Assembly: GCF_000296775.1 (NCBI RefSeq)
Contig: NZ_AJLE01000010.1
Location: 186,001-250,000, forward strand
From: Sulfurovum sp. AR
GTDB lineage: Bacteria > Campylobacterota > Campylobacteria > Campylobacterales > Sulfurovaceae
DNA length: 64,000 nt
Direction: 5' to 3'
The stretch's first letter is position 1. The number at the start of each line of letters is the position of its first letter. Position numbers and translations under genes: made by a program. The notes under the pieces were generated by a model. It was not told the origin of the DNA. It saw only the letters and a list, made by a program, of their open reading frames with translations, and ran no database searches. Positions 1 to 64,000 of this stretch are shown one piece after another.

Positions 1-869
1 TTCACACCCTGAGCAAGCAGGAATGAACAAGAACGTAAATGATCAGCGATCACACGGTAAGAAGCAGAGTTAGGTGCTTCGTAATCATAAGGTGCACCTA
101 CAAGTTCACCGATCTTCTCCAAGAAAGGCATGAAGAGTGAAGAGTGGTAGTTGTTAAGTTTACCCTCTTTGATGGCAACCACTCTCTCCAGTCCCATACC
201 TGTATCGATACTAGGTTTTGGAAGCGGGGTCAGTGTACCTGTTTCATCACGGTAATACTGCATGAATACCAGGTTCCATATCTCTAAGAATCTATCCCCT
301 TCTCCACCCATTTTGTCTTCCGGACCATTAAAGTTCTCTTCCCCCTGGTCATAGAAGATCTCAGAAGAAGGACCGCAAGGACCTGTATCTCCCATCTGCC
401 AGAAGTTATCAGCATCACCAAAACGCAAGATACGGTCTGCTGCTATATGTTCCTTCCATAGCTCTTCCGCTTCATCATCACTCGTATGTACAGTCACCCA
501 AAGCTTGTCTACAGGAAGGTTCAAATACTTCTCACTTGTTACAAACTCCCATGCATAAGCGATGGCTTCTTTTTTGAAATAATCCGCAAAAGAGAAATTC
601 CCAAGCATTTCAAAAAGTGTATGGTGACGTGCAGTATAACCTACATTGTCAAGGTCATTGTGCTTTCCACCCGCTCTTAAACAGGTTTGTGAAGAGGTAG
701 CACGCGGTATCTCAGGAATAGGTGCTTCACCCGTAAAGATGTTCTTGAACTGTACCATCCCCGCGTTAGTGAACATAAGTGTCGCATCGTCCGGTACGAG
801 TGGTGAAGATGGGATGAGCTGGTGCCCTTTACTTTGAAAAAAGTCTAGAAATTCTTTTCTGATATCCAT
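1..869 (-). CDS. alaS: Alanine--tRNA ligase, N-terminal part (cut by window edge)
   Basis: Charges tRNA-Ala with alanine in the cytoplasm. Only the first ~289 codons are present; the gene runs off the left edge. The protein begins [16 protein letters not shown] and shows class II synthetase motifs: FTNAGM near residue 33, [18 protein letters not shown] at residues 81-98 (motif 1/2 region), [10 protein letters not shown] and DTGMGLERV (motif 3). These are diagnostic of AlaRS. The start ATG at 869 is the one that gives the usual AlaRS N-terminus. The editing and C-Ala domains lie outside the window. The gene follows the lipoprotein gene and murG on the same strand, separated from the former by about 200 bases, so it may have its own promoter. 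Confidence 0.97.
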
Positions 870-1021
870 GATAAAATGATCCTAAAATTGTGTTGTATAA
901 ATTGGTGACATTTTAGCTAAATTGTGGTTACTTAGAGGTAAAGAGTTGAATTTAGTAGGACTATACATTCTATTTCAGTACATATAGCCTTACTGTGGAT
1001 AGGTTCAAACATATACTACAC

Positions 1022-1046
1022 AAAAATTGTGTCAAATTTGTGTCAA
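1022..1046. repeat. Left copy of 25-bp direct repeat flanking a lipoprotein gene
   Basis: On the minus strand this reads TTGACACAAATTTGACAC followed by AATTTTT. It matches the copy at 1531-1555 at 22 of 25 positions. The right copy overlaps the murG stop codon, so this one looks like a duplicated murG 3' end. It also partly overlaps a short inverted repeat (ACACAA-AAA-TTGTGT at 1018-1032). Confidence 0.7.
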
Positions 1047-1068
1047 AATCTATTTCTACTCAAGTAGT

Positions 1069-1473
1069 CTATAAAATAGGTGCTTCAATAAGGCAATAAT
1101 CATCTATGTCATAATTAAATCCACCAGCACCCATAAAATCTCCTGTAATACCTGATATTTCAGATGGAGAACAGTCATAATTTAAACCATTGACACCACC
1201 TATCTCGTCCATGATATAAAGATCATCAACAAGTCCAAATAAGTCAAACTCACAACTATAGTTATCTGGATTAAATTCATAAGCTCCATCAACATCTGTT
1301 TCTCCAACAAAATCAATACAATCGTATGGAACACCTACTATACCATCACCTAAAACATCAGTTAAATAATGTACATCAACTGGAACATATTCATCCGATG
1401 AACTTCCACCACCACATGCACTCAATACTAAAACAGAGACTCCAGACAATATCAACATCATCAATTTTTTCAT
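1069..1473 (-). CDS. Small acidic lipoprotein, function unknown
   Basis: A 134-residue protein with a clear lipoprotein signal peptide: basic MKK start, hydrophobic core, and lipobox LSAC with the lipid cysteine at residue 20, followed by a Gly/Ser linker. The mature part is strongly acidic (many Asp, Glu) and has repeated aromatic-acidic patches plus four cysteines that could form disulfides in the periplasm (CIDF, CEFD, CSPS, CLIE). I recognise no family. It sits alone between murG and alaS and is bracketed by near-identical 25-bp repeats, which suggests it was inserted there. Asp-rich sequence might bind Ca2+, but no canonical EF-hand or similar loop is evident. Confidence 0.8.
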   Translation of the reverse strand: MKKLMMLILSGVSVLVLSACGGGSSSDEYVPVDVHYLTDVLGDGIVGVPYDCIDFVGETDVDGAYEFNPDNYSCEFDLFGLVDDLYIMDEIGGVNGLNYDCSPSEISGITGDFMGAGGFNYDIDDYCLIEAPIL

Positions 1474-1530
1474 TCTAATTCCCTTTTACTTGTTACTTAA
1501 AAATTTAAGAAATAATACTGGACAATACTT

Positions 1531-1555
1531 AATAATCGTGTCAGATTTGTGTCAA
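1531..1555. repeat. Right copy of 25-bp direct repeat, overlapping murG 3' end
   Basis: Minus-strand sequence TTGACACAAATCTGACAC then GATTATT. It contains the last codons and the TGA stop of murG. The partner at 1022-1046 lies on the far side of the lipoprotein gene, 484 bases away. Confidence 0.7.
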
Positions 1556-2548
1556 TAACGTAGCGATCTTCTCGCTACCGTTTTTTTCAACGATCTCCAT
1601 CAGTCCTTTGCTTTTCGCCGCCAGATCCTCATCCAACAGTGCAAGGACTTTTTGAGTATCTATCTCATTTTCTCTCATGATCCATGCAAGATCTTTTTCT
1701 ACCAGGAACTGTGCATTATGGAACTGATGGTCACTCGCAGCATGTGGGTAAGGGATAAACAAGGAAGGCAAAGCGGTAGCCGAGAGTTCCCAGAGTGTCG
1801 AAGCACCTGAACGTGCTATGGCAAGATCAGCTTCTTTCATATACTCTGCCAGTTTAGTCGTAAACCCGAACACTTCTGCCTCAATACCCAGATCATCATA
1901 GGCTTTTTGTACCTCATCAATGTTGTTCTGGCCCGCCTGATGGATGATCCTGATTCCTCTTTCCTTGAGTTCGGGTGCTAACTCTAACGCCAGTTTGTTG
2001 ATAGCTTTTGCTCCTTGGGATCCGCCAAGAAATATGATTGTTCCCACTTTATCCCGTATGCGGGCATTATCGAAAAATATCTGCTTGATAGGGTAGGCTT
2101 TGATAGGGCTCTCTTCAAGATATGAAGAGATGAATGCTGCAGAGTGGGATTTGAGCAGTTTGTTGAGTGAACCCAGTGCGGCATTTTGTTCATGGATGAT
2201 CAATGGTACACGTAAGATCTTGGCCGCAAAGGCAGTGGCTGCAGCTGAGAAACCGCCCACGGAAAAGACCACTTTGGCCTTGTGTTTTCTTAAAAGTTTA
2301 ATGGCTTGTATCGTTGCTTTGAACAGCATCAACAGTGATTTGACCTTACCTAAAGCACCCTGGTTTACCACGCCGCGTGTCTCAAAAAAGTATGTGTATG
2401 CAAATTCATCATCCTCTTCAAACCACTGTTTGTCTTGTCCTTTGGTCGAACCGATATAGATCAGTTCTTCCTCTTTAAGATGCTCTTTCACAGCCTTAAT
2501 GATGGCCAAGTGTCCGCCTGTACCACCACCTGTCATTACAATACTCAT
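1541..2548 (-). CDS. murG: UDP-GlcNAc:lipid I N-acetylglucosaminyltransferase MurG
   Basis: Converts lipid I to lipid II at the inner face of the cytoplasmic membrane, the last cytoplasmic step of peptidoglycan precursor synthesis. GT-B glycosyltransferase, 335 residues, close to the usual 350-360. The glycine loop GGGTGGH is at residues 7-13; the second domain shows FLGGSQGAKAIN and the acceptor/donor motif ARSGASTLWE. The start overlaps the ftsW stop by four bases (ATGA), so the two genes are translationally coupled. The stop codon lies inside the direct repeat at 1531-1555. Confidence 0.97.
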   Translation of the reverse strand: MSIVMTGGGTGGHLAIIKAVKEHLKEEELIYIGSTKGQDKQWFEEDDEFAYTYFFETRGVVNQGALGKVKSLLMLFKATIQAIKLLRKHKAKVVFSVGGFSAAATAFAAKILRVPLIIHEQNAALGSLNKLLKSHSAAFISSYLEESPIKAYPIKQIFFDNARIRDKVGTIIFLGGSQGAKAINKLALELAPELKERGIRIIHQAGQNNIDEVQKAYDDLGIEAEVFGFTTKLAEYMKEADLAIARSGASTLWELSATALPSLFIPYPHAASDHQFHNAQFLVEKDLAWIMRENEIDTQKVLALLDEDLAAKSKGLMEIVEKNGSEKIATLLTQI

Positions 2549-3726
2549 CGCATTCTTCCTTTAGCATCCCTTGGTACCTTTTTAGATACCATCAAGACCA
2601 TACCTATGGCGATACAAGAAGCCCATATATGCGAACCACCATAACTTAAGAACGGTACCGCGATCCCTTTAATAGGTGTGATCCCTGAAATACCGTAAGA
2701 GTTAAGGATAAATGCCAACGAGATCAGCAACCCTACCCCTATGGAGAAGAGGTAATACATAGGATTTTTTACTTTGGAAGCGATCTTAAAGATACGGAAG
2801 ACTATGAACAAGATGGTCAGTGTCACCAAGAACAGTCCTAAAAATCCTAACTCTTCCGTGATACCTGCCAAAATAAAATCTGTATGGACTTCACTGAGGT
2901 AGCCCAGTTTAAACTGACCGTTGCCCAGACCTTGTCCCCAAAAACCGCCATTATAAATGGCATTAAGTGAATTGGATATCTGATAGGGTTCTTTGCCTGC
3001 TTCTATACGAAGGTTCTGAACCGATTCAAAAGGAAAAAGAGAGAGGATACTGTCTTGTACCGTTCCCCACCAGCTTTTGATCCGTGCCATACGGTGAGGG
3101 GCCAGGATAATGAGCCCTACAAAGGCGAACAAACCAACGGAAAGCAGGCTGAGAAAGAACTTCCATGAGCTCCCGATAAACAAGAACAATACCATGAGTG
3201 TCGCTCCCAATACCACCACTTGACCCAGATCTTTTTGAAATACAGCGATGATAACAACGGCCACCATGAACACAAAGAGATACGGCGTAAAAGTACGTAC
3301 CTCTTCCCAAAACTGCATTTTTGTTTTGTTGAGTAGTTTACGAGAAAAACTCCAGGCTAAAAAGAAGACGAACCCTACTTTAAAGAATTCAACAGGCGCA
3401 ATGGACATAGGCCCTACATGTATCCATCGTTTGGCCCCTCCTACCGCTGTTACAAGAGAAGAAGGTAAAAACTGCATACCTATCATCAGAATAAAAAAGA
3501 GGATAAACAGTGACAATCCTATACGTGAGAACCATTTATCAGGGTCCATTCTACTTAAAAGAACCATCGTTCCGAACCCTATAAAAACAGCCATACATTG
3601 TCGTATAAAAAAGTGAAAATCCGCATAATTAAAATGCAGTACAGTATAAGTAGAGAGAGAATAACTCATCACTAATGAAAGTGTCAAAAGTGTCATGACA
3701 CCTGCTAAAAGGGGTTTGTCTACCAT
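2545..3726 (-). CDS. ftsW: FtsW/RodA-family lipid II polymerase (FtsW)
   Basis: SEDS-family integral membrane glycan polymerase acting at the division septum. It has 393 residues, about ten predicted membrane segments, and the family signature KGIAVPFLSYGGS near the C-terminus. Pairing with murG by ATGA overlap, and a divergent class B PBP gene 85 bases upstream, favours FtsW over RodA. The short N-terminal cytoplasmic stretch (MVDKPLL) precedes the first membrane helix directly. Confidence 0.92.
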   Translation of the reverse strand: MVDKPLLAGVMTLLTLSLVMSYSLSTYTVLHFNYADFHFFIRQCMAVFIGFGTMVLLSRMDPDKWFSRIGLSLFILFFILMIGMQFLPSSLVTAVGGAKRWIHVGPMSIAPVEFFKVGFVFFLAWSFSRKLLNKTKMQFWEEVRTFTPYLFVFMVAVVIIAVFQKDLGQVVVLGATLMVLFLFIGSSWKFFLSLLSVGLFAFVGLIILAPHRMARIKSWWGTVQDSILSLFPFESVQNLRIEAGKEPYQISNSLNAIYNGGFWGQGLGNGQFKLGYLSEVHTDFILAGITEELGFLGLFLVTLTILFIVFRIFKIASKVKNPMYYLFSIGVGLLISLAFILNSYGISGITPIKGIAVPFLSYGGSHIWASCIAIGMVLMVSKKVPRDAKGRMR

Positions 3727-3811
3727 ATCATATTCTCTTTCTTTTATTCATTAGTATTTTATCAGATTTAACAGATAACTTTGATAAAATGACACTCTAT
3801 AAGAGGGAAAT

Positions 3812-5851
3812 ATGAATAAAGACATACAAAACAGAGCAATACATCAAAGAAAGACCAAAATTTCTTTCCTTTTTTTACTCTTATTGCTTGCCATGGGTAT
3901 GTTCTTATTTTCCGTACTGAAAACCATCTCATCAGACAGACATATCCCCAGCCATACGACTACAATTTATGACCGTTCATTTCGCGGGTCTATCATCTCT
4001 GAAGACGGATATACCCTTAGCAGTTCAGAAAAAACCTATCAGGCAGTGGTTCGTGGAGCGAGTATAGACCCTGACAAAAAAGCACTGTTTGTCAAACTCT
4101 TCAGTATCTATAGCGGTATTCCTGAGAAAGAGATCCTTAAAAGATTTAAAAACCGTAAAGGGAAAGAGATCAAAGGCAATATCATCCTCTCTAAAACCAT
4201 TAATGCACGTTCAGCGATGCAGCTTAAATCCCTTGCGTATAAATTACGAAAACTGGATGTATTTCAGTCTATCAAACTCCGTAATGGCATAGAAGTGCTC
4301 TATGGTCTGGATATCATAGAAAATGGTGAGAGCAGACGTTTCCCTCTAGGTGATGTTTTAAGTCCGATATTAGGCTATGTAGGAGATGAAAGTGATGGAC
4401 GTTACACACGTCCGGCAGGAAAAAAAGGGCTTGAACGTGCGTATGAAAAGCACATTACCTCTAAGAAAAATGGATATTTCCAAGGTAAGCGTGATGTGGT
4501 CGGCGCGGTCATTCATGACAAGAACAGTATTAAGATGCAGCGTGTAGATGGATTAGACCTTCATCTCAACATTCCTCTTGCCCTGCAGAGACGTGTTGAA
4601 CTGATGATAGACCAAATGAAACACAGTATTGATGCCGATGAGATCCTGGTCGGCATCATGGAGAGTGAAACGGGTAAGGTACTAAGCATGGCAAGTTCTG
4701 AACGTTATGACCCGTCGCACATTACACGAAACGATATTGCTTCACTTGTACCAAAATTTACAGAATACCCTTATGAAGCAGGTTCAGTCCTTAAACCGAT
4801 CACGATTGCCATGGCACTTGACAAAAAAAGGATCACCCCTGACACATGGTTTAAGACCGGCTATAAAAGATTTGATATTACAGGGGGACAGCATGTGAGT
4901 GATGATGATTATTTTGAGTCTCTCTCCGTCACGGATATCGTGGTACACTCTTCCAATATCGGTACCTCTCAAATCTCATGGCTGCTTACAGGTAAAGAGT
5001 TCAGAGAAGGTCTGCTCAAGTTTGGACTCGCCCAAAAAACCGGAATAGACCTCTCACGTGATCTTCCGGGTTCTCTCAAGTCGCTTAGACTACTCGATCA
5101 TAAAATGCATAGAGCGAACTCTTCGTTTGGCTATGGTATGATGGTGACATTCACTCAGCTGCTTAAAGCCTACTCCGCTTTCAACAATGATGGTTTAGCT
5201 GTGACACCTCATTTAGTGGATTATCTGCAAGATGCACAGGGCAACCACTATACCCTTCCTCCTGAAGTGGGTAATATGCAAGCTGTCAGTAAAAAAGCGG
5301 CAAACCAGATACATAATATCCTTTTAGAAGTAGTCAAACGCGGTACAGGTGTCAAAGCACAGTACCCAGGCTTAGAAGTAGGCGGGAAAACAGGAACAGC
5401 ACACATCGCTAAACATGGACGCTATGTGAGAGAATACCACAGCAGCTTTTATGGTTTTGCCAACGACAACGAAGGACATAAATATACCATCGGTGCGTTG
5501 GTCATACGTGCTAAAAAACCCTATAAATACTTTGCATCACAATCAGCAGTCCCTACCTTTAGAAGAGTATTGGACATACTTGTAGAGCTCGATTATCTGA
5601 AACCAGAAGGTGGTCTCGAAGTGACCAGTCCGGAGATCAAAGTAGAACCAAAAACACCACCTGTAGTCATACAGGAACCTTCAGTAGCACAAAAAGAAGA
5701 AAAGAAAAAAGTGACTGTAGAACCGGAGATAAAATCCAAACCTTCTGTGAAAGAGCTTTTTAAACTAGAACCAAAACCTGAACCTAAACCGGTCAACACA
5801 AAGCCTGCAAAAGAGAAGTCAACCAAAGAACTTTTTGAAGATCTATTTTAG
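3812..5851 (+). CDS. ftsI: Class B penicillin-binding protein (FtsI/PBP3-like) with long C-terminal tail
   Basis: Peptidoglycan transpeptidase partnered with FtsW. It has 679 residues. An N-terminal membrane anchor (about residues 17-40) is followed by a dimerisation/pedestal domain and a transpeptidase domain with the catalytic SVLK at 325-328, SSN at 380-382 and KTG at 526-528. After the catalytic domain there is a roughly 75-residue tail rich in Lys, Pro and Glu that contains two KELF motifs (VKELFKLE and TKELFEDLF at the extreme end). Most FtsI proteins end near 580-610, so this tail is unusual. An AGAGGGA ribosome site precedes the ATG. Divergent from ftsW. Confidence 0.93.
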   Translation: MNKDIQNRAIHQRKTKISFLFLLLLLAMGMFLFSVLKTISSDRHIPSHTTTIYDRSFRGSIISEDGYTLSSSEKTYQAVVRGASIDPDKKALFVKLFSIYSGIPEKEILKRFKNRKGKEIKGNIILSKTINARSAMQLKSLAYKLRKLDVFQSIKLRNGIEVLYGLDIIENGESRRFPLGDVLSPILGYVGDESDGRYTRPAGKKGLERAYEKHITSKKNGYFQGKRDVVGAVIHDKNSIKMQRVDGLDLHLNIPLALQRRVELMIDQMKHSIDADEILVGIMESETGKVLSMASSERYDPSHITRNDIASLVPKFTEYPYEAGSVLKPITIAMALDKKRITPDTWFKTGYKRFDITGGQHVSDDDYFESLSVTDIVVHSSNIGTSQISWLLTGKEFREGLLKFGLAQKTGIDLSRDLPGSLKSLRLLDHKMHRANSSFGYGMMVTFTQLLKAYSAFNNDGLAVTPHLVDYLQDAQGNHYTLPPEVGNMQAVSKKAANQIHNILLEVVKRGTGVKAQYPGLEVGGKTGTAHIAKHGRYVREYHSSFYGFANDNEGHKYTIGALVIRAKKPYKYFASQSAVPTFRRVLDILVELDYLKPEGGLEVTSPEIKVEPKTPPVVIQEPSVAQKEEKKKVTVEPEIKSKPSVKELFKLEPKPEPKPVNTKPAKEKSTKELFEDLF

Positions 5852-5859
5852 AGGTACAT

Positions 5860-6684
5860 TTAGATCCACAAATTATCGATCAGTCTAGGTTTACCTACCC
5901 ATGCAGCCACTAGAATGATCGTATTACCTATCTCCACCGTGTCAAGTTCATTGAATGCTCTATCAACAATAGCCACATACTCCACCTGGTCCGTCTCTTC
6001 AAGCACGATCAACATCTCTTTTTTGATCACTTCGACATTGAGTTCTCCTGCCATAACCATTTTGGTTGCGCGTTTGAGTGAACGGGCAAGAGAGAGTGCA
6101 CGCGTTTTTTCATCACCCTGCAAATACACATTACGACTGCTTAAAGCCAATCCATTCTCATCTCTGACAATGTCACAAGGAATAATATTCACATCCATAA
6201 AATAATTTTTGACCATCTGTGTGATGAGAGCTAACTGTTGTGCATCTTTTTTCCCAAAATAGGCATTTGTTGCACCGCTGAGATTAAGCAATTTCATGAC
6301 CACTTGAAGCATACCGTCAAAATGGCCTGGACGCTTTTCTCCTTCTAAAATGTACCCACGGATCGCAGGTGCACCTATACTCAGTTCATCCTTCTCGTAC
6401 ATTGCATCGATCCTCGGCATAAACAAGATATCCACACCTGCCAATTTACATATCTTTATGTCCGCTTCCTCTTTACGGGGATACGCATCCAGATCTTCCC
6501 CTTCCAAAAACTGTGTAGGGTTGACAAAAATAGAAACGATGAGATGATCATTCTCGTTCTTTGCTTGCTGTATGAGGGAAAGATGTCCTTTATGTAGTGC
6601 TCCCATAGTTGGAACAAAACCTATAGAACCCGATAATGCTTTTTTTGCTTCCTGTAAAGCCTCTATTGTCTGAACGATAATCAT
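5860..6684 (-). CDS. panC: Pantothenate synthetase (pantoate--beta-alanine ligase)
   Basis: Joins pantoate and beta-alanine using ATP in coenzyme A precursor synthesis. Typical length (274 residues with this start). Signatures: [10 protein letters not shown] at residues 25-34, the ATP-binding HIGH-like site, plus FVNPTQF and KDAQQLALI. An upstream in-frame ATG at 6696 would add four residues, but the ATG at 6684 has AUGAGG as a Shine-Dalgarno at proper distance and gives the usual MIIVQTI-type start. It converges with ftsI (eight bases between stops) and is divergent from prfB across about 63 bases. Confidence 0.95.
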
Positions 6685-6747
6685 TTCTAACCTCATATTT
6701 CGCTATATTTAGATAAAATCATATCAAAATTACACTAGGTTTTTACT

Positions 6748-7842
6748 ATGGATGCATACGAATACAGCGAATTACTCAAATCACTTACCATTAAAATGGA
6801 CAATATTAAAAACATTGTCAAACCTGACCTCTTACAAGAAAGACTCAAAGAGATCGAAGAGATGCAGCAAGATCCTAATTTTTGGAACGATGCAGCAAAT
6901 GCTGGTAAGATCTCTCAGGAAAAAACCAAAGCTGAACGTATTTTAGCCACCTATAACAGTGCTTATGATGCAGTCCATGATGCCAGTGAATATTTTGAAC
7001 TCTCTAAAGCAGAGAATGACGAAGAGACCCTGGAGATGCTCTATGAAGATGCAGAGAACCTACAGGAAAGTACCAATGCACTGGAAGTGCAGATGATGCT
7101 CAGTGGTGAACATGACGGGGCGAATGCCATCGTTTCCATACACCCCGGGGCCGGTGGAACAGAATCACAGGACTGGGCCAGCATACTCTACCGTATGTAT
7201 CTGCGTTGGGCAGAAAGACATGACTTTAAGGTGGAAGTACTAGACTATCAAGCCGGAGAAGAAGCGGGAATCAAAGATGTCTCTTTCATTATCAAGGGTG
7301 AAAATGCCTATGGCTACCTCAAAGTAGAGAACGGTATCCACAGGCTTGTACGTATCTCCCCTTTTGATTCCAATGCCAAACGACACACTTCATTCTCTTC
7401 TGTGATGGTCTCACCGGAAATAGATGATGACATAGACATCACCATCGAAGACAAAGACTTGCGTGTCGATACCTACCGTGCCTCAGGTGCAGGTGGGCAA
7501 CATGTCAACAAAACAGAATCAGCTATCCGTCTGACACATATACCGACAAACATCATTGTCCAGTGTCAAAATGACAGAAGCCAGCATAAAAATAAAGCGG
7601 CAGCCATGAAGATGCTCAAATCCCGTCTTTATGAGTATGAGATGGCAAAAAAACAAGCGGCTTTAGATGGCATAGAAAAATCAGATATTGGATGGGGACA
7701 TCAGATACGCTCTTATGTCATGCAACCCTACCAGCAGGTAAAGGATACAAGGTCCAATCAAGCCTTTACCAATGTCGATGCCATACTTGATGGGGATATA
7801 GACAAAATGTTAGAAGGTGTACTTATCACACAAGCAAGATAG
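6748..7842 (+). CDS. prfB: Peptide chain release factor 2
   Basis: Terminates translation at UGA and UAA. 364 residues. It has the RF2-specific SPF anticodon-like tripeptide at residues 204-206 and the catalytic GGQ at 249-251 within [12 protein letters not shown]. The reading frame is continuous from the ATG: there is no internal UGA, so the autoregulatory +1 frameshift found in many other bacteria's prfB is absent here. Divergent from panC. Confidence 0.97.
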
Positions 7843-7857
7843 AGATACAACTTCTTG

Positions 7858-7983
7858 CTACTTTTGTTTCCCATCCTTTTTTTCCGTATATTTAGAGATC
7901 GTTTTAGTGATCACTAAGGCTGCAACAAAAGCCAAAAGCACCATAGAAGTAGTATAGAGTGCATTCATTAAATCTATTTTCAT
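7858..7983 (-). CDS. 41-residue single-pass membrane protein, unknown
   Basis: A short open frame that starts inside the end of the ABC ATPase gene (ATGA overlap, start A at 7983) and stops at TAG 7858-7860. The product begins MKIDLMNALYTTSMV, has one hydrophobic segment (about residues 12-30) and a basic, polar tail ending KDGKQK. AAGGAG lies just upstream of the start, within the ATPase gene's last codons, giving a strong ribosome site. Coupling to the ATPase suggests a role with it, for example as a small membrane accessory, but no family is recognised. It converges with prfB. Confidence 0.7.
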   Translation of the reverse strand: MKIDLMNALYTTSMVLLAFVAALVITKTISKYTEKKDGKQK

Positions 7984-8639
7984 ATTTTCTCCTTAAGTTC
8001 CTTGAGTATTTTATCTTCGATCTTATACGTCACATCACAGCGTGCTTCCATACTGTCATCATGGGTGACCAGTAAGAGCCCTGCGCCTGTCTCTTTAATG
8101 TAATGTAACAGTACATCCATCACCATTTCGGCTGTCTCTTTATCTAAATTTCCTGTAGGTTCATCAGCAAAAATAATACGAGGCTTTTTACTCAATACCC
8201 TGGCAATGGAAACACGCTGTTGTTGTCCTCCTGAGAGTTCACCTATCTTTTGTTTCATCAGTTCTTTGATCTCTAGTTTTTCAAGTATAGCATCATCAAT
8301 ACTCTCAGCACTTAACATGCTGGCGACTTCGACATTCTCCATGGCTGTCATACCTTTGAAGAGGTAATGGAACTGAAAGATGATCCCTATATCATAACGG
8401 CGCAATGTTTCAATAGCCTTGTCATCGAGCGTATAAAGATCTTTTCCTAACAATGTGACACTGCCCTTATCAGGTTTGATAAACGTTGAAAATATATGTA
8501 ACAGTGTAGACTTTCCGCAGCCGCTTCGACCGATGATCGCCGCACTTTGTGATGGTTTTAAAGAAAAGTTTACATCATGAAATAAAAGGGTATCAAACCC
8601 GTGGGAAATATTTTGTGCTTCCAATAAAAATTGGGACAT
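7980..8639 (-). CDS. ABC transporter ATP-binding protein (LolD/MacB-type)
   Basis: 219-residue ATPase with Walker A GRSGCGKST at residues 37-45, Q-loop in FQFHYLF, signature LSGGQQQRVSIAR, and Walker B IIFADEPTGNLD. The DEPTGNLD form and size match the LolD/MacB/FtsE group, which works with FtsX-like permeases in lipoprotein release, export or division. No such permease is adjacent: downstream is only the overlapping 41-codon membrane ORF, upstream is tsf. The LolD name is therefore only a family-level guess. Confidence 0.88.
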   Translation of the reverse strand: MSQFLLEAQNISHGFDTLLFHDVNFSLKPSQSAAIIGRSGCGKSTLLHIFSTFIKPDKGSVTLLGKDLYTLDDKAIETLRRYDIGIIFQFHYLFKGMTAMENVEVASMLSAESIDDAILEKLEIKELMKQKIGELSGGQQQRVSIARVLSKKPRIIFADEPTGNLDKETAEMVMDVLLHYIKETGAGLLLVTHDDSMEARCDVTYKIEDKILKELKEKI

Positions 8640-8749
8640 CTGCTGCCTTTAAACTATTTTACAAGTGTGGACTTTGTTCCACTTACTGGTATATTTTAAC
8701 ATAAAAATGTGATGGATAGTTTGAGAAAAAGAGGAAAATACGTAAGAGT

Positions 8750-8774
8750 CTGTCCAAGCGATCAGCCTGGACAG
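8750..8774. other. Hairpin between the tsf terminator and the ABC ATPase gene
   Basis: Perfect 7-bp inverted repeat CTGTCCA ... TGGACAG with an 11-base loop. It sits directly beyond the T-run of the tsf terminator, on the upstream side of the ABC ATPase gene. No T-run follows it on the minus strand. It could be a second-chance terminator stem or an RNA-stabilising element. Confidence 0.5.
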
Positions 8775-8801
8775 GAAAAAAAGAGTAAGGGTAGACCCTT
8801 A
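8775..8801 (-). terminator. Rho-independent terminator of rpsB-tsf
   Basis: Stem TAAGGGT / ACCCTTA (8786-8801) followed on the minus strand by CTC and a run of T. The tsf stop codon is part of the stem. Confidence 0.8.
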
Positions 8802-9860
8802 TCCCATTTGTGCAGCAACTTCAGCAGCAAAATCTTCTTCTGCTACTTCAATTCCTTCACCAACTTCCAATCTTACAAAATGTACGATATCAGCTGAACC
8901 GCCAGCCGCTTTTGCTTTTTCTTGAACATATTCAAGAACTGTTTTGCTGTCATCCATTACAAATTTCTGATCAAGAAGACATAGTTCTTGGTCAAGTGTA
9001 GTGTTGTCTGAGATAAATCTTTCAATTTTACCTGGAAGAATTCTGTCCCAGATCTTTTCTGGTTTACCTTCAGCTTGAAGCTCTTCTTTAAGAAGTGCTT
9101 CAGCTGCAGCCATAACTTCTTCAGTCAATTGGCTCATAGAGATATACTGAGGAATGTTCTTAAGTGTTTTACCAAGTCTAGAAAGTTCTTCATTCTCTTT
9201 TTCAATAGCAATGATTCTACCTTTAGTCTCTTCTTCTACGAATGCAGGATCAAAATCTTTAAAAGAAAGTGTTTTCGGTGACATTGCAGCTGCATGCATT
9301 GCTACTTCTTTAAGTACAGGAGTCATTGCTTCAGCTGTTTGTGCAGAGTCACATTTTGCTTCGATGATTACACCATTTTGACCGTTCGAGTGAACATAAC
9401 CATTTACCGCAGTCGTTTCATCTCCCTCGATGAGTGCTGCTCTTCTTACATCAAGCTTTTCACCGATGATCGCAATTTGCTGAGAAAGATAATCCGAGAA
9501 TGGTTCACCATTGATCGTAGAAGCATTGATCGCCTCTGCATCTTTAAGGTTATTGTCAAATGCATGATTTACAACCGTATTCATCAGTGCTTTAAATTTG
9601 TCATTTTGTGCAACAAAGTCAGTTTGAGAGTTAATCTCAACGATCACTGCTTTTTTACCTTCAACTTTTACAGAGATAGCACCTTCAGCAGCTACTTTAC
9701 CGGCTTTTTTAGCCGCAGCACCCATACCTTGGTCTCTAAGCCATGCAACTGCTTTGTCCATATCTCCATCAGCTTCAGTCAATGCTTTTTTACAGTCCAT
9801 CATCCCTGCATCAGTCATCTCTCTGAGTTTTTTGATATCTTTAGGTCCAAAGTTTGCCAT
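8799..9860 (-). CDS. tsf: Elongation factor Ts
   Basis: Guanine-nucleotide exchange factor for EF-Tu. 353 residues. The N-terminal UBA-like domain is clear (MTDAGMMDCKKAL, then AVAWLRDQG), followed by the EF-Tu-contacting EINSQTDFVAQN motif and two alpha/beta core repeats. It follows rpsB by two bases, the classic rpsB-tsf operon, and ends in a strong terminator whose stem includes its stop codon. Confidence 0.97.
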   Translation of the reverse strand: MANFGPKDIKKLREMTDAGMMDCKKALTEADGDMDKAVAWLRDQGMGAAAKKAGKVAAEGAISVKVEGKKAVIVEINSQTDFVAQNDKFKALMNTVVNHAFDNNLKDAEAINASTINGEPFSDYLSQQIAIIGEKLDVRRAALIEGDETTAVNGYVHSNGQNGVIIEAKCDSAQTAEAMTPVLKEVAMHAAAMSPKTLSFKDFDPAFVEEETKGRIIAIEKENEELSRLGKTLKNIPQYISMSQLTEEVMAAAEALLKEELQAEGKPEKIWDRILPGKIERFISDNTTLDQELCLLDQKFVMDDSKTVLEYVQEKAKAAGGSADIVHFVRLEVGEGIEVAEEDFAAEVAAQMG

Positions 9861-9862
9861 GA

Positions 9863-10810
9863 TTACGCTCCTGCCAATTCTTTTGCTTCAGCGATCGCTT
9901 CAGCTTTCACTTTAAAATCTGCAGCTTCTTCTTCACTCATCTTAGCAATTTGTGCATATGTAGTGATCCCTGCTTCAATCAACTTTTCGTTACCTACTTT
10001 ACCGATACCTGTAAGTTTTGTTAGATCATCAGCTTCAGATGCTTCAACTTCTTCAGATGCTGCTTCAGCCATCACTTCTGCTACTTCTTCGCTTGTTGCT
10101 ACTTCTTCAACATCTTGACCAGTAGCTTCAGCATATGCCGCTTTACCTTCGATGATCGCTTCAGCCATTTCTTGACAGAAAAGGTTGATTGAACGGATAG
10201 CATCATCATTTCCAGGGATTGGATAATCAACCATATCAGGATCACAGTTCGTATCAAGTGGTGCAACAACTTTCATACCAAGTCTTCTTGCTTCTTTAAC
10301 AGCGATGTGTTCTTTTACAGAATCGATAACGAACATCATGTCTGGAAGTTTTTTCATATGTCTGAAACCTTCAAGGTAAGAGCTTAATTTCTCTTTCTTT
10401 CTCTTAAGCATCAATGCTTCTTTTTTAGTCAAAAGATTAATTTGACCAGTCTCTTCCATTTGCTCGATGATCTCAAGTTTTCTGATTGATTTTTTCATTG
10501 TTGGGTAGTTTGTTAACATACCACCTAACCATCTAGTTGAAACGTAAGGCATACCACATCTCTCAGCATGCTCTTTGATCGCTTGTCTAGCTTGTTTTTT
10601 AGTACCTACGAAAAGTACTGTTTGCCCTTCAGCTGCTGCATCTCTTACTACATTGTACGTATATTTGAAGTATCTAAGTGTTTTTTGAAGGTCGATGATA
10701 TAGATGTTCTTTCTTGCACCGAAAATGAATTTCTTCATTTTTGGATTCCATCTTCTTGTTTGGTGTCCGAAGTGTACACCACATTCGAGTAAGTCTTTCA
10801 TTGTTACCAT
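9863..10810 (-). CDS. rpsB: Ribosomal protein S2 with C-terminal helix-hairpin-helix extension
   Basis: Small-subunit protein S2, beginning [17 protein letters not shown] with the family motifs [20 protein letters not shown] and DTNCDPD. A normal S2 is about 230-260 residues and ends after the [10 protein letters not shown] helix. Here the protein continues to 315 residues: an acidic Ala/Glu linker (about 235-265), then [29 protein letters not shown], which reads as a helix-hairpin-helix module of the kind appended to several ribosomal and other proteins. Start chosen at 10810 because AAGGAG lies six bases upstream. First gene of the rpsB-tsf operon. Confidence 0.95.
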
Positions 10811-11002
10811 AAGTTTCTCCTTGGTATATAATCATAATAGAACTTTCATTTGTAAAAGCTCAGTTAAAAGCATATGCTTCATCACTAGGTTTGATCCGCT
10901 GTAGTCCTCAATGTCAATTCTAATGCTTAGAATCACACAACCGTGCAAGGAATAACTACATGTGTATTTCCATTATCCTCTCGAATAAGGAACGCGATTA
11001 TA
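10811..11002 (-). promoter_or_regulatory. rpsB promoter -10 and long leader RNA
   Basis: A TATAAT box at 10997-11002 (in GGTATAATCGCG) implies a leader of roughly 180 nucleotides before rpsB. The leader contains a perfect 7-bp hairpin ATTCTAA-GCA-TTAGAAT at 10917-10933 and ends in AAGGAG. Ribosomal protein leaders are often autoregulatory (S2 represses its own mRNA in E. coli), but the enterobacterial structure is not obviously present, so control is inferred. Confidence 0.55.
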
Positions 11003-11051
11003 CCGAAATGATCTTTAAAATTTTATAAAATAGGGAGGGGTAGAAACAAGA

Positions 11052-11068
11052 ACAAGGAAAAACCTTGT
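11052..11068 (-). terminator. Hairpin downstream of bcp
   Basis: Stem ACAAGG / CCTTGT with a 5-base loop, 12 bases past the bcp stop and followed on the minus strand by TCTTGTTTC. A modest terminator. Confidence 0.5.
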
Positions 11069-11079
11069 CCCAAGAGATA

Positions 11080-11550
11080 TTAAGCGTTTTGAAGCTCTTG
11101 AAGTTTAGCCTTTACAGCATCCACATGTTCTTTGACTTTCACTTTTGTCCAAGTCGCAGCTACTTTGCCGTCAGGATCTATGATGAAAGTAGAACGTACC
11201 ACACCCATATACTCTTTACCCATGAACTTTTTAAGTTGCCAGATTCCAAAAAGATTACAAAGTTCTTTCTCTTCATCTGCAAGTAGTGTGATCTTTAAGT
11301 CTTTTTTCTCTATGAAGTTTCTGTGTTTTTTAGGAGAATCCGGGCTTACCCCTAAAACAATCGCATCCAAATCGGTAAAATCCGGAAGTGCTGCCGTGAA
11401 ATCACAGGCTTCTGTTGTACATCCAGGCGTATTGTCTTTTGGATAAAAATAGAGTACGATCCACTTTCCTTTAATGTCTCTCAAACAGATCTCCTCTTCA
11501 TCCTGGTTGGGTAAACAAAAATCCGGTACTTGTGTGCCTACTTCTAACAT
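11080..11550 (-). CDS. bcp: Thioredoxin-dependent thiol peroxidase (BCP/PrxQ-type peroxiredoxin)
   Basis: Reduces hydrogen peroxide and organic peroxides in the cytoplasm with electrons from thioredoxin (trxA and trxB are elsewhere in this window). 156 residues. The peroxidatic cysteine is C44 in NTPGCTTEACDF and the resolving cysteine C49 is five residues on, the atypical 2-Cys PrxQ arrangement. The STFIIDPDGKVAATW strand is also typical. Ends upstream of rpsB and is divergent from a small ORF at 11674. Confidence 0.95.
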   Translation of the reverse strand: MLEVGTQVPDFCLPNQDEEEICLRDIKGKWIVLYFYPKDNTPGCTTEACDFTAALPDFTDLDAIVLGVSPDSPKKHRNFIEKKDLKITLLADEEKELCNLFGIWQLKKFMGKEYMGVVRSTFIIDPDGKVAATWTKVKVKEHVDAVKAKLQELQNA

Positions 11551-11616
11551 AGCTGTATCCTTTATAATTTCTTTTTGGGTAGTATAACAAATAAATGTAA
11601 AAAACTCTTGCCAAAG

Positions 11617-11654
11617 GCAAAGCTTCAGTGAGAGGAATTTTTAAGTAGCTTTGC
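11617..11654 (+). promoter_or_regulatory. Inverted repeat upstream of the 69-residue ORF
   Basis: Perfect 8-bp arms GCAAAGCT (11617-11624) and AGCTTTGC (11647-11654) separated by 22 bases. It lies just before the AAAAGGAG ribosome site of the next gene, so it could fold in the 5' leader or serve as an operator in the divergent bcp/small-ORF region. Confidence 0.35.
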
Positions 11655-11673
11655 TTCTTCAAAAGGAGAAATT

Positions 11674-11883
11674 ATGGTAGACAAACAAACCAAAGAAGAA
11701 TTACTGGCAGATATAGAAAAACTGATCGCGTATGGCAGAGAAGAAACAACGATCAATCCAGACCTACTGGCATACCTGGAGATCAATGACCTGATCTCTA
11801 CAAAGAAAAAACTCCTCGAAAGAGTAGGCACACTCAGTGAAGAAGACAAAGAGTGGCTACAGCAGTTTAAAAAGTACGAATAA
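11674..11883 (+). CDS. Small helical protein, unknown function
   Basis: 69-residue, charged, cytoplasmic protein beginning MVDKQTKEELLADIEK. It has no signal peptide or membrane segment and no cysteine; it is predicted mostly alpha-helical, possibly a two-helix hairpin (residues 5-22 and 32-65). A strong AAAAGGAG ribosome site stands seven bases before the ATG, which is the main argument that it is real. Its stop abuts the end of the convergent protease gene with no gap. Confidence 0.7.
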   Translation: MVDKQTKEELLADIEKLIAYGREETTINPDLLAYLEINDLISTKKKLLERVGTLSEEDKEWLQQFKKYE

Positions 11884-13323
11884 CTACTCTCTTAAATCTA
11901 TCGACCTGTCAAACTCGATATTATATTTTTTAAGTATGGCACTCTGTTTTTCTTGTGCTTCCTTTCTGTCAATGATCACTTTAGCCCCATCATTATCCTC
12001 TAGAACGATATAGTCACTTTTTGCAGCTTTTACCTTTTCATAAAACTCTTTAAAGTCCTTAAAGGTCTCTCCATTCACCTTATCTATAGGCCACATGGCG
12101 AAATCATTGTCTCCCCTGCTCATATCTGAAGCCAATACTTTAAGTAGAACCACCACTTCGTTTTTATCTTCTTCCTGCCATTTACCTGCCAGATAACTTA
12201 ATGGTAAACGGTTTCGGTTTGTCGATACAATGAGGTTTCTGGTAAGTGGGGAAAAAACATACCCCCCATAAACAAAATACCTTGGCATGGTATCATAACG
12301 CGTTGTCTTGACCAGATACATGTCATCAGCGACGTACTTTAAAGGTACCTCAACCTGTATATGTTTCTTATCTCGGATGATATCGAGTTTTACTTTCTCA
12401 CCCATTTGATACGCATCTACAAAGTGCTGATAATGGGTAAACTCATGTTTTCTAAACTCTACCGTACCGTCGTTTTCAACATTATGCCCGTCCACTGCCG
12501 TTAAGATATCGCCCTCTTTGAGTAATCCTGAAAGAGAAGAATTATGTACCACTTTAACGATCAGTACTCCACTGGTATCATCATCAAGCCCATAATAGCG
12601 TCTAATGGCAGGATTTTCCAGTTTCTGTGTATTCAATCCCAGGTCTGAGAAGCCATCATACTTTCCATCTTTCATATCTTCTATGAAATGTTTGACGATA
12701 TTCACAGGTACGAGATATCCGATATTCTGAGACTTACTGATGAGCTGCATCACCACACCGACGATCTTTCCATTCGAGAGTGCCGGACCGCCGGAGTTTC
12801 CGGGATTCACAGCAGCATCAACCTGAATGGCTAAGAAAGACTCCCCGCTGTGCGCATAAGTATGATGTTCTATCCTTGAAACTACCCCGATCGTTGCAGA
12901 AAGCGTGCTTCCTCCCATAGGATATCCGTAGACAACAATTTTTTGTTCCACTTTTGGAAGTGAACCGAACGTCAGTGGTTTCACCCCTTCAAAAAATGCT
13001 TTCTCATCAACTTTCAAGAGTGCAAGGTCTGCTTGATGGGACACCGCATGGACTTTGGCAATATAGCGTTTACGCTGTCCATAACGCTGCACCTCTATAA
13101 AGGATTGATTGGCTACTACATGTGCATTTGTCAGAATATACCCATCTTCTATAATAGCACCAGAACCTGTACTGCTGCGTGTTGAACTGCTCCAGGGCTC
13201 CTGGTAGTTGGGTACTTTGGCCACAGTGTAGATCTTAACGATCGCTTCTTTGGTACCATTCAGCTGTTGTGCACTTGCAGCTAAAAAAAGTGTACTTAGC
13301 AACATTGTCCATAATATTCTCAT
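11884..13323 (-). CDS. Periplasmic trypsin-like serine protease with PDZ domain (DegP/HtrA-related)
   Basis: 479 residues with a cleavable signal peptide (LFLAASA-Q near residue 18). The S1C catalytic triad is complete: H68 in ILTNAHVV, D99 in HQADLALLKV, and S177 in NPGNSGGPA. A PDZ domain follows (about 215-320, DGHNVENDG), then a C-terminal region with a second PDZ-like fold ending around KVNGETFKDF. It is longer than, and diverges from, canonical DegP/DegQ, resembling the plant Deg-type proteases with non-canonical second halves. Probably periplasmic quality control. Start overlaps the end of the DUF523 gene by four bases. Confidence 0.9.
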   Translation of the reverse strand: MRILWTMLLSTLFLAASAQQLNGTKEAIVKIYTVAKVPNYQEPWSSSTRSSTGSGAIIEDGYILTNAHVVANQSFIEVQRYGQRKRYIAKVHAVSHQADLALLKVDEKAFFEGVKPLTFGSLPKVEQKIVVYGYPMGGSTLSATIGVVSRIEHHTYAHSGESFLAIQVDAAVNPGNSGGPALSNGKIVGVVMQLISKSQNIGYLVPVNIVKHFIEDMKDGKYDGFSDLGLNTQKLENPAIRRYYGLDDDTSGVLIVKVVHNSSLSGLLKEGDILTAVDGHNVENDGTVEFRKHEFTHYQHFVDAYQMGEKVKLDIIRDKKHIQVEVPLKYVADDMYLVKTTRYDTMPRYFVYGGYVFSPLTRNLIVSTNRNRLPLSYLAGKWQEEDKNEVVVLLKVLASDMSRGDNDFAMWPIDKVNGETFKDFKEFYEKVKAAKSDYIVLEDNDGAKVIIDRKEAQEKQSAILKKYNIEFDRSIDLRE

Positions 13324-13766
13324 ACTGATCCCCTAAAATCTTCTGCATCTATACAGTGTATCTTTCGTTTGATTGCCTCTTTAGCCATAAGACCCGGCTC
13401 TTTTGAAGAAAGCAGGTTTTTCTCTTCATCATACACTCTTGCAGAACATACACCACAACTTGGGCTTCTGTCTTTACCAATGAAGAGATCCAGTTCTGGA
13501 TGACTCTCAAAAAACGCTGTTGCATATGTAATGACAGGTGCAGAAAGATCTTCTCCGCTTACATTGGAGAATGCTCTGTCACCCTCTTTTGTTCTGACAA
13601 GATCCATGGTAGGGCGAGGTGTCCCAAAAGCAGCATCTTCCGGACAAAAAGGGATAATATCCATGTCCTGAAGCTTTTTTAAAAGCGCTTCATCTCTATT
13701 GTCCGTAGCATCATATCGACATTTTTCACCTAAAAGACAAGCGGAAATTGCGACCTTTTTCATCAT
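13320..13766 (-). CDS. DUF523 family protein
   Basis: Cytoplasmic protein of about 148 residues recognised from its family signature: MKKVAISACLLGEKCRYD at the N-terminus, FCPEDAAFGTPRP, and IGKDRSPSCGV. Conserved cysteines (SACLLG, KCRYD, PSCG) suggest metal or Fe-S binding, but the function is not known. An upstream in-frame start would lie inside the preceding gene and gives a poor N-terminus; the ATG at 13766 (TAATG overlap with the upstream stop) or at 13763 fits the family. Confidence 0.88.
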   Translation of the reverse strand: MMKKVAISACLLGEKCRYDATDNRDEALLKKLQDMDIIPFCPEDAAFGTPRPTMDLVRTKEGDRAFSNVSGEDLSAPVITYATAFFESHPELDLFIGKDRSPSCGVCSARVYDEEKNLLSSKEPGLMAKEAIKRKIHCIDAEDFRGSV

Positions 13767-14245
13767 TAAAATACAAAGAGCAAAGCATAGACCCATGCAC
13801 CTGTCAACATGGTCAATATTATACCTATAAAAGTGCGTTGTCCATCTTGTTTATGTGATTGAGAATAGAGTCCCGGAAGTGTAGCTTGTCTTTTATAACG
13901 ATTTCCACGATAGAGTGTAATGATCCATAAAAACAATGTGATGACTGAGATAATGATATGAAAGATAAGCACATACAAAAGATAATCATGGGATACAGAA
14001 GTGCCTTCCATCAGATTTTTATAACCACCCTCCATACGGACACCATACTCAAAAAACCCTACGACGAGTACAGAAACGATAAAAAGAAGTTTCTGCACCT
14101 TCTCATGTGCAGTGTAATTCTTTTTCTTTGCAAGCATGATCGCGCCGTATATAAGAAAAGGCAACAATGCCACAATGACGGATACAATATCCATAAATAA
14201 CGGTGCTCTCGTTCCTAAAAAGCCTGGTTGAAACATAACATCCAT
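13766..14245 (-). CDS. DUF420-like integral membrane protein
   Basis: 159-residue protein with four to five membrane segments: about 18-38, 50-68, 88-110 and 138-157. It has histidines near membrane edges (HEKVQK, SHDYLLY, FHIIIS) as in the DUF420/YozB family, some members of which help assemble haem-copper oxidases. The match is by pattern and modest. First gene of a three-gene unit with the DUF523 protein and the protease. Confidence 0.65.
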   Translation of the reverse strand: MDVMFQPGFLGTRAPLFMDIVSVIVALLPFLIYGAIMLAKKKNYTAHEKVQKLLFIVSVLVVGFFEYGVRMEGGYKNLMEGTSVSHDYLLYVLIFHIIISVITLFLWIITLYRGNRYKRQATLPGLYSQSHKQDGQRTFIGIILTMLTGAWVYALLFVF

Positions 14246-14337
14246 AAAGATCCTTTTTTAATTTTCTCTTGTTTAATTGATTATGAAGAGTATCACATTC
14301 AAACTAAATGTTGTAAGGTAAAAATTACCACTTATAC

Positions 14338-15765
14338 CTAACAAATGACAACTGATTTGATTTCAGTGAATTCTTCAAGTGCCCACTTCGGACCTTCTCT
14401 TCCTACACCCGAGAGCTTGGCACCTCCATAAGGCTGTACATCAAAACGGAGTGTTGGAATGTCATTGACCACTACACCCCCGCACTCTGCATCTTCTATG
14501 AATTGCTGTGTCATTTTCAGATCATTCGTAAAGATAGAAAACTGCAGACCGTATGGTGAGTCATTCATCTTTTCTACAGCAGTGTCATAATCTGCTACAG
14601 CTACCAAACTGACGATAGGAGCAAAAACTTCCTCACAAATGATCTTCATATCATCTGTCACATCTGCCATCACTGTCGGAGGGAATATCCCCTCTACTTC
14701 TTCACCGCCTGCAATGACTTTTGCCCCTTCATCTTTAGCCGATGCGATCCATGATTTTGCTCTCTCTCTGGACTCTTCATCTATCAGTGGTCCCATAAAT
14801 GTATCTTCTTCGTAAGGTGAACCCACTTTCAGTTTTTTTGTCTCTTGTGCGATCAGTTCTGCAAATGCATCATACACCTCTTCATTCACATAGATACGCT
14901 GAAGAGAGATACACACTTGTCCGGAGTTGTAAAAAGCACCAAATGCACAACGTGCTGCTGCAAGCGCCAAGTCTGCACTTTTATCGATGTAGGTTGCGGC
15001 ATTACCGCCTAGTTCAAGGCTTACCTTCTTGATCCCCGCCTGTTTGGTAATAATGTTTCCTACAGGTACTGAACCTGTAAAACTAATCACTCTTGGAATA
15101 TTACTTTGCACCAGTGCCGAACCTACTTCAGCATCACCATATACCACAGAGAGTGCATCTTTAATAGCATATGGGGAATCTACAAAAAGCTTTGCAAACA
15201 TATAGGCTGTCATGGGTGCTTCAGGTGTTGGTTTGAGTACCACTGCATTTCCTGCTCCCAATGCCGGTGCTATCTTATGTGCCACGAGGTTCAGAGGAAA
15301 ATTAAACGGTGTAATGCACGCAACGACCCCTACAGGCTCTCGCTTAAAATACGCCAATGTTTTCTTCCCGCTGGGCATTATATCTGTAGGGAGTGTTTCA
15401 CCTGCAAGATTTGCAAGTTCCATAGCTGTGATCTTGATCGTTTCTACACATCGCTCTACCTCAATGCGTGAAAATGCGATGGGTTTTGCTACTTCTTTAG
15501 CCAACATCAAAGCAAAGGCTTCTTTCTCTTCCATCAGTCTTTTAGCCACATCCTCCAACCACAAGATACGCTGAGACAATGGAGATCTTGCTGCTGCTTT
15601 ACTTGCAGCCTTGGCAATATCAAGCGCTTTAAGCGTATCCTCTGCATCACAGACCGGTGCTGAACTTACGACCGCACTATCAAAAGGACTCTTTCGTTCC
15701 TGCTGTACTTCTTTATTCTCTTCGGCGGAACCAAAAAAGATTTTTGCTTGTGCTATAGTAGACAT
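14338..15765 (-). CDS. NAD(P)-dependent aldehyde dehydrogenase
   Basis: Oxidises an aldehyde to its acid in the cytoplasm. 475 residues. Catalytic C285 (SGQVCISLQR), general base E251 (LELGGN) and oxyanion N155 (PFNFP) are all present, as is the FTGSVPVG nucleotide-binding turn. Sequence style is close to lactaldehyde, succinate-semialdehyde or non-phosphorylating GAPDH enzymes. No neighbour identifies the substrate. Confidence 0.92.
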   Translation of the reverse strand: MSTIAQAKIFFGSAEENKEVQQERKSPFDSAVVSSAPVCDAEDTLKALDIAKAASKAAARSPLSQRILWLEDVAKRLMEEKEAFALMLAKEVAKPIAFSRIEVERCVETIKITAMELANLAGETLPTDIMPSGKKTLAYFKREPVGVVACITPFNFPLNLVAHKIAPALGAGNAVVLKPTPEAPMTAYMFAKLFVDSPYAIKDALSVVYGDAEVGSALVQSNIPRVISFTGSVPVGNIITKQAGIKKVSLELGGNAATYIDKSADLALAAARCAFGAFYNSGQVCISLQRIYVNEEVYDAFAELIAQETKKLKVGSPYEEDTFMGPLIDEESRERAKSWIASAKDEGAKVIAGGEEVEGIFPPTVMADVTDDMKIICEEVFAPIVSLVAVADYDTAVEKMNDSPYGLQFSIFTNDLKMTQQFIEDAECGGVVVNDIPTLRFDVQPYGGAKLSGVGREGPKWALEEFTEIKSVVIC

Positions 15766-15839
15766 GAGATATACCTTCTTTCTGAAATTGTTTGATTATA
15801 GCAAATTGGGGATAAAAGGTAATGGAATTTTGCTATATT

Positions 15840-15950
15840 TTATCTTCTGTGATGGAGAGAATCAGCATCACAGTAACGTTTGAGGAATCTATGAAGAAAG
15901 CTAATATTCAACGCTTCATACGATTCATCCCATTTTGCATGTAACTCCAT
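15840..15950 (-). CDS. Possible 36-residue small protein
   Basis: Open frame starting MELHAKWDESYEALNISF and ending HHRR, between the sensor-like gene and the aldehyde dehydrogenase on the same strand. An in-frame TTG five codons upstream is an alternative start. No good ribosome site is visible, so this is tentative; the mixed amphipathic composition looks more protein-like than random. Its last codons contain an 8-bp inverted repeat (CTGTGATG / CATCACAG, 15847-15873) that could terminate the transcript. Confidence 0.3.
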   Translation of the reverse strand: MELHAKWDESYEALNISFLHRFLKRYCDADSLHHRR

Positions 15951-15970
15951 GTCAGATTCAATCAAACCGT

Positions 15971-16819
15971 TTATTTTTTAGATAAAAAACTATAGACTCC
16001 CAAAGATATAATAATGAGTGCAATACCCAAGATAAGATAGAGTGCATGTACCATCTGAGAATAATCATGTAAGGCGATCTTAAAGACTACCATCAATGCT
16101 TCGATAGAGAGTGCGATTATGATCGCGATAGAAAACTTTGTTAAGACATTTGCATCTTCATCTTCTTTACTATAATTTTTGAAAAAAACCTCTCTCTCCA
16201 ATATCGTCTTGGCCAGGTCAAAAATAGCAAGCCCCAAAGTGAGTGCAACAATAGGTTTAAAGAGTGAATCAAGAGAGAAATTCCCTTCCACCAATATACT
16301 TGAAGCATATCCGACTAATGCATACATAATGGCAAAAAAAGCAAAGGCCATGAGTGAAAAACCTACTGCTTTATAAAAGAACTGGGTAAAACTATTAAAC
16401 GCCGGATTTAATTCTACAAGACCGAGCCTTCCGAGTAAACCCGAGAGTGTAAAATCAATAAAAATATACTGATCCTCTTCTTTTTTCATCACTGTAATAC
16501 ACGTATGCCCCGTTGCAGAACTGATGTAGGGAGTACTAATGGAAAACTCTTCATCTTTTTGCATCACTTTTGTACTCATATAGGATCTGTTTTTACCTGC
16601 TTCCGATTCATCTGTTTTACTTCTGGAAATATTTGGAGAGGTTTGATTAAAGTCTTTATCCGTGATATAGAGTAGTTCCATCGAAGGAAATGTTTGAAAA
16701 GTCTTTTTATAATTCTTTGCTTTCTCTGTTAAGATCGATCCATTGTTTCTTAATGTTGTCATAATAAACTTTTCAATATCTTCCTGATTTTCTTGATACA
16801 CTTCAATAAACTCTTTCAT
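15971..16819 (-). CDS. Membrane protein with PDC/Cache-like sensor domain and no output domain
   Basis: 282 residues. The N-terminal ~135 residues resemble a PDC/Cache extracytoplasmic sensor (MELLYITDKDFNQTSPN, then FSISTPYISSATGHTCIT). Four hydrophobic segments follow (about 155-178, 190-208, 228-248, 258-280). It lacks a HAMP, kinase, GGDEF or methyl-accepting domain, so any signal must pass to a partner. There is no N-terminal signal peptide before the sensor part, so topology is unclear. I infer the family from pattern only. Confidence 0.65.
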   Translation of the reverse strand: MKEFIEVYQENQEDIEKFIMTTLRNNGSILTEKAKNYKKTFQTFPSMELLYITDKDFNQTSPNISRSKTDESEAGKNRSYMSTKVMQKDEEFSISTPYISSATGHTCITVMKKEEDQYIFIDFTLSGLLGRLGLVELNPAFNSFTQFFYKAVGFSLMAFAFFAIMYALVGYASSILVEGNFSLDSLFKPIVALTLGLAIFDLAKTILEREVFFKNYSKEDEDANVLTKFSIAIIIALSIEALMVVFKIALHDYSQMVHALYLILGIALIIISLGVYSFLSKK

Positions 16820-17111
16820 TTTCTATCCTCTTTGTGTCATTGTATATGAATGATACAAGTATACCATGCGAATCATCATATGAGATGTAACTTCTGTATA
16901 GTTGTTACACAATATCCTATACTTTTGGGTGGGAAATCATTCAATTTCATGTAGAGATACTCACTCTTTCAGATCAAAATTGTGCCTGTTTATCGTATAA
17001 AAATGAATGACTCTCAACATCCCCCATATCTAAACCCACTATTAACAACAATTTGGTTAAAATAATTCATTAATTTTGACTACCCTTAGGTAGGTCTTGG
17101 AGCAAATAAGA

Positions 17112-18032
17112 ATGAACAAATCAAAATACATTTGGATGGATGGCGAATTCACACCTTGGGATGATGCCAAAGTACATATACTTACACATACACTACATTA
17201 TGGAAATGGTGCTATAGAGGGAACTAAAGCCTACAAAACAGTTGATGGAAGATGTGCGATCTTTAAACTGAAAGAACATACAAAAAGACTTCTAAACTCA
17301 TCAAAAATGACACTGATGGATGTTCCGTTTACAGCAGAAGAATTGAATGATGCACAGGTAGAACTTTTACAAAAAAATGAACTTTTCAATGGTGCCTATA
17401 TCCGACCGTTGGTGTATCTTGGATATGGCGTTATGGGCCTTTACCATAAGGAGTGCCCTGTAAATGTTGCAATCGCTGCATGGGAATGGGGAGCTTATCT
17501 TGGAGAAGAAGGGCTCAAAAAAGGTGTACGTATGAAGATCACTTCTGTTACAAGAACACCGAACACTTCTGGTATGGGAAAAGCAAAAGCTGTGGCAAAC
17601 TACCTCAATTCACAAATGGCGAAATTTGAAGCAGTAGAAGCAGGATATGATGAAGCATTGCTCAGAGATGACCATGGGTATATCGCTGAAGCATCCGGTG
17701 CAGCTTTCTTCATGGTAAGAGATGGTGTACTTATCTCTCCTCCTAGTGACAATTCACTGGAGTCCATTACACAGCAGACGATCATAGACTTGGCACATGA
17801 CATGGGTATCAAAGTGGAAAGACGCCGTATTACCCGTGAAGAGGTCTATATCGCTGATGAAGCATTTTTAACAGGAACGGCTGCTGAAGTCACACCGATC
17901 CGTGAAGTGGATGCACGTCAGATCGGTATAGGTTCAAGAGGGCCTATGACCGAAAAATTACAAACAGCCTACTTTGATGCAGTGGCAGGTAAAAACCCTG
18001 ACTATATTAAGTATTTAACCTATATCAACTAA
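17112..18032 (+). CDS. ilvE: Branched-chain amino acid aminotransferase
   Basis: Final transamination in valine, leucine and isoleucine synthesis. 306 residues of fold-type IV PLP enzyme. Motifs: IWMDGEFTPWDDAKVHILTH at the N-terminus, the YGNGAIEGTKAY loop, the PLP lysine in GKAKAVANYLNS, and GYIAEASGAAFF. A TTG at 17097 is also in frame, but the ATG at 17112 gives the normal IlvE start. The 290 bases upstream back onto the divergent sensor-like gene; a short GACTACC/GGTAG stem lies just before the start. Paired with the SPFH gene, as in Campylobacter. Confidence 0.95.
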   Translation: MNKSKYIWMDGEFTPWDDAKVHILTHTLHYGNGAIEGTKAYKTVDGRCAIFKLKEHTKRLLNSSKMTLMDVPFTAEELNDAQVELLQKNELFNGAYIRPLVYLGYGVMGLYHKECPVNVAIAAWEWGAYLGEEGLKKGVRMKITSVTRTPNTSGMGKAKAVANYLNSQMAKFEAVEAGYDEALLRDDHGYIAEASGAAFFMVRDGVLISPPSDNSLESITQQTIIDLAHDMGIKVERRRITREEVYIADEAFLTGTAAEVTPIREVDARQIGIGSRGPMTEKLQTAYFDAVAGKNPDYIKYLTYIN

Positions 18033-18044
18033 ACAAGGATCAAC

Positions 18045-19139
18045 ATGCCAGCAGACATGAACGACTATTTCAAAAAGAAAAAACCGAGTAATAACTCAAT
18101 GAATACCAATAATAACAGCGGTGGTGGGGGCAACTTTAATAACCCGCTTAGTGGTATGGGTAAAGGTGCACCTTGGATGTTTATCATCGTTGTGATAGGA
18201 TTTGCACTTTTTGTACTTAAACCATTTACGATCATCAACTCTGGTGAGGTGGGAATTAAAATTAACACCGGTAAATTTGAACAAGAACCTCTTGGAGCCG
18301 GACTACATTTTTTTGTCCCTGTACTTCAAAAGATCATCCCTGTCAATACGCGTATCAGAATGATCACATACTCTGATGTAAGAACCGGTGAACTTGGTGA
18401 TGCATACAGAAATCTTGAAGGTGGGCTCAAAAGGAACCCGGCGATCACCGTACTTGACAAAAGAGGATTAACGGTCAATATAGATATCGCCGTACAGTAC
18501 AGACTTAAAGCAGAGACTGCACCGGCTACGATTGAAAAATGGGGTGCGAGTTGGGAAGAGAAGATCATTAACTCTAAAGTACGTGAAGTAGTACGTGACG
18601 TAGTCGGACGCTATACGGCTGAGCAACTTCCTGAAATGAGAAATGAAATAGCAGCTGCCATAGAAACAAAAGTTAAAGAGAGTGTTGATTCGCTTGAGAA
18701 TAGACCTGTTATACTTGCTTCCGTGGAACTTAGAACAATCAATCTTCCTCCAAAGATCAAAGATCAGATTGAAAGAGTACAGATCGCGAAACAAGATGTT
18801 ACTATCGCTGAACAAGAAAAAGAGAAAGCTAAACAACAGGCACAAAGAGCTGCAGAAGTAGCGCGAGGTGAGGCTGAGAGAAACCGTATCGAAGCACAGG
18901 GTGAAGCTGACAAAATTCGTATCGAAGCAGAAGAACAGGCTAAGGCCAACAGATTAATCTCTGACTCATTAAGTCCTGAGCTTCTCCAACTAGAACAGAT
19001 CAAAACACAAAATAAATTCAATGAAGCGCTTAAAGTCAACAAAGATGCACAGATATTCCTTACACCTGGTGGTGCTGTACCAAACATCTGGGTAGATGCA
19101 AAAGGTAAAGAAAAGCAACGTCTAATGGGACAACAATAA
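18045..19139 (+). CDS. SPFH/prohibitin-family membrane protein
   Basis: 364 residues. A low-complexity Asn/Gly N-terminus (NNNSGGGGN) precedes one membrane anchor (about 43-63), then a Band-7/SPFH domain (INSGEVGIKINTG onwards) and a coiled coil rich in Ala, Glu, Lys and Arg (about 245-310). Such proteins assemble into large rings that organise membrane microdomains or regulate FtsH-type proteases; the prohibitin-like variant fits best. Starts 12 bases after ilvE, so co-transcribed. Followed by a good terminator. Confidence 0.9.
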   Translation: MPADMNDYFKKKKPSNNSMNTNNNSGGGGNFNNPLSGMGKGAPWMFIIVVIGFALFVLKPFTIINSGEVGIKINTGKFEQEPLGAGLHFFVPVLQKIIPVNTRIRMITYSDVRTGELGDAYRNLEGGLKRNPAITVLDKRGLTVNIDIAVQYRLKAETAPATIEKWGASWEEKIINSKVREVVRDVVGRYTAEQLPEMRNEIAAAIETKVKESVDSLENRPVILASVELRTINLPPKIKDQIERVQIAKQDVTIAEQEKEKAKQQAQRAAEVARGEAERNRIEAQGEADKIRIEAEEQAKANRLISDSLSPELLQLEQIKTQNKFNEALKVNKDAQIFLTPGGAVPNIWVDAKGKEKQRLMGQQ

Positions 19140-19148
19140 CCCATATAG

Positions 19149-19173
19149 TATGGTGGGAAACTCCACCATATTT
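19149..19173 (+). terminator. Rho-independent terminator after the SPFH gene
   Basis: Stem TATGGTGG / CCACCATA (19149-19170), loop GAAACT, followed by TTT. It lies ten bases after the stop. Confidence 0.75.
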
Positions 19174-19227
19174 CTCTCCCACTTCATTCTCCTCTTTCAT
19201 CTTCCATCATAGCAATTATACGATATC

Positions 19228-19950
19228 CTATATCGCATCATGCCACTGTACTAAAGTAAGTCTATACCCCTCTTCAACAGGTAACACTTCATGTGAAAAA
19301 TATGGGTTACTTGGAAAAATGATCATGTCCCCCGCTTCTGGTTTGATCTTAACAGCTTCTCCACCTTTATCATAAAGATAATTAAACATCAATTCCCCAC
19401 CAGAAAAACTCTGAACTCTTTCATCTGCATTACTCACATGACTTGTGGCAAACAATACGGTTGAAAGTTTTCTCTGCGGTGCTACCACCTTAAACCCTAT
19501 CGTTTGTTCATCTTTATCAATAATTTCACTTGAATCATCTGCATGCTTCACATAGAAAAAACCCTTTTTGTATTCCAGTACCTGTACATCTGTTGATAGT
19601 GTCAATGCAACAGTAAAGTACTCTTCTATGATCGGTTTATACTTACTGAATTGCTCATCATAGTAGTTTTGATAAAAGGTATCCAACTTATAAATATTGG
19701 TCTTTCTATACTCTTCCACAATATCCGCTTGAACAATACCCGTGATCACCTCTTTTTTTACCTTTGCTTTTCGCTTTGTTTTCTCATCCTCTTGTACTAA
19801 AAAAGCCAGTTCTTCACATGCTTCTTTGGAAAAAAATTTTTTAATAATGAGATAGGGATAATCTTTATATTGACTGGGTAAAAGTTTATTTTCTATCTCT
19901 ATATTCTCGAATAAAGGATCACAAGATATATGTGTACTGATCTGTATCAT
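19228..19950 (-). CDS. 2-oxoglutarate/Fe(II)-dependent oxygenase, prolyl-hydroxylase type
   Basis: 240 residues. It has the HxD...H facial triad of P4H-like enzymes: HAD in FYVKHADDSS, distal His in PYFSHEVLPV, and the 2-oxoglutarate-binding Arg in EGYRLTLVQW. The SGGELMFNYLYD and AGDMIIFPSN strands are also typical of this superfamily. The substrate is unknown. The start follows a 210-base intergenic gap shared with divergent hisIE. Confidence 0.8.
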   Translation of the reverse strand: MIQISTHISCDPLFENIEIENKLLPSQYKDYPYLIIKKFFSKEACEELAFLVQEDEKTKRKAKVKKEVITGIVQADIVEEYRKTNIYKLDTFYQNYYDEQFSKYKPIIEEYFTVALTLSTDVQVLEYKKGFFYVKHADDSSEIIDKDEQTIGFKVVAPQRKLSTVLFATSHVSNADERVQSFSGGELMFNYLYDKGGEAVKIKPEAGDMIIFPSNPYFSHEVLPVEEGYRLTLVQWHDAI

Positions 19951-20121
19951 AGAGTATAAAATGGGTTGAAAAAAATGTGCATAAAAGCTCCTTGGCTTTT
20001 CTTATTTGGAGTGACATTATAATTCAAAAATCAGACATTTATCCTAAAAGATTTCTTAATTTAATGATCTGTTTCTGCTGACCCATAGAGGTAAAAAAGC
20101 TCTCCCAATGTATACTATAGT

Positions 20122-20127
20122 TATAAT
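20122..20127 (+). promoter_or_regulatory. Likely -10 box for hisIE
   Basis: TATAAT in GTTATAATACG, 33 bases before the hisIE ATG. No convincing -35 was found at the right distance. A second TATAAT occurs at 20018-20023. Confidence 0.4.
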
Positions 20128-20160
20128 ACGACCAAATATTTTCCTGATGGAGATTCTCAT

Positions 20161-20826
20161 ATGCAAATAGATTGGAATAAAAACCCCCTCATCCCTGCTA
20201 TAGCTCAAGATCATGAGAGCAATGAAGTGCTTATGCTCGCATACATGAATGAAGAAGCGTACAAGCTTACTCTCTCTACAGGATATGCCCACTACTTCAG
20301 CCGAAGTAAACAACGTATATGGAAAAAAGGTGAAAGCTCTAACCATACCCAGGAAGTCAAAGATGTGCTTCTTGATTGTGATGCAGACACTGTGATACTA
20401 AAGATCAAACAAAATGGTGTAGCCTGTCATACAGGACGTAAGAGCTGTTTCTTTACTTCTGTGATGCAAGATAAAATCGTTTTGGACCAAGAGGTAGATA
20501 CGGACGCTATCTACGGTGTCGTAGATACCCTCTACCATACGATATTAGAACGTAAAAATGCTCCTGAAGAAGCTAAGTCATGGACAAAAAAACTTTTAGA
20601 TGATAAAGCACTCATGCTCTCCAAGATCCGTGAAGAGGCAGACGAAGTCTGTGTTGCTATTAACGAAGAGAGTGATGAACAAGTCATCTATGAATCTGCT
20701 GACCTTCTCTACCATACACTGGTAGGGTTAGGATATAGAGAAATCTCTCCGGACAGAGTCAAACAAGAGTTGGCCAGAAGATTTGGTATGAGTGGGATCG
20801 TTGAAAAAGAGGGACGAAAGAAGTAG
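20161..20826 (+). CDS. hisI: Bifunctional phosphoribosyl-AMP cyclohydrolase / phosphoribosyl-ATP pyrophosphatase
   Basis: Steps two and three of histidine synthesis in one polypeptide (HisIE), 221 residues. HisI half (1-~110): LAYMNEEA, GESSNHTQEV, the Mg2+/Zn2+ ligands in DCDADTV and CHTGRKSC. HisE half (~115-215): KIREEADEV and ESADLLYH, a MazG-like helical fold. GATGGAG precedes the ATG. No other his gene lies beside it. Confidence 0.95.
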   Translation: MQIDWNKNPLIPAIAQDHESNEVLMLAYMNEEAYKLTLSTGYAHYFSRSKQRIWKKGESSNHTQEVKDVLLDCDADTVILKIKQNGVACHTGRKSCFFTSVMQDKIVLDQEVDTDAIYGVVDTLYHTILERKNAPEEAKSWTKKLLDDKALMLSKIREEADEVCVAINEESDEQVIYESADLLYHTLVGLGYREISPDRVKQELARRFGMSGIVEKEGRKK

Positions 20827-20862
20827 AGTGCAAATATCTTAATGCACTCTTTCTAAATAGAT

Positions 20863-22233
20863 CTAACAGCCTCCGGCACACCCTGGGCTATCTGCATTAC
20901 CCCCTGCAAAATAGTTTCCATCAAAGCTTACCAAAGAGTAGTGTCTTTCCGTTCCAAGCGACTCTTTTAACCCTTCAATAGAGAGAAAACCTAGTGAGTC
21001 CGCATCAATTTTATCGGCGATCTCTTCTGGTGTGTATTTTGTAGAGATCAACTCGACTTTTGTTGGAGTATCGATACCATAACGGCATGGATATTTGATC
21101 TCAGGTGCAGCAATACGCATATGTACCTCTTTTGCACCTGCCTCTTTAAGCATACGTACGATCTGTTTAGACGTCGTACCACGTACCAGAGAGTCATCAA
21201 TGATGGCTACTCTTTTCCCTTCTATCAGATGTTTGACCGGAGAGAGCTTCAGTTTGACCTTCAGGTCACGTATCTCCTGTGTCGGTTCAATAAAGGTACG
21301 TCCTACATAGTGGTTACGTACGATACCCATCTCAAAAGGGACACCCAGACCATCTGCATAGCCCTTGGCAGCAGCTACACCCGAATCAGGGACAGGAAGC
21401 ACAAGATCCACATCCGCAGGAGTCTCTTGAGCGAGTCTTTTTCCCATTTCTAAACGCATTTCATACACATTTTTCCCATCGATGATAGAGTCTGGTCTGG
21501 CAAAGTAGATATATTCAAAAGCACAAGGGTGGAAATCCGGTTCGAAAACCTGTTCTGAAACAGGTTCTTTCCCCTCTTCAAAGATAAGCATTTCTCCAGG
21601 TTCTACATCACGTATAAACTCTGCCCCTACCAGATCGAAGGCACAGGTTTCAGACGCGACAATATATCCACCGTCACTTAGTTTACCCAGGCTGAGAGGA
21701 CGGATACCAAAACGGTCACGGATCACAAACATTTTAGAGCGGCTTTGGATGGCTAAACAATATGCCCCTTCTATCTTTGTCAGCATATCCTTGATACGGT
21801 CCACCAAAGAATCTTTTTGGGATTTTGCTATCAGGTGAATAATATTTTCAGTATCCATATCGGTTTGAAAAATAGCACCTCTATCTATCAGTTCATTTCT
21901 TACTTCATGTTTATTGACAAGATTACCATTATGTACGACGGATATCTCTCCGAGCTTATACTTGGCAAATACAGGCTGTGCATCTCCGGCAGATTCACTT
22001 CCTGCTGTTGAATAACGGTTATGTCCTACAGCACATCTACCATCCAAACTATCTAATATATCCTGAGAGAAAACATCTGATACCATACCACGCTTTTTAT
22101 ACGTAGCGATACGCTTCCCATTGGCTGCGGAAATACCCGTAGCTTCTTGTCCACGATGTTGCATTGAAAAGAGCGAATAATACGCTACTGTAGAAGCTTT
22201 TTTTGCACCGAACACACCAACTATTGCACACAT
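20863..22233 (-). CDS. purF: Amidophosphoribosyltransferase
   Basis: First committed step of purine synthesis: PRPP plus glutamine to phosphoribosylamine. 456 residues. After Met removal the N-terminal nucleophile is the cysteine of MCAIVGVFG; the glutaminase domain has QHRGQEATGI and GHNRYSTAG, and the PRPP site is VAIIDDSLVRGTT. It ends in a short Cys/Gly tail (SPGCAGGC) like the C-terminal cysteines of B. subtilis-type Fe-S PurF, which, with other internal cysteines, may hold an Fe-S cluster. Last gene of the trxB-dapB-purF run. Confidence 0.96.
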   Translation of the reverse strand: MCAIVGVFGAKKASTVAYYSLFSMQHRGQEATGISAANGKRIATYKKRGMVSDVFSQDILDSLDGRCAVGHNRYSTAGSESAGDAQPVFAKYKLGEISVVHNGNLVNKHEVRNELIDRGAIFQTDMDTENIIHLIAKSQKDSLVDRIKDMLTKIEGAYCLAIQSRSKMFVIRDRFGIRPLSLGKLSDGGYIVASETCAFDLVGAEFIRDVEPGEMLIFEEGKEPVSEQVFEPDFHPCAFEYIYFARPDSIIDGKNVYEMRLEMGKRLAQETPADVDLVLPVPDSGVAAAKGYADGLGVPFEMGIVRNHYVGRTFIEPTQEIRDLKVKLKLSPVKHLIEGKRVAIIDDSLVRGTTSKQIVRMLKEAGAKEVHMRIAAPEIKYPCRYGIDTPTKVELISTKYTPEEIADKIDADSLGFLSIEGLKESLGTERHYSLVSFDGNYFAGGNADSPGCAGGC

Positions 22234-22234
22234 A

Positions 22235-23002
22235 TTAAATTCCTAAACAATCATTTATAGAGTAAAGACCACTCTTTTGATTTACGAGCCATGTTGCTGC
22301 ACGGATCGCACCTTTTGAAAAAGTCTCTCTACTGGTGGCTGTATGGTTGAGTTCTAAAAACTCACCATCATTGTAAAAACCAACCGTATGTCGACCTACG
22401 ATATCTCCTCCGCGGAGTGCCATCACAGCGATCTCATCTTTAGATCTTGCTCCGATCTGACCATCTCTTCCTGATACCCGTACAGCATCAAGATCCAGGC
22501 CTCTTCCTTTTGCAGCAAACTCACCCAATGTTAAAGCAGTACCACTTGGTGCATCCACTTTATGTCTATGGTGCTGTTCCACGATTTCGATATCAAAATC
22601 TTCCAGTGTCGCTGCTACCTGCTCGACCAATTGTTTAAGCAAAGCAATCCCTGCTGACATATTTGAAGCATAAAGGACCGGCATTTCTTTTGAAGCTTCT
22701 TTGAGGAGATTTTGCTGATGTGCAGTGAATCCTGTGGTTGCAATCACCAATGGTGTAGGATTTTTCAAAGCCTCTTCACAAAGTTCCTGTGTTGCTTCAG
22801 GTGCGGAAAAGTCAATCACTACATCACAATTTTCAAGCACAGCTTTCATACTGTTGGTGACCAATACATCAGACGGAACATCTCTTGTTAGTTCACCAAA
22901 TACATGTAATACACTCAGTTCCAATGCTTCATTTTCTAAAATATTTTTAATCAGGTGCTCACCCATTCTACCTGTACTGCCTACTATTCCGATCTTTGCC
23001 AT
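22235..23002 (-). CDS. dapB: 4-hydroxy-tetrahydrodipicolinate reductase
   Basis: NAD(P)H-dependent step of the diaminopimelate/lysine pathway, which also supplies peptidoglycan. 255 residues with the Rossmann GSTGRMGEH at residues 8-16 and the active-site EQHHRHKVDAPSGTAL. Its ATG follows the trxB stop directly (TAGATG) and its own stop is one base before purF, so the three are an operon. Confidence 0.96.
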   Translation of the reverse strand: MAKIGIVGSTGRMGEHLIKNILENEALELSVLHVFGELTRDVPSDVLVTNSMKAVLENCDVVIDFSAPEATQELCEEALKNPTPLVIATTGFTAHQQNLLKEASKEMPVLYASNMSAGIALLKQLVEQVAATLEDFDIEIVEQHHRHKVDAPSGTALTLGEFAAKGRGLDLDAVRVSGRDGQIGARSKDEIAVMALRGGDIVGRHTVGFYNDGEFLELNHTATSRETFSKGAIRAATWLVNQKSGLYSINDCLGI

Positions 23003-23941
23003 CTATTGTTGCTCCTGAATATATGAAATTACTTGAAGTGCGGCCACTGAACCGTCACCTGCTGCTGAAACTACTTGTTTTGGTGCTTCTATACGTATAT
23101 CTCCTGCCGCATAAAGCCCTTCGACCGATGTTCTCATACATAGATCTACGATCACTTGCCCTCGCTGATTCATCTCACAGATAAAATCACCGTTTTGATC
23201 TTTAAGGACTTCGTTGTTTACATTGTGTCCTACAAACACAAAAAGTCCGGTATTATCCATATGTGTCATTGTACCGTCATTGTGTTTGATATTGACACCC
23301 GTCACACCCATTGTGTCTCCAACTATTTCATCGATCACAGCGTTGGTAACAAAATGTATATTCTCTTTTCTCATCGCTCTGTCTATAGTTGCGGGCGCCG
23401 CTCTGAATGTATCTCTTCGATGTACCACATAAACATCCGAACAGATATTGGAAAGGTAAAATGCTTCCTCAAGTGCGGTATCACCCCCACCAAGTACGGT
23501 AACGGGTTTGTCTTTATAAAAGAATCCGTCACACGTAGCACAGGTGCTTACACCTTTTCCAAAGTATTCATCTTCCCCTTTAATACCAGCTCTTTTCGGT
23601 GTAGAACCTGTACAGACGATCACGGTCAGTGCTTCAACACTCTCTCCACCTTCAAGTGTCACAGTAAAGTGTTCACCTGTTTTTGCCACACGCTCTACTT
23701 TTTTCATCTCATGTCTAAGACCAAAGTGGAAACACTGCTTTTGCCAGGTATCCATGAAGTCCATACCTGTTTTATCATGTTCAAAGAATCCGGGGTAGTT
23801 CTCTATCTCAGAACTCTGTGTGATCTGCCCGCCAGGCATACCCGTCTCAAACAGTGTAACATTTTTAAGCCCACCACGTGTCGTATATAATCCTGCTGTA
23901 AGTCCAGCCGGACCGCCACCGATGATTGCGCAGTCTAACAT
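23003..23941 (-). CDS. trxB: Thioredoxin-disulfide reductase
   Basis: FAD enzyme passing electrons from NADPH to thioredoxin. 312 residues. FAD motif [12 protein letters not shown] at 8-19, redox-active CATC in [13 protein letters not shown](P)H motif [10 protein letters not shown], and the C-terminal LYAAGDIR. It heads the trxB-dapB-purF operon, with trxA upstream beyond a terminator. It should supply the Bcp peroxidase of this window. Confidence 0.96.
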
Positions 23942-24053
23942 TATGAATCCTTGAACTAAGTAAAATACTTAAGCAAATACTATCTATTATACAATGAAAA
24001 TACTTGGTTAAAAATTTTAGAAGATTTTATCTAAATATAGATATGAAAGAAGT

Positions 24054-24080
24054 TTTAAGAGAGGAAGACCCCCTCTTAAA
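24054..24080 (-). terminator. Hairpin after trxA
   Basis: Perfect 8-bp stem TTTAAGAG / CTCTTAAA with an 11-base loop, eight bases beyond the trxA stop; followed by ACTTCTTTC on the minus strand, so only weakly U-rich. Confidence 0.6.
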
Positions 24081-24088
24081 TGTATCAT

Positions 24089-24406
24089 TTAGAGTTGTGC
24101 GTTAAGTTTTTCAGCGAATGCGTCTTTAGAAGCTGCACCTACCATTTGGTCTACCAATTCACCGTCTTTAAAGAAAAGGATCGCTGGAATAGATCTGATA
24201 CCATATTTTACTGCGATATCTTGCTGCTCGTCTGTATTCACTTTACAGATAGTCGCTTTCCCTTCAAAATCTTCTGCAAGCTCTTCGATCACTGGAGCGA
24301 TCATTCTACAAGGTCCACACCATGGAGCCCAAAAATCTACCATTGTTACACCTTCAGCGATAGTCGCATCAAAATTTTCAGCTGTTAAATCTACATATTT
24401 TCCCAT
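24089..24406 (-). CDS. trxA: Thioredoxin
   Basis: Cytoplasmic dithiol reductant. 105 residues beginning MGKYVDLTAENFD with the active site FWAPWCGPCRM. The cis-Pro strand is IRSIPAILFF. An in-frame Met nine codons upstream lacks a ribosome site; AAAGGAAT stands correctly before the ATG at 24406. Confidence 0.96.
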   Translation of the reverse strand: MGKYVDLTAENFDATIAEGVTMVDFWAPWCGPCRMIAPVIEELAEDFEGKATICKVNTDEQQDIAVKYGIRSIPAILFFKDGELVDQMVGAASKDAFAEKLNAQL

Positions 24407-24535
24407 ATTTAATTCCTTTAAATTTGTATACAAATAGTATAACCTAATTTCTTATAAAAACTATTGTTATAGCTTATATTTTTTTAAATTATCTATCTTT
24501 TGTCCTAATTATATACAACTAGGATAAAACTTCTC

Positions 24536-25327
24536 TTATTCAACTTCTTCCAACATGATCTCTGGATATTGGGAAGAGCGTGATCCTTCTATGGCCATCG
24601 TCCTCTCCCCTTTGACCGTATAGACAAATGATATTTTAGCTTGATCTGTACTGTTCTTATTGGCTCTATGCAGCAGTAAAGAATGGAAGATGATCACATC
24701 GCCTTTTTTGAGTGGGGTAGAGACTTTTTTCGCTATCAGTTCGGCATTCTCTTGCGTATCTTCCCTAAAATACTCTTTTACATCAAACTGTTCAGGCTTG
24801 AATTGCATCAAATGGCTTCCAGGTATGAATTCAAGCACACCATTCTCACTGTACTCATCATCCAAAGCCAGCCATACACTCACCAGATTATTATCTGAAT
24901 AACGCCAATACCTTCTGTCCTGATGCCAAGCTGTTGCTCTGCTATAATGAGGCATTTTTGTCATGATAGAGTTATGATGGGCGGTCGTGATGACCACTCT
25001 GTCATCCAGTATCTGCTGTAAAACAGGACGGATATCGACATCTTCCATCCACTCTTTGAAAAGAATATCTCTCTCATACACCTGCCGTAACCTGCGGACG
25101 ATCATATGCGTTTCATTGGATCCACTGCTGTAATCCACCACCTCGGTACGATACTCTTTGGATCTCTCATCATACCCTATCTCTGTTTCAATCGGTTCAA
25201 TTTTATGTTCTAAATGTGCTTTGGCGACATCCAGTATCGCGTCACATTTTTCTTGGGGTAAAAAATTTCGTAAGACAATAAAACCATTTTGATGAAATTG
25301 TTGAAGCTGCACATTGGAGAGTCTCAT
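24536..25327 (-). CDS. Phytanoyl-CoA dioxygenase (PhyH) family protein
   Basis: 263 residues, non-haem Fe(II)/2-oxoglutarate oxygenase. It opens FHQNGFIVLRNFLPQE, a typical PhyH start. Fe ligands: HQD in TAWHQDRRYW and the distal His in LLLHRANKN; GVLEFIPGSHLMQF is the hallmark strand. The substrate is unknown; relatives act on lipids, ectoine or small metabolites. It is not homologous in detail to the P4H-like enzyme at 19228. Confidence 0.85.
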   Translation of the reverse strand: MRLSNVQLQQFHQNGFIVLRNFLPQEKCDAILDVAKAHLEHKIEPIETEIGYDERSKEYRTEVVDYSSGSNETHMIVRRLRQVYERDILFKEWMEDVDIRPVLQQILDDRVVITTAHHNSIMTKMPHYSRATAWHQDRRYWRYSDNNLVSVWLALDDEYSENGVLEFIPGSHLMQFKPEQFDVKEYFREDTQENAELIAKKVSTPLKKGDVIIFHSLLLHRANKNSTDQAKISFVYTVKGERTMAIEGSRSSQYPEIMLEEVE

Positions 25328-25357
25328 ATAGGTGCCTTTAAAGTATCATTGAGCAGA

Positions 25358-25702
25358 TTATAGCGTAACATTCTCTATAAATTCTACCTCATCATACCGA
25401 ATGATCAGTGCATCGATACTAAATGCACTGTCAATGTTTTTTGCTTTCATATAGTAATGTGCAGAGTTGATGATCTTTCGGAGTTTAGAAGGTGTCACAT
25501 TATAGACAGGATCAAACTCTGTTTTTCCGCTCTTCACGTCTATAAAATGCAAGCTATCATTACAACTGGCGATGATATCTATCTCACCAAGTTTTCTTGC
25601 GAAATAATTACGCTCCAAGATCATGAAACCTTTCTGTTCTAAAAAACGTGTGGCCAAGGTCTCGCTCTGATTACCGAATTTTTTAGGGTCTTCTCTTGTC
25701 AT
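25358..25702 (-). CDS. YraN/UPF0102 family nuclease-fold protein
   Basis: 114 residues (from ATG 25702). It has the restriction-endonuclease-like core of the YraN family: EGL-type start NQSETLATRFLEQKGF, then RNYFARKLGEIDIIA and HFIDVKSGK, the last two giving the E-x-D...D-x-K metal site. A GTG start six codons upstream is possible. The cellular role is not established; the family is often encoded near DNA or rRNA housekeeping genes. Confidence 0.85.
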   Translation of the reverse strand: MTREDPKKFGNQSETLATRFLEQKGFMILERNYFARKLGEIDIIASCNDSLHFIDVKSGKTEFDPVYNVTPSKLRKIINSAHYYMKAKNIDSAFSIDALIIRYDEVEFIENVTL

Positions 25703-25987
25703 GTTATAAAACCTTATCACTTGTTCGTCTGTGTTGCTTTAAATTTGATGATTAAGTATAGACCAAAAGAAAAAAGGGAAGAGAAAAGTATGTCATATTG
25801 ACATTCTTTTAGCAGAACTTTCTTGTTCTTACTCTCTGTAGGTGAAGTGAAAAAAGGTATAAAGTCCAAAAAAGAGATACAAAAAATAACTCTATTGGTA
25901 GAAAAAAGACAAATCAGATAAAATTTATCCTATTTAAAGCTATCTTTGATATAAGAGTGAATAAACAACATACTAAAGGACATAATC

Positions 25988-26335
25988 ATGACAAACAATG
26001 AAGTAACGTCTCAAAAAGAAGATAAAGCGTATGCTACCATATCCTTCACGGATACGGTAGCATTTAACTATACCTTACCCGGTGATAAAGAACCACAAAC
26101 CATAGAACATGAGCTAACCTTCATTTGGGAAGATACGATCGATAAGTTTATAGAAGAACATGGTACCGACAAACCTTACAAAGTACATACCTTTAAACGG
26201 GAAAGAGAACAAAAATTTTTCATAGAACAGATAGAAGGCAGAACGGATGACCTCATAGACGAGGTACAAGAAGAAATAGCCAACAAAATGAAGTTTGGCT
26301 TTGACTTTAGTGGACAACTACATAATGACGACTAA
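25988..26335 (+). CDS. Conserved-looking cytoplasmic protein, unknown
   Basis: 115 residues beginning MTNNEVTSQKEDKAYATISF. Acidic, no signal peptide, no membrane segment. The first half looks beta-rich (ATISFTDTVAFNYTL, ELTFIWED), the second alpha-helical and charged (EREQKFFIEQIEGRTDDLIDEVQEEIANKM). I recognise no family. AAAGGA precedes the ATG by eight bases. It stands alone: about 285 bases upstream hold no gene I can support, and a perfect palindrome follows the stop. Confidence 0.7.
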   Translation: MTNNEVTSQKEDKAYATISFTDTVAFNYTLPGDKEPQTIEHELTFIWEDTIDKFIEEHGTDKPYKVHTFKREREQKFFIEQIEGRTDDLIDEVQEEIANKMKFGFDFSGQLHNDD

Positions 26336-26340
26336 ATAAA

Positions 26341-26362
26341 AATTGTAGTGTACACTACAATT
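26341..26362. terminator. 22-bp perfect palindrome after the 115-residue gene
   Basis: AATTGTAGTGT directly repeated as ACACTACAATT. Six bases past the stop codon. It has no long T-run but is a plausible terminator stem or a dimeric protein site. Confidence 0.5.
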
Positions 26363-26412
26363 ATGGATTGCTTATTTGTTGTGTGCATCCTCATCAAGAC
26401 GATGGAGATGAG

Positions 26413-26449
26413 TTAAAACCTTATAAAGTTATATATTTTATAAGGTTTT
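26413..26449. repeat. 13-bp-stem hairpin at the left end of the accessory block
   Basis: Arms AAAACCTTATAAA (26415-26427) and TTTATAAGGTTTT (26437-26449), loop GTTATATAT. It lies ten bases beyond the 26460 stop and likely acts as a terminator. The first arm with two preceding bases, TTAAAACCTTATAAA, recurs exactly at 32039-32053. Confidence 0.6.
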
Positions 26450-26459
26450 GATAACTTCA

Positions 26460-27014
26460 TTATTTTGTACACTTTACATAGTTGGTTAATACATCTTCCC
26501 ATGCTTTGTCAGAATCAAAATTATTAACCAAAGCACTTTTTGACTGCTCCTCTAAAAAAGCACCCATACCATGCTGAATCATATAATTTGGATAATAGGC
26601 TGGTTTGCCTAATTCTTTTAATGCACTGCATATTGTATTTAGCTCACCATTGACTCTTTTTAGTGCTAATTGAAACTCATTCGTATCAGTTTCATTTAAA
26701 TTGCCTAAATAATTCATTCGTAAAACAGGAATTGCTTGATGTGCAGTCTGGTCTTTGACTCTATGTGCATCGAAACGCCCATATGCCAATGCAGCAAAAT
26801 AGAGTTCACCGGCTTTTTGATAATCTGATTTCTCTAGACACTTTGCAATACCAACAAAAATATCTGCAGGAGTGTTTGTATTACTAAGTTCTTTTACTTC
26901 AATACAATTAGTTGGGTATTTTGATTCTAAATTTCCTTTTGTCTCAATCTTATAAATTTCTGCATTTACAGTAACAATGCATAGTGTAGTAAATACGAAT
27001 AAGAATTTTTTCAT
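26460..27014 (-). CDS. Exported protein, unknown function
   Basis: 184 residues with a Sec signal peptide (MKKFLFVFTTLCIVTVNA-E). The mature protein is alpha-helical with pairs of cysteines (NCIEV, AKCLE, TICSA, VKCTK). Residues about 50-80 (DIFVGIAKCLEKSDYQKAGELYFAALAYGRFD) look like a single TPR or SEL1-like helix pair. Probably periplasmic; no specific family. AT-rich, like its neighbours. Confidence 0.7.
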   Translation of the reverse strand: MKKFLFVFTTLCIVTVNAEIYKIETKGNLESKYPTNCIEVKELSNTNTPADIFVGIAKCLEKSDYQKAGELYFAALAYGRFDAHRVKDQTAHQAIPVLRMNYLGNLNETDTNEFQLALKRVNGELNTICSALKELGKPAYYPNYMIQHGMGAFLEEQSKSALVNNFDSDKAWEDVLTNYVKCTK

Positions 27015-27077
27015 GTGTCATGCTCTCCTAAAGTTTTTATTGTAACTGTCATATTTCAGCGTAGAAATATAAATGAC

Positions 27078-27599
27078 TTAGAGAACTTCAACACTTTTAT
27101 TTAATGCAGGAAGCCACTCTATTGATATAAAAGGTTTACCATCCTTTTCTTTACACGTTTCTAAAGGTTTTATCGTCATTCTAGTTGCTTTATGACTATG
27201 TATGTTGCGTTTCTTGATTTCAACATCATACATATCATCTTCATAGACGGCATTCATGGAATATATGTAGTTACTCTTTGGTGTAACATATGCACCTAAT
27301 GTTATATTTTGTGATCCGGACAATAATGACACTGTCTTAAAATTAATTCGAAGATAATAGTGTTTATTATTCATAAGTGCAAACTTGTTTATCCCGTTCT
27401 GGAGTTTCACTTCCCCTTTCATCTTCTGATTACACGGTCCATCCAATTCATACACTTCTAAATATGTACTACTGTCAGCCTTGACATTCACGGTAAGATT
27501 TTTCTTGCCCTGCTGCTGATAAGCTCCTGGTGAAGAAGAGCAGCCATTCAGCAGTAGTACTACACTAGTGAGGGTATAAAATAATAATTTACGTAACAT
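27078..27599 (-). CDS. Lipoprotein, unknown function
   Basis: 173 residues from ATG 27599: basic MLRKLLFYT start, hydrophobic core, lipobox LNGC with lipid cysteine at about 20, then SSSPG. The rest is mainly beta-strand (NLTVNVKADSSTYLEVYEL, HYYLRINFKTVSLLSG), like a small beta-sandwich. An earlier in-frame Met would precede the signal sequence with an unlikely MPKYCTII stretch. It starts two bases after the stop of the upstream lipoprotein gene and lacks a clear ribosome site, so translation is probably coupled. Confidence 0.72.
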   Translation of the reverse strand: MLRKLLFYTLTSVVLLLNGCSSSPGAYQQQGKKNLTVNVKADSSTYLEVYELDGPCNQKMKGEVKLQNGINKFALMNNKHYYLRINFKTVSLLSGSQNITLGAYVTPKSNYIYSMNAVYEDDMYDVEIKKRNIHSHKATRMTIKPLETCKEKDGKPFISIEWLPALNKSVEVL

Positions 27600-27601
27600 A
27601 A

Positions 27602-28156
27602 TTATGGTGCAATATTTGGGCATGATCTAGATCCAGTTTTTGCCCAATTCTTTATAGCGTTAACAATATCTTCTTGAACCCCCATTAACATTGATCCGCG
27701 ATAAATATCAACTTGTGTTTTATTACCTTTATTATGTAAATCTACAACTGCAATAAAATAACCATCTTTGAAAGCCTCACCATAAATAGCAGATGTCATA
27801 CCTGATTGTAGACTATCTGAATCACCTTTTACTTCTAAAGTTGATAATGTACGGCCTCTTTTAAACTTTGTTTTATAGTACATGGTGTCCGTACTTGTTT
27901 GCATGTAGTATCCATTATGTGTTGTACTTGTATGTTTAAATGCTTTATTTAGACATTTATTCGAATTCCTTTGAAGTAAACTAGCAACTTTATAATATGG
28001 ACGATTGACAACAAAGCTATCTTTTTTGGTACTGAACATACCACTGCCTACTGAATCACGAACCTCTTGAGGAGTAGTCGGTGATGATGAACTTGCACAT
28101 CCACTAAAGATACCTGTTAGTAATAGAGCACTGGAGATTATTATAATTTTTTTCAT
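27602..28156 (-). CDS. Lipoprotein, unknown function
   Basis: 184 residues; signal peptide MKKIIIISSALLLTGI and lipobox FSGC (lipid cysteine at 19). The mature part has two further cysteines and a beta-rich centre (GYYMQTSTDTMYYKTKF, STLEVKGDSDS). No family recognised. First of a three-gene minus-strand run of exported proteins, divergent from the DUF2167 gene. Confidence 0.72.
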   Translation of the reverse strand: MKKIIIISSALLLTGIFSGCASSSSPTTPQEVRDSVGSGMFSTKKDSFVVNRPYYKVASLLQRNSNKCLNKAFKHTSTTHNGYYMQTSTDTMYYKTKFKRGRTLSTLEVKGDSDSLQSGMTSAIYGEAFKDGYFIAVVDLHNKGNKTQVDIYRGSMLMGVQEDIVNAIKNWAKTGSRSCPNIAP

Positions 28157-28232
28157 TAAACATCCTAAATTTTGAAGTTTAAGATTGTATCAAGGTTAAG
28201 ATTTAATTAAGCTTCTATATATCCTAATTTTA

Positions 28233-28238
28233 TATAAT
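28233..28238 (+). promoter_or_regulatory. Likely -10 box for the DUF2167 gene
   Basis: TATAAT in an AT-rich stretch, 35 bases before the ATG, followed by the strong purine-rich ribosome site AGAGGGAGAAGGG. Confidence 0.45.
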
Positions 28239-28273
28239 AACTTATATTAATATATAAAGAGGGAGAAGGGTAC

Positions 28274-29233
28274 ATGAAGTATTTTGGAGTAATTTTTACA
28301 TTCATTATGTTGTTTTCAAATCAACTGATGGCTGAAAATGAGACAAATTTAACGGCAGAGCAAGAGCAATATATTACTGAAGCTAACAAAATTTTGGATT
28401 CACTGAATCCTCAACAAGGTGAGATAAAATTACCTAATGGTGTGGCAACACTACAAGTGCCAGAAAACTTTTATTATCTTAGTCCGGAAGATACAGAAAC
28501 TGTGTTGGTAAAAATATGGGGGAACCCTCCTGGAGGAGAAAAAACACTGGGTATGATTTTCCCTACCAGGGTAACACCGTATGACAATACCGCTTGGGGT
28601 GTGACAGTTGAATATGTGGAAGATGGTTATGTCTCTGATGAGGATGCCGATAAAATAAATTATGATGAACTTCTCTCTGACATGAAAGAGAGTACTGCTA
28701 ATGCGAGTCAAGAACGTATAAAACAAGGGTATGATGCCATTAGCTTGATTGGATGGGCTGCTAAACCATACTACGATGAAAAAACACATAAGCTGCATTG
28801 GGCGAAAGAGATCAAGTTCGGTTCACAAGAGATCAATACGCTCAATTACAATATTCGAGTGTTAGGACGAAAAGGTGTTTTGGTCTTAAACTTTATTGCA
28901 GGTATGGATCAGCTGGATATGATAAATTCTAAAATTGATACAGTCTTGAAAATAGCAGACTTCAATGAGGGTTCACGCTATGCAGATTTCAACCCTGATA
29001 TCGATACGGTCGCAGCATATGGAATTGGTGCATTAGTTGCTGGTAAGGTTGCAGCAAAGGTCGGTATTTTAGCAACAATATTACTGTTTTTGAAAAAATT
29101 ATGGATTTTCCTTCTTATCGGTGCTGGTGCTTTTGTGAAGAAACTCTTTAGTCGTAAGAAAAATGATGAAATTATAGAAGAAACAGTAGTAAATGAGAAT
29201 ATAGATAAAGATGATACTGAGATTAAACAATAA
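28274..29233 (+). CDS. DUF2167 family membrane protein
   Basis: 319 residues: signal peptide ending LMA-E near 20, a long extracytoplasmic domain, two close membrane segments (about 244-265 and 272-292) and a Lys/Glu-rich cytoplasmic tail. Family landmarks: IKLPNGVATLQVPENFYYL, GMIFP, WGVTVEYVEDGYVSDEDA, and LIGWAAKPYYDEKTHKLHWAKE. The function of DUF2167 is not established; members are envelope proteins. Next gene is DUF2569 on the same strand. Confidence 0.85.
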   Translation: MKYFGVIFTFIMLFSNQLMAENETNLTAEQEQYITEANKILDSLNPQQGEIKLPNGVATLQVPENFYYLSPEDTETVLVKIWGNPPGGEKTLGMIFPTRVTPYDNTAWGVTVEYVEDGYVSDEDADKINYDELLSDMKESTANASQERIKQGYDAISLIGWAAKPYYDEKTHKLHWAKEIKFGSQEINTLNYNIRVLGRKGVLVLNFIAGMDQLDMINSKIDTVLKIADFNEGSRYADFNPDIDTVAAYGIGALVAGKVAAKVGILATILLFLKKLWIFLLIGAGAFVKKLFSRKKNDEIIEETVVNENIDKDDTEIKQ

Positions 29234-29344
29234 TTAGGATTCTTATGGCGTATATCTTAGATCAGAATAAAAAAAGACATAACAGATAAATAGCCTATAT
29301 AAGCTATGCGGTACAAATATAAAGAAACTTAACATGGGGAGAAC

Positions 29345-29842
29345 ATGAAAGATAAAGATAATTTAAAAGGCTTGGGTGGATGGTTGATACTGGTTGGTAT
29401 TGGGGTTGTAGTTGCCCCCATCAGATTAATATATGAATACGGTCCAATGTACTATTCTATCTTTACAGATGGATCATTTGAGGTATTGACAACTCCGGGT
29501 ACAGAAGCTTACAATTCACTCTGGGGTCCACTACTGATCGGTGAAGCACTTGGTAATACATTTTTAGTGCTTGCATCTATCTATCTTGTTTATCTATTTT
29601 TTACTAAACATTATCTATTCCCTAAGATTTATATTGCCATTATTCTATTCTCTCTTGTCTTTATCACTTTGGATGCATGGGTCGGTTCACTTGTTATTAC
29701 GGATGAACCTATGTTTGATCCAGCAACAACTAAAGAGTTCACACGAAGTTTAGTAGGAGCAGTAATATGGATTCCGTATATGCTTGTTTCTAAAAGAGTA
29801 AAAGCAACATTCATCGAGCATAAGCCTGAAAAAATACTTTGA
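29345..29842 (+). CDS. DUF2569 family membrane protein
   Basis: 165 residues with four membrane segments (about 12-32, 59-83, 95-118, 130-150). The LGGWLILVGIGVVVAPIR start is the family hallmark. Function unknown. It is 110 bases after the DUF2167 gene and is preceded by GGGGAG as ribosome site. Confidence 0.82.
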   Translation: MKDKDNLKGLGGWLILVGIGVVVAPIRLIYEYGPMYYSIFTDGSFEVLTTPGTEAYNSLWGPLLIGEALGNTFLVLASIYLVYLFFTKHYLFPKIYIAIILFSLVFITLDAWVGSLVITDEPMFDPATTKEFTRSLVGAVIWIPYMLVSKRVKATFIEHKPEKIL

Positions 29843-29886
29843 GTGCTATAAAGATCTTTCTGAGATATGTTTAAAAGAGTATATAG

Positions 29887-30381
29887 ATGAATATTGAATT
29901 AGTAAAAAAGATAGCATAAGAAAATCACTAAAATCTGCAACTATAGGTGTAATTCTAATCTATATTATATTTGTTATAGGGGCAGATAAGGAAGGCTTCA
30001 TATATTCTCTTGTGTGGGTTTTTACAGATCAATATAGAATTAATATTTTACTTCTTTGCCTATATTGTTGGAGGGAAAGCAGGATATGAAATTTTAATAG
30101 AAAAGAAACGTTGGTATAAACTCATTGGAGTCAAATATGCAATGATTGTACTGTTGATAACAGCATTCTTATTTGGATGGACTGGATATTTTCAGGAAGG
30201 ATTATCTGTACCTGAAATTTTTTCAGATGCATCACCTGAATTTATTGAAGCGTATAAAGCACAGCAAGAACCATTTTATGATTATGTGTTTAAATCATTC
30301 TTTTGGATAACACTTGCAGGAAGCATTCCTGCTGTTATTGTAGGTATGTTATTTGGAAGATCAATCAAAAAATCATTATAA
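29887..30381 (+). pseudogene. Frameshifted four-pass membrane protein
   Basis: Three consecutive reading frames together make one sensible protein. Frame one starts MNIELVKK at 29887 and hits a stop after IA. One extra A in the A-run near 29903-29908 would continue as DSIRKSLKSATIGVILIYIIFVIGA. That frame goes wrong after SLVWV; removing one T from the T-run near 30019-30023 enters the third frame, which runs to the stop at 30381 (YFFAYIVGGKAGYEI, then YAMIVLLITAFLFGW). Restored length is about 164 residues with four membrane segments. Both indels are in homopolymers, so phase variation or sequencing error are alternatives. A TTG start at 30010 could still give the last 123 residues. Confidence 0.55.
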
Positions 30382-30423
30382 ATCTATTTCAGGTTTTGAG
30401 TAGTTAGAAATAATAAGGTTACA

Positions 30424-31095
30424 ATGAAATATTTAGTATATATAGTTTTATTTTATAGTTCATATGCACCGGCTTTAGAAAGTATATGCTATGGCAGTAC
30501 ATCAAACGGTAGACTGGAAAATGGCGTACAACTTCCAAGTAAAGGGAATAACTTCGTAAGTTACAGTAAAACAGCAGAGATATTAGGCAGAACATATGTG
30601 CATTCAAAAGTAAAGGAGATTATATTAGCCTCATATAAATCTCTAGAAACAGAAATGCCTACAAAAGTTTATAAATATGCCGAAACAGGTTTTAAAGAAG
30701 GAGGTAAATTCTCTCCTCATAAAACACATCAAAATGGTTTATCAGTAGACTTCATGGTTCCTGTAGTGAATAATAAAGGTAAATCAGAACATCTGCCTAC
30801 ACACATATTCAATAAGTTTGGATATGCCATAGAGTTTGATAAAAAAGGTCACTACAAAGCGTACAGTATTGATTATGAAGCTATGGGAGCACATATTGTT
30901 AGCCTACATAAAAGTGTAAAAGAGAGAGGTGCAAAGATATGGAGAGTAATCTTTGATCCGGAACTACAACCTTACCTTTTTCGAACCAAATATGGAAAAT
31001 ATCTTAAAACACATATCAATTTCTCCAAGAAAAGATCTTGGGTAAGGCATGATGAACATTATCATGTTGATTTTATAGTGAAATGTCTTAAGTAG
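30424..31095 (+). CDS. MepA-like penicillin-insensitive murein endopeptidase
   Basis: LAS-family zinc metallopeptidase that cuts peptide cross-links in peptidoglycan. 223 residues with a signal peptide (MKYLVYIVLFYSSYAPA). Zinc motifs: H in SPHKTHQNGLSVDF (HxxxxxxxD type) and the HxH in RHDEHYHVDF near the C-terminus. Smaller and more divergent than E. coli MepA. In an AT-rich block of envelope genes. Confidence 0.82.
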   Translation: MKYLVYIVLFYSSYAPALESICYGSTSNGRLENGVQLPSKGNNFVSYSKTAEILGRTYVHSKVKEIILASYKSLETEMPTKVYKYAETGFKEGGKFSPHKTHQNGLSVDFMVPVVNNKGKSEHLPTHIFNKFGYAIEFDKKGHYKAYSIDYEAMGAHIVSLHKSVKERGAKIWRVIFDPELQPYLFRTKYGKYLKTHINFSKKRSWVRHDEHYHVDFIVKCLK

Positions 31096-31103
31096 TAAAT
31101 CAT

Positions 31104-31439
31104 ATGGAAACAAAGAAATTACGTATATACTTGACATATATTACAGTATCACTGTATTTATTTTTACTGCTTCCCACGTTTTACGTGGTAACCCATACAT
31201 CAATTAATAATGAACAACAAAAGTCAGTTTTAAACTCAAACCACTATATGCATTCCCACAAACATCGTGGGAACGAAGAAAAAACACAACGACAAATAGA
31301 AAGACTGTCTCAAAGGTATAAAGAAGTAAAAGGGCAAATTAAAAAAAGAATCTTAACAACATATACTACGTATAGTTTTCCCACAACTCTATTTGGTCCA
31401 CACATAATTTGTAGTATTCTTTTGTTTTGTTTTAAATAA
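31104..31439 (+). CDS. Small membrane protein, unknown
   Basis: 111 residues: one N-terminal membrane segment (about 9-31), a His-rich stretch YMHSHKHRGNEE, then a charged helix (KTQRQIERLSQRYKEVKGQIKKRI) and a hydrophobic end. It starts eight bases after the MepA-like stop without a clear ribosome site. Its 3' end overlaps the convergent acetyltransferase remnant by about 50 bases, so the C-terminus may be abnormal. Confidence 0.45.
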   Translation: METKKLRIYLTYITVSLYLFLLLPTFYVVTHTSINNEQQKSVLNSNHYMHSHKHRGNEEKTQRQIERLSQRYKEVKGQIKKRILTTYTTYSFPTTLFGPHIICSILLFCFK

Positions 31440-31895
31440 ATCTTCTTCAAAATTATTTTTTTCATAAAATATATTCAAACTTTTGCTAATTGATAGCAAT
31501 GTTATAGTATTAAATTCTTTTTTTAAACAGTTTATTAAATATGTCCCCAAACCACTCTTCTGATAATATGCATCTATTGATATTTGATTTATATAAATCT
31601 TTTTTAAAAATTCGTCTTTTATCTTATAGTCTATAAATCCAACTCTATCGATATCTATATATAAATCCAATCTACTATTATTTTTAGTTTGATGTTTATA
31701 CGCTGTTGTTATATTCTTTGGGTTTTTATTTTCATTAATTATGTTAAATGACTTCTGCTTTGTTGTATTGATATCTATTGTAATAGGGGCTTCCTTAGGG
31801 TGAGCACATCCGTTATGGATAAAAGTGCATCGTGAAAAAAGCCTAACAAAAATCTGTTTAATGTTAATTTGAGTAGATCTAAGCTTTAAATATGG
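31389..31895 (-). pseudogene. GNAT acetyltransferase remnant lacking a start codon
   Basis: The frame is open for 168 codons from 31895 to the stop at 31389 but has no ATG or GTG; the only usual alternative is TTG at 31670, which gives 93 residues. The C-terminal half carries a GNAT acetyl-CoA signature (QISIDAYYQKSGLGTYLINCLKKEF) and the late strand LSISKSLNIFYEKNNFEE. The N-terminal half (APITIDINTTKQKSFN onward) is protein-like. I read it as a gene that lost its 5' end by recombination; TTG initiation is the alternative. Confidence 0.5.
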
Positions 31896-32038
31896 TTATA
31901 GAATTTTTAAAGGATTATAAAAACGAAGTCAAATACAGATCGAATATTTGAAATTACATTCAGTATATCATAATAATAAGTATTAATGATAAAAAGGACA
32001 TGACTGCATCAAAAGTTTCGAAATAATGTGATAGGAAA

Positions 32039-32075
32039 TTAAAACCTTATAAAATGTTCTATATAAGGAAGTTTT
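32039..32075. repeat. Second copy of TTAAAACCTTATAAA in a hairpin
   Basis: Bases 32039-32053 repeat 26413-26427 exactly. Downstream TATAAG-GAA-GTTTT can pair with AAAAC-CTTATA, leaving a three-base bulge, so the structure imitates the hairpin at the other end of the accessory block. Confidence 0.5.
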
Positions 32076-32131
32076 ATAATAAAATTGTTAAAAAAATATA
32101 ATGGAGTCAAAGAAGAATAGGCGAGTCTCTA

Positions 32132-32150
32132 AGGTCGCAAATCGCGACCT
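32132..32150 (-). terminator. Hairpin after the formate dehydrogenase-like gene
   Basis: Stem AGGTCGC / GCGACCT with loop AAATC, 21 bases beyond the stop. GC-rich in an AT-rich setting; no T-run follows, so it may rely on another mechanism. Confidence 0.5.
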
Positions 32151-32171
32151 CAAAATCTAACCCAAAACCCT

Positions 32172-34268
32172 CTACGCACTTACAGGAATAATGTCGACCT
32201 GAATCGATTTAAATGCAGCTGTCATGATCAGTTCATCACTCTTATCACCGAAAATCTTATTGAGTTTTGAATCCACATGGTGAAACGTGGTATAGAGTGT
32301 TTTAGGACGTACTTTATCTGTGAATTTTACCTTTAATGGATTTGTTTGACCATACTCGGTTTTGAGGATCACCCTCTCCGTTGGGAAATCTGCACTATCG
32401 CTTTCATGTACTAAAAGAATATCCTCTGTATGTTTTTTCATGAGGTTCTCTGTATATTTGGTTTGCGCGGAGTTATTATAGTGGGCCATGATTCTTCCAG
32501 TCGTCAAGTGGTAGCCCTTAAGTGCTTTATTTAGAATCTCTTCGATCATCCCTGAGAGTTTATACCCATGGTATCTGAATGCTCCGATACCATCTTTGGT
32601 TCTAAAATCTTCTCTATGCAGTACCGGTGTACCACCCTCTTCAGTGATCGGCCAGGAAATTCCCTGCTTTTCATTGGCTCTAAGCATCTCATAAGAGGCA
32701 CCACTGAATCTATTTGTTGCAGTTTTTCTCACATCATTCCAGATATCTTCAGAGGTTTCAAAACCGAACTCCCCTCCCATTTTCTCATCAAGAAGTTTGA
32801 TCACTTCCCAGTCATCCGGAAGATCAGAGTGTACCAGTGGCGTTGAGAGGTGGACTTTTCTCATGGCATTGATATAGATACCTGTTTTTTCATAGGCTGA
32901 TTTAACACCCACTACGATGTCTGCACGTTCTGCAATATCTGTCATGAACAGCTCTTGTACAAAGATAAGCTCGAGGTTTTCAAATGCTTTTGTGATCTTA
33001 TTGATATTCGGATGAATATGCGTGAGATCTTCACCGATATTCAACACACCTTTAATGGTTCCGTCAAGCATGCCATCCACCAACTGAGGTGTCATAAGTC
33101 CCACCTCTTTTGGTGCAGTGTAGTCCGGTGCATAGTAAGGAAGCATACCCATATCACAGGCACCTTGTACGTTCGTTTGACCTCTTAAAGGCATTACACC
33201 CGCACCATCTTTACCGATGTTCCCGGTCATCAGTGCCAAATGGACGATAGCCATGACCGCGTAAGAGCCATCGACATGTTCAGTGATCCCGAGTCCCCAT
33301 AAAATAAGAGATTTCTTCGTTGCATACTCACGGGCGATCTCCGGGAGCATATCTGCCAGATACTCATACCCTTCCACTTCTCTGAAAAATTCAGGATTCG
33401 CATAAGGATCATTTAAAATGTTCTCTTTAAAGTGTTCAAAGTTCTTTGTTCTGTTCTTGATAAAATCTTTATGGTACAGCTCTTCAGTGATGATCGTATA
33501 TGCCAACATATTGAGTACAAGCAGATTCGCTTCATGTGGTGTGACTGCTTTATATTTTGAGAATTTATGCAATTTGATCTCACGTACATCAAAACATGCG
33601 ATAGGTGTACCCTTTTGTGCCGCTTTGATCATACGGTTACCGACAATCGGGTGTGCTTCAGTCGTATTGGAACCCATTACGATCATAAATTCTGTTTTGT
33701 AAATATCATCAAACGGGTTACTTGCAGCCCCCTCACCGATGGTCAGTCTCATTCCCTTGAGTGATGGAGAGTGACAGACTCTGGCACAGTTGTCTACGTG
33801 TGGAGAGTTCAGTGTATAACGCGTGAACTTTTGGAAATAGTAAGCTGATTCGCATGAAGTTCTAGCCCCTCCAAGCGAACAGACAGATTTTTCACCATAT
33901 TGTGATTGAATATCTTTGAGCTTCATTGCCCCTGCAGTGGTAGCAGCATCCAGATCAGTCTCATACCAGGTATCATCAAGATCAGTAAGCGAACTGGAAA
34001 TCGCTTCTTTAATCTCAGGGTTCTTCTCTAAAAAGCTTTTGCGGATACGTGGCGTTCTTAATCTCTCTTTTGCATCAACAAAGTCATATCCATGTGTCCC
34101 TTTAATACAAAGTTTTCCTTCAGATGTAGCGCCATCCGGATGTGCAAAAATCTTCTTGATTTTATTCTCTTTTGTGTCAACCTCAGCTGCAATATCACAA
34201 CCCACACCACAATACGCACAAACACTGTCTATTATTTCAAAATTGTTATCAGCTTTTTTTGTCATCAT
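32172..34268 (-). CDS. Formate dehydrogenase-like molybdopterin oxidoreductase (Cys type)
   Basis: 698 residues of the DMSO-reductase/FdhF superfamily. A [4Fe-4S] site is formed by C17, C20, C24 and C54 (VCAYCGVGC, KLC). At the selenocysteine position of FdhF-type enzymes (ARVUHxP) this protein has C165 in NCARVCHSPS, followed by the conserved His. RGQTNVQGACDMG and the C-terminal molybdopterin dinucleotide domain (TTGRIMAHYN) are present. There is no extra ferredoxin domain and no TAT signal, so it should be cytoplasmic with a partner not encoded here. Formate is the likeliest substrate because the divergent gene is an OFA transporter. MoaA and MoeA in the window make its cofactor. Confidence 0.85.
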   Translation of the reverse strand: MMTKKADNNFEIIDSVCAYCGVGCDIAAEVDTKENKIKKIFAHPDGATSEGKLCIKGTHGYDFVDAKERLRTPRIRKSFLEKNPEIKEAISSSLTDLDDTWYETDLDAATTAGAMKLKDIQSQYGEKSVCSLGGARTSCESAYYFQKFTRYTLNSPHVDNCARVCHSPSLKGMRLTIGEGAASNPFDDIYKTEFMIVMGSNTTEAHPIVGNRMIKAAQKGTPIACFDVREIKLHKFSKYKAVTPHEANLLVLNMLAYTIITEELYHKDFIKNRTKNFEHFKENILNDPYANPEFFREVEGYEYLADMLPEIAREYATKKSLILWGLGITEHVDGSYAVMAIVHLALMTGNIGKDGAGVMPLRGQTNVQGACDMGMLPYYAPDYTAPKEVGLMTPQLVDGMLDGTIKGVLNIGEDLTHIHPNINKITKAFENLELIFVQELFMTDIAERADIVVGVKSAYEKTGIYINAMRKVHLSTPLVHSDLPDDWEVIKLLDEKMGGEFGFETSEDIWNDVRKTATNRFSGASYEMLRANEKQGISWPITEEGGTPVLHREDFRTKDGIGAFRYHGYKLSGMIEEILNKALKGYHLTTGRIMAHYNNSAQTKYTENLMKKHTEDILLVHESDSADFPTERVILKTEYGQTNPLKVKFTDKVRPKTLYTTFHHVDSKLNKIFGDKSDELIMTAAFKSIQVDIIPVSA

Positions 34269-34284
34269 GTACCCTTTTGTACTT

Positions 34285-34309
34285 AAATAGGAGTAATTTT
34301 ATCCTATTT
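34285..34309. promoter_or_regulatory. Inverted repeat in the fdh/OFA divergent region
   Basis: Perfect 8-bp arms AAATAGGA and TCCTATTT, nine bases apart, 17 bases upstream of the fdh-like start and in the shared 177-base promoter region. A candidate operator; the regulator is unknown. Confidence 0.45.
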
Positions 34310-34445
34310 TAATTAAAATTATGTTTTTTTAAGTAAGTGTTGTTACTATCTGCCAAATTATATCAAAAAAGGACACTAATATTTACATTTAGTGTAGAGT
34401 ACAGATATATATGATCCCTGTAATTCAAACATTAAGGAAAATTCA

Positions 34446-35696
34446 ATGACTACACAAGTTAAAAACCGCTGGTTCATGGCCCTGGCTGCGATGGCAATTC
34501 ACATATCTATAGGCTCTGTCTATGCATGGAGCGTCTATGTAAAACCTATACAGTCCACCATGAACTGGACACTGACGGATGTCACTATCACTTTTTCTAT
34601 CGCTATCTTCTTCTTGGGTCTCTCTGCCGCGCTTATGGGTAAATTCGTAGAGCGTAAAGGACCAAGGGTTGCTGCGACACTTGCAGCTGTTCTATTTGGA
34701 CTGGGGACTGTTGGTTCCGGTCTGGCTATCCACCTGGAGTCAAAGCTGCTGCTTTACGTTACCTATGGTATTTTAGGAGGAGCCGGACTTGGTATAGGGT
34801 ACATTTCTCCTGTTTCTATGCTTGTCAAATGGTTCCCGGACAGACGGGGTATGGCAACGGGACTTGCTATCATGGGCTTTGGTTTTGCCTCTGCCATCTC
34901 AGGGCCTGCCATAAAAGTCCTGATCGATGCTGTAGGTGTCTCTTCAACTTTTTATATTTTGGGTTCTATCTACTTCATTGTAATGTTTACTGCAGCACAA
35001 TATCTTGCCAATCCTCCAGAAGGGTATATGCCTGCACATTTCACTGCTGCCATCAATGCAGGGAAAAAGAAGCTCAAAGAGGACCTGGTAAACATTACAC
35101 GTGATGAAGCCGTCAAAACTGCCAGATTTTACGGACTTTGGATCATGCTTTTCATCAATGTGACCTGCGGTATCGCGATCATCTCTGTCGCTTCTCCGCT
35201 CTTACAGGAAGTCATAGGTATCTCTGCTTTGGCTGCCGCCTCAGCCGTAGGACTTATGGGTATATTCAACGGTGCAGGTAGAATTGCATGGGCAAGTATC
35301 TCGGATTACTTGACAAGACCTGTCGTCTTTATCCTTTTCTTTATCACGCAGATCATTGCATTTTATATGCTTACTACCGTGACAAGTATACTGCTCTTCC
35401 AGATCCTCCTTTACTATATCATGACCTGTTACGGCGGTGCATTTGCTTCTGTTCCTGCCTACATCGGTGATATATTCGGTACGAAAGAGCTTGGTGCTAT
35501 TCATGGGTATATTCTTACTGCCTGGGCGTTAGCCGGTCTTGTAGGTCCTATCATCATCGCCTATGTCAAAGACACAACGGGGAGTTATACGGGTACCTTG
35601 TATGTCTTTGTCGCTCTTTTCGTTGTGGCTCTCATTACCTCACTGCTCATGCTTGTAAACATCAAAAAAATAAAAAATAAGCAGATAATGGCATAG
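34446..35696 (+). CDS. Major facilitator transporter, OFA (oxalate/formate) family
   Basis: 416 residues, twelve membrane segments. OFA-type start NRWFMALAAMAIHISIGSVYAWSVY, then LGGAGLGIGYISPVSMLVKWFPDRRGMATGLAIMGFG, the family hallmark between helices 4 and 5. Members exchange formate, oxalate or other monocarboxylates. Divergent position to the formate dehydrogenase-like gene suggests formate handling, but specificity cannot be read from sequence. Confidence 0.9.
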   Translation: MTTQVKNRWFMALAAMAIHISIGSVYAWSVYVKPIQSTMNWTLTDVTITFSIAIFFLGLSAALMGKFVERKGPRVAATLAAVLFGLGTVGSGLAIHLESKLLLYVTYGILGGAGLGIGYISPVSMLVKWFPDRRGMATGLAIMGFGFASAISGPAIKVLIDAVGVSSTFYILGSIYFIVMFTAAQYLANPPEGYMPAHFTAAINAGKKKLKEDLVNITRDEAVKTARFYGLWIMLFINVTCGIAIISVASPLLQEVIGISALAAASAVGLMGIFNGAGRIAWASISDYLTRPVVFILFFITQIIAFYMLTTVTSILLFQILLYYIMTCYGGAFASVPAYIGDIFGTKELGAIHGYILTAWALAGLVGPIIIAYVKDTTGSYTGTLYVFVALFVVALITSLLMLVNIKKIKNKQIMA

Positions 35697-35724
35697 TTTT
35701 CTATACTTAATTGAGCCCTATAAA

Positions 35725-35755
35725 GATAAATAAGAGTAAAATTCTCTTATTTATC
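35725..35755 (+). terminator. 12-bp perfect stem after the OFA gene
   Basis: GATAAATAAGAG / CTCTTATTTATC with a 7-base loop, 28 bases past the stop. A likely terminator for the transporter gene, though A+T rich. Confidence 0.6.
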
Positions 35756-35822
35756 CTAAAATTAAAGTTTGTATTAATCTTACTCTGTTATTATCACGAA
35801 AAATTAAAACCAAAGGATGACT

Positions 35823-36071
35823 ATGTCAACTATAAATATAGCCCAAGAATGTGGATGCTTCAGAAGAAGTGAATTAGAAAACAATGTTACGTTTGATAAC
35901 AAAGATGATGCGATGATGAAAGCACAAGATATGGTAAGCCATATGAATGAAAAGTTCTGTGGTAAACATGGATTTGAACTAAGAGAAAGTGGCGATAACT
36001 TTAGCATCTCTATGAAAGCACCTCAAGCAGCTGCTTCAGGTGGATGCTGTGGTGGTGGACACTGTTCATAA
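35823..36071 (+). CDS. Small Cys-rich protein with GGCCGGGHC tail
   Basis: 82 residues from ATG 35823, chosen because AAAGGA is five bases upstream; the ATG at 35817 overlaps that site. Early cysteines lie in QECGCFRRSE, one in EKFCGKHGFEL, and a tail GGCCGGGHCS closes the protein. The middle is a compact alpha/beta stretch with no signal peptide. The tail resembles metal-binding Cys/His tails, for nickel, copper or zinc, but no family is recognised. Follows the OFA transporter; ends in a strong terminator. Confidence 0.75.
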   Translation: MSTINIAQECGCFRRSELENNVTFDNKDDAMMKAQDMVSHMNEKFCGKHGFELRESGDNFSISMKAPQAAASGGCCGGGHCS

Positions 36072-36094
36072 GAACAGTTCTTCCAATCAATAAT

Positions 36095-36148
36095 GTCGTG
36101 GCGAACACCCTCGTAAGCGAAGCGATTCGAGAGCCACGACGATTTTTT
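36095..36148 (+). terminator. Strong terminator after the Cys-rich gene
   Basis: Outer stem GTCGTGGC (36095-36102) / GCCACGAC (36133-36140), inner stem CTCG/CGAG, then GATTTTTT. A smaller hairpin, ACTGTTC / GAACAGT (36061-36078), overlaps the stop codon. Confidence 0.8.
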
Positions 36149-36237
36149 GCTTCGTTTTTTCTAAAAAAATGAAGAGAGAAACAATGCCTCGATCAAGCAA
36201 AGAGGCAATCATATAAAATTAACAAAACGTTAAACTA

Positions 36238-36735
36238 TTATTTAAAATTTCCAAACACCAACGGTGCCTTAAGATCCAACTTCTTCACTTCAGCTATCAC
36301 AGCCTGAAGATCATCTATCTTCTTCCCTGATACACGTACTTCATCACCCTGTATAGATGGTGTGACCTTTATTTTCATATCTTTGATTGCTTTAACGATC
36401 TTTTTGGCTTCATCTTTATCGATCGTGTCAACGATACGGTAGATCACTTTTGTGTTACCGCCGGATATACCCTCCGTTTTCACCTCTTCAAGTGACTTCC
36501 CTGCAATACCTCTTTTGATCAGTTTGGAGATAAGTATGTCTTTCAGTGCATCGATCTTGGCATCTGTGGAAGAGCTGAGACTCAAAGTCTTCCCGGCTTC
36601 ATTAAGGTTTATCTCAGCGATCAATCCTTTAAAATCAAAACGTGTAGTAACCTCTTTTTGGGCCATGACGATCGCATTCTTTAGCTCCATCATGTCCAGT
36701 TTTGCTGATATATCAAAATAGTGGTCTTTGGCCAT
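36238..36735 (-). CDS. YajQ family nucleotide/c-di-GMP-binding protein
   Basis: 165 residues (DUF520). Starts MAKDHYFDISAKLDMMELKNA and contains TRFDFKG, the YajQ hallmark, and the C-terminal VSGKKIDDLQAVIAEVK. Two ferredoxin-like domains bind nucleotides; some members are c-di-GMP effectors in other phyla, though that is not shown for this lineage. It lies 10 bases beyond hom on the same strand. Confidence 0.93.
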   Translation of the reverse strand: MAKDHYFDISAKLDMMELKNAIVMAQKEVTTRFDFKGLIAEINLNEAGKTLSLSSSTDAKIDALKDILISKLIKRGIAGKSLEEVKTEGISGGNTKVIYRIVDTIDKDEAKKIVKAIKDMKIKVTPSIQGDEVRVSGKKIDDLQAVIAEVKKLDLKAPLVFGNFK

Positions 36736-36745
36736 CGCAGCTCCT

Positions 36746-38008
36746 TTACTTCTCTATCCTCATCATAGCGATCTTACCATGTACCACATCCAATTTTTCT
36801 AAAGCGATCATGGCATCTTGCATTTTACTCTCTTTACAGGTATGTGTCGTAAATAGCAGTTTGGCTATCTCGTCATTTTTTGTAGGCTTTTGAAGCATTG
36901 CCTCTATAGAGATATCAAATTCTCCAAGTGTTGAAGTGATTGCTGCAAGCACACCGCTTTTATCATCCACTTCCAGTCTCAGGTAGTACTGGGTCACAAT
37001 GTCTTCTTTAGGCAGAAGCTTAAGCCCGCTCTCTAAACCTTTTTTGTAGCCTAGCATAGGCCCCTGATTTCCACGGACGATATCAACGATGTCCGCGATC
37101 ACAGCCGAAGCAGTCGCATCACCGCCTGCACCAGGTCCATAATACATCGTTTCACCTACACGGTCACCTACGACAGTGACTGCATTCATCACACCGTCCA
37201 CTTTGGCGATCATAGACTCTTGCGGTATCATAGTTGCATGCACTCTAAGCTCTACCCCCTGACCCACTTTTTTGGCGATACCAAGCAGCTTGATCTCATA
37301 ACCGAACTCTTTTGCAAAAGAGACATCTGTTTGCGTAATATTCTCTATACCTTCAATGAGGATATCTTCAGGTTTTGCATCCAACCCATAGGCGATACTT
37401 GCCAAAATGAGCAGTTTGTGCGAAGCATCAAACCCACCCACATCAAACGTAGGATCAGCCTCTGCATACCCAAGTTCTTGAGACTCTTTCAGGATCTCAT
37501 CATACTGTGCACCTTCATTGATCATCTTGGTGAGCATATAGTTACATGTACCGTTCATGATCCCCTGAATAGACTCTATGTGGTTTGCTGAAAGCCCGTT
37601 ACGCAATGCACCGATCACAGGTATACCACCAGCGGTACTTGCTTCATACATCAAAGGGATGTCACCGGCTATCTCTTGCAGTTCATAACGATGGTACGCA
37701 AGCAGTGCTTTATTCGCAGTCACAACGGCTTTACCGTTCTCAAGCGCTTTTTTAACGAGTCTGTAAGGCTCATCCACACCGCCCATCAACTCTATCACGA
37801 TGTCGATCTCTGGATCATCAACCACATCATATGGATTATCACTTAGTGTAATGCTTACCCCTCTATCTTTCGAAAGATTTTTCACCACACCCGATTTTAC
37901 AACGATCTTTTCTCCGGCTCTGGCTTCGATGATGTCACCGTTCTCTTCAAGTATCCTTGCAACACTTGCACCGACAGTACCTACACCTAAGATTCCTACT
38001 TTAACCAT
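36746..38008 (-). CDS. hom: Homoserine dehydrogenase
   Basis: Reduces aspartate semialdehyde to homoserine for threonine and methionine. 420 residues from ATG 38008: MVKVGILGVGTVGASVARIL is the Rossmann site, GGIPVIGALRNGLSANHI and NGTCNYMLTKM the catalytic region, and residues ~345-420 form an ACT regulatory domain (YYLRLEVDDKSGVLAAI), so end-product inhibition is likely. The start overlaps the aminotransferase stop by eight bases. Order with the next genes follows Campylobacter. Confidence 0.96.
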   Translation of the reverse strand: MVKVGILGVGTVGASVARILEENGDIIEARAGEKIVVKSGVVKNLSKDRGVSITLSDNPYDVVDDPEIDIVIELMGGVDEPYRLVKKALENGKAVVTANKALLAYHRYELQEIAGDIPLMYEASTAGGIPVIGALRNGLSANHIESIQGIMNGTCNYMLTKMINEGAQYDEILKESQELGYAEADPTFDVGGFDASHKLLILASIAYGLDAKPEDILIEGIENITQTDVSFAKEFGYEIKLLGIAKKVGQGVELRVHATMIPQESMIAKVDGVMNAVTVVGDRVGETMYYGPGAGGDATASAVIADIVDIVRGNQGPMLGYKKGLESGLKLLPKEDIVTQYYLRLEVDDKSGVLAAITSTLGEFDISIEAMLQKPTKNDEIAKLLFTTHTCKESKMQDAMIALEKLDVVHGKIAMMRIEK

Positions 38009-39233
38009 TCTTTTTCGCCTCTTCCAGTTCTTTGAGGAACTTCTTGATATTTCTCGCAGCTTGACGGATACGGTTTTCATTTTCTATCAGTGCGATACGT
38101 ACATATTCATCCCCGTATTTACCAAATCCTATACCAGGACTTACAGCAACCCCTGCATGAAGAAGAAGTTGTTTTGAAAACTCTAAAGAACCCATATCTC
38201 TTGCTACTTCAGGTATCTTACCCCAGATGAACATGGATGCACTTGGTTTTGCCAATGGCCAGCCTGCATTAGTAAATGCTTCTATCATCACATCACGTCT
38301 TTTCTCATAACGAGGAATGATCTGCTCATCAGGGATATATCCATGCTCATCGAGTGCTACGGTCGCAGCCACTTGGATAGGAGTAAACATTCCATAATCC
38401 AGCCATGATTTGATACTCTGGAGTGCCCCTATAAGCTTTTTATTTCCTACGATGAAACCTACTCTCCAACCTGCCATGTTATAAGACTTTGAAAGTGTAT
38501 ATGACTCAACAGCCACATCTTTTGCACCCTCCACACTCATGATAGATGGTGTCGTGTATCCATCAAATGTGATATCTGCATACGCAATATCTGAAATAAT
38601 ATAAAAACGTTTCTTTTTCGCTAGTGCAACCAGTCTCTCGTAAAACTGTGGTGTCACTGTCGCTGTCGTTGGATTGTGTGGGAAGTTCACCACCAAGAAT
38701 TTTGCCTGAGGTACTGAATTGTCCAGTGATTCTTCTACATCTGCCAAAAATCTGTCTTCATCTACCTCAAATGTGTTTTCATCAAAAATAAGCTGCATCT
38801 TCTCAACATTGGCTCCAGCCAAAATAAATGCCTGAGAGTGAATAGGATAAGTAGGGTCTGGGACAATAGCAACATCACCCGGGTTGGAAATCGCTTGTAC
38901 AAGGTGTACATACCCCTCTTTACTCCCCATTGTTGCAACGATCTCTGTATCCGGATCGAGATCTGCATTATACTTACGCTTATACCACTTGCTCATTGCC
39001 AAACGGAGTTTATATATCCCTTTACTTGCACTGTACCCATGTGTTTTTGGTTTTTGAGCCGTTTCACATAGTTTATCGATGATAGGTTGTGGCGTAGAGG
39101 CATCAGGGTTCCCCATAGAGAAATCTATGATATCCACCCCTTTTCTTCTGAGGTCCATTTTAATCTCATTGATCTCTGCAAAAAGATACTTTGGCAACCG
39201 GTTTATTTTTTCAAATTGAATTTCATCAAACAT
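38001..39233 (-). CDS. Class I/II PLP aminotransferase (AspC/AlaC/DapL-like)
   Basis: 410 residues, fold type I aminotransferase. The PLP lysine is in SYTLSKSYNMAGWRVGF and the substrate Arg near YVRIALIEN. Opening INRLPKYLFAEINEIKMDLRRKG is typical of the AlaC/LL-diaminopimelate aminotransferase-like branch in these bacteria. Substrate cannot be fixed by sequence; the link to hom suggests aspartate-family or alanine metabolism. Confidence 0.88.
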   Translation of the reverse strand: MFDEIQFEKINRLPKYLFAEINEIKMDLRRKGVDIIDFSMGNPDASTPQPIIDKLCETAQKPKTHGYSASKGIYKLRLAMSKWYKRKYNADLDPDTEIVATMGSKEGYVHLVQAISNPGDVAIVPDPTYPIHSQAFILAGANVEKMQLIFDENTFEVDEDRFLADVEESLDNSVPQAKFLVVNFPHNPTTATVTPQFYERLVALAKKKRFYIISDIAYADITFDGYTTPSIMSVEGAKDVAVESYTLSKSYNMAGWRVGFIVGNKKLIGALQSIKSWLDYGMFTPIQVAATVALDEHGYIPDEQIIPRYEKRRDVMIEAFTNAGWPLAKPSASMFIWGKIPEVARDMGSLEFSKQLLLHAGVAVSPGIGFGKYGDEYVRIALIENENRIRQAARNIKKFLKELEEAKKNG

Positions 39234-39289
39234 GCTTTACTCACTTTACATTTTTTTTCATTTTTATCATTAGCCCCATCCAGACAGTA

Positions 39290-39886
39290 CTAAAATTGGC
39301 TTACGGGTTCAGCCGAAACATTTCCCTCTTCCACCATGGCTTTACCACTCTCTATACGCTCTTTAGGAACAACATCTTCTACTTTTTCTTCTGTCACTGT
39401 ATTTGTATCCATATTGCTGACAACTACATTGGCAATACTTAAATCTTCTATACTCATCTCTACTTTATTTTCTTCATTATCCGTGACAGTATTTTCTATC
39501 TTTTGTTCATCGATAAAGGGGATGAGCCCACTCAAATGGTTTTTATCGAACTGTGTAAAAAAATACCAAGAAGCATACGCCAAAAGAGCCAGGACAAGAA
39601 ATAAAAACAATTTTGATTTCCCTTTTTTCTCTTCATCCATAGGATGCACTACAGTAAAACCTTTCTCTTCTTTTTCATTCGAGTAATAGGCCAATGCTTC
39701 TTCTTTTAACTGACTTAGATCTGCTTTATACTCTCGTTCTAGAATAGAGATGAAACCTAAGGCTTTGATCTTTTTTAGCGCATCAAAATTTGCAGCCAAA
39801 AGATTTTCAAGATTCTCTTCAGCTATCTTTGTCTTTTGACTGATACTTTTTATCGTATTTTCTTCAAGTATCTCATTTAATTGCAT
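39290..39886 (-). CDS. Single-pass membrane protein, unknown
   Basis: 198 residues. The N-terminal ~70 look like a small helical, perhaps HTH-type, domain (KIAEENLENLLAANFDALKKIKALG). One membrane segment follows (about 92-111, KLFLFLVLALLAYASWYFF) and then an acidic, low-complexity periplasmic tail. The layout (cytoplasmic HTH, one helix, periplasmic part) recalls RodZ, but homology is uncertain. Its start overlaps the TrmH stop by 14 bases. Conserved position in this operon. Confidence 0.72.
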   Translation of the reverse strand: MQLNEILEENTIKSISQKTKIAEENLENLLAANFDALKKIKALGFISILEREYKADLSQLKEEALAYYSNEKEEKGFTVVHPMDEEKKGKSKLFLFLVLALLAYASWYFFTQFDKNHLSGLIPFIDEQKIENTVTDNEENKVEMSIEDLSIANVVVSNMDTNTVTEEKVEDVVPKERIESGKAMVEEGNVSAEPVSQF

Positions 39887-40559
39887 AACCCATCCTATGT
39901 ATTAAAATCGCTGCAGCTGCACTCACATTCAATGAGTCAAATGCATGTTTCATCTCTATCGATACCCTATGATCAAGTTTAGCTATAACCTTCTTGGAAA
40001 GTCCTTTGCCTTCACTCCCCAACACAAGTACACGTTTGGTGTCAAATGTCATCTCTTGTACATTTTCTCCATCCATCGAGGCACCATAGAAAGTAAATCC
40101 AAGTTGCTGAAGTTCATTAAATGTATCTAAAATATTTGCTGAGATCATAAAGGGCATATCCAGCATAGCACCGGAACTTGTACGTGCTATGGCAGCAAAA
40201 TTAAGTTGCTTAACCCCTGCCGCAATGACAGCATCCGCACCAAGTGCATAAGCAGACCTTACAATGGCCCCTATATTCCCCACATCCGTTAAACCATCCA
40301 GTACGACGATAAAATCATTTTTTTTGATCTCTGCCAGAGTACTTTGTTCAAACGCTTCCATCTCAACAAGTATTCCCTGGTGATTTCCACCCTTACTCAT
40401 GGATTGGGCCCACTTCTCTTCTAAAAACTTGATACTATCATGGTATTTATGGAACAGCTCTTTAGGGAGTATCCCCTTCTTAGCAACATAGACAGTTTTT
40501 ATTTTCTCCGAATGCTGCTCCAGGGCATGCAAACAGACTTGTTTTCCATATATAATCAT
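39873..40559 (-). CDS. TrmH/RlmB family RNA 2'-O-ribose methyltransferase
   Basis: SPOUT methyltransferase using SAM, probably on 23S rRNA (RlmB-like). 228 residues. A small N-terminal substrate-binding part (IIYGKQVCLHALEQH) is followed by the knotted domain with VVLDGLTDVGNIGAIVRSAYALGADAVI, LGSEGKGLS and the final SLNVSAAAAILIHRM. The RNA target is inferred. Confidence 0.9.
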   Translation of the reverse strand: MIIYGKQVCLHALEQHSEKIKTVYVAKKGILPKELFHKYHDSIKFLEEKWAQSMSKGGNHQGILVEMEAFEQSTLAEIKKNDFIVVLDGLTDVGNIGAIVRSAYALGADAVIAAGVKQLNFAAIARTSSGAMLDMPFMISANILDTFNELQQLGFTFYGASMDGENVQEMTFDTKRVLVLGSEGKGLSKKVIAKLDHRVSIEMKHAFDSLNVSAAAAILIHRMGYAIK

Positions 40560-40627
40560 AAAAATGATAACCCTTTTTATCCTAGTTACTAATTGAGTGA
40601 TTTTACCTTTTTTTTGCTTTTACAGTG

Positions 40628-41443
40628 TTAATTCGTTTGAGTGAGTTCACTATACCACTCTTTGACACTTTTATCACTCAGTTGCGCAAGCAGTTTTGCT
40701 TTAGGTTTTGGGGGTAGATCCAAACTTAAAACTTCAGTAAAACTCAGGCTTTTTTCTATACTTTTTTGGGCTTTGATGATCACTACCCATTCACCGCGTA
40801 TATTCAACTCTTTGAACTCTTCATTGAGTGATTTAGCTGTACCTCGATAGTATCTCTGATATTTTTTACTGATCTCTTTTGCCAGAAAAAGTTCTCTATC
40901 CTCATCGAGTATCACGATCTCATTTAAAAGTTTTTCCAGACGGTGAGGGGCTTCATACAGTACTGTGTTGTAACCATTGCTCATCGCTTCACTCAGTGCT
41001 GTACTTCTCTCTTTGCCTTTGTGCGGTAAAAATGCATAAAAAAGAAATTTTCCCTCTTCAAAACCGCTTGCTGCATACGCTGTGGTCACTGCAGATGCCC
41101 CAGGAAGAACATCATAGGGTATGTTGTTTTCTTGTGCATAGGCAACAAGGATCTGTCCGGGATCAGAGATGATCGGCATACCTGCATCACTAACATATAC
41201 TACTTCTTTGTCCCCTAAAATGCTGCCAAACTCCTCAAGTCTCTCTTCTCCATTATGTTCATTAAAAGAGTAGAACGATGCATCAGGATACACCATATCA
41301 AACCGCTCTTCGAGTAGACGTAAAAGCCGTTTGGTCTGACGTGTATCTTCACATAAAAAGAGTTCCGCTTTTTCAAAAAGCTTCATCGCTCTGATCGTAA
41401 TATCTTGGGGGTTTCCAATAGGTGTGGGAATAAATGTTAACAT
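40628..41443 (-). CDS. rsmI: 16S rRNA (cytidine(1402)-2'-O)-methyltransferase
   Basis: Methylates the decoding-centre C1402. 271 residues from ATG 41443, giving the standard start MLTFIPTPIGNPQDITIRA. Tetrapyrrole-methylase fold: EDTRQTKRLL, SDAGMPIISDPG, GASAVTTAYAASG. Upstream in-frame codons produce an atypical hydrophobic leader and run into the rpmE downstream hairpin, so they are unlikely to be translated. About 100 bases after rpmE. Confidence 0.94.
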   Translation of the reverse strand: MLTFIPTPIGNPQDITIRAMKLFEKAELFLCEDTRQTKRLLRLLEERFDMVYPDASFYSFNEHNGEERLEEFGSILGDKEVVYVSDAGMPIISDPGQILVAYAQENNIPYDVLPGASAVTTAYAASGFEEGKFLFYAFLPHKGKERSTALSEAMSNGYNTVLYEAPHRLEKLLNEIVILDEDRELFLAKEISKKYQRYYRGTAKSLNEEFKELNIRGEWVVIIKAQKSIEKSLSFTEVLSLDLPPKPKAKLLAQLSDKSVKEWYSELTQTN

Positions 41444-41513
41444 AGTAAATACTTTAATGTTGAAGAGAATAAGTGTCAGCTTAAAGAGAAAGCGGACGCA
41501 GCATGACTGCAAG

Positions 41514-41536
41514 CATAGAGAGCAAGACTCTCTATG
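41514..41536 (-). terminator. Hairpin after rpmE
   Basis: Perfect 9-bp stem CATAGAGAG / CTCTCTATG with loop CAAGA, ten bases past the rpmE stop. No T-run follows on the minus strand, so attenuation or mRNA protection are alternatives. Confidence 0.5.
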
Positions 41537-41545
41537 TCATCAAGA

Positions 41546-41746
41546 TTAACTTAATTTATATTTGTTCTTGAACTTCTCTACTCTACCAGCAGCATCAAGA
41601 ATTTTTTCAGAACCTGTAAAGAATGGGTGACATTCGTTACAAATATCAATACTTAACGCTTCTTTATTAGTTTTTGTTTGAAACGTGTTACCACAAGCAC
41701 ATGTAACTTTACACTCAACATAATCTGGGTGAATTTCTTTTCTCAT
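41546..41746 (-). CDS. rpmE: Ribosomal protein L31 (zinc type)
   Basis: 66-residue large-subunit protein. Zinc ligands: CACG near 16-18 and CNEC near 36-39 (EVKVTCACG-type, [10 protein letters not shown]). Begins [11 protein letters not shown], as usual. The four-cysteine form implies zinc binding. It has its own promoter with a roughly 110-base leader. Confidence 0.97.
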
Positions 41747-41871
41747 TTTCTAACCTTTTAGTTTATTTTGTGTGTCAGGCAACTAACCTGCTCTAGCCGA
41801 TGACTCTTCCTTTTTCAGAAAAAAGGGGCATTGCAACGCTCTCAGGCGAGACAATATAGGGCGAAATTATA
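41747..41871 (-). promoter_or_regulatory. rpmE promoter -10 and leader
   Basis: TATAAT at 41866-41871 (GGGTATAATTTC) predicts a transcript with a leader of about 110 bases before rpmE. It contains a CCTTTTTTCTGAAAAAGG-type hairpin region and a CCTGA/ATCGG segment. L31 leaders are autoregulatory in some bacteria; not demonstrated here. Confidence 0.5.
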
Positions 41872-41930
41872 CCCAAATAGTTTTAAAAAATTATAAAACG
41901 CCGCTCTGCCCATCAGGAGCATACAAGCCT

Positions 41931-42707
41931 CTACCAATCCTCAGCATCATCTCCGAAAGCAGCAGCGGCTTCTCTTTCATACGCTTCATCTTTCTCCTGC
42001 TGCAACTGTGCATCGGTCAATATCGCTTCATGCAGGAATTCACCAAAGAAGGTTTGAGGCTCTGAATTCGCTATGAAAAGATAGGTTCCCGCAACAAGTC
42101 CGATCATCGTTAAAGCAGTGATCACTTTTTGAACAGGGTTGAACATCTGTATCGGCTCTTTTGCTCGTACTTCACACACACCTCCGGGACAATGTACCGG
42201 ATCTAGTTTGGTAAAAATTTTATAGAATTTACACCCTACACAGATCGAAAAAGCACTCTCCAAAAATGTAAAAAGAAGGCAAAGTACACAGATCAATACT
42301 TTGTAAAAAGAGATGTCCCAGTGTATCACAAACCACCATACCATAGGAAGGGCGATAAACCATCCCATCGTCCATGCAAAACGTTTTTGTAATGCACTCA
42401 CATATTCCGGTTTTTGATTTTGTACAAAAAATTTTCCCATAAGCAAAGAGGGAGAGTAGCTAGGGTTTATGACCCTGACGGTAAAATCAAGAAATAAAAA
42501 TGCCAGATAGACCCTTGCCACTATCGTGTGGTTAAAACCAATACCGACAAAAATAACGATCATTCCCAGCATACCGAGTATACCTGCACCAGCCCGTGCC
42601 TCTCGTTCATTGATCACGCCAACATCATATCCTGGGACTTTTTCACCATAATCCCATAAAAAATTTGGTAACTTCAAACCATTTCCTTTGTTTTTATATC
42701 GTCTCAT
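41931..42707 (-). CDS. DUF4395 family integral membrane protein
   Basis: 258 residues with four to five membrane segments (about 40-75, 112-135, 140-160, 192-212). The DUF4395 hallmarks are an INEREARAGAGILG start, VRVINPSYSPSLLMGKF, and paired cysteines: CVGCKFY in the fourth segment and CPGGVCEV after it. The cysteine pairs suggest a redox or metal role. Acidic tail ending AAAFGDDAEDW. Function unknown. On the same strand as rpmE, upstream of it. Confidence 0.82.
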   Translation of the reverse strand: MRRYKNKGNGLKLPNFLWDYGEKVPGYDVGVINEREARAGAGILGMLGMIVIFVGIGFNHTIVARVYLAFLFLDFTVRVINPSYSPSLLMGKFFVQNQKPEYVSALQKRFAWTMGWFIALPMVWWFVIHWDISFYKVLICVLCLLFTFLESAFSICVGCKFYKIFTKLDPVHCPGGVCEVRAKEPIQMFNPVQKVITALTMIGLVAGTYLFIANSEPQTFFGEFLHEAILTDAQLQQEKDEAYEREAAAAFGDDAEDW

Positions 42708-42833
42708 CTACTCATAGGATCGAAACCCAGATGAGCGAATCTAAAAATAGAGTGATGAGTATATCCAAGAAGTATTAATCAAAACATAATATGCCAAAAT
42801 GTTTCAACAAGATACTAGCCAAGTGCCAAAAAT

Positions 42834-43502
42834 CTACAACAGCACTTTGGCCGCAACTGCACATGCCGCACTCTCACTTTTTAATACAAGCGGGGTGTCA
42901 AAACCTACAATATCACTCTTTTTGAACAGTGCGACTTCCTCTTCATGAAAGCCTCCTTCACACCCAATGACTATCGTATCGATACCTTCATTTGAAACAC
43001 AATGATTCTCAGAAAAGTTCAACATCTTGCTATGAGGGTTTTTCTCTAAAAACGTCTCCAGGTCATCCGCCATTTCCAATTGCATCAATTCGGATCTTCC
43101 TGACTGCTGAGAAGAGTTCAAAAGTATTTTTTCCAGTCGTTTAAAATCGACTTTAAAACTTTTTTGAGAACGTTTACAGTAGATAAAAGTGATCTTTGCT
43201 ACACCCATTTCATTCAAAGAGGGAAGGACCTTTTCTATATTTTTAGGATCGATCACACACCAGCCTATATGCAGCGTTGTTTTCGCTTTGACCTCAAGTA
43301 CCTGACTCTCTTGCAATTCAAGTATCACGGAACGTTTATCCATGTAAGTGATCAAATAACGATGTAGTAGTCCATCTTCAAGTTTACGAAGATACAAGGT
43401 ATCCTCTACTTTATGTCTTCGTACTTTGAAAATGTAACGATGCTCATCTCCAACCAGGGTAAGCTGAGGCTGACCTGCCTCTTTCTGATAAAGATATAAC
43501 AT
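42834..43502 (-). CDS. rsmE: 16S rRNA (uracil(1498)-N3)-methyltransferase
   Basis: SPOUT enzyme methylating U1498. 222 residues. N-terminal PUA-like RNA-binding part (HRYIFKVRRHKVEDTLYL), then the knot: IGCEGGFHEEEV and TPLVLKSESAACAV, signature of RsmE. Two bases after the upstream membrane-protein gene, so co-transcribed. Confidence 0.93.
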   Translation of the reverse strand: MLYLYQKEAGQPQLTLVGDEHRYIFKVRRHKVEDTLYLRKLEDGLLHRYLITYMDKRSVILELQESQVLEVKAKTTLHIGWCVIDPKNIEKVLPSLNEMGVAKITFIYCKRSQKSFKVDFKRLEKILLNSSQQSGRSELMQLEMADDLETFLEKNPHSKMLNFSENHCVSNEGIDTIVIGCEGGFHEEEVALFKKSDIVGFDTPLVLKSESAACAVAAKVLL

Positions 43503-43504
43503 GT

Positions 43505-43930
43505 TTACAGTGCTATGACACCTTTGGCTTTAAGGACCATCAGTACGATCATCACAACAACCAACAGGATCTGCACGAAAGATATTTTCAGAAATGCACC
43601 TTTGAGCAACTTGTGTGCCTCAGCATTGTCTAGATTGGCTATTTTGATCAGCTTATACTTCTTGATCTCGATATACATCAATACCGCCCAGACCACGACC
43701 ATGATGATCGTCGTTACCGACCAACCCAGATCACCTGTAAACACAGCAACGATACCAGCAAATGCTATCATGGTAGCAAGCGCTTGAAAGATCATTGTAT
43801 AGATAAAACTTGCTTTTCTGAATCCCAACGGATTGTTTGCTGTCATCATAGGAATCAATAATCCTCCAACCAAAAAGCCTAAAAAGACTTTCACTAAAAT
43901 ACTATGTGCGGCTAACATCTCTTCTACCAT
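43505..43930 (-). CDS. Small integral membrane protein, unknown
   Basis: 141 residues with four membrane segments (about 9-28, 43-64, 70-88, 118-138) and a cytoplasmic basic loop KKYKLIKIANLDNAEAHK. No signature residues stand out. It precedes rsmE by two bases and is divergent from moeA. Likely conserved within the order but without assigned role. Confidence 0.75.
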   Translation of the reverse strand: MVEEMLAAHSILVKVFLGFLVGGLLIPMMTANNPLGFRKASFIYTMIFQALATMIAFAGIVAVFTGDLGWSVTTIIMVVVWAVLMYIEIKKYKLIKIANLDNAEAHKLLKGAFLKISFVQILLVVVMIVLMVLKAKGVIAL

Positions 43931-44017
43931 ACGAATTTCCTGTAATTTTGATTTGTTTAAAAGTGGATTATACCCTATTTAGTTATAATCAACCTAACTT
44001 AATTTTAAAGGTTCAAT

Positions 44018-45235
44018 ATGCCGGTTTCCATCACCCAAGCACTTGATATTATTGATAAAAATACCCCTGTGGTAAACTCTGAGGTCATACCTATAGAGAT
44101 GGCATTAGGACGTGTGATGAGTGAAGACTCCATCGCTACATTTGATCTCCCGCGTTTTGACAACTCTGCCATGGATGGCTATGCCGTGAAATGTGCCGAT
44201 GCGAACAGTACTGTGGAGTGTACAGATGTGATCTATGCCGGAGATGACCCCCAAATGACACTTCAGCATACAAAGGCCATCAAGATCATGACGGGTGCAC
44301 CTATTCCAAAAGGGTGTGAAGCGATCATCCCCATAGAGCATACCACGGTCAATGGCACACAGGTCACCCTACCAGAAGAGATCAAAAAAGATGGTCATAT
44401 CAGACGTGCGGGTGAAGATATTAAGAGTGGTTCTGTCTACTTACATAAGGGAGAGAAGGTCACGTCATACAGCATCGCATTGCTTGCCAGCCAGGGAATG
44501 ACCCATCTGCGTGTAACACGCAAGATCAAAGTGGCGGTATTTGGTACAGGAGATGAACTACGTCCACACTACGAAAAAATAGCTCCACACCAACTCTACA
44601 ACTCCAATACCCCTATGTTCCTGGCACGTGCCAAAGAACTGGGATGTGAAGTAGAATACATAGGAAGTTCTGGTGACACGTTAGAGTCTTTGACAGCTGC
44701 TATCAGATCTGCGTTGAACGCGGATATCATTATCACATCCGGCGGTATCAGTATGGGGGACAGAGACTTTACCAAAGAAGCTTTTACAAACCTGGGTATG
44801 ACACTGCACTTTGACAAAGTAGATATCAAACCGGGGAAACCAACTGCGTTTGGGACCATAGGAGAGACTGTTGTGATCAACCTGCCCGGGAACCCACTTG
44901 CATCGATGGTAAATTATGAGATGTTCGTACGTGCTGCCATACGTAAAATGTCAGGTATGAAGGCCCATTATCACCATACGATATCCACACAAATGAGAGA
45001 TGACTTCACACTAAGGGCAGGTAAACATACCGTACGTCTAGGTATCTTTGACGGAGAGACATTTATGCCGTTCACAAAACAGCTTCCCGGAATGATCTCC
45101 CCCTTGGAACAGGCCAATGCCATGCTCATCACCACACCGGAGATCTCGGTGCTTGAAAAAGGCAGAATGGTGAAGATACTACCGATCAATTGGGAATTGA
45201 CCGCTTCACAAAAGGAAGACTTTTTTACCTCTTAA
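44018..45235 (+). CDS. moeA: Molybdopterin molybdenumtransferase
   Basis: Inserts molybdate into adenylylated molybdopterin, completing the cofactor for enzymes such as the formate dehydrogenase-like protein at 32172. 405 residues. Motifs: FDNSAMDGYAV near 47, TSGGISMGDRDF, and NLPGNPLASMVNYEMFVRAAIRKM. AAAGGTTC precedes the ATG. The other Mo-cofactor gene, moaA, is 3 kb away on the opposite strand. Confidence 0.95.
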   Translation: MPVSITQALDIIDKNTPVVNSEVIPIEMALGRVMSEDSIATFDLPRFDNSAMDGYAVKCADANSTVECTDVIYAGDDPQMTLQHTKAIKIMTGAPIPKGCEAIIPIEHTTVNGTQVTLPEEIKKDGHIRRAGEDIKSGSVYLHKGEKVTSYSIALLASQGMTHLRVTRKIKVAVFGTGDELRPHYEKIAPHQLYNSNTPMFLARAKELGCEVEYIGSSGDTLESLTAAIRSALNADIIITSGGISMGDRDFTKEAFTNLGMTLHFDKVDIKPGKPTAFGTIGETVVINLPGNPLASMVNYEMFVRAAIRKMSGMKAHYHHTISTQMRDDFTLRAGKHTVRLGIFDGETFMPFTKQLPGMISPLEQANAMLITTPEISVLEKGRMVKILPINWELTASQKEDFFTS

Positions 45236-45263
45236 TGGCAAAAAGGGACTTGCCCTCTATAAG

Positions 45264-45824
45264 CTATTTGATTTGTGAAAGATACTCCGCTACTGCTTCG
45301 ATCTCTTCATCAGACATCGTTGCTACTTGACCCTTCATAAGTGAACCCATACCCGCTACATTTTTGGTACCGGCTTTATACTCTTTGAGAGAAGTGATCA
45401 GTGCCTCTTTGTCTTGACCGGCTATGATCGCTGATTTACCCAGGGCTTTGGTCTTACCGTTTGCACCATGACACCCTGTACATTTTGCATAGGCTGCCGG
45501 GGCTTCAGGTGTTGCAGATGCTGTCATCGCTGCTGCTTTTTCCTCCACGACTGCCGCTGCCTCAGCTACTTTGGATGCCGCTGTTTCTTTTGCCACTTCT
45601 GCCTTTTCTGCTGCTATATCCGCCATCTCTTTTGCTTCGACTTTTGCTGCTTCCGCCACCTCAGTTATTTTGCTCTTCGCCGATTCTACAGCATTGATAG
45701 TATCTTTTTTCACTGCTTCTGCTACTTTGGTCGTATTCACTTCCGCTGCCACTTTTTGGGTCTCTTCTCCACATGCTGTAAACAACACTGCTGCTATAAG
45801 AGAAAGTAATGTACTATTCTTCAT
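45264..45824 (-). CDS. Membrane-tethered class I c-type cytochrome lipoprotein
   Basis: 186 residues. Signal peptide with lipobox FTAC (lipid cysteine C18), then ~85 residues of Ala/Glu/Lys-rich repeats (about 25-105) predicted as a long amphipathic helix or coiled coil, and finally a small cytochrome c domain with haem site CTGCH (C115, C118, H119) and methionine ligand M159 or M163 in VAGMGSLMKG. The spacer would hold the haem away from the membrane. Possibly the electron carrier after PetABC or to a terminal reductase; this is inference. Confidence 0.85.
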   Translation of the reverse strand: MKNSTLLSLIAAVLFTACGEETQKVAAEVNTTKVAEAVKKDTINAVESAKSKITEVAEAAKVEAKEMADIAAEKAEVAKETAASKVAEAAAVVEEKAAAMTASATPEAPAAYAKCTGCHGANGKTKALGKSAIIAGQDKEALITSLKEYKAGTKNVAGMGSLMKGQVATMSDEEIEAVAEYLSQIK

Positions 45825-45877
45825 ATTTCTTTCCTTCTTTCTTTCGTTCAGCTACTATTATAACCAAAAAAAAGGAT

Positions 45878-46459
45878 CTACACTTTTTTTGGATTTTTAA
45901 TGTGAATATGATTCAGCAGTTTTTCCCAAAGTGCACTGTCGCTCCATTCCTTTTGTACTTGAGGAGAGAATACGATATCTTCAAGCTTGATCGTTCCCAT
46001 CAGTTCACTATGGGCATCTTCTTTGAACCCTTGTGCATATCCCGTGTCGGTCTCATGTACGATGATACTGTGAAGTTTTACTTCCCTCTCTCCATTTTGC
46101 ATATCTGTACATGCCAAAACACGTTCCACCATCAGGTAGATCACACGGGAAAACTGTTCGGCCGAAGGGGAAACAGGCAGTTCCACCCATCTGTTGCTAT
46201 AGGTTTTCATCGCTTCTACATACTTTGTATCATCTTTGGACCAAAGTGTGATCGCATGATCAAACGAGTCTATCAGCTCTTTGATAACCCGTTTGGTCAG
46301 TCCAAAATCATACACCATTTGTCCGGCATCAAGATAGTTTGACTCTAAAAGTACTTCAATTTTATAAGAGTGCCCATGGATATTTTCGCTGCAGCGCTGT
46401 GTGGTACAATCTCGTACAATGTGCGCATTTTCAAATTTAAAAAGTTTTCTGATCAACAT
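45878..46459 (-). CDS. queD: 6-carboxytetrahydropterin synthase (QueD-like)
   Basis: Second step of 7-deazaguanine (queuosine) synthesis, from dihydroneopterin triphosphate. 193 residues, longer than the usual ~120-150 QueD. The catalytic cysteine and zinc histidines are in CTTQRCSENIHGHSYKIEV, and FDHAITLW and IIVHETDTGYAQ match the PTPS/QueD fold. queE is the next gene on the strand, so the assignment is firm. The long form occurs widely in these bacteria. Confidence 0.92.
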   Translation of the reverse strand: MLIRKLFKFENAHIVRDCTTQRCSENIHGHSYKIEVLLESNYLDAGQMVYDFGLTKRVIKELIDSFDHAITLWSKDDTKYVEAMKTYSNRWVELPVSPSAEQFSRVIYLMVERVLACTDMQNGEREVKLHSIIVHETDTGYAQGFKEDAHSELMGTIKLEDIVFSPQVQKEWSDSALWEKLLNHIHIKNPKKV

Positions 46460-46519
46460 CTTTCTTCCTCAAATAGGAGTATATTAATCTGATTTTAACC
46501 AAGCTAGCTAAAATTTAGG

Positions 46520-47278
46520 TTATACACCCTGTGTGGTATCAAAAACACGTATATGCAATCTGTCACTGTACCTAAAATTATGTCTCATACAGAATTCAAA
46601 CACTGCTTTGTCATTTTTCCAAATCGTATTCCTGCTTTCACCCACAGGCATACAATAGACCGGAAGCTCAGGCAGTATCTGCCGGATGGATGCTATCTCA
46701 TCCTCTGCGGACGTCTTGACCAGCTCCGCATCGATGGTGAATTTCAAAAAAGACTCTTTGGCATGATCTCGCATGGATCGAAGTGCCTGAGGGATGATAC
46801 GCTTCTCTTCAGGTTCACCTGAATTGGCCAGTTTTAAAGAGAGGGCAAAGACACAGGAGCGATAGGCAGGATACGTTTCAAAATCTATCATGATCGTACC
46901 GTTGGTTTCAAAAGTGACCTCTATCCCCTCTGAAACCAGCCACTCAATGACTGCATAAAAGATTTTGTCACTATGATACATCAGGGGCTCACCCCCTGTA
47001 ATGACCACATGCGGTTTATAGCCTATATGGGTGAATTCATTTTGAAGTTTGTCGATCAGTGTTTTGCTCTCATCTACTTTTATCCAGGATTTGGCATAGG
47101 CACTGTCTACAGCAAAATAGGTATCGCAGCCATAACGTACTTCACCGTTGACTTCATAACTGGCACCAAAACCGGGACAGTTCAAATTACATCCGCCTGT
47201 ACGTAAAAAGTACGAAGGCACCCCGGCGTATTTACCTTCACCCTGGATCGAGAAAAACTGTTCAGTAAGGTAAAACAT
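46520..47278 (-). CDS. queE: 7-carboxy-7-deazaguanine synthase, insertion variant
   Basis: Radical-SAM step of queuosine synthesis converting carboxytetrahydropterin to CDG. 252 residues. Begins FYLTEQFFSIQGEG, a QueE hallmark. The cluster motif is not CxxxCxxC: C29-type GGCNLNCPGFG is followed 16 residues later by the third cysteine in YGCDTYF, giving Cx3Cx16C. ITGGEPLM is the GGE motif. The start overlaps the moaA stop by one base (TGATG). A variant cysteine spacing of this kind is known for some QueE enzymes. Confidence 0.93.
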   Translation of the reverse strand: MFYLTEQFFSIQGEGKYAGVPSYFLRTGGCNLNCPGFGASYEVNGEVRYGCDTYFAVDSAYAKSWIKVDESKTLIDKLQNEFTHIGYKPHVVITGGEPLMYHSDKIFYAVIEWLVSEGIEVTFETNGTIMIDFETYPAYRSCVFALSLKLANSGEPEEKRIIPQALRSMRDHAKESFLKFTIDAELVKTSAEDEIASIRQILPELPVYCMPVGESRNTIWKNDKAVFEFCMRHNFRYSDRLHIRVFDTTQGV

Positions 47279-48255
47279 CAGCCACCAGTTTCATAAAAGG
47301 CACGTGAGGAGATCTCTTTCTCTTCATTAGGGTTCTCCTCACTCCAACGGTTCTCTTTGGGTTTGTCTTTGAGTACCTGGGCCAAGACATTTGCTGCACC
47401 GTGGATATCACCCTTTTTCACTGATTCTGCAATGCTCATCGCTTCATCAAAATAGAGACAGGGAATGAGATTCCCTTCAGCAGTCAAACGTATACGGTTG
47501 CAGCTTTCACAGAAATCATGCTTATGTGGGTCTATCAATCCAAACTCTGTACCATCTTCAAGCGCATAATTAAACGATGGACTGGCTCCTTCCCGTCCTA
47601 AGGCATGGATCGTATGCCTCTCTTTAACCTTCTCAAGTATCTCTCTACCATGCATACCCTTGAGTGCCTGATCCGCATGTCTGTTTTCCATATACTCTAT
47701 GAAACGTACTTTGATGTTACGTGCTTTACAGTACTCCAGGATATCAAGGATCTCACCATCATTGATCCCTTTAAGGGGTACCATATTGATCTTCACTTTA
47801 AGTCCCACTTCTAAAGCTTTATCAATACCTTTAAGCACTTGGGGAAGTACATCTTTTCCTGCGATCTTCGCTGCCACATCCGCCTTCAGTGAATCAAGTG
47901 AAATATTCAGTCTTTTAAGGCCAGCATCCTTCAGTCTTTGTGCTGCTTCAGGAAGAAGATACGCATTGGTTGTTAATGCCAGATCGATATCGGGCTTATA
48001 ATCAGATATCATCTTGATAAATTTATCCAGGTCTTCTCTGAGTAACGGTTCCCCACCGGTCAGACGAATCTTCGTTACCCCTCCATCAATGGCAACTTTG
48101 ACAAATAAAAAAAGTTCTTCAAAGGTAAGTAAGTTCTCTTTAGGTACCCATGAAAAAGGTTTTTCCGGCATACAGTACTGACATCTGAAATTACAACGTT
48201 CTGTCACTGAGATACGTAAGTAGTTGACTGTACGGCCATGTCCATCTATAAGCAT
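47278..48255 (-). CDS. moaA: GTP 3',8-cyclase
   Basis: First step of molybdenum-cofactor synthesis. 325 residues. N-terminal cluster [11 protein letters not shown] (CxxxCxxC) binds [13 protein letters not shown] is the GGE motif; the C-terminal [4Fe-4S] cysteines are in [21 protein letters not shown]. Ends inside the queE start, so Mo-cofactor and queuosine genes are transcribed together. Confidence 0.96.
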
Positions 48256-48341
48256 ATAAAATCCAATGTATAATTTTTTAAAATTTCTTCAAATTTTTTC
48301 TTAGGGTACCTAAATGTAGATAAAAAAGGGATAATGTGTAT

Positions 48342-48374
48342 AAAAAAAGTGAGGACAAGGAAGTTCCCTGTCCT
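48342..48374 (-). terminator. Rho-independent terminator of petABC
   Basis: Stem AGGACA / TGTCCT with inner GGAA/TTCC pairing (48352-48374), followed on the minus strand by CAC and seven T. Eleven bases past the petC stop. Confidence 0.8.
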
Positions 48375-48385
48375 AAGTTACTAAA

Positions 48386-49372
48386 TTAGTGTAGATCTCT
48401 CCATTGTGATTTCTTCCACAACAACGCAAGAAGTGAGAAGAGGATAAAGAAACCGATCACGATCGGCCCGATCGCTTCTCTTTTTTCTTTACTTGGATCA
48501 CCCACTTCAGTCAAGTATGCTTTGACCTTCTCATAGCCTTCATGACTTAATCCCACTCTAGGCATAGAGGTACCGGCCAATTGGCTTTGTGGATTTTCTA
48601 TAAATGTCTCCATGAAGTGTTCACTTCTTGCTCTGATGATCATGGAAAGATCAGGAGGAAGTTTACCCATATAGGCTTTCACTGCGTCCTGTTCATCTAT
48701 CACTTTTATCTTATAGGCAAGTGCCTCTTTTTCATGTTTAAATGCAGGTGTTTCACCCAATTGTGTCAGTTTCCCGTAACGCACGGCATGACATCTCATA
48801 CATGCTTCCATATAAGCTTCTTTAGGGGTTACTTCACCTGCTTTGTTCTCAAGTATATAGGCTACCACATCTGCAATCTGCTGATCATCAGTCATCATAG
48901 ACTTGATCGAACCCATAGGGTGCATCATCGTATCTGCATACTTATGATCCACGTTCGATGCCATAGCAGGATCTTTGATAAGTGCGATGAGATAATCTTT
49001 ATCATAAATTGTACCTGCATGATCAAGATTTGGCGGTATTACACCACCCATGTTCATGTTTGCACCATTGTGACATCCCATACATAAACCAAAACCAGCT
49101 TCACCTGCTGCAGCATTTCCTTCAAGTTTAGCCACTTTTGCTACATCAGCCCAGAATGCTTCTTTTGCCGCCAGTTTAGAGGCATCACCTGCACGTTCTG
49201 CTTCAACGATGTCAGCTGTACCATCATAGATAAATCCATGACTCTCTGTTTTTATCTCATTTCCTTGGGCATCTACTTTCTTGTGCATTTCATGGTGTGC
49301 ATAAGGCTCTACCAAATAATAGGTCAATAACGAAAAGAAGACAACAACGGCTAATATTTTCAACTCTCTCAT
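48386..49372 (-). CDS. petC: Diheme cytochrome c1-like subunit of the quinol:cytochrome c complex
   Basis: 328 residues. N-terminal membrane anchor or signal (about 5-22), two haem sites CMGCH (C97, C100, H101) and CMRCH (C191, C194, H195), and a C-terminal membrane helix (about 300-318) ending KKSQWRDLH. Two fused c-domains replace the mono-haem c1 of mitochondria, as in the bc complex of Epsilonproteobacteria. Last gene of petABC, one base after petB. Confidence 0.93.
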   Translation of the reverse strand: MRELKILAVVVFFSLLTYYLVEPYAHHEMHKKVDAQGNEIKTESHGFIYDGTADIVEAERAGDASKLAAKEAFWADVAKVAKLEGNAAAGEAGFGLCMGCHNGANMNMGGVIPPNLDHAGTIYDKDYLIALIKDPAMASNVDHKYADTMMHPMGSIKSMMTDDQQIADVVAYILENKAGEVTPKEAYMEACMRCHAVRYGKLTQLGETPAFKHEKEALAYKIKVIDEQDAVKAYMGKLPPDLSMIIRARSEHFMETFIENPQSQLAGTSMPRVGLSHEGYEKVKAYLTEVGDPSKEKREAIGPIVIGFFILFSLLALLWKKSQWRDLH

Positions 49373-49373
49373 G

Positions 49374-50603
49374 TTATGCTCCTTTCTCTATTTTTTTCTC
49401 AAACATAGTGATCACCACCAGGATCGGTCCAAGTGCCAGGAACGTCCATGCAGAGATCTTACCTAAAAGAGCAAATGTAGGATCTGTCGGTGGCAATTTC
49501 CCCAAAGCAGTCAGTGCGATCATATCGATCAATAATACCCAGAACCATACTTGGAAAAGTCCTCTTTTATGTGCCGGAGCCACATTTGGACTTCTATCGA
49601 TAAATGGTAAGAAGAACAAGGCTGCCTGTGCAATACCAAACGCGATCAAACCGGCATCTTTTCCAAATGGACGCAGGATCTCATAAGACCACAAGAAGTA
49701 CCACTCAGGATAAATATGTGCCGGTGTCTTCAATCCGTCTGCCGGATCAAAATTCACCGGGTCCATCGCGAAGTTAAAGTTATAGAACACCAAGTAGAAG
49801 AAGAGTATAAAATAGACACCCATTACAAAGACATCTTTACTCAAGAATACCGGAGAGAATGGAATAACTTTAGACTCTTTTTTCTTACCGGCTTTCCAGA
49901 GGTCAGCTGCTTCTTTAAAGTCGATCTCTGCACCTTCCTGATTGTTGACATGCGGAATTCTAAGCGTACCGAAATGCAATACGATAAGCCCTATGATCAC
50001 CAATGGAAGCAACAATACATGCAACATAAAAAATCTTGTTAAGAATGCATCACCCGGGACATAATCACCACGTATCCACTCAACCAAACCATAGGCTTCA
50101 AGTGAACCGCCTGAGAAGAGGTTTGTAATAACCATACCGGCCCAGTAACTCATCTGTCCCCAAGGTAGCATATATCCTGAGAAAGCTTCTGCTGAGAATG
50201 CAACAAAGAGTCCCATACCCGAAAGCCAGATCAATTCTCTACCTTTTTTGTAGGAACCATAATAGATACCTGTGAACATATGAATGTAGATGATAAGGAA
50301 TACGATCGATGCACCCACACCGTGAATATGTCTCCATAACCAACCATATCCTACTTCACTCATGATCGTATAGTTCACAGAATCAAATGCCAGATTTGTA
50401 TCTGGTTTATAATACATCAGTAAGAAGATACCTGAAATCACGAGCATACCGAATGTTGCTGCCAGGACCATACCCATAGCCCAAAGAAAGTTTATGTCTT
50501 TTGGGATCCAGTATTCTGTATTGAGTACTCTTTTGAGTGTATTGATCGCTAAACGCTGATCCAACCACTCATTCAGACTGTTTGCTTTTTCAAAATGTGC
50601 CAT
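49374..50603 (-). CDS. petB: Cytochrome b subunit of the bc complex
   Basis: Carries two b haems and the quinol-binding sites. 409 residues in one chain, with about eight membrane segments. Helix B/D histidines appear in HGVGASIVFLIIYIHMFTG and FMLHVLLLPLVIIGLIVLHF; the Qo loop is PEWYFLWSYE. Sits between the Rieske gene (13 bases) and petC (1 base). Confidence 0.96.
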   Translation of the reverse strand: MAHFEKANSLNEWLDQRLAINTLKRVLNTEYWIPKDINFLWAMGMVLAATFGMLVISGIFLLMYYKPDTNLAFDSVNYTIMSEVGYGWLWRHIHGVGASIVFLIIYIHMFTGIYYGSYKKGRELIWLSGMGLFVAFSAEAFSGYMLPWGQMSYWAGMVITNLFSGGSLEAYGLVEWIRGDYVPGDAFLTRFFMLHVLLLPLVIIGLIVLHFGTLRIPHVNNQEGAEIDFKEAADLWKAGKKKESKVIPFSPVFLSKDVFVMGVYFILFFYLVFYNFNFAMDPVNFDPADGLKTPAHIYPEWYFLWSYEILRPFGKDAGLIAFGIAQAALFFLPFIDRSPNVAPAHKRGLFQVWFWVLLIDMIALTALGKLPPTDPTFALLGKISAWTFLALGPILVVITMFEKKIEKGA

Positions 50604-50616
50604 AACTCCCCTCCCC

Positions 50617-51129
50617 TTATACTGTTAGACCGGCATCTAACATTTTCTGATATTCTGGACCTGTCTCACCCAGCACAAGCTTTGTGCCCTCTATTTTAAA
50701 TGGAGGAATTTCAAGTGGACTTGGAGGAGGACCGAAAATTTGGTGTCCACTTGCATCAAACTCTCCACCATGACAAGCACACTTGAATTTATGCTGGTCT
50801 TTCTCATAGGCAGGAATACATCCTAAGTGTGTACAAAGACCTATAGAAACATGATATCTATCTGTACCAATCACAATATCTCTGTCATCTGCTTTCATAT
50901 CTGCTGATTTTTTCAAAATAAAGATCGGCTTTCCTCTCCATTTTTCAACATTCAGTACATTTTCTTGCGCCATACTTAGATCGATCGTAGTAAATCCAGC
51001 TGCCTTGACACTCGGCAATGGGTCCCATGTGCGTTTTGCAGCATAAAGTGCACCTACACCCCCTACAGCAGCACATGCACCCAGTGCCATACCCATAAAG
51101 TCTCGACGACCTTTTTCGTTTTCTTTCAT
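50617..51129 (-). CDS. petA: Rieske iron-sulfur subunit
   Basis: 170 residues. TAT-type start RRDFMGMALG then a membrane anchor (about 12-31). Cluster boxes CTHLGC (C99, H101, C104) and CACHGG (C117, C119, H120) supply [2Fe-2S] ligands and the stabilising disulfide, with PPPSPLEIPPF as the usual Pro loop. GGAGGATC is a strong ribosome site. First gene of petABC. Confidence 0.96.
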   Translation of the reverse strand: MKENEKGRRDFMGMALGACAAVGGVGALYAAKRTWDPLPSVKAAGFTTIDLSMAQENVLNVEKWRGKPIFILKKSADMKADDRDIVIGTDRYHVSIGLCTHLGCIPAYEKDQHKFKCACHGGEFDASGHQIFGPPPSPLEIPPFKIEGTKLVLGETGPEYQKMLDAGLTV

Positions 51130-51469
51130 CTTTGATCCTCCATCAATTAAAACTATGTTTATATTGTATTGTACTTATGGTTAAATAAGAAGTGTAAAAG
51201 AAACATAAATTAAAAATATTATAGATTTAATTTATATTTATAATAATAAATTATTTTAATACTTTTATTATAATTAAAGTATATACATTTCTCTCGTTTC
51301 ACTTACCCAAAGGTGGACTTATAGATAAAATGAGAATGGAATGAAAATCTATTTCGATGTTTGTATTTTGAATTGGAACAGGTTACACCTACAAAGAGGT
51401 GAAACCAGAAAAATGAGTTTGGAGTTGAGTGACAATGGTATAATATCCGTTTATTCGCTTACCGGTGCA
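51130..51469. other. 340-base AT-rich intergenic region, petA promoter zone
   Basis: Between petA (leftward) and the 3' end of mnmG. It must hold the petABC promoter; AATACAATATAAAC near 51150-51165 on the minus strand is a possible -10 region. On the plus strand a frame from 51341 to 51544 begins MKIYFDVCILN, like the first residues of PIN-domain toxins, but quickly loses resemblance and runs antisense into mnmG. I do not call it a gene. Confidence 0.4.
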
Positions 51470-53344
51470 TCATTTTTTTTTGTTTTTCTGCGCCATTTTG
51501 ATATGCACATGTATAATTTCCAAAGCCGCAGGGGTCACACCTGATATCTGTGACGCAGCGAACAGTGTAGGTGGCGTAGCAAGTTCAAGTTTTTCTACGA
51601 TCTCATTGCTTAATCCTGCGATATTTCTATAGGCAAAACCTTCTGGAATTTTAATCTTAAGCATATCATCCATTTGCAGGATCTGCTGCTGCTGTTTTTC
51701 TATATAACGGCTGTATTTTGCTTCGATCAAAATCTGTTCTATCACCTCATCATCATACTTGTCAAATTCCGGTAGAAGCGTAATTAATTTTTCTCTGTTG
51801 AATTCACCACGCCCTATGACATCCATCATATAGGTTTTGTCATTGATCTTCATCGCCCCTATAGACTCGAGTTTGGCTAAGAACTCTTTGGTAGGCGTGG
51901 CATGATGGACTCTCAAGTAATCCAATGCCTCTTCAATATCGGCTTTTTTCTTTTCAAAGCGTTTGATATACGCATCATCCAAAAGACCCAGCTCTTTTCC
52001 GTAATGGGAAAGTCTCATATCTGCATTGTCTTCCCGTAAAAGAAGTCTGTACTCTGCACGACTGGTGAACATACGGTATGGTTCTTTGGTCCCCTTGGTC
52101 ACCAGGTCATCTATCAGTACCCCGATATAGGCTTCATCACGTCTAAGAATAAAAGGTTCTTTCCCTTGTATGCTCAATGCAGCATTGATCCCTGCCATCA
52201 GCCCCTGTGCTGCTGCTTCTTCATACCCTGTCGTACCATTGATCTGACCTGCGGTATAGAGTCCTTTGATCTTCTTTGTCTCAAGCGTATGTTTTAGCTC
52301 TGTCGGCTGTATATAATCATACTCTATAGCATAACCGTAGCGGACGATCTTCGCATTTTCCATCCCTGCCACCGAGCGTACCATCTCAAGCTGTACATCC
52401 GTCGGTAAAGAGGTACTCATACCGTTGATATAATACTCGGTTTCATCGATCGTCTGAGGCTCTACAAAGATCTGGTGTCTAGGTCTGTCCCTGAATCGAT
52501 TGATCTTATCTTCGATGCTTGGACAGTAGCGCGGTCCCACCCCTTCTATCTGTCCTGAGAACATCGGTGCTCTATAGAAATTACTCTCAATGATCTCATG
52601 GGTATCTTCATTGGTGTAGGTCACATAACATGGCAGTTGCTTGGGATTAAATGTCTTTTTATCCGTTCTGAAGGAAAAAGGCGGCGGTGGGGTGTCTCCC
52701 GGTTGTATCTCCATACCCGATGTGTCCACGGTCTTCGCATCGATACGCGCACAGGTTCCTGTTTTAAGACGTCCGATATTCAACCCCAGTCCACGCAGAT
52801 ACTCTGCCAGCTCTACAGAGGCAAATTCACCCTGTCGTCCTGCTGTTTGTGTTTTTTCACCTATATGGATAAGCCCGTTAAGGAATGTACCTGCCGTGAT
52901 GATGACCTTAGGTGCCCTGTAAGTATTGTCCAACTGTGTCGTGACACCTTTGACCTCACCCTCTTCTATGATCAGACCTTCTGCGATCTCCTGTTTAACA
53001 TCAAGATTCTCCGTATTGAGTACAACATTACGCATATAGATACGATACTCATCCATATCTATCTGTGCACGACTCCCTCTTACTGCCGGACCTTTGGAAG
53101 CATTGAGCGTACGGAACTGTATCCCCGTTTTATCTGTACACAGACCCATCTCACCACCAAGTGCATCGACTTCACGGACCAGGTGACCTTTGGCCAATCC
53201 GCCTATGGCCGGATTACAGGAAGATGCACCGATCTGTTCTGCTAATATTGTGATCATCAATGTTTTACTTCCCATACGTGCAGAGGCCAAAGAAGCCTCT
53301 ATCCCCGCATGTCCGCCACCGATGACTATGACATCATAATTCAT
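51470..53344 (-). CDS. mnmG: tRNA uridine-34 5-carboxymethylaminomethyl modification enzyme MnmG
   Basis: FAD enzyme that, with MnmE, makes cmnm5U or nm5U at wobble U34 of tRNAs. 624 residues. FAD motif GGGHAGIEA at 9-17; [23 protein letters not shown] and [12 protein letters not shown] are family signatures; [12 protein letters not shown] and [13 protein letters not shown] lie in the FAD/insert region. Divergent from ribE across 99 bases. The stand-alone MnmC methyltransferase nearby could act on its product. Confidence 0.97.
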
Positions 53345-53407
53345 AAAAAAAACCTTACCTCCTGTTCACAAACCGAGGCTTGGAACAAGAAAAAATATAT
53401 ATTTTGC

Positions 53408-53413
53408 TATAAT
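53408..53413 (+). promoter_or_regulatory. Likely -10 box for ribE
   Basis: TATAAT in TTTGCTATAATAATCG, 30 bases before the ATG. No -35 at the right spacing was found, and the 99-base gap is too short for an FMN riboswitch. Confidence 0.5.
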
Positions 53414-53443
53414 AATCGAATTATATCTAAAAAAAGAGAGTCT

Positions 53444-54061
53444 ATGTTTACAGGTCTGATACGTGAAATCGCCACAGTAAAAAGCTACCAAAATAATATA
53501 TTAACGATACAGTCTAAACATCCCGCAAAACTTGGTGATTCTATTGCTATCAATGGTGTCTGCTTAACGGTTATCAACCTGCACAGTGACGGTTTTGAAC
53601 TTGAACTGGCAGATGAAACACGTTCCATCATCGATGAGAGTAAGCTCTCCGGTGCTGTGCATATGGAACCTGCGATGATGATGCATGACCGTTTTGAAGG
53701 GCACATTGTACAGGGGCATGTCGATTGTGTCGGTACGGTTTCACAGATCACGCCTAGAGAGAATGCCACGGACTTCATCATCACTGTGGATCCAAAATAC
53801 ATCGCTCATATCATACCTAAAGGCTCTATCACCATAGACGGTATCTCTTTGACCGTCAATGATGTAGGTGCAGATTATTTCAGACTCACCATCATCCCAC
53901 ACACACTCAAAGAGACCCTGATGAAAAATTATAAAGTGGGAACCAAACTGAATATAGAGACCGATATGTTTGCACGATACATCGACCATATCCTGGCACA
54001 CAGAAATTCGAAAAAAAGTATGAGCTGGGAAGAGATTGACAGCTTGCAGATGACATACTAA
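53444..54061 (+). CDS. ribE: Riboflavin synthase, alpha subunit type
   Basis: Last step of riboflavin synthesis. 205 residues from ATG 53444, giving the invariant MFTGLIREI start; two tandem lumazine-binding beta-barrels with GHIVQGHVDCVGTV, AINGVCLTV and SLTVNDVG. The upstream in-frame extension lies in the promoter region and is not translated. Its stop overlaps the cupin start (TAATG). Confidence 0.96.
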   Translation: MFTGLIREIATVKSYQNNILTIQSKHPAKLGDSIAINGVCLTVINLHSDGFELELADETRSIIDESKLSGAVHMEPAMMMHDRFEGHIVQGHVDCVGTVSQITPRENATDFIITVDPKYIAHIIPKGSITIDGISLTVNDVGADYFRLTIIPHTLKETLMKNYKVGTKLNIETDMFARYIDHILAHRNSKKSMSWEEIDSLQMTY

Positions 54062-54354
54062 TGAATATTTATGACACTGTCACACCTCAAAGCGGTGAAA
54101 CCTTTACCCCGCTTCTTGAACATAAAAATATCAAAATAAACCGTATCGTCAGCTCAGATGATTTAGTCGAAACAGAATATCTACAGGAAGAGGATGAATG
54201 GCTGGTCTTGCTCGAAGGTGAAGCAACACTGCTTTTAAATGAGGCAGAGCAAACACTGAAAAGAGGAGATACACTCTTCATCCCCGCAAACACACCCCAT
54301 CGTGTGCTGTATACACAAAATGGTACACTCTGGCTAACGGTCCATATCTTTTAG
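54061..54354 (+). CDS. Small cupin-domain protein
   Basis: 97 residues forming one cupin beta-barrel. Motif 1 is degenerate (EEDEWLVLLEGEATL), motif 2 is RGDTLFIPANTPHRV with its His. Fewer metal ligands than a full cupin, so catalytic activity is uncertain. Translationally coupled to ribE and overlapping the convergent MnmC-domain gene by 21 bases at the 3' ends. Confidence 0.85.
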   Translation: MNIYDTVTPQSGETFTPLLEHKNIKINRIVSSDDLVETEYLQEEDEWLVLLEGEATLLLNEAEQTLKRGDTLFIPANTPHRVLYTQNGTLWLTVHIF

Positions 54355-55119
54355 ATACGCTTCATCTTTCATACTGCGTGCCTGGGGATTACGCAGTTTT
54401 TTCAGTTCCATATCGATATATTCCAATCCATCTAACATCTTCAAAGAAGCGATCGTCGAAAAACGCATCATTTCAGCCCGGTGTACAAAAATAAAAAAAT
54501 CATTTTCATACAGTCCCAAACGTACAGCTGCTGCTGTTGAGTAGGTGGTAAGCAGTGCATCCTCTTTGCAAAGTGCTCTTATATCTGCAAAGTGTTCTTT
54601 TGTCCAAAGCAGTGGATTGTGTGCGGGGCTGAAGGCATCTTGATAAATGATGTCTATTTTGTCTTCGATCTTTGGAATACTCTCTCTTGCATCACCCAGT
54701 AGTATCTCTATTTTGAACTGTTCATCTTCATAGTAAAAATCAGCACTGATCGCTTTTATGATCTCTCTGATACTCTCGAACTCGTCAGGGAAATCAAAAG
54801 TGTCCAAAGAGCGGACAAGCCCTTCATCAAACTCTGGAGAAAGTATGTGGACTTTTGTCTTTAAGCCCTGTGTTTTGATGTAATAGAGTGTGGCAAAGGT
54901 GTTATACCCCAGACCAAAACAGATATCCAAAATCGTCAGTTCACTCTTGTTTTGGCTGAAAGTCAATGCGGGTTTTACATGTTTCTCTAAAGACTCATGC
55001 AGTGCACCGTCTTTGGTAGAGTGGTAGGGTTCGTCAAATTCAACAGAAAAAAGCGTATGGGTACCATCTTCACACAGTACCAGCTTTTTATCTTCTCTTA
55101 ACGATTTATTATACATCAA
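54334..55119 (-). CDS. Stand-alone MnmC methyltransferase domain (DUF752)
   Basis: 261-residue SAM methyltransferase homologous to the C1 domain of bifunctional MnmC. Signatures: EPYHSTKDGALHES, the SAM loop ILDICFGLGYNTFA, and IYQDAFSPAHNPLLWTKEHF. It lacks the FAD oxidase domain (C2), so it would catalyse only methylation, converting nm5 to mnm5 at U34 rather than first removing a carboxymethyl group. Presence of mnmG in the window supports that pathway. Confidence 0.88.
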   Translation of the reverse strand: MMYNKSLREDKKLVLCEDGTHTLFSVEFDEPYHSTKDGALHESLEKHVKPALTFSQNKSELTILDICFGLGYNTFATLYYIKTQGLKTKVHILSPEFDEGLVRSLDTFDFPDEFESIREIIKAISADFYYEDEQFKIEILLGDARESIPKIEDKIDIIYQDAFSPAHNPLLWTKEHFADIRALCKEDALLTTYSTAAAVRLGLYENDFFIFVHRAEMMRFSTIASLKMLDGLEYIDMELKKLRNPQARSMKDEAYLKDMDR

Positions 55120-55146
55120 GCATATCTGCAGGTATCAGGCTGAACA

Positions 55147-55662
55147 CTATTTGTTTGCCTCTTTGATCTGTTTTTTTGTCATTTTCAGTTTTCTATTGTC
55201 CATCACGCCTACACCTCTGTCCAATACCGTGTGTGCAATCGCTTGTGCTTCATCTAATGAATGCATTTTGTATGTGCCACACTGATACTTATTCAATTCC
55301 GGGATATCTTTTTTGCTTTCAACGCCAAGTACATCTTTCATCGACTTCTTCCACGCTTTGGCTACCTTTTTGGCTTTTGGTGATCCGAGCACTGACATGT
55401 AGAATCCTGTACGGCATCCCATAGGAGAGACATCTATGATCTCCACATCCTTACTGTTCAAATTGTCTCGCATAAAACCTGCAAACAGATGTTCTAATGT
55501 ATGGATACCTTTTTCCGGCAATGCTTCCTGATTGGGTACACAAAAACGCAGGTCGTAGACTGTAATATCATCTCCGCTTGGGCTACTCATCTTTTTAGCC
55601 ACACGTACCGCAGGTGCGATCATCTTCGTATGGTCTACAGTAAAACTGTCTAATAATGGCAT
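55147..55662 (-). CDS. luxS: S-ribosylhomocysteine lyase (LuxS)
   Basis: Splits S-ribosylhomocysteine to homocysteine and the autoinducer-2 precursor in the activated methyl cycle. 171 residues. Metal site H54, H58 ([10 protein letters not shown]) and C128 (YQCGTY); catalytic C83 in [10 protein letters not shown]; general base E57. Start fits the family ([11 protein letters not shown]). No AI-2 uptake genes are nearby. Confidence 0.96.
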
Positions 55663-55709
55663 AAAATTTCCTTCAAACTATTTTTTTGATTATAGCGTTT
55701 TAATTTGTA

Positions 55710-56342
55710 TTATAATTGAGTAATGAACTTCACAGCCTCAAGTGCACTCTTAGAGACATTATCCGTATGCTCCAGTAGTAAGGTTTCATCTGCATATCCG
55801 CATGTGACTGCCACACTATTGATCTTTGCCGCATTGGCTGCCAATATATCCATCGGTGTGTCACCTATCATCCAATAGATATTTCTTTCACTCTGCAATT
55901 TGGACAACGCTTTAAAGATAGGTTCGGGATGCGGTTTGGGATTTTCCACATCCTCTCTGCCTACCAATACATCAAAATAGGTCATCAACCCCATATGTTC
56001 CAAAAGCTCTATGGAGTATTTGGCCGTTTTGGTCGTCACAACCCCAAGCCTGGCATGCTGACTTGCTAGTTCCACCGCTTCTCTTGCTTCAGGAAGCAAT
56101 ACGGTCTTCGCACATGAGATCTTTCTATAGTGCCTCTTATAGGCCTGCACATGTGCATCCACATAAGATGCTTCAACGCCCAATGTTGCAAACATCACAT
56201 CCAAAGGATGTCCTATCTCTGCTTTAATACGTTCCTCATCCGGTACTGCTGTACCAAATGTTTTAAATGCAACATCAAAACTCTCTAGTATCGCTTCTGT
56301 TGAATCAATCAGTGTTCCGTCTAAATCAAATAGTATTATCAT
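55710..56342 (-). CDS. HAD-superfamily phosphatase, phosphoglycolate-phosphatase type
   Basis: 210 residues. HAD motifs: D6-L-D8 in LFDLDGTLIDS, Thr in VVTTKTAK, Lys in GREDVENPKPHPEPI, and the acidic pair in WMIGDTPMDILAA. Helical cap suggests C1-type. Substrate may be phosphoglycolate or another small phosphate ester. The 5' end overlaps the ABC ATPase gene by 17 bases. Confidence 0.87.
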   Translation of the reverse strand: MIILFDLDGTLIDSTEAILESFDVAFKTFGTAVPDEERIKAEIGHPLDVMFATLGVEASYVDAHVQAYKRHYRKISCAKTVLLPEAREAVELASQHARLGVVTTKTAKYSIELLEHMGLMTYFDVLVGREDVENPKPHPEPIFKALSKLQSERNIYWMIGDTPMDILAANAAKINSVAVTCGYADETLLLEHTDNVSKSALEAVKFITQL

Positions 56343-57948
56343 CTTCTCTTTCTTTATGCATTAATTTTGGTGCTGAAGCAAGTAATTTTTGTGTGTAAGG
56401 ATGCTGAGGATCTTCCATCACATCTTTCACTAACCCTTGTTCGACTATTTTACCCTCTTTCATCACAGCCACCTCATCGGCTATCATAGGGATAATAGAG
56501 AGATCATGTGTGATAAACAGATACGAGACCCCTGATTCTTTTTGCAATCGGCTCAGTAAATCCAGAACCTGTGTCCGTACAGTGACATCCAGTGCTGAAG
56601 TAGGTTCATCACAAATGATCAGTTCAGGTTCTACTGCCAATGCTCTTGCGATACCTATGCGTTGACGTTGTCCTCCTGAAAACTCATGCGGATAACGATG
56701 CATGTGGGCAGCTTCCAAATCCACTTTTAAAAGAAGTGCCGCAATATACTTATCTTGTTCTCTTCTACTTTTTGGTCCCACATCCAAACTTATCATACCT
56801 TCTCTGATGATATTGGCTATGGTCATCCGGGGGTTCAGTGCAGAAAAAGGATCTTGAAACACCACTTGTATCTTACGTCTGTATGGACTTAAAGCTTTTT
56901 TATCCAACCCAACCAGATTTTGGTTCTCAAAACGCACTTCTCCATCTGTCTCATCCAGTAGTGAGAGTATTGCTTTACCGATGGTACTTTTACCGCTTCC
57001 GGATTCTCCCACCAGTGCCAGGGTCCTTCCCTTTGCAATAGAAAATGTGACATCATCTACTGCCTTGACAACCCCTGTTGTTCTTTGGAAAAAACCTTTT
57101 TTGATGGGAAAATGTACTTTTAGCCCTTCTACCTCAATTAAGGGTTCATAACCTTTTTCTACTTTGGTGTAGGCTTTTGTAGTCCTGGCATCTGCCAACA
57201 AGCGCTGCGTATAAGCATGTTGTGGATACGTAAAAAAATCTTTACACGCTGCTTGCTCGACTATCTCTCCTTTTTTCATGACTGCAACCCTGTCAGCCAT
57301 TTCTGAGACGACGGCCATATCATGCGTGATGAACAAAATAGAGAGATCTCTTTGCTTACATATCTTTTTGAGTAACCCGAGTACTTGTGCCTGTATCGTA
57401 ACATCCAATGCTGTTGTAGGCTCATCAGCAATAAGCAGGTCAGGTTCACAGGCCAGTGCTATGGCTATCATCACTCTTTGTTTTTGTCCACCAGAGAGTT
57501 GATGCGGATACCAGTGGTAACGTTCTTCAGGATCTTTCAATGCCACTTCCCTAAATAGGGAGAGTACCTTCTCTTTGATCTGCTCTTTTTTGAGCCCCAA
57601 ATGCACCTTGAGTACTTCTGCAACTTGCGAACCTACTGTCATAACCGGGTTCAAGGCGGACATAGGTTCCTGAAAGATCATCGCTATTGATTTACCTCGT
57701 ACTTTTTGCATCTGTGCTTCTGGCAGGGTAAACAATGCACTATCTTTTAAATAGATCTCTCCTGAACGCACAGCTATGACCTCAGGCAGCAGTCGCATGA
57801 TAGCCAATGAGGTTAAAGACTTACCGGATCCGGACTCGCCCACTAAAGCAAAGATCTCTCCGTGTTGAATCTCAAAACTGATACGATCCAACAAGATGTC
57901 ACTCCCCACACTCAACGACAGATCTTTAATGGTTAAGATACTGCTCAT
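56326..57948 (-). CDS. Peptide ABC transporter, fused double ATP-binding subunit (YejF-like)
   Basis: 540 residues with two full ATPase halves: Walker A GESGSGKS at 37-44 and again near 315; signatures LSGGQKQRVMIA and FSGGQRQRIGIA; Walker B LLIADEPT and LIICDEPT. Each half carries the oligopeptide-type C-terminus (HAYTQRLLADA, HPYTQKLLASA). The fused arrangement is the YejF type. Start overlaps the YejE-like stop by four bases, and the three other subunits follow upstream. Confidence 0.92.
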   Translation of the reverse strand: MSSILTIKDLSLSVGSDILLDRISFEIQHGEIFALVGESGSGKSLTSLAIMRLLPEVIAVRSGEIYLKDSALFTLPEAQMQKVRGKSIAMIFQEPMSALNPVMTVGSQVAEVLKVHLGLKKEQIKEKVLSLFREVALKDPEERYHWYPHQLSGGQKQRVMIAIALACEPDLLIADEPTTALDVTIQAQVLGLLKKICKQRDLSILFITHDMAVVSEMADRVAVMKKGEIVEQAACKDFFTYPQHAYTQRLLADARTTKAYTKVEKGYEPLIEVEGLKVHFPIKKGFFQRTTGVVKAVDDVTFSIAKGRTLALVGESGSGKSTIGKAILSLLDETDGEVRFENQNLVGLDKKALSPYRRKIQVVFQDPFSALNPRMTIANIIREGMISLDVGPKSRREQDKYIAALLLKVDLEAAHMHRYPHEFSGGQRQRIGIARALAVEPELIICDEPTSALDVTVRTQVLDLLSRLQKESGVSYLFITHDLSIIPMIADEVAVMKEGKIVEQGLVKDVMEDPQHPYTQKLLASAPKLMHKEREDDNTI

Positions 57949-59315
57949 ACTTTATTCCTAGGGTCCAGTACCGTTTGAATACGGTCAGAAAATAGATTGG
58001 CTGCCAAAACCAAAATAAACATGAATACAAATGCCGAAAAGAGTGACCACCACACCATAGGTTCTCTCGCCATCTCAAGTCGCGCCTGATTGATCATGTT
58101 TCCCCATGAGTGCATCGTTGGATCGACCCCTACACCCACATATGACAGTACCGCTTCAGCCAGTACCAGGCCAGAGAAGTCCAACACCACAGAGATAAGA
58201 ATAATATGCATGAGATTAGGCACTATATGACGACGGATAATCGTAAGCTTGCTCACGCCAAATGCTTTGGCTGCGGTGACAAACTCCATTTGGGAAATCT
58301 TAAGCGTCTCAGCCCTAAGCAGTCTACATAAACCTGTCCATGAAGTGATCCCAAGGATCAAAATAAGAAAGAGCAAACGCAGATCAGAACGTTCAAGAGT
58401 GGTTTCAAACCATGTGGGATGGTTGCTCATCATCACCTGCATAGAGAGTACCCCTGCTGCGATCAGCAGTACACCCGGGATCGAAGAGAGTGTTGTATAG
58501 ATATACTGGATCACATCATCTACCCAACCGCCAAACAATCCTGCACTTACACCCAGGATCACAGCTACAGGTAACATGATCAGTGTGGTAAGTATTCCGA
58601 TGAGGACCCCGGTACGAATGCTCTTGAAACTTTGATAAAGCACATCGTTGCCTACTTTATCTGTACCCAATACATGATAAGAGTAGCTCAGCATATAAAG
58701 CCAGGTAAATGCCATCACCAATACGATGAATGTCACATAAGCCGTACGCCACGGCAAATCACTCTCTCCTTGCCACATCTCTTTCCATGCAAGCATAAAT
58801 CTTGATCGCTCTCTCCACCAGAGATGCAATACGACCAGTGACAGACTCACTATCAACCCCACACCCAATGCGAACAAAGACTCTTGTAGAACGTTATCTT
58901 TTGTGGAAACATGTTTTAACGGCAGGTGTACCTGTTTGGTCATACCATTTTCATCTACCATGATGGAACTTGTATACTCCACCGTGGCAAAAGGTGCAGA
59001 GTAGGTACGCTCTGTATTTTGAATGTTATGTTCAAAGATCAGATCCAGAAGGGAGACCATCTCAGATCCATACACGACCTCCTGACTTTTTTGTCCTTCA
59101 AGAGGCAGTGCCAAACGCAAATGTACAGAGTCAAGCAACGTGAACAATAGATAGAACAAAAGTACCGTCGAAGAGGCCATCGCGATACTGGATCTAAAGA
59201 TCGCATGCCACTGTGCTTTAATTTGAGGAGAACGCGAGATCACCCATGACCCCAGAAAAAGTACTATCATCAATGACCATACCAAGATGTCTGTCCAAAG
59301 TAATACCAATTTCAT
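57945..59315 (-). CDS. Peptide ABC transporter permease, YejE-like with N-terminal extension
   Basis: 456 residues, about 100 more than E. coli YejE. The DppC/YejE-type core with five or six membrane helices is in the C-terminal half and carries the ATPase-contact EAA loop EFVTAAKAFGVSKLTIIRRHIVPN-like (shown here in part: EFVTAAKAFG). Ahead of it are three extra membrane segments and a periplasmic region of about 70 residues (residues ~75-145). A similar spacer is not expected in the family, so this is a lineage-specific elaboration. Confidence 0.88.
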   Translation of the reverse strand: MKLVLLWTDILVWSLMIVLFLGSWVISRSPQIKAQWHAIFRSSIAMASSTVLLFYLLFTLLDSVHLRLALPLEGQKSQEVVYGSEMVSLLDLIFEHNIQNTERTYSAPFATVEYTSSIMVDENGMTKQVHLPLKHVSTKDNVLQESLFALGVGLIVSLSLVVLHLWWRERSRFMLAWKEMWQGESDLPWRTAYVTFIVLVMAFTWLYMLSYSYHVLGTDKVGNDVLYQSFKSIRTGVLIGILTTLIMLPVAVILGVSAGLFGGWVDDVIQYIYTTLSSIPGVLLIAAGVLSMQVMMSNHPTWFETTLERSDLRLLFLILILGITSWTGLCRLLRAETLKISQMEFVTAAKAFGVSKLTIIRRHIVPNLMHIILISVVLDFSGLVLAEAVLSYVGVGVDPTMHSWGNMINQARLEMAREPMVWWSLFSAFVFMFILVLAANLFSDRIQTVLDPRNKV

Positions 59316-60289
59316 GAGAGCTTCACCCGCGGATCAAAAAGTGTATAGGAGATGTCTGTCAAGATCAATCCCAGGATATAAAGGACCGAACCTAAAAAGA
59401 CCATCGCTTTAACGATAGCAAAATCTTGCGAATTGATCGCATCGATCGTGTATGAACCAAGTCCGGGAATACCAAAAAAGGATTCCATAATAAGACTTCC
59501 CATAAAGAGTGAAGGAATGATCACCACCACCCCTGTCAAAATAGGAAGCATACCGTTACGAAGCACATGTCCGAACAATACTTTGATTTCAGAGAGTCCT
59601 TTGGCCCTTGCGGTACGTACATAATCCTGGTTGATCTGCTCTAAAAAGATACTCCTGTACCAACGTACACCTGACCCTATACCCGAAAACACCCCTATCA
59701 TCACAGGCAAGAGAATGAACTTTATACCATCCCATCCACTCTCATAGCCCGATATAGGTACCCAGTGCCATATTTTGGAAAATAGGACCTGCCCTGCAAT
59801 GATATAAAAGAGACCGGAGACCGACATGATCATCACGGCAATGATCATCATACTCGTATCTAACATGGAACCTCTAAAAAGTACCAAAAGCAATGCCAGA
59901 CTGATGTTGGTGATCAGTGCGATCACAAATGTAGGTAAAGCAATGGAGAGACTGGGCATCATCCGCTCTTTAATATCCGATCCTATATCACGGTTGCTGT
60001 CCGAAAAACCAAAATCAAAGGAGAAAAGTTTGAGTGACTCTTGTACAAAAAGGGTATCTGACATCTGTGACAGGCCTTCTGCTTTGGTATTGACAAAAAG
60101 AGGTTTATCATAGCCTCTCTGCTCTTTCCATGACTGTATAAGTTCAGGTGTGACCTGTTTCGCACCTAACTGTACCCTTGCCATGTCATCGGGACTATTG
60201 ACCATAAAGAACAACATAAAGGTAATAAGGTTGACCCCTATCAGTATGGGTATCGCATAGAGTATACGTCTAATGATATAGGCTAACAT
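59312..60289 (-). CDS. Peptide ABC transporter permease, YejB/DppB-like
   Basis: 325 residues, six membrane segments. Begins MLAYIIRRILYAIPILIGVNLITF, the hallmark of DppB/YejB permeases. EAA loop: DYVRTARAKGLSEIKVL. Helix set ends with the usual LTDISYTLFDPRVKLS. Overlaps yejE-like by four bases and yejA-like by seven. Confidence 0.92.
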   Translation of the reverse strand: MLAYIIRRILYAIPILIGVNLITFMLFFMVNSPDDMARVQLGAKQVTPELIQSWKEQRGYDKPLFVNTKAEGLSQMSDTLFVQESLKLFSFDFGFSDSNRDIGSDIKERMMPSLSIALPTFVIALITNISLALLLVLFRGSMLDTSMMIIAVMIMSVSGLFYIIAGQVLFSKIWHWVPISGYESGWDGIKFILLPVMIGVFSGIGSGVRWYRSIFLEQINQDYVRTARAKGLSEIKVLFGHVLRNGMLPILTGVVVIIPSLFMGSLIMESFFGIPGLGSYTIDAINSQDFAIVKAMVFLGSVLYILGLILTDISYTLFDPRVKLS

Positions 60290-62427
60290 CTACCCTCCTC
60301 TTGAAAGATCACCCTGTTTTGTCTGTTTCTGTAAATACGACGAAGTGAAAATGCCATGATCACCAGAAACAATACCATGATGAACAGTGGCATCACTGCA
60401 GGCTGATTCCATTTTTTTTGTTTTTCTACCCGCAAAGCAGCATCGATACGTTTATACTTCAGTGTATTGTTTGCCATGGCATTGGGAATTACATTACGGT
60501 ACCATGCATGAGACAAGGCCAAAGACTTAGGATGAATACCCCACACCCAAGGTGCATCCTCTCTTGATATGTTTATCATTTGACGTATAATTTCCATTCT
60601 CTCAGGTGTATTCTTCATCGTTTTCATTTTTTCAAAGAGTGTGTCAAACACCGGGTTTTTATAATTTGAGGAGTTGATCCCCACACCATTGGTATCAATA
60701 GAGGCATTTCCTCCATAGAGCAAAAAGAGGAAGTTTTCCGGATCCGGATAATCTGCATTCCAGCCCCATGAAAATAGTTGTGTTTTTCCTTTACGTACTT
60801 TATCTTGAAAGCGATTATAGTCAGTCGCACGTATCACAAGCTGTATCCCCAAACTATCAAACTGTTTACGATACCAGTCCATCAAAGCTCTGTCATCAGG
60901 ACCCGTAGCAGTCGTATCATAGTGAAGTTTCAAAGGCTTTCCTGTTTTTTTTGAAACACCATTTGGGTATCCTGCTTCCGCCAAGAGCTGCTTGGCAAAC
61001 GCCAATGACTTGCGTACTCTCTTGCCGTCAACCCAATCATAGACCACACTATTTGTACCTTCTTCCCCCTCTTCATAGCCAAAAATACCAGGGGGGATCA
61101 CACCTTGTGCTGCTATCCCTCTTTCATTCATAAAGATAGAGATATACTCTTCCTGATCAATGGCAATACTAATAGCTTGTCTTAATTTTCTAGCTGACTC
61201 TGTATATCCGCCAACAATAGGATCTACCATATTAAAGGCCATATAGTAAATGGAAGGCTGCACAGATCCGATCAAAGATATACCTTTTTTCTGCATCTCT
61301 TCACTTAGCCCCATACTGCCCGATGAAGAGATCTGTACCGCTTGGTCAAACGCTTCTGAACTGATGCCTGAAGCATCATAATACCCCTGTAAAAACTTGT
61401 TCCATAAAGGTATACTCTCTTTTTCCAGTGCATAAATGATTTCATCTATAAAAGGTAATTTATTCCCTGTATCCTCATGATCTGAACCGGGATAGACCTC
61501 ATCATGAAAATTTGGGTTTTTCACCAGACGCATCTGTTTATTTGGATTGTTCTCTGCCAGATAATAGGCTCCTGTACCCACAGGATACCAATTGAGCGTC
61601 AGATTTTTAGCCACTAAACCCTGTTGCTGGTAAAAGATATCTGCCTCCCAGGGGATCGGTGCAAAGAAATTCATCGTAAGCCAATAGAGAAACTGCGGGT
61701 ATTTTCCATGTATCTCTATGACCAGTGTGTAATCATCTACAACCTTTACACCTGCAATATCATACGCACGCAGATCAAGTACTTCCCTCTTTGCTTTCTT
61801 CTTTTTTACTATCTTTGTAATGGCACTCGAATATGACTTTAACCCCACAATATAGGTTTGCATAGTGTCCAGAACGGGAGAATGGTTCTGCCTTACCCCC
61901 ATACGCTTTATGGCATAGGCATAATCTGCTGCCAGTAAATGACGTGTACCCTTCTTTGGAAAATCATCCAATGTCTCTATCTTTTCAAGATCTTCTTGGC
62001 TCAATGCTGCATAAAGAAGGTCCCCTTTTTCATCTTTCGCAAATGCAGGATGGTTTTGATACATAACATCTTTTCTCAAGTCCAGACGGTATTCAGTGAA
62101 TGCCACACTCTTATCATTTTCATCTACTTCTTCTCTCTCTTTGTTCAAATACCGTATTGTTGGCATTTCCATGAGTGTCAGTGGTTCAAGCATATAAGGT
62201 CTTTGAAGATAATTATACTGTAACGGAGGTTCATAGATTTGACCGATGAATGCCCACTCATTAGCATTATAGGAGACAACCGGGTCCAATCTCTTAGGAG
62301 GGAGCGAAAAAGAGCTAAAAAGCGTATTGGAGGCACTCTTTTTCTTACTGTGAGGATTATTCCAAACATCTGCCTGGAGCAATGATACTATCATCAATAA
62401 AAAGATCTGTATCCTAACCATCTGCAT
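60283..62427 (-). CDS. Peptide ABC transporter substrate-binding protein with C-terminal membrane anchor
   Basis: 714 residues. N-terminal signal peptide (about 1-22, LLMIVSLLQA-D). SBP_bac_5 (cluster C) fold in between, for example YLAENNPNKQMRLVKNPNFHD and GWNADYPDPENFLFLLYGG. It ends in a hydrophobic segment (about 675-695, LFIMVLFLVIMAFSL) with a basic cytoplasmic tail. Canonical YejA/DppA proteins lack this and are free in the periplasm. Here the protein would be anchored next to its permease. First gene of the yej-like operon. Confidence 0.9.
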   Translation of the reverse strand: MQMVRIQIFLLMIVSLLQADVWNNPHSKKKSASNTLFSSFSLPPKRLDPVVSYNANEWAFIGQIYEPPLQYNYLQRPYMLEPLTLMEMPTIRYLNKEREEVDENDKSVAFTEYRLDLRKDVMYQNHPAFAKDEKGDLLYAALSQEDLEKIETLDDFPKKGTRHLLAADYAYAIKRMGVRQNHSPVLDTMQTYIVGLKSYSSAITKIVKKKKAKREVLDLRAYDIAGVKVVDDYTLVIEIHGKYPQFLYWLTMNFFAPIPWEADIFYQQQGLVAKNLTLNWYPVGTGAYYLAENNPNKQMRLVKNPNFHDEVYPGSDHEDTGNKLPFIDEIIYALEKESIPLWNKFLQGYYDASGISSEAFDQAVQISSSGSMGLSEEMQKKGISLIGSVQPSIYYMAFNMVDPIVGGYTESARKLRQAISIAIDQEEYISIFMNERGIAAQGVIPPGIFGYEEGEEGTNSVVYDWVDGKRVRKSLAFAKQLLAEAGYPNGVSKKTGKPLKLHYDTTATGPDDRALMDWYRKQFDSLGIQLVIRATDYNRFQDKVRKGKTQLFSWGWNADYPDPENFLFLLYGGNASIDTNGVGINSSNYKNPVFDTLFEKMKTMKNTPERMEIIRQMINISREDAPWVWGIHPKSLALSHAWYRNVIPNAMANNTLKYKRIDAALRVEKQKKWNQPAVMPLFIMVLFLVIMAFSLRRIYRNRQNRVIFQEEGRC

Positions 62428-62536
62428 CTATTTGTATCTTCCCTTATCGTGAACTGCTTCTAAATTATATCAGAGCTAAAATAGTAGCATACTTTAGTCA
62501 TTTTAGGCTAATTCGTACTTATGGAGACTCAATATG

Positions 62537-62551
62537 ATCAATAATATTGAT
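62537..62551. promoter_or_regulatory. 15-bp inverted repeat upstream of the SQR-like gene
   Basis: ATCAATA-A-TATTGAT, in the divergent yejA-like/SQR-like region. A candidate dimer site; function unproven. Confidence 0.4.
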
Positions 62552-62612
62552 TTATGTAGCATCTGTTTTTGGTGTATAAACTATAGGTATTCTACGTCAG
62601 AAATAAGTTTTT

Positions 62613-62626
62613 ATGATATATATCAT
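62613..62626. promoter_or_regulatory. FNR/CRP-like site upstream of the SQR-like gene
   Basis: Perfect palindrome ATGATATATATCAT containing TGAT-N4-ATCA, the core of FNR-family sites. Centred 83 bases before the ATG at 62703. No regulator gene is in the window. Confidence 0.45.
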
Positions 62627-62702
62627 TAATTTTATTGATTTTAATTCTCTTTTAAAAATTTATTTCCTAGAATGGGTACATACAATTTATAAAAGGACGA
62701 AG

Positions 62703-64000
62703 ATGGCACGATTGGTAGTAATGGGTGGTGGCGTTTCAGGACACACTGCTGCAACATTTGCAAAAAAATGGCTAGGAAAAGCGCATGAAGTGGTGGTAGT
62801 GACTCCAAATTCTCATTGGAACTGGATCCCATCGAACATTTGGGTAGGTGTAGGAGAGATGACAAAAGAAGATGTTGTTTTCCCCCTCGCACCGGTCTAT
62901 AAAAAAGCAGGGATCGACTACAGACAGGCCTTGGCAGTCTCAATCCATCCAAATGGTAAAGCTGAGAGTGATGCTCCGTACATCATTATAGCATCTACAA
63001 AAGAAGAATCGAAAGGCCAAACAGAAGAGTTGACCTATGATTATCTTATCAATGCCACTGGACCTAAACTGAACTTCGATGCAACACCGGGATTAGGTAA
63101 TGGTAAAGGTGGTTTGGGAGAACATACTGTTTCTGTTTGTACGGCAGACCATGCAGTACATGCAAATGAAGCATTGGAAAAAGTGTTTGAAAAAGCAAAA
63201 GCAGGTGAAAGACAAAAACTTCTGATAGGTACAGGCCATGGTACATGTACCTGTCAGGGAGCAGCCTTTGAGTATATTTTTAACATCGAACATGAAGCCA
63301 GAAAAGCGGGTATCCGTGATATGCTGGATATCAAATGGATCTCAAACGAATCCTTTCTAGGTGATTTTGGTATGGGTGGTCTGCATATGAAAGTGGGAGG
63401 GTATACTGTCAGTTCCAAACTTTTTGCTGAATCTCTTTATGCGGAAAGAAATGTCCCATGGATCATCGGAGCCCATGTCAATAAAATTGAAGCAGGTAAG
63501 CTCCATTATGAACTTTTGGATGGATCCATGGGCGAAGAAGAGTTTGACTTCTCTATGCTGATCCCGCCATTTTCAGGTGTGGGGCTCAAAGCGTATGACA
63601 AAGATGGTTCAGATATCACGGATACCCTCTTTGCACCAAACGGTTTTATGAAAGTCGATGCAAAATATGATGCAGGCACCTATGAGAACTGGAAAGCATC
63701 TGACTGGCCAAGAACCTACCAAAACCCGTCATTTAGTAATATCTTTGCATGCGGTATAGCCTTTGCACCGCCACACCTGATCTCTAAGCCGATGAGTTCT
63801 CCAAACGGTACACCGATCAACCCTACTCCGCCAAGAACAGGTATGCCTGCAGGGATCATTGGAAAAGCCGTTGCCCACTCTGTATGCGATATGATCAAAA
63901 ATGGAGACAACGCTCATCTCCATGAGGCTTCTATGGCAGAAATGGGTGCTGCCTGTGTTGCAAGTGCCGGCAAAGGTCTTTTTGATGGTCAGGCTGCAGC
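62703..64000 (+). CDS. SQR-like FAD-dependent oxidoreductase (cut by window edge)
   Basis: At least 432 residues, no stop before the edge. It begins MARLVVMGGGVSGHTAA (FAD-binding GGGVSG at 8-13) and shows GPKLNFDATPGL, GAHVNKIEAG and a second nucleotide region. Three cysteines fit disulfide-reductase chemistry: C146 (SVCTADHA), C182 and C184 (GTCTCQGAAFEY). Together with NIFACGIAFAPP this matches the sulfide:quinone oxidoreductase/flavocytochrome c group. AAAAGGA precedes the ATG. Substrate sulfide is inferred; the bc complex in the window could take its quinol. Confidence 0.85.
   Translation, partial: MARLVVMGGGVSGHTAATFAKKWLGKAHEVVVVTPNSHWNWIPSNIWVGVGEMTKEDVVFPLAPVYKKAGIDYRQALAVSIHPNGKAESDAPYIIIASTKEESKGQTEELTYDYLINATGPKLNFDATPGLGNGKGGLGEHTVSVCTADHAVHANEALEKVFEKAKAGERQKLLIGTGHGTCTCQGAAFEYIFNIEHEARKAGIRDMLDIKWISNESFLGDFGMGGLHMKVGGYTVSSKLFAESLYAERNVPWIIGAHVNKIEAGKLHYELLDGSMGEEEFDFSMLIPPFSGVGLKAYDKDGSDITDTLFAPNGFMKVDAKYDAGTYENWKASDWPRTYQNPSFSNIFACGIAFAPPHLISKPMSSPNGTPINPTPPRTGMPAGIIGKAVAHSVCDMIKNGDNAHLHEASMAEMGAACVASAGKGLFDGQAA

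Follow-up and report, generated by a model that had tools for sequence, protein, structure and literature searches.

What placed an AT-rich block of genes at this point of the chromosome, and why do its two ends carry the same word? The question is raised by positions 26413–32075 of a 64,000-nucleotide stretch of Sulfurovum sp. AR DNA, the whole of which was analyzed and is called the window below. We consider it probable that an integron-like gene-cassette system, served by a short tyrosine recombinase with two-arm sites, has this block as the cargo of one of its islands.

Boundaries and Content of the Block

An earlier note on this DNA had described the block as AT-rich, and the GC check agrees: GC is 0.322 for 26450–32040, below all 465 same-size windows elsewhere in the 64 kb (minimum 0.383), or 0.32 for the block against 0.41 elsewhere. 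The note had also seen one word at both boundaries, and exact copies of TTAAAACCTTATAAA indeed lie at 26413 and 32039, with no third in the window. At up to two mismatches the window holds five matches against 0.54 expected, a number reached by none of 100 shuffles; the whole genome has four exact copies and 26 at no more than one mismatch (reversed control: six). The word is widespread, which the note had feared of an ordinary terminator arm, but its position and orientation are instead those of a recombination site.

At both ends the word is the arm of a hairpin, as previously noticed. On the left this is a perfect 13-bp inverted repeat (26415–26427 and 26437–26449) around a nine-base centre, forming an A-type core site (26415..26449, plus strand) with perfect arms (arms and spacer AAAACCTTATAAA / GTTATATAT / TTTATAAGGTTTT). 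On the right the repeat is imperfect: the Y-type core site at 32041..32075 (plus strand) has a degenerate right arm and four mismatches to the arm pattern. An apparent recombinase-leader stub occupies 32054..32098 (plus strand); no start ATG survives in it and the remainder of the gene is absent. It can be aligned with the matching stub of a relative, G098, which resembles the start of the intact gene, and would be the remnant of a recombinase gene. The island that the block occupies has a perfect site at its left end and, at its right, a Y site with an apparent gene stub.

Mostly exported or membrane products had been noted, and eight of the nine ORFs fit (signal-like or hydrophobic starts, DUF2167, DUF2569, an M74-type peptidase), with domain matches taken from Pfam and export or membrane calls made by eye. 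Three ORFs on the minus strand come first: one of 184 aa with a signal-like start and no Pfam match (26460..27014), which G098 has at a different locus, starting from the A site, and two lipoprotein-like ones of 181 aa (27078..27623) and 184 aa (27602..28156), which in another relative, G090, form one cassette between two A sites (87.3% over 1090 bp). The plus strand then encodes a DUF2167 membrane protein (28274..29233; 334 bits; 87% copy elsewhere in G098), a DUF2569 membrane protein (29345..29842; 135 bits), a membrane-like product of 123 aa, possibly 5′-truncated (30010..30381), an M74-type murein endopeptidase-like protein (30424..31095; 36.7 bits, cut-off 25; 80% copy elsewhere in G098) and a product of 111 aa (31104..31439). 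A GNAT acetyltransferase fragment recognized by Pfam (31389..31670, minus strand) has a related stretch in G136. The chromosomal anchors are yraN (UPF0102; 25358..25720, minus strand) on the left and a molybdopterin oxidoreductase gene, named fdhA by eye (32172..34268, minus strand), on the right; the interval from yraN to the A site contains a 115-aa ORF (25988..26335, plus strand), which stands beside the A site in G098 too and in other places in other relatives. The names yraN, fdhA and metE (see below) are provisional, assigned by eye save where Pfam supports them. No tRNA anchor was found within the 64-kb window.

The Locus Across the Genus

We compared the locus in 26 genomes of the genus, 20 of them chosen for having both flanks on one contig. 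yraN and the molybdopterin oxidoreductase gene abut in eight (gap of −10 to +1 bp), are separated by 49–154 bp in six and enclose inserts of 721–6478 bp in 12. Conservation of the block in place across the genus, which would have spoken against acquisition, is therefore not what these genomes present. Others have different cassettes at this locus, with ends of the same kinds.

Both block ends are points where homology with other loci switches. At a remote locus of G098 the match begins at the left A site and runs rightwards, sequence left of the site being unrelated, and homology with G098 and G090 restarts at exactly 32041, again rightwards. Together with the empty loci in the genus, these switches support the earlier suggestion that the segment was acquired and that recombination made its ends. 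The simpler mechanism proposed with it, exchange between copies of one word with one of them remaining at the empty junction, was not supported: none of the 14 genomes with no gap or a small one has a site at the locus, and the two ends are different parts of one site-specific system. The block itself may be an old, fixed island, because the two genomes of the species are collinear across it and it has neither an X site nor any recognizable internal site; a search for eroded sites inside it gave none that convinced us.

Sites, Cassettes and the Crossover

The core site consists of two inverted 12–13-bp arms around an asymmetric spacer, a layout like that of loxP or dif, with conserved ends AAAACCTTATAA and TTATAAGGTTTT. 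At up to three mismatches this genome has 30 such sites, the second genome of the species 32, and eight others, picked for having strict sites, between 9 and 33; the reversed control gave none in any of the 10. Most of the sites are arranged head-to-tail, in islands whose small gene cassettes mostly comprise one to three genes, including lone immunity genes in some units. Across 23 loci, some sharing sites, 47 of 51 neighbouring pairs have the same orientation (three of the four exceptions are the recombinase unit) and A comes before X in 21 of 21 cases, so that islands open with A sites and close with X, mostly followed by Y. The X-Y spacing is 81 bp for 17 of 27 distinct X sites and 80 bp for one. 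Many islands end in a composite X-Y site that enters the start region of a tyrosine recombinase gene; where no intact or long gene follows, a recognizable ATGAAA-type start or later codons persist at 7 of 14 Y sites, and the loss of the gene is for this reason read from short stubs. Folding gives an imperfect hairpin, its outer stem 12 bp long, for several composite 72-nt sites, although two of the five folded did not form it fully. By eye, a promoter-like TATACTCTTAATACT adjoins many sites. An Rfam search of two arrays returned no match, and a test of whether palindromes at the outermost A sites surpass those farther in gave no support (Mann–Whitney P 0.21).

Comparison of the two genomes of the species gives 21 breakpoints. 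Sites of this genome lie no more than 60 bp from 13 of them, a zone that takes up 3.3% of the compared bases, and the other eight lie farther away; when sites of either genome count, 14 are within 60 bp. Two cassettes of the C10 island occur in another island of the second genome with their order swapped (93% and 99%, the latter match extending to the contig end). These comparisons show that cassette content differs, with breaks in or near sites. Variants are linked by half-site, the left arm with the left neighbour and the right arm with the right neighbour, and 9 shared-right plus 8 shared-left junction groups put the crossover between site positions 15 and 21; exchange is thereby located in the central seven bases, which read TTATATA in A sites. 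Inverted X sites flank the recombinase unit, which joins the DNA on the metE side by one end in G000 and by the other in G138, the units differing by 6–9% and the flanks by 0.2%.

A Catalytic-Domain-Only Recombinase

The recombinase has about 190 aa and consists of the catalytic domain only. It matches PF00589, and the catalytic Arg, Lys, His-x-x-Arg, His and Tyr are invariant, as befits a tyrosine recombinase. A 195-aa model folds like the catalytic domain of Xer and Cre (against XerA, Z 17.8 and rmsd 2.8 over 175 residues) and aligns to the catalytic part alone, from residue 100 of XerA and 126 of Cre; the comparison with VchIntIA (Z 15.5) is compatible with kinship to integron integrases. 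FimB (200 aa) is 20% identical over 143 columns. As worded in PMC8138268, Simple YRs combine a core-binding and a catalytic domain, and the present protein falls outside that definition.

Relatives occur across Campylobacterota. In 13 of 17 with upstream DNA (L148 included; L147 and L149 left out for lack of a gene start), a system-specific arm recurs 80–83 bp past its first copy, ahead of the gene, with at most one mismatch in seven and three or four in six; the arm sequences differ between systems. No paired site was found for L133, L144 and L151, and that of L146 is unclean. Relatives at 39% are carried by two Arcobacter plasmids, with weaker pieces on three more, and one at 36% is on a viral contig; no paired site was recognized upstream in the one plasmid read or beside the viral relative. 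In several genomes with many sites (G098, G066, G090 and G091, for example) no match to the recombinase reaches E 1e-8, and G068, a member of the same genus, has a relative at 43% and no site at up to two mismatches; another recombinase could therefore be acting. In six other recombinase-bearing genomes searched with one arm pattern, L144 being of the genus of the window, the palindrome was seen solely beside the gene (four sites in three genomes, with one reversed-control match in one genome), so that the arrays are a demonstrated feature of Sulfurovum only.

Proposed Mechanism and Alternatives

We infer from sequence comparison that the short recombinase is the agent, and infer its chemistry likewise. 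The repeated "hairpin" would be its two-arm core site, and the enzyme, encoded from the Y site onward, would do the joining. Direct-repeat sites would release a cassette as a circle, re-entry would take place at another A or X site, and the inverted X sites would let the recombinase unit flip; most islands, that of the window included, would later have lost the gene. We lean, with some reserve, towards the view that cassette capture evolved here apart from integrons and dif modules, in a Campylobacterota family of catalytic-domain-only recombinases each with its own paired X-Y site, and that this family has seeded about a dozen chromosomal site clusters per Sulfurovum genome, some with lone immunity genes. 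A literature search joining Sulfurovum, tyrosine recombinase and cassettes found no paper. Integrons are the textbook case of stockpiling single-gene cassettes by tyrosine recombination. If our reading is true, a parallel system built from simpler parts (near-perfect palindromes and a recombinase of little over half the size) would show which integron features are essential, provide compact recombinases of several natural site specificities and account for some of the gene-content variation in a widespread genus.

The sites might instead be substrates of the host's chromosomal Xer recombinase, with the short recombinase a passenger. Xer-like genes are present (at C2 and C5, as weak matches to the integron model), some genomes have arrays yet no detected short recombinase, and Acinetobacter dif modules are a precedent. 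We regard this as unlikely, given that the paired site with its system-specific arms stands right before the short recombinase gene in those 13 relatives, that the composite X-Y at island ends runs into the same gene, and that the sites are direct, not inverted. Quite improbable in our judgement is a divergent classical integron whose islands are CALINs (attC arrays without an integrase). The composite sites are attC-like in plan and in their hairpins, and large integrons too carry lone immunity genes. Campylobacterota are also reported to have classical integrons (PMC8618304), and the two CALINs that a table in PMC10295459 gives, by IntegronFinder, for Sulfurovum sp. NBC37-1 may be the same arrays half-seen. 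Against this reading, the integron-integrase model (NCBIfam TIGR02249, cut-off 265) gives the short recombinase 27.9 bits and the genome's best protein 60.9, the site ends read AAAACC...GGTTTT and, judged on these boxes, not RYYYAAC...GTTRRRY as in attC, and the recombinase gene points the same way as the array instead of away from it.

We give hardly any credence to ordinary terminators or palindromic MITE-like repeats, with homologous recombination behind the genome differences. The palindromes are AT-rich, intergenic and multi-copy, as such elements would be, but their spacer is asymmetric, their orientation uniform, and the half-site linkage of variants impossible by whole-unit insertion. 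At up to two mismatches the site is absent from 45 of 78 genus genomes, many of them incomplete, and present in 16 of 40 good ones. A terminator scan of 24000–33000 found five terminator-like structures against 4.1 expected, none at either word, with settings (at least three G-C pairs, loop of 3–8) that are blind to AT-rich palindromes.

Comparison with Known Systems

The cassette system that we propose shares its site layout and catalytic-domain fold with Cre-loxP and Xer-dif, and differs from them in lacking a core-binding domain and in its many-site arrays. The FimB/FimE and shufflon inversion systems have a recombinase of the same size, also without that domain, and the unit between inverted X sites, attached to flanking DNA by one end in one genome and by the other end in another, may resemble their invertible segments; here, however, cassettes are mainly gained, lost and relocated, with no fixed switch. 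The dif modules of Acinetobacter plasmids are likewise bounded by short two-arm tyrosine-recombinase sites and shuffled among relatives. Their XerC/XerD sites are inverted around each module and have arms and spacer of 11 / 6 / 11, whereas the sites described here are direct, measure 12–13 / 9–11 / 12–13, adjoin the recombinase gene and lie in chromosomal islands.

Unlike integrons, this system has a recombinase that is not IntI by curated score and has no core-binding domain, site boxes of another kind, simple palindromes that also serve as sites, a promoter-like sequence beside many of them, and a recombinase gene whose start region overlaps the site and which reads in the array direction. 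Like integrons, it has small genes in arrays, with recombination sites of uniform orientation between them, some sites that are composite imperfect palindromes, arrays also in genomes without the recombinase, and a tyrosine recombinase gene beside a special composite site, the X-Y pair, which would be the putative analogue of attI.

Boundaries of the block

The AT-rich segment of envelope genes carries, as the earlier note had claimed, an exact 15-base word at both of its ends (26413 and 32039), and this word is commoner than chance predicts. The base composition was likewise borne out, with a GC content of 0.322 against a minimum of 0.383 among 465 equal-size windows elsewhere in the window, and a family scan of the window ORFs agreed that the cargo is envelope-type. 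The left word copy belongs to a perfect inverted repeat of 35 bp, AAAACCTTATAAA-GTTATATAT-TTTATAAGGTTTT. Broken-ORF remnants are found inside the block at 29842-30010 (a possible 5′-truncated membrane gene) and 31389-31850 (a GNAT fragment).

A family of sites and its grammar

Defining a site as two 12-bp arms with 11 bases between them, at no more than three mismatches, we found 30 sites in this genome, in about 13 clusters, several of them single-site. Nine other genomes, picked for possession of strict sites, contain 32 (G138, the second genome of the species), 28, 33, 19, 21, 14, 9, 16 and 10; the reversed pattern, our control, had no matches in this genome and nine others. Sites at two mismatches or fewer occur in 33 of 78 genomes of the genus (16 of the 40 good-quality ones), and strict palindromes in 15 of 175 family genomes, every one in the window's genus. 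There are two spacer classes, A (AGTTATATATT) and X (TCTAACATATT). In some cases an X-like half lies 37 bases upstream of an A site, and the two make up a composite site of 72 nt with a plan like that of integron attC. A TATACTCTTAATACT-like stretch recurs beside A sites, about 20 bp from the right arm (e.g., L013:9830 and L109:5200, in two fetched loci), and looks like a candidate cassette promoter or accessory binding site.

Site order was read across 23 loci, some of which have sites in common (e.g., L013 and L095); L122 and L126, which repeat L119 and L113 within the species, were excluded. In 47 of 51 pairs of adjacent sites, both members have the same orientation. Three of the four exceptions correspond to the recombinase unit, which carries the gene of a short tyrosine recombinase; in each of the three loci containing this unit, it is flanked by X sites in inverted orientation. 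In the fourth exception (L127:5159) the spacer is unusual. A stands ahead of X in all 21 mixed pairs. One to three ORFs, called mechanically at ≥60 aa, usually lie between sites, with more in some islands. A third site type, Y, follows 17 of 27 distinct X sites at 81 bp and one each at 80, 73 and 37 bp; seven have no Y.

Exchange at the window locus and between genomes

The anchors of the window locus, yraN and a molybdopterin-oxidoreductase gene, directly adjoin in 8 of 26 genomes, are 49-154 bp apart in six and enclose inserts of 721-6478 bp in 12. No site was found at this locus in the 14 genomes with no or a small gap. In eight of the 12 insert-bearing genomes an A site marks the yraN end, and in seven of these X or Y stands at the far end; the inserts of G111, G121, G091 and G068 have no site at up to four mismatches. 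Three genomes (G066, G064 and G074) have a common chromosomal half-site with three different cassettes attached. Genome G098 carries one other gene here, between A and X-Y, and holds the window's left cargo (26415-28277) at another locus (91%), where the match begins at the site and runs rightwards, the left side being unrelated. In G090, the window's two lipoprotein-like genes form one cassette with an A site on either side, and the similarity of the window to both genomes resumes at exactly 32041.

In a comparison of stretches picked for site content, 15 from this genome and 15 from G138, 13 of 21 breakpoints were no more than 60 bp away from one of this genome's sites (14 with either genome's sites), a distance that takes in 3.3% of the bases compared. 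Breakpoints distant from sites are in L111, L115, L116 and L119. The window block and L113 are collinear with G138, as is L119 over nearly its whole length, and no counterpart of L110, L114, L118 and L120 was found among the 15 G138 stretches. Two adjoining cassettes of the island on contig C10 (L013:9857-11003 and 11003-12181) sit in G138 in reversed order and in a different island, L127, which corresponds to the C2 island of this genome (L108), at identities of 93% and 99%, the second reaching the contig end in L127. The metE-side flank (99.8% identical) adjoins one end of the recombinase unit in this genome and the other end in G138.

Among 106 distinct oriented sites, nine groups have a common right context with different left contexts, and eight the opposite. 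Variants fall at site positions 1-14 in the shared-right groups; the outliers are 19 and 24, one group each, from cross-species pairs, and 30, 31 and 34, from X sites. In the shared-left groups they fall at 22-35, the outliers 6 and 12 both coming from a single cross-species pair. These two ranges place the crossover within positions 15-21, TTATATA in A sites; seven bases is about the size of a tyrosine-recombinase overlap. One cassette start is joined to six different left neighbours, in seven rows of which two are one place in both genomes of the species.

The recombinase and the cargo

The intact recombinase gene lies on the minus strand of C10 (L013:7507-8097; PF00589 match, 55 bits) and reached no integron-integrase cut-off in a profile search. 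The predicted structure of its relative L138 (pLDDT 85) aligns with the catalytic domains of XerA, XerH, Cre and VchIntIA; a core-binding domain is absent from the model. Relatives were found at 18 loci of named genomes, 17 with titles naming Campylobacterota taxa (Arcobacteraceae, Nitratiruptor, Sulfurimonas, Sulfuricurvum, Sulfurovum and others). In 13 of 17 relatives (16 of those loci, two without a gene start being dropped, plus one viral contig), several of the 13 being closely akin and not independent cases, a second arm copy stands 80-83 bp after the first, 5′ of the gene. The paired copies have at most one mismatch in seven relatives and differ at 3-4 of 12 positions in six, and the arm sequence is system-specific (AAAACACTATAA, AACCTTATAAA, AAACGACATAAA, ACTACTATAAAA). 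Such arm pairs before the gene tie the recombinase, short of proof of catalysis, to a paired site.

Three Y sites precede an intact recombinase gene and one a partial gene; another 14 Y sites lie 80-81 bp from X, and by eye 7 of them retain an identifiable gene start or codons from further into the gene. The Y right arm is degenerate and overlaps the ribosome-binding stretch 5′ of the gene; at L013:8060-8110 and at the Y sites that follow X, the overlap takes in parts of the Shine-Dalgarno stretch and gene start. Because of this overlap, recombinase bound at Y could turn off its own production.

Other arrangements were noticed. A third arm copy stands between Y and the gene, 124 bp beyond the first, at L134:4335-4460, L138:7816-7940 and L148:2747-2880, and an early in-frame stop breaks the gene of L143 (Campylobacteraceae MAG HF-Din13). 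G138 has a second intact recombinase unit (L096, G138:C3:268000-282000), with inverted X sites around it and a series of A sites to one side. On an Arcobacter plasmid (L182, CP134847.1, 74951-91526), a 39% relative lies amid defence-like cargo of HipA, HEPN/Toprim-, SMEK- and DUF2326-type genes.

The C10 region (L013:6459-13273) carries the immunity-type genes Imm44, SUKH_5 and Tdi1-C, each alone in one of three separate units, as well as an ankyrin protein; the lone genes possibly form a bank of immunity genes. Ten other cassette or unit proteins were scanned: matches include an RNA methyltransferase, a hydrolase and Sel1 repeats, and five have no family match. Of ten PADLOC inputs, one had weak E2-type matches.

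Site-specific exchange at these sites by the short recombinase is the best-supported mechanism; the sites and junctions are seen in the comparison, and we infer the enzyme. By the two defining features tested, the system is not an integron, but it is like one in its mode of working.
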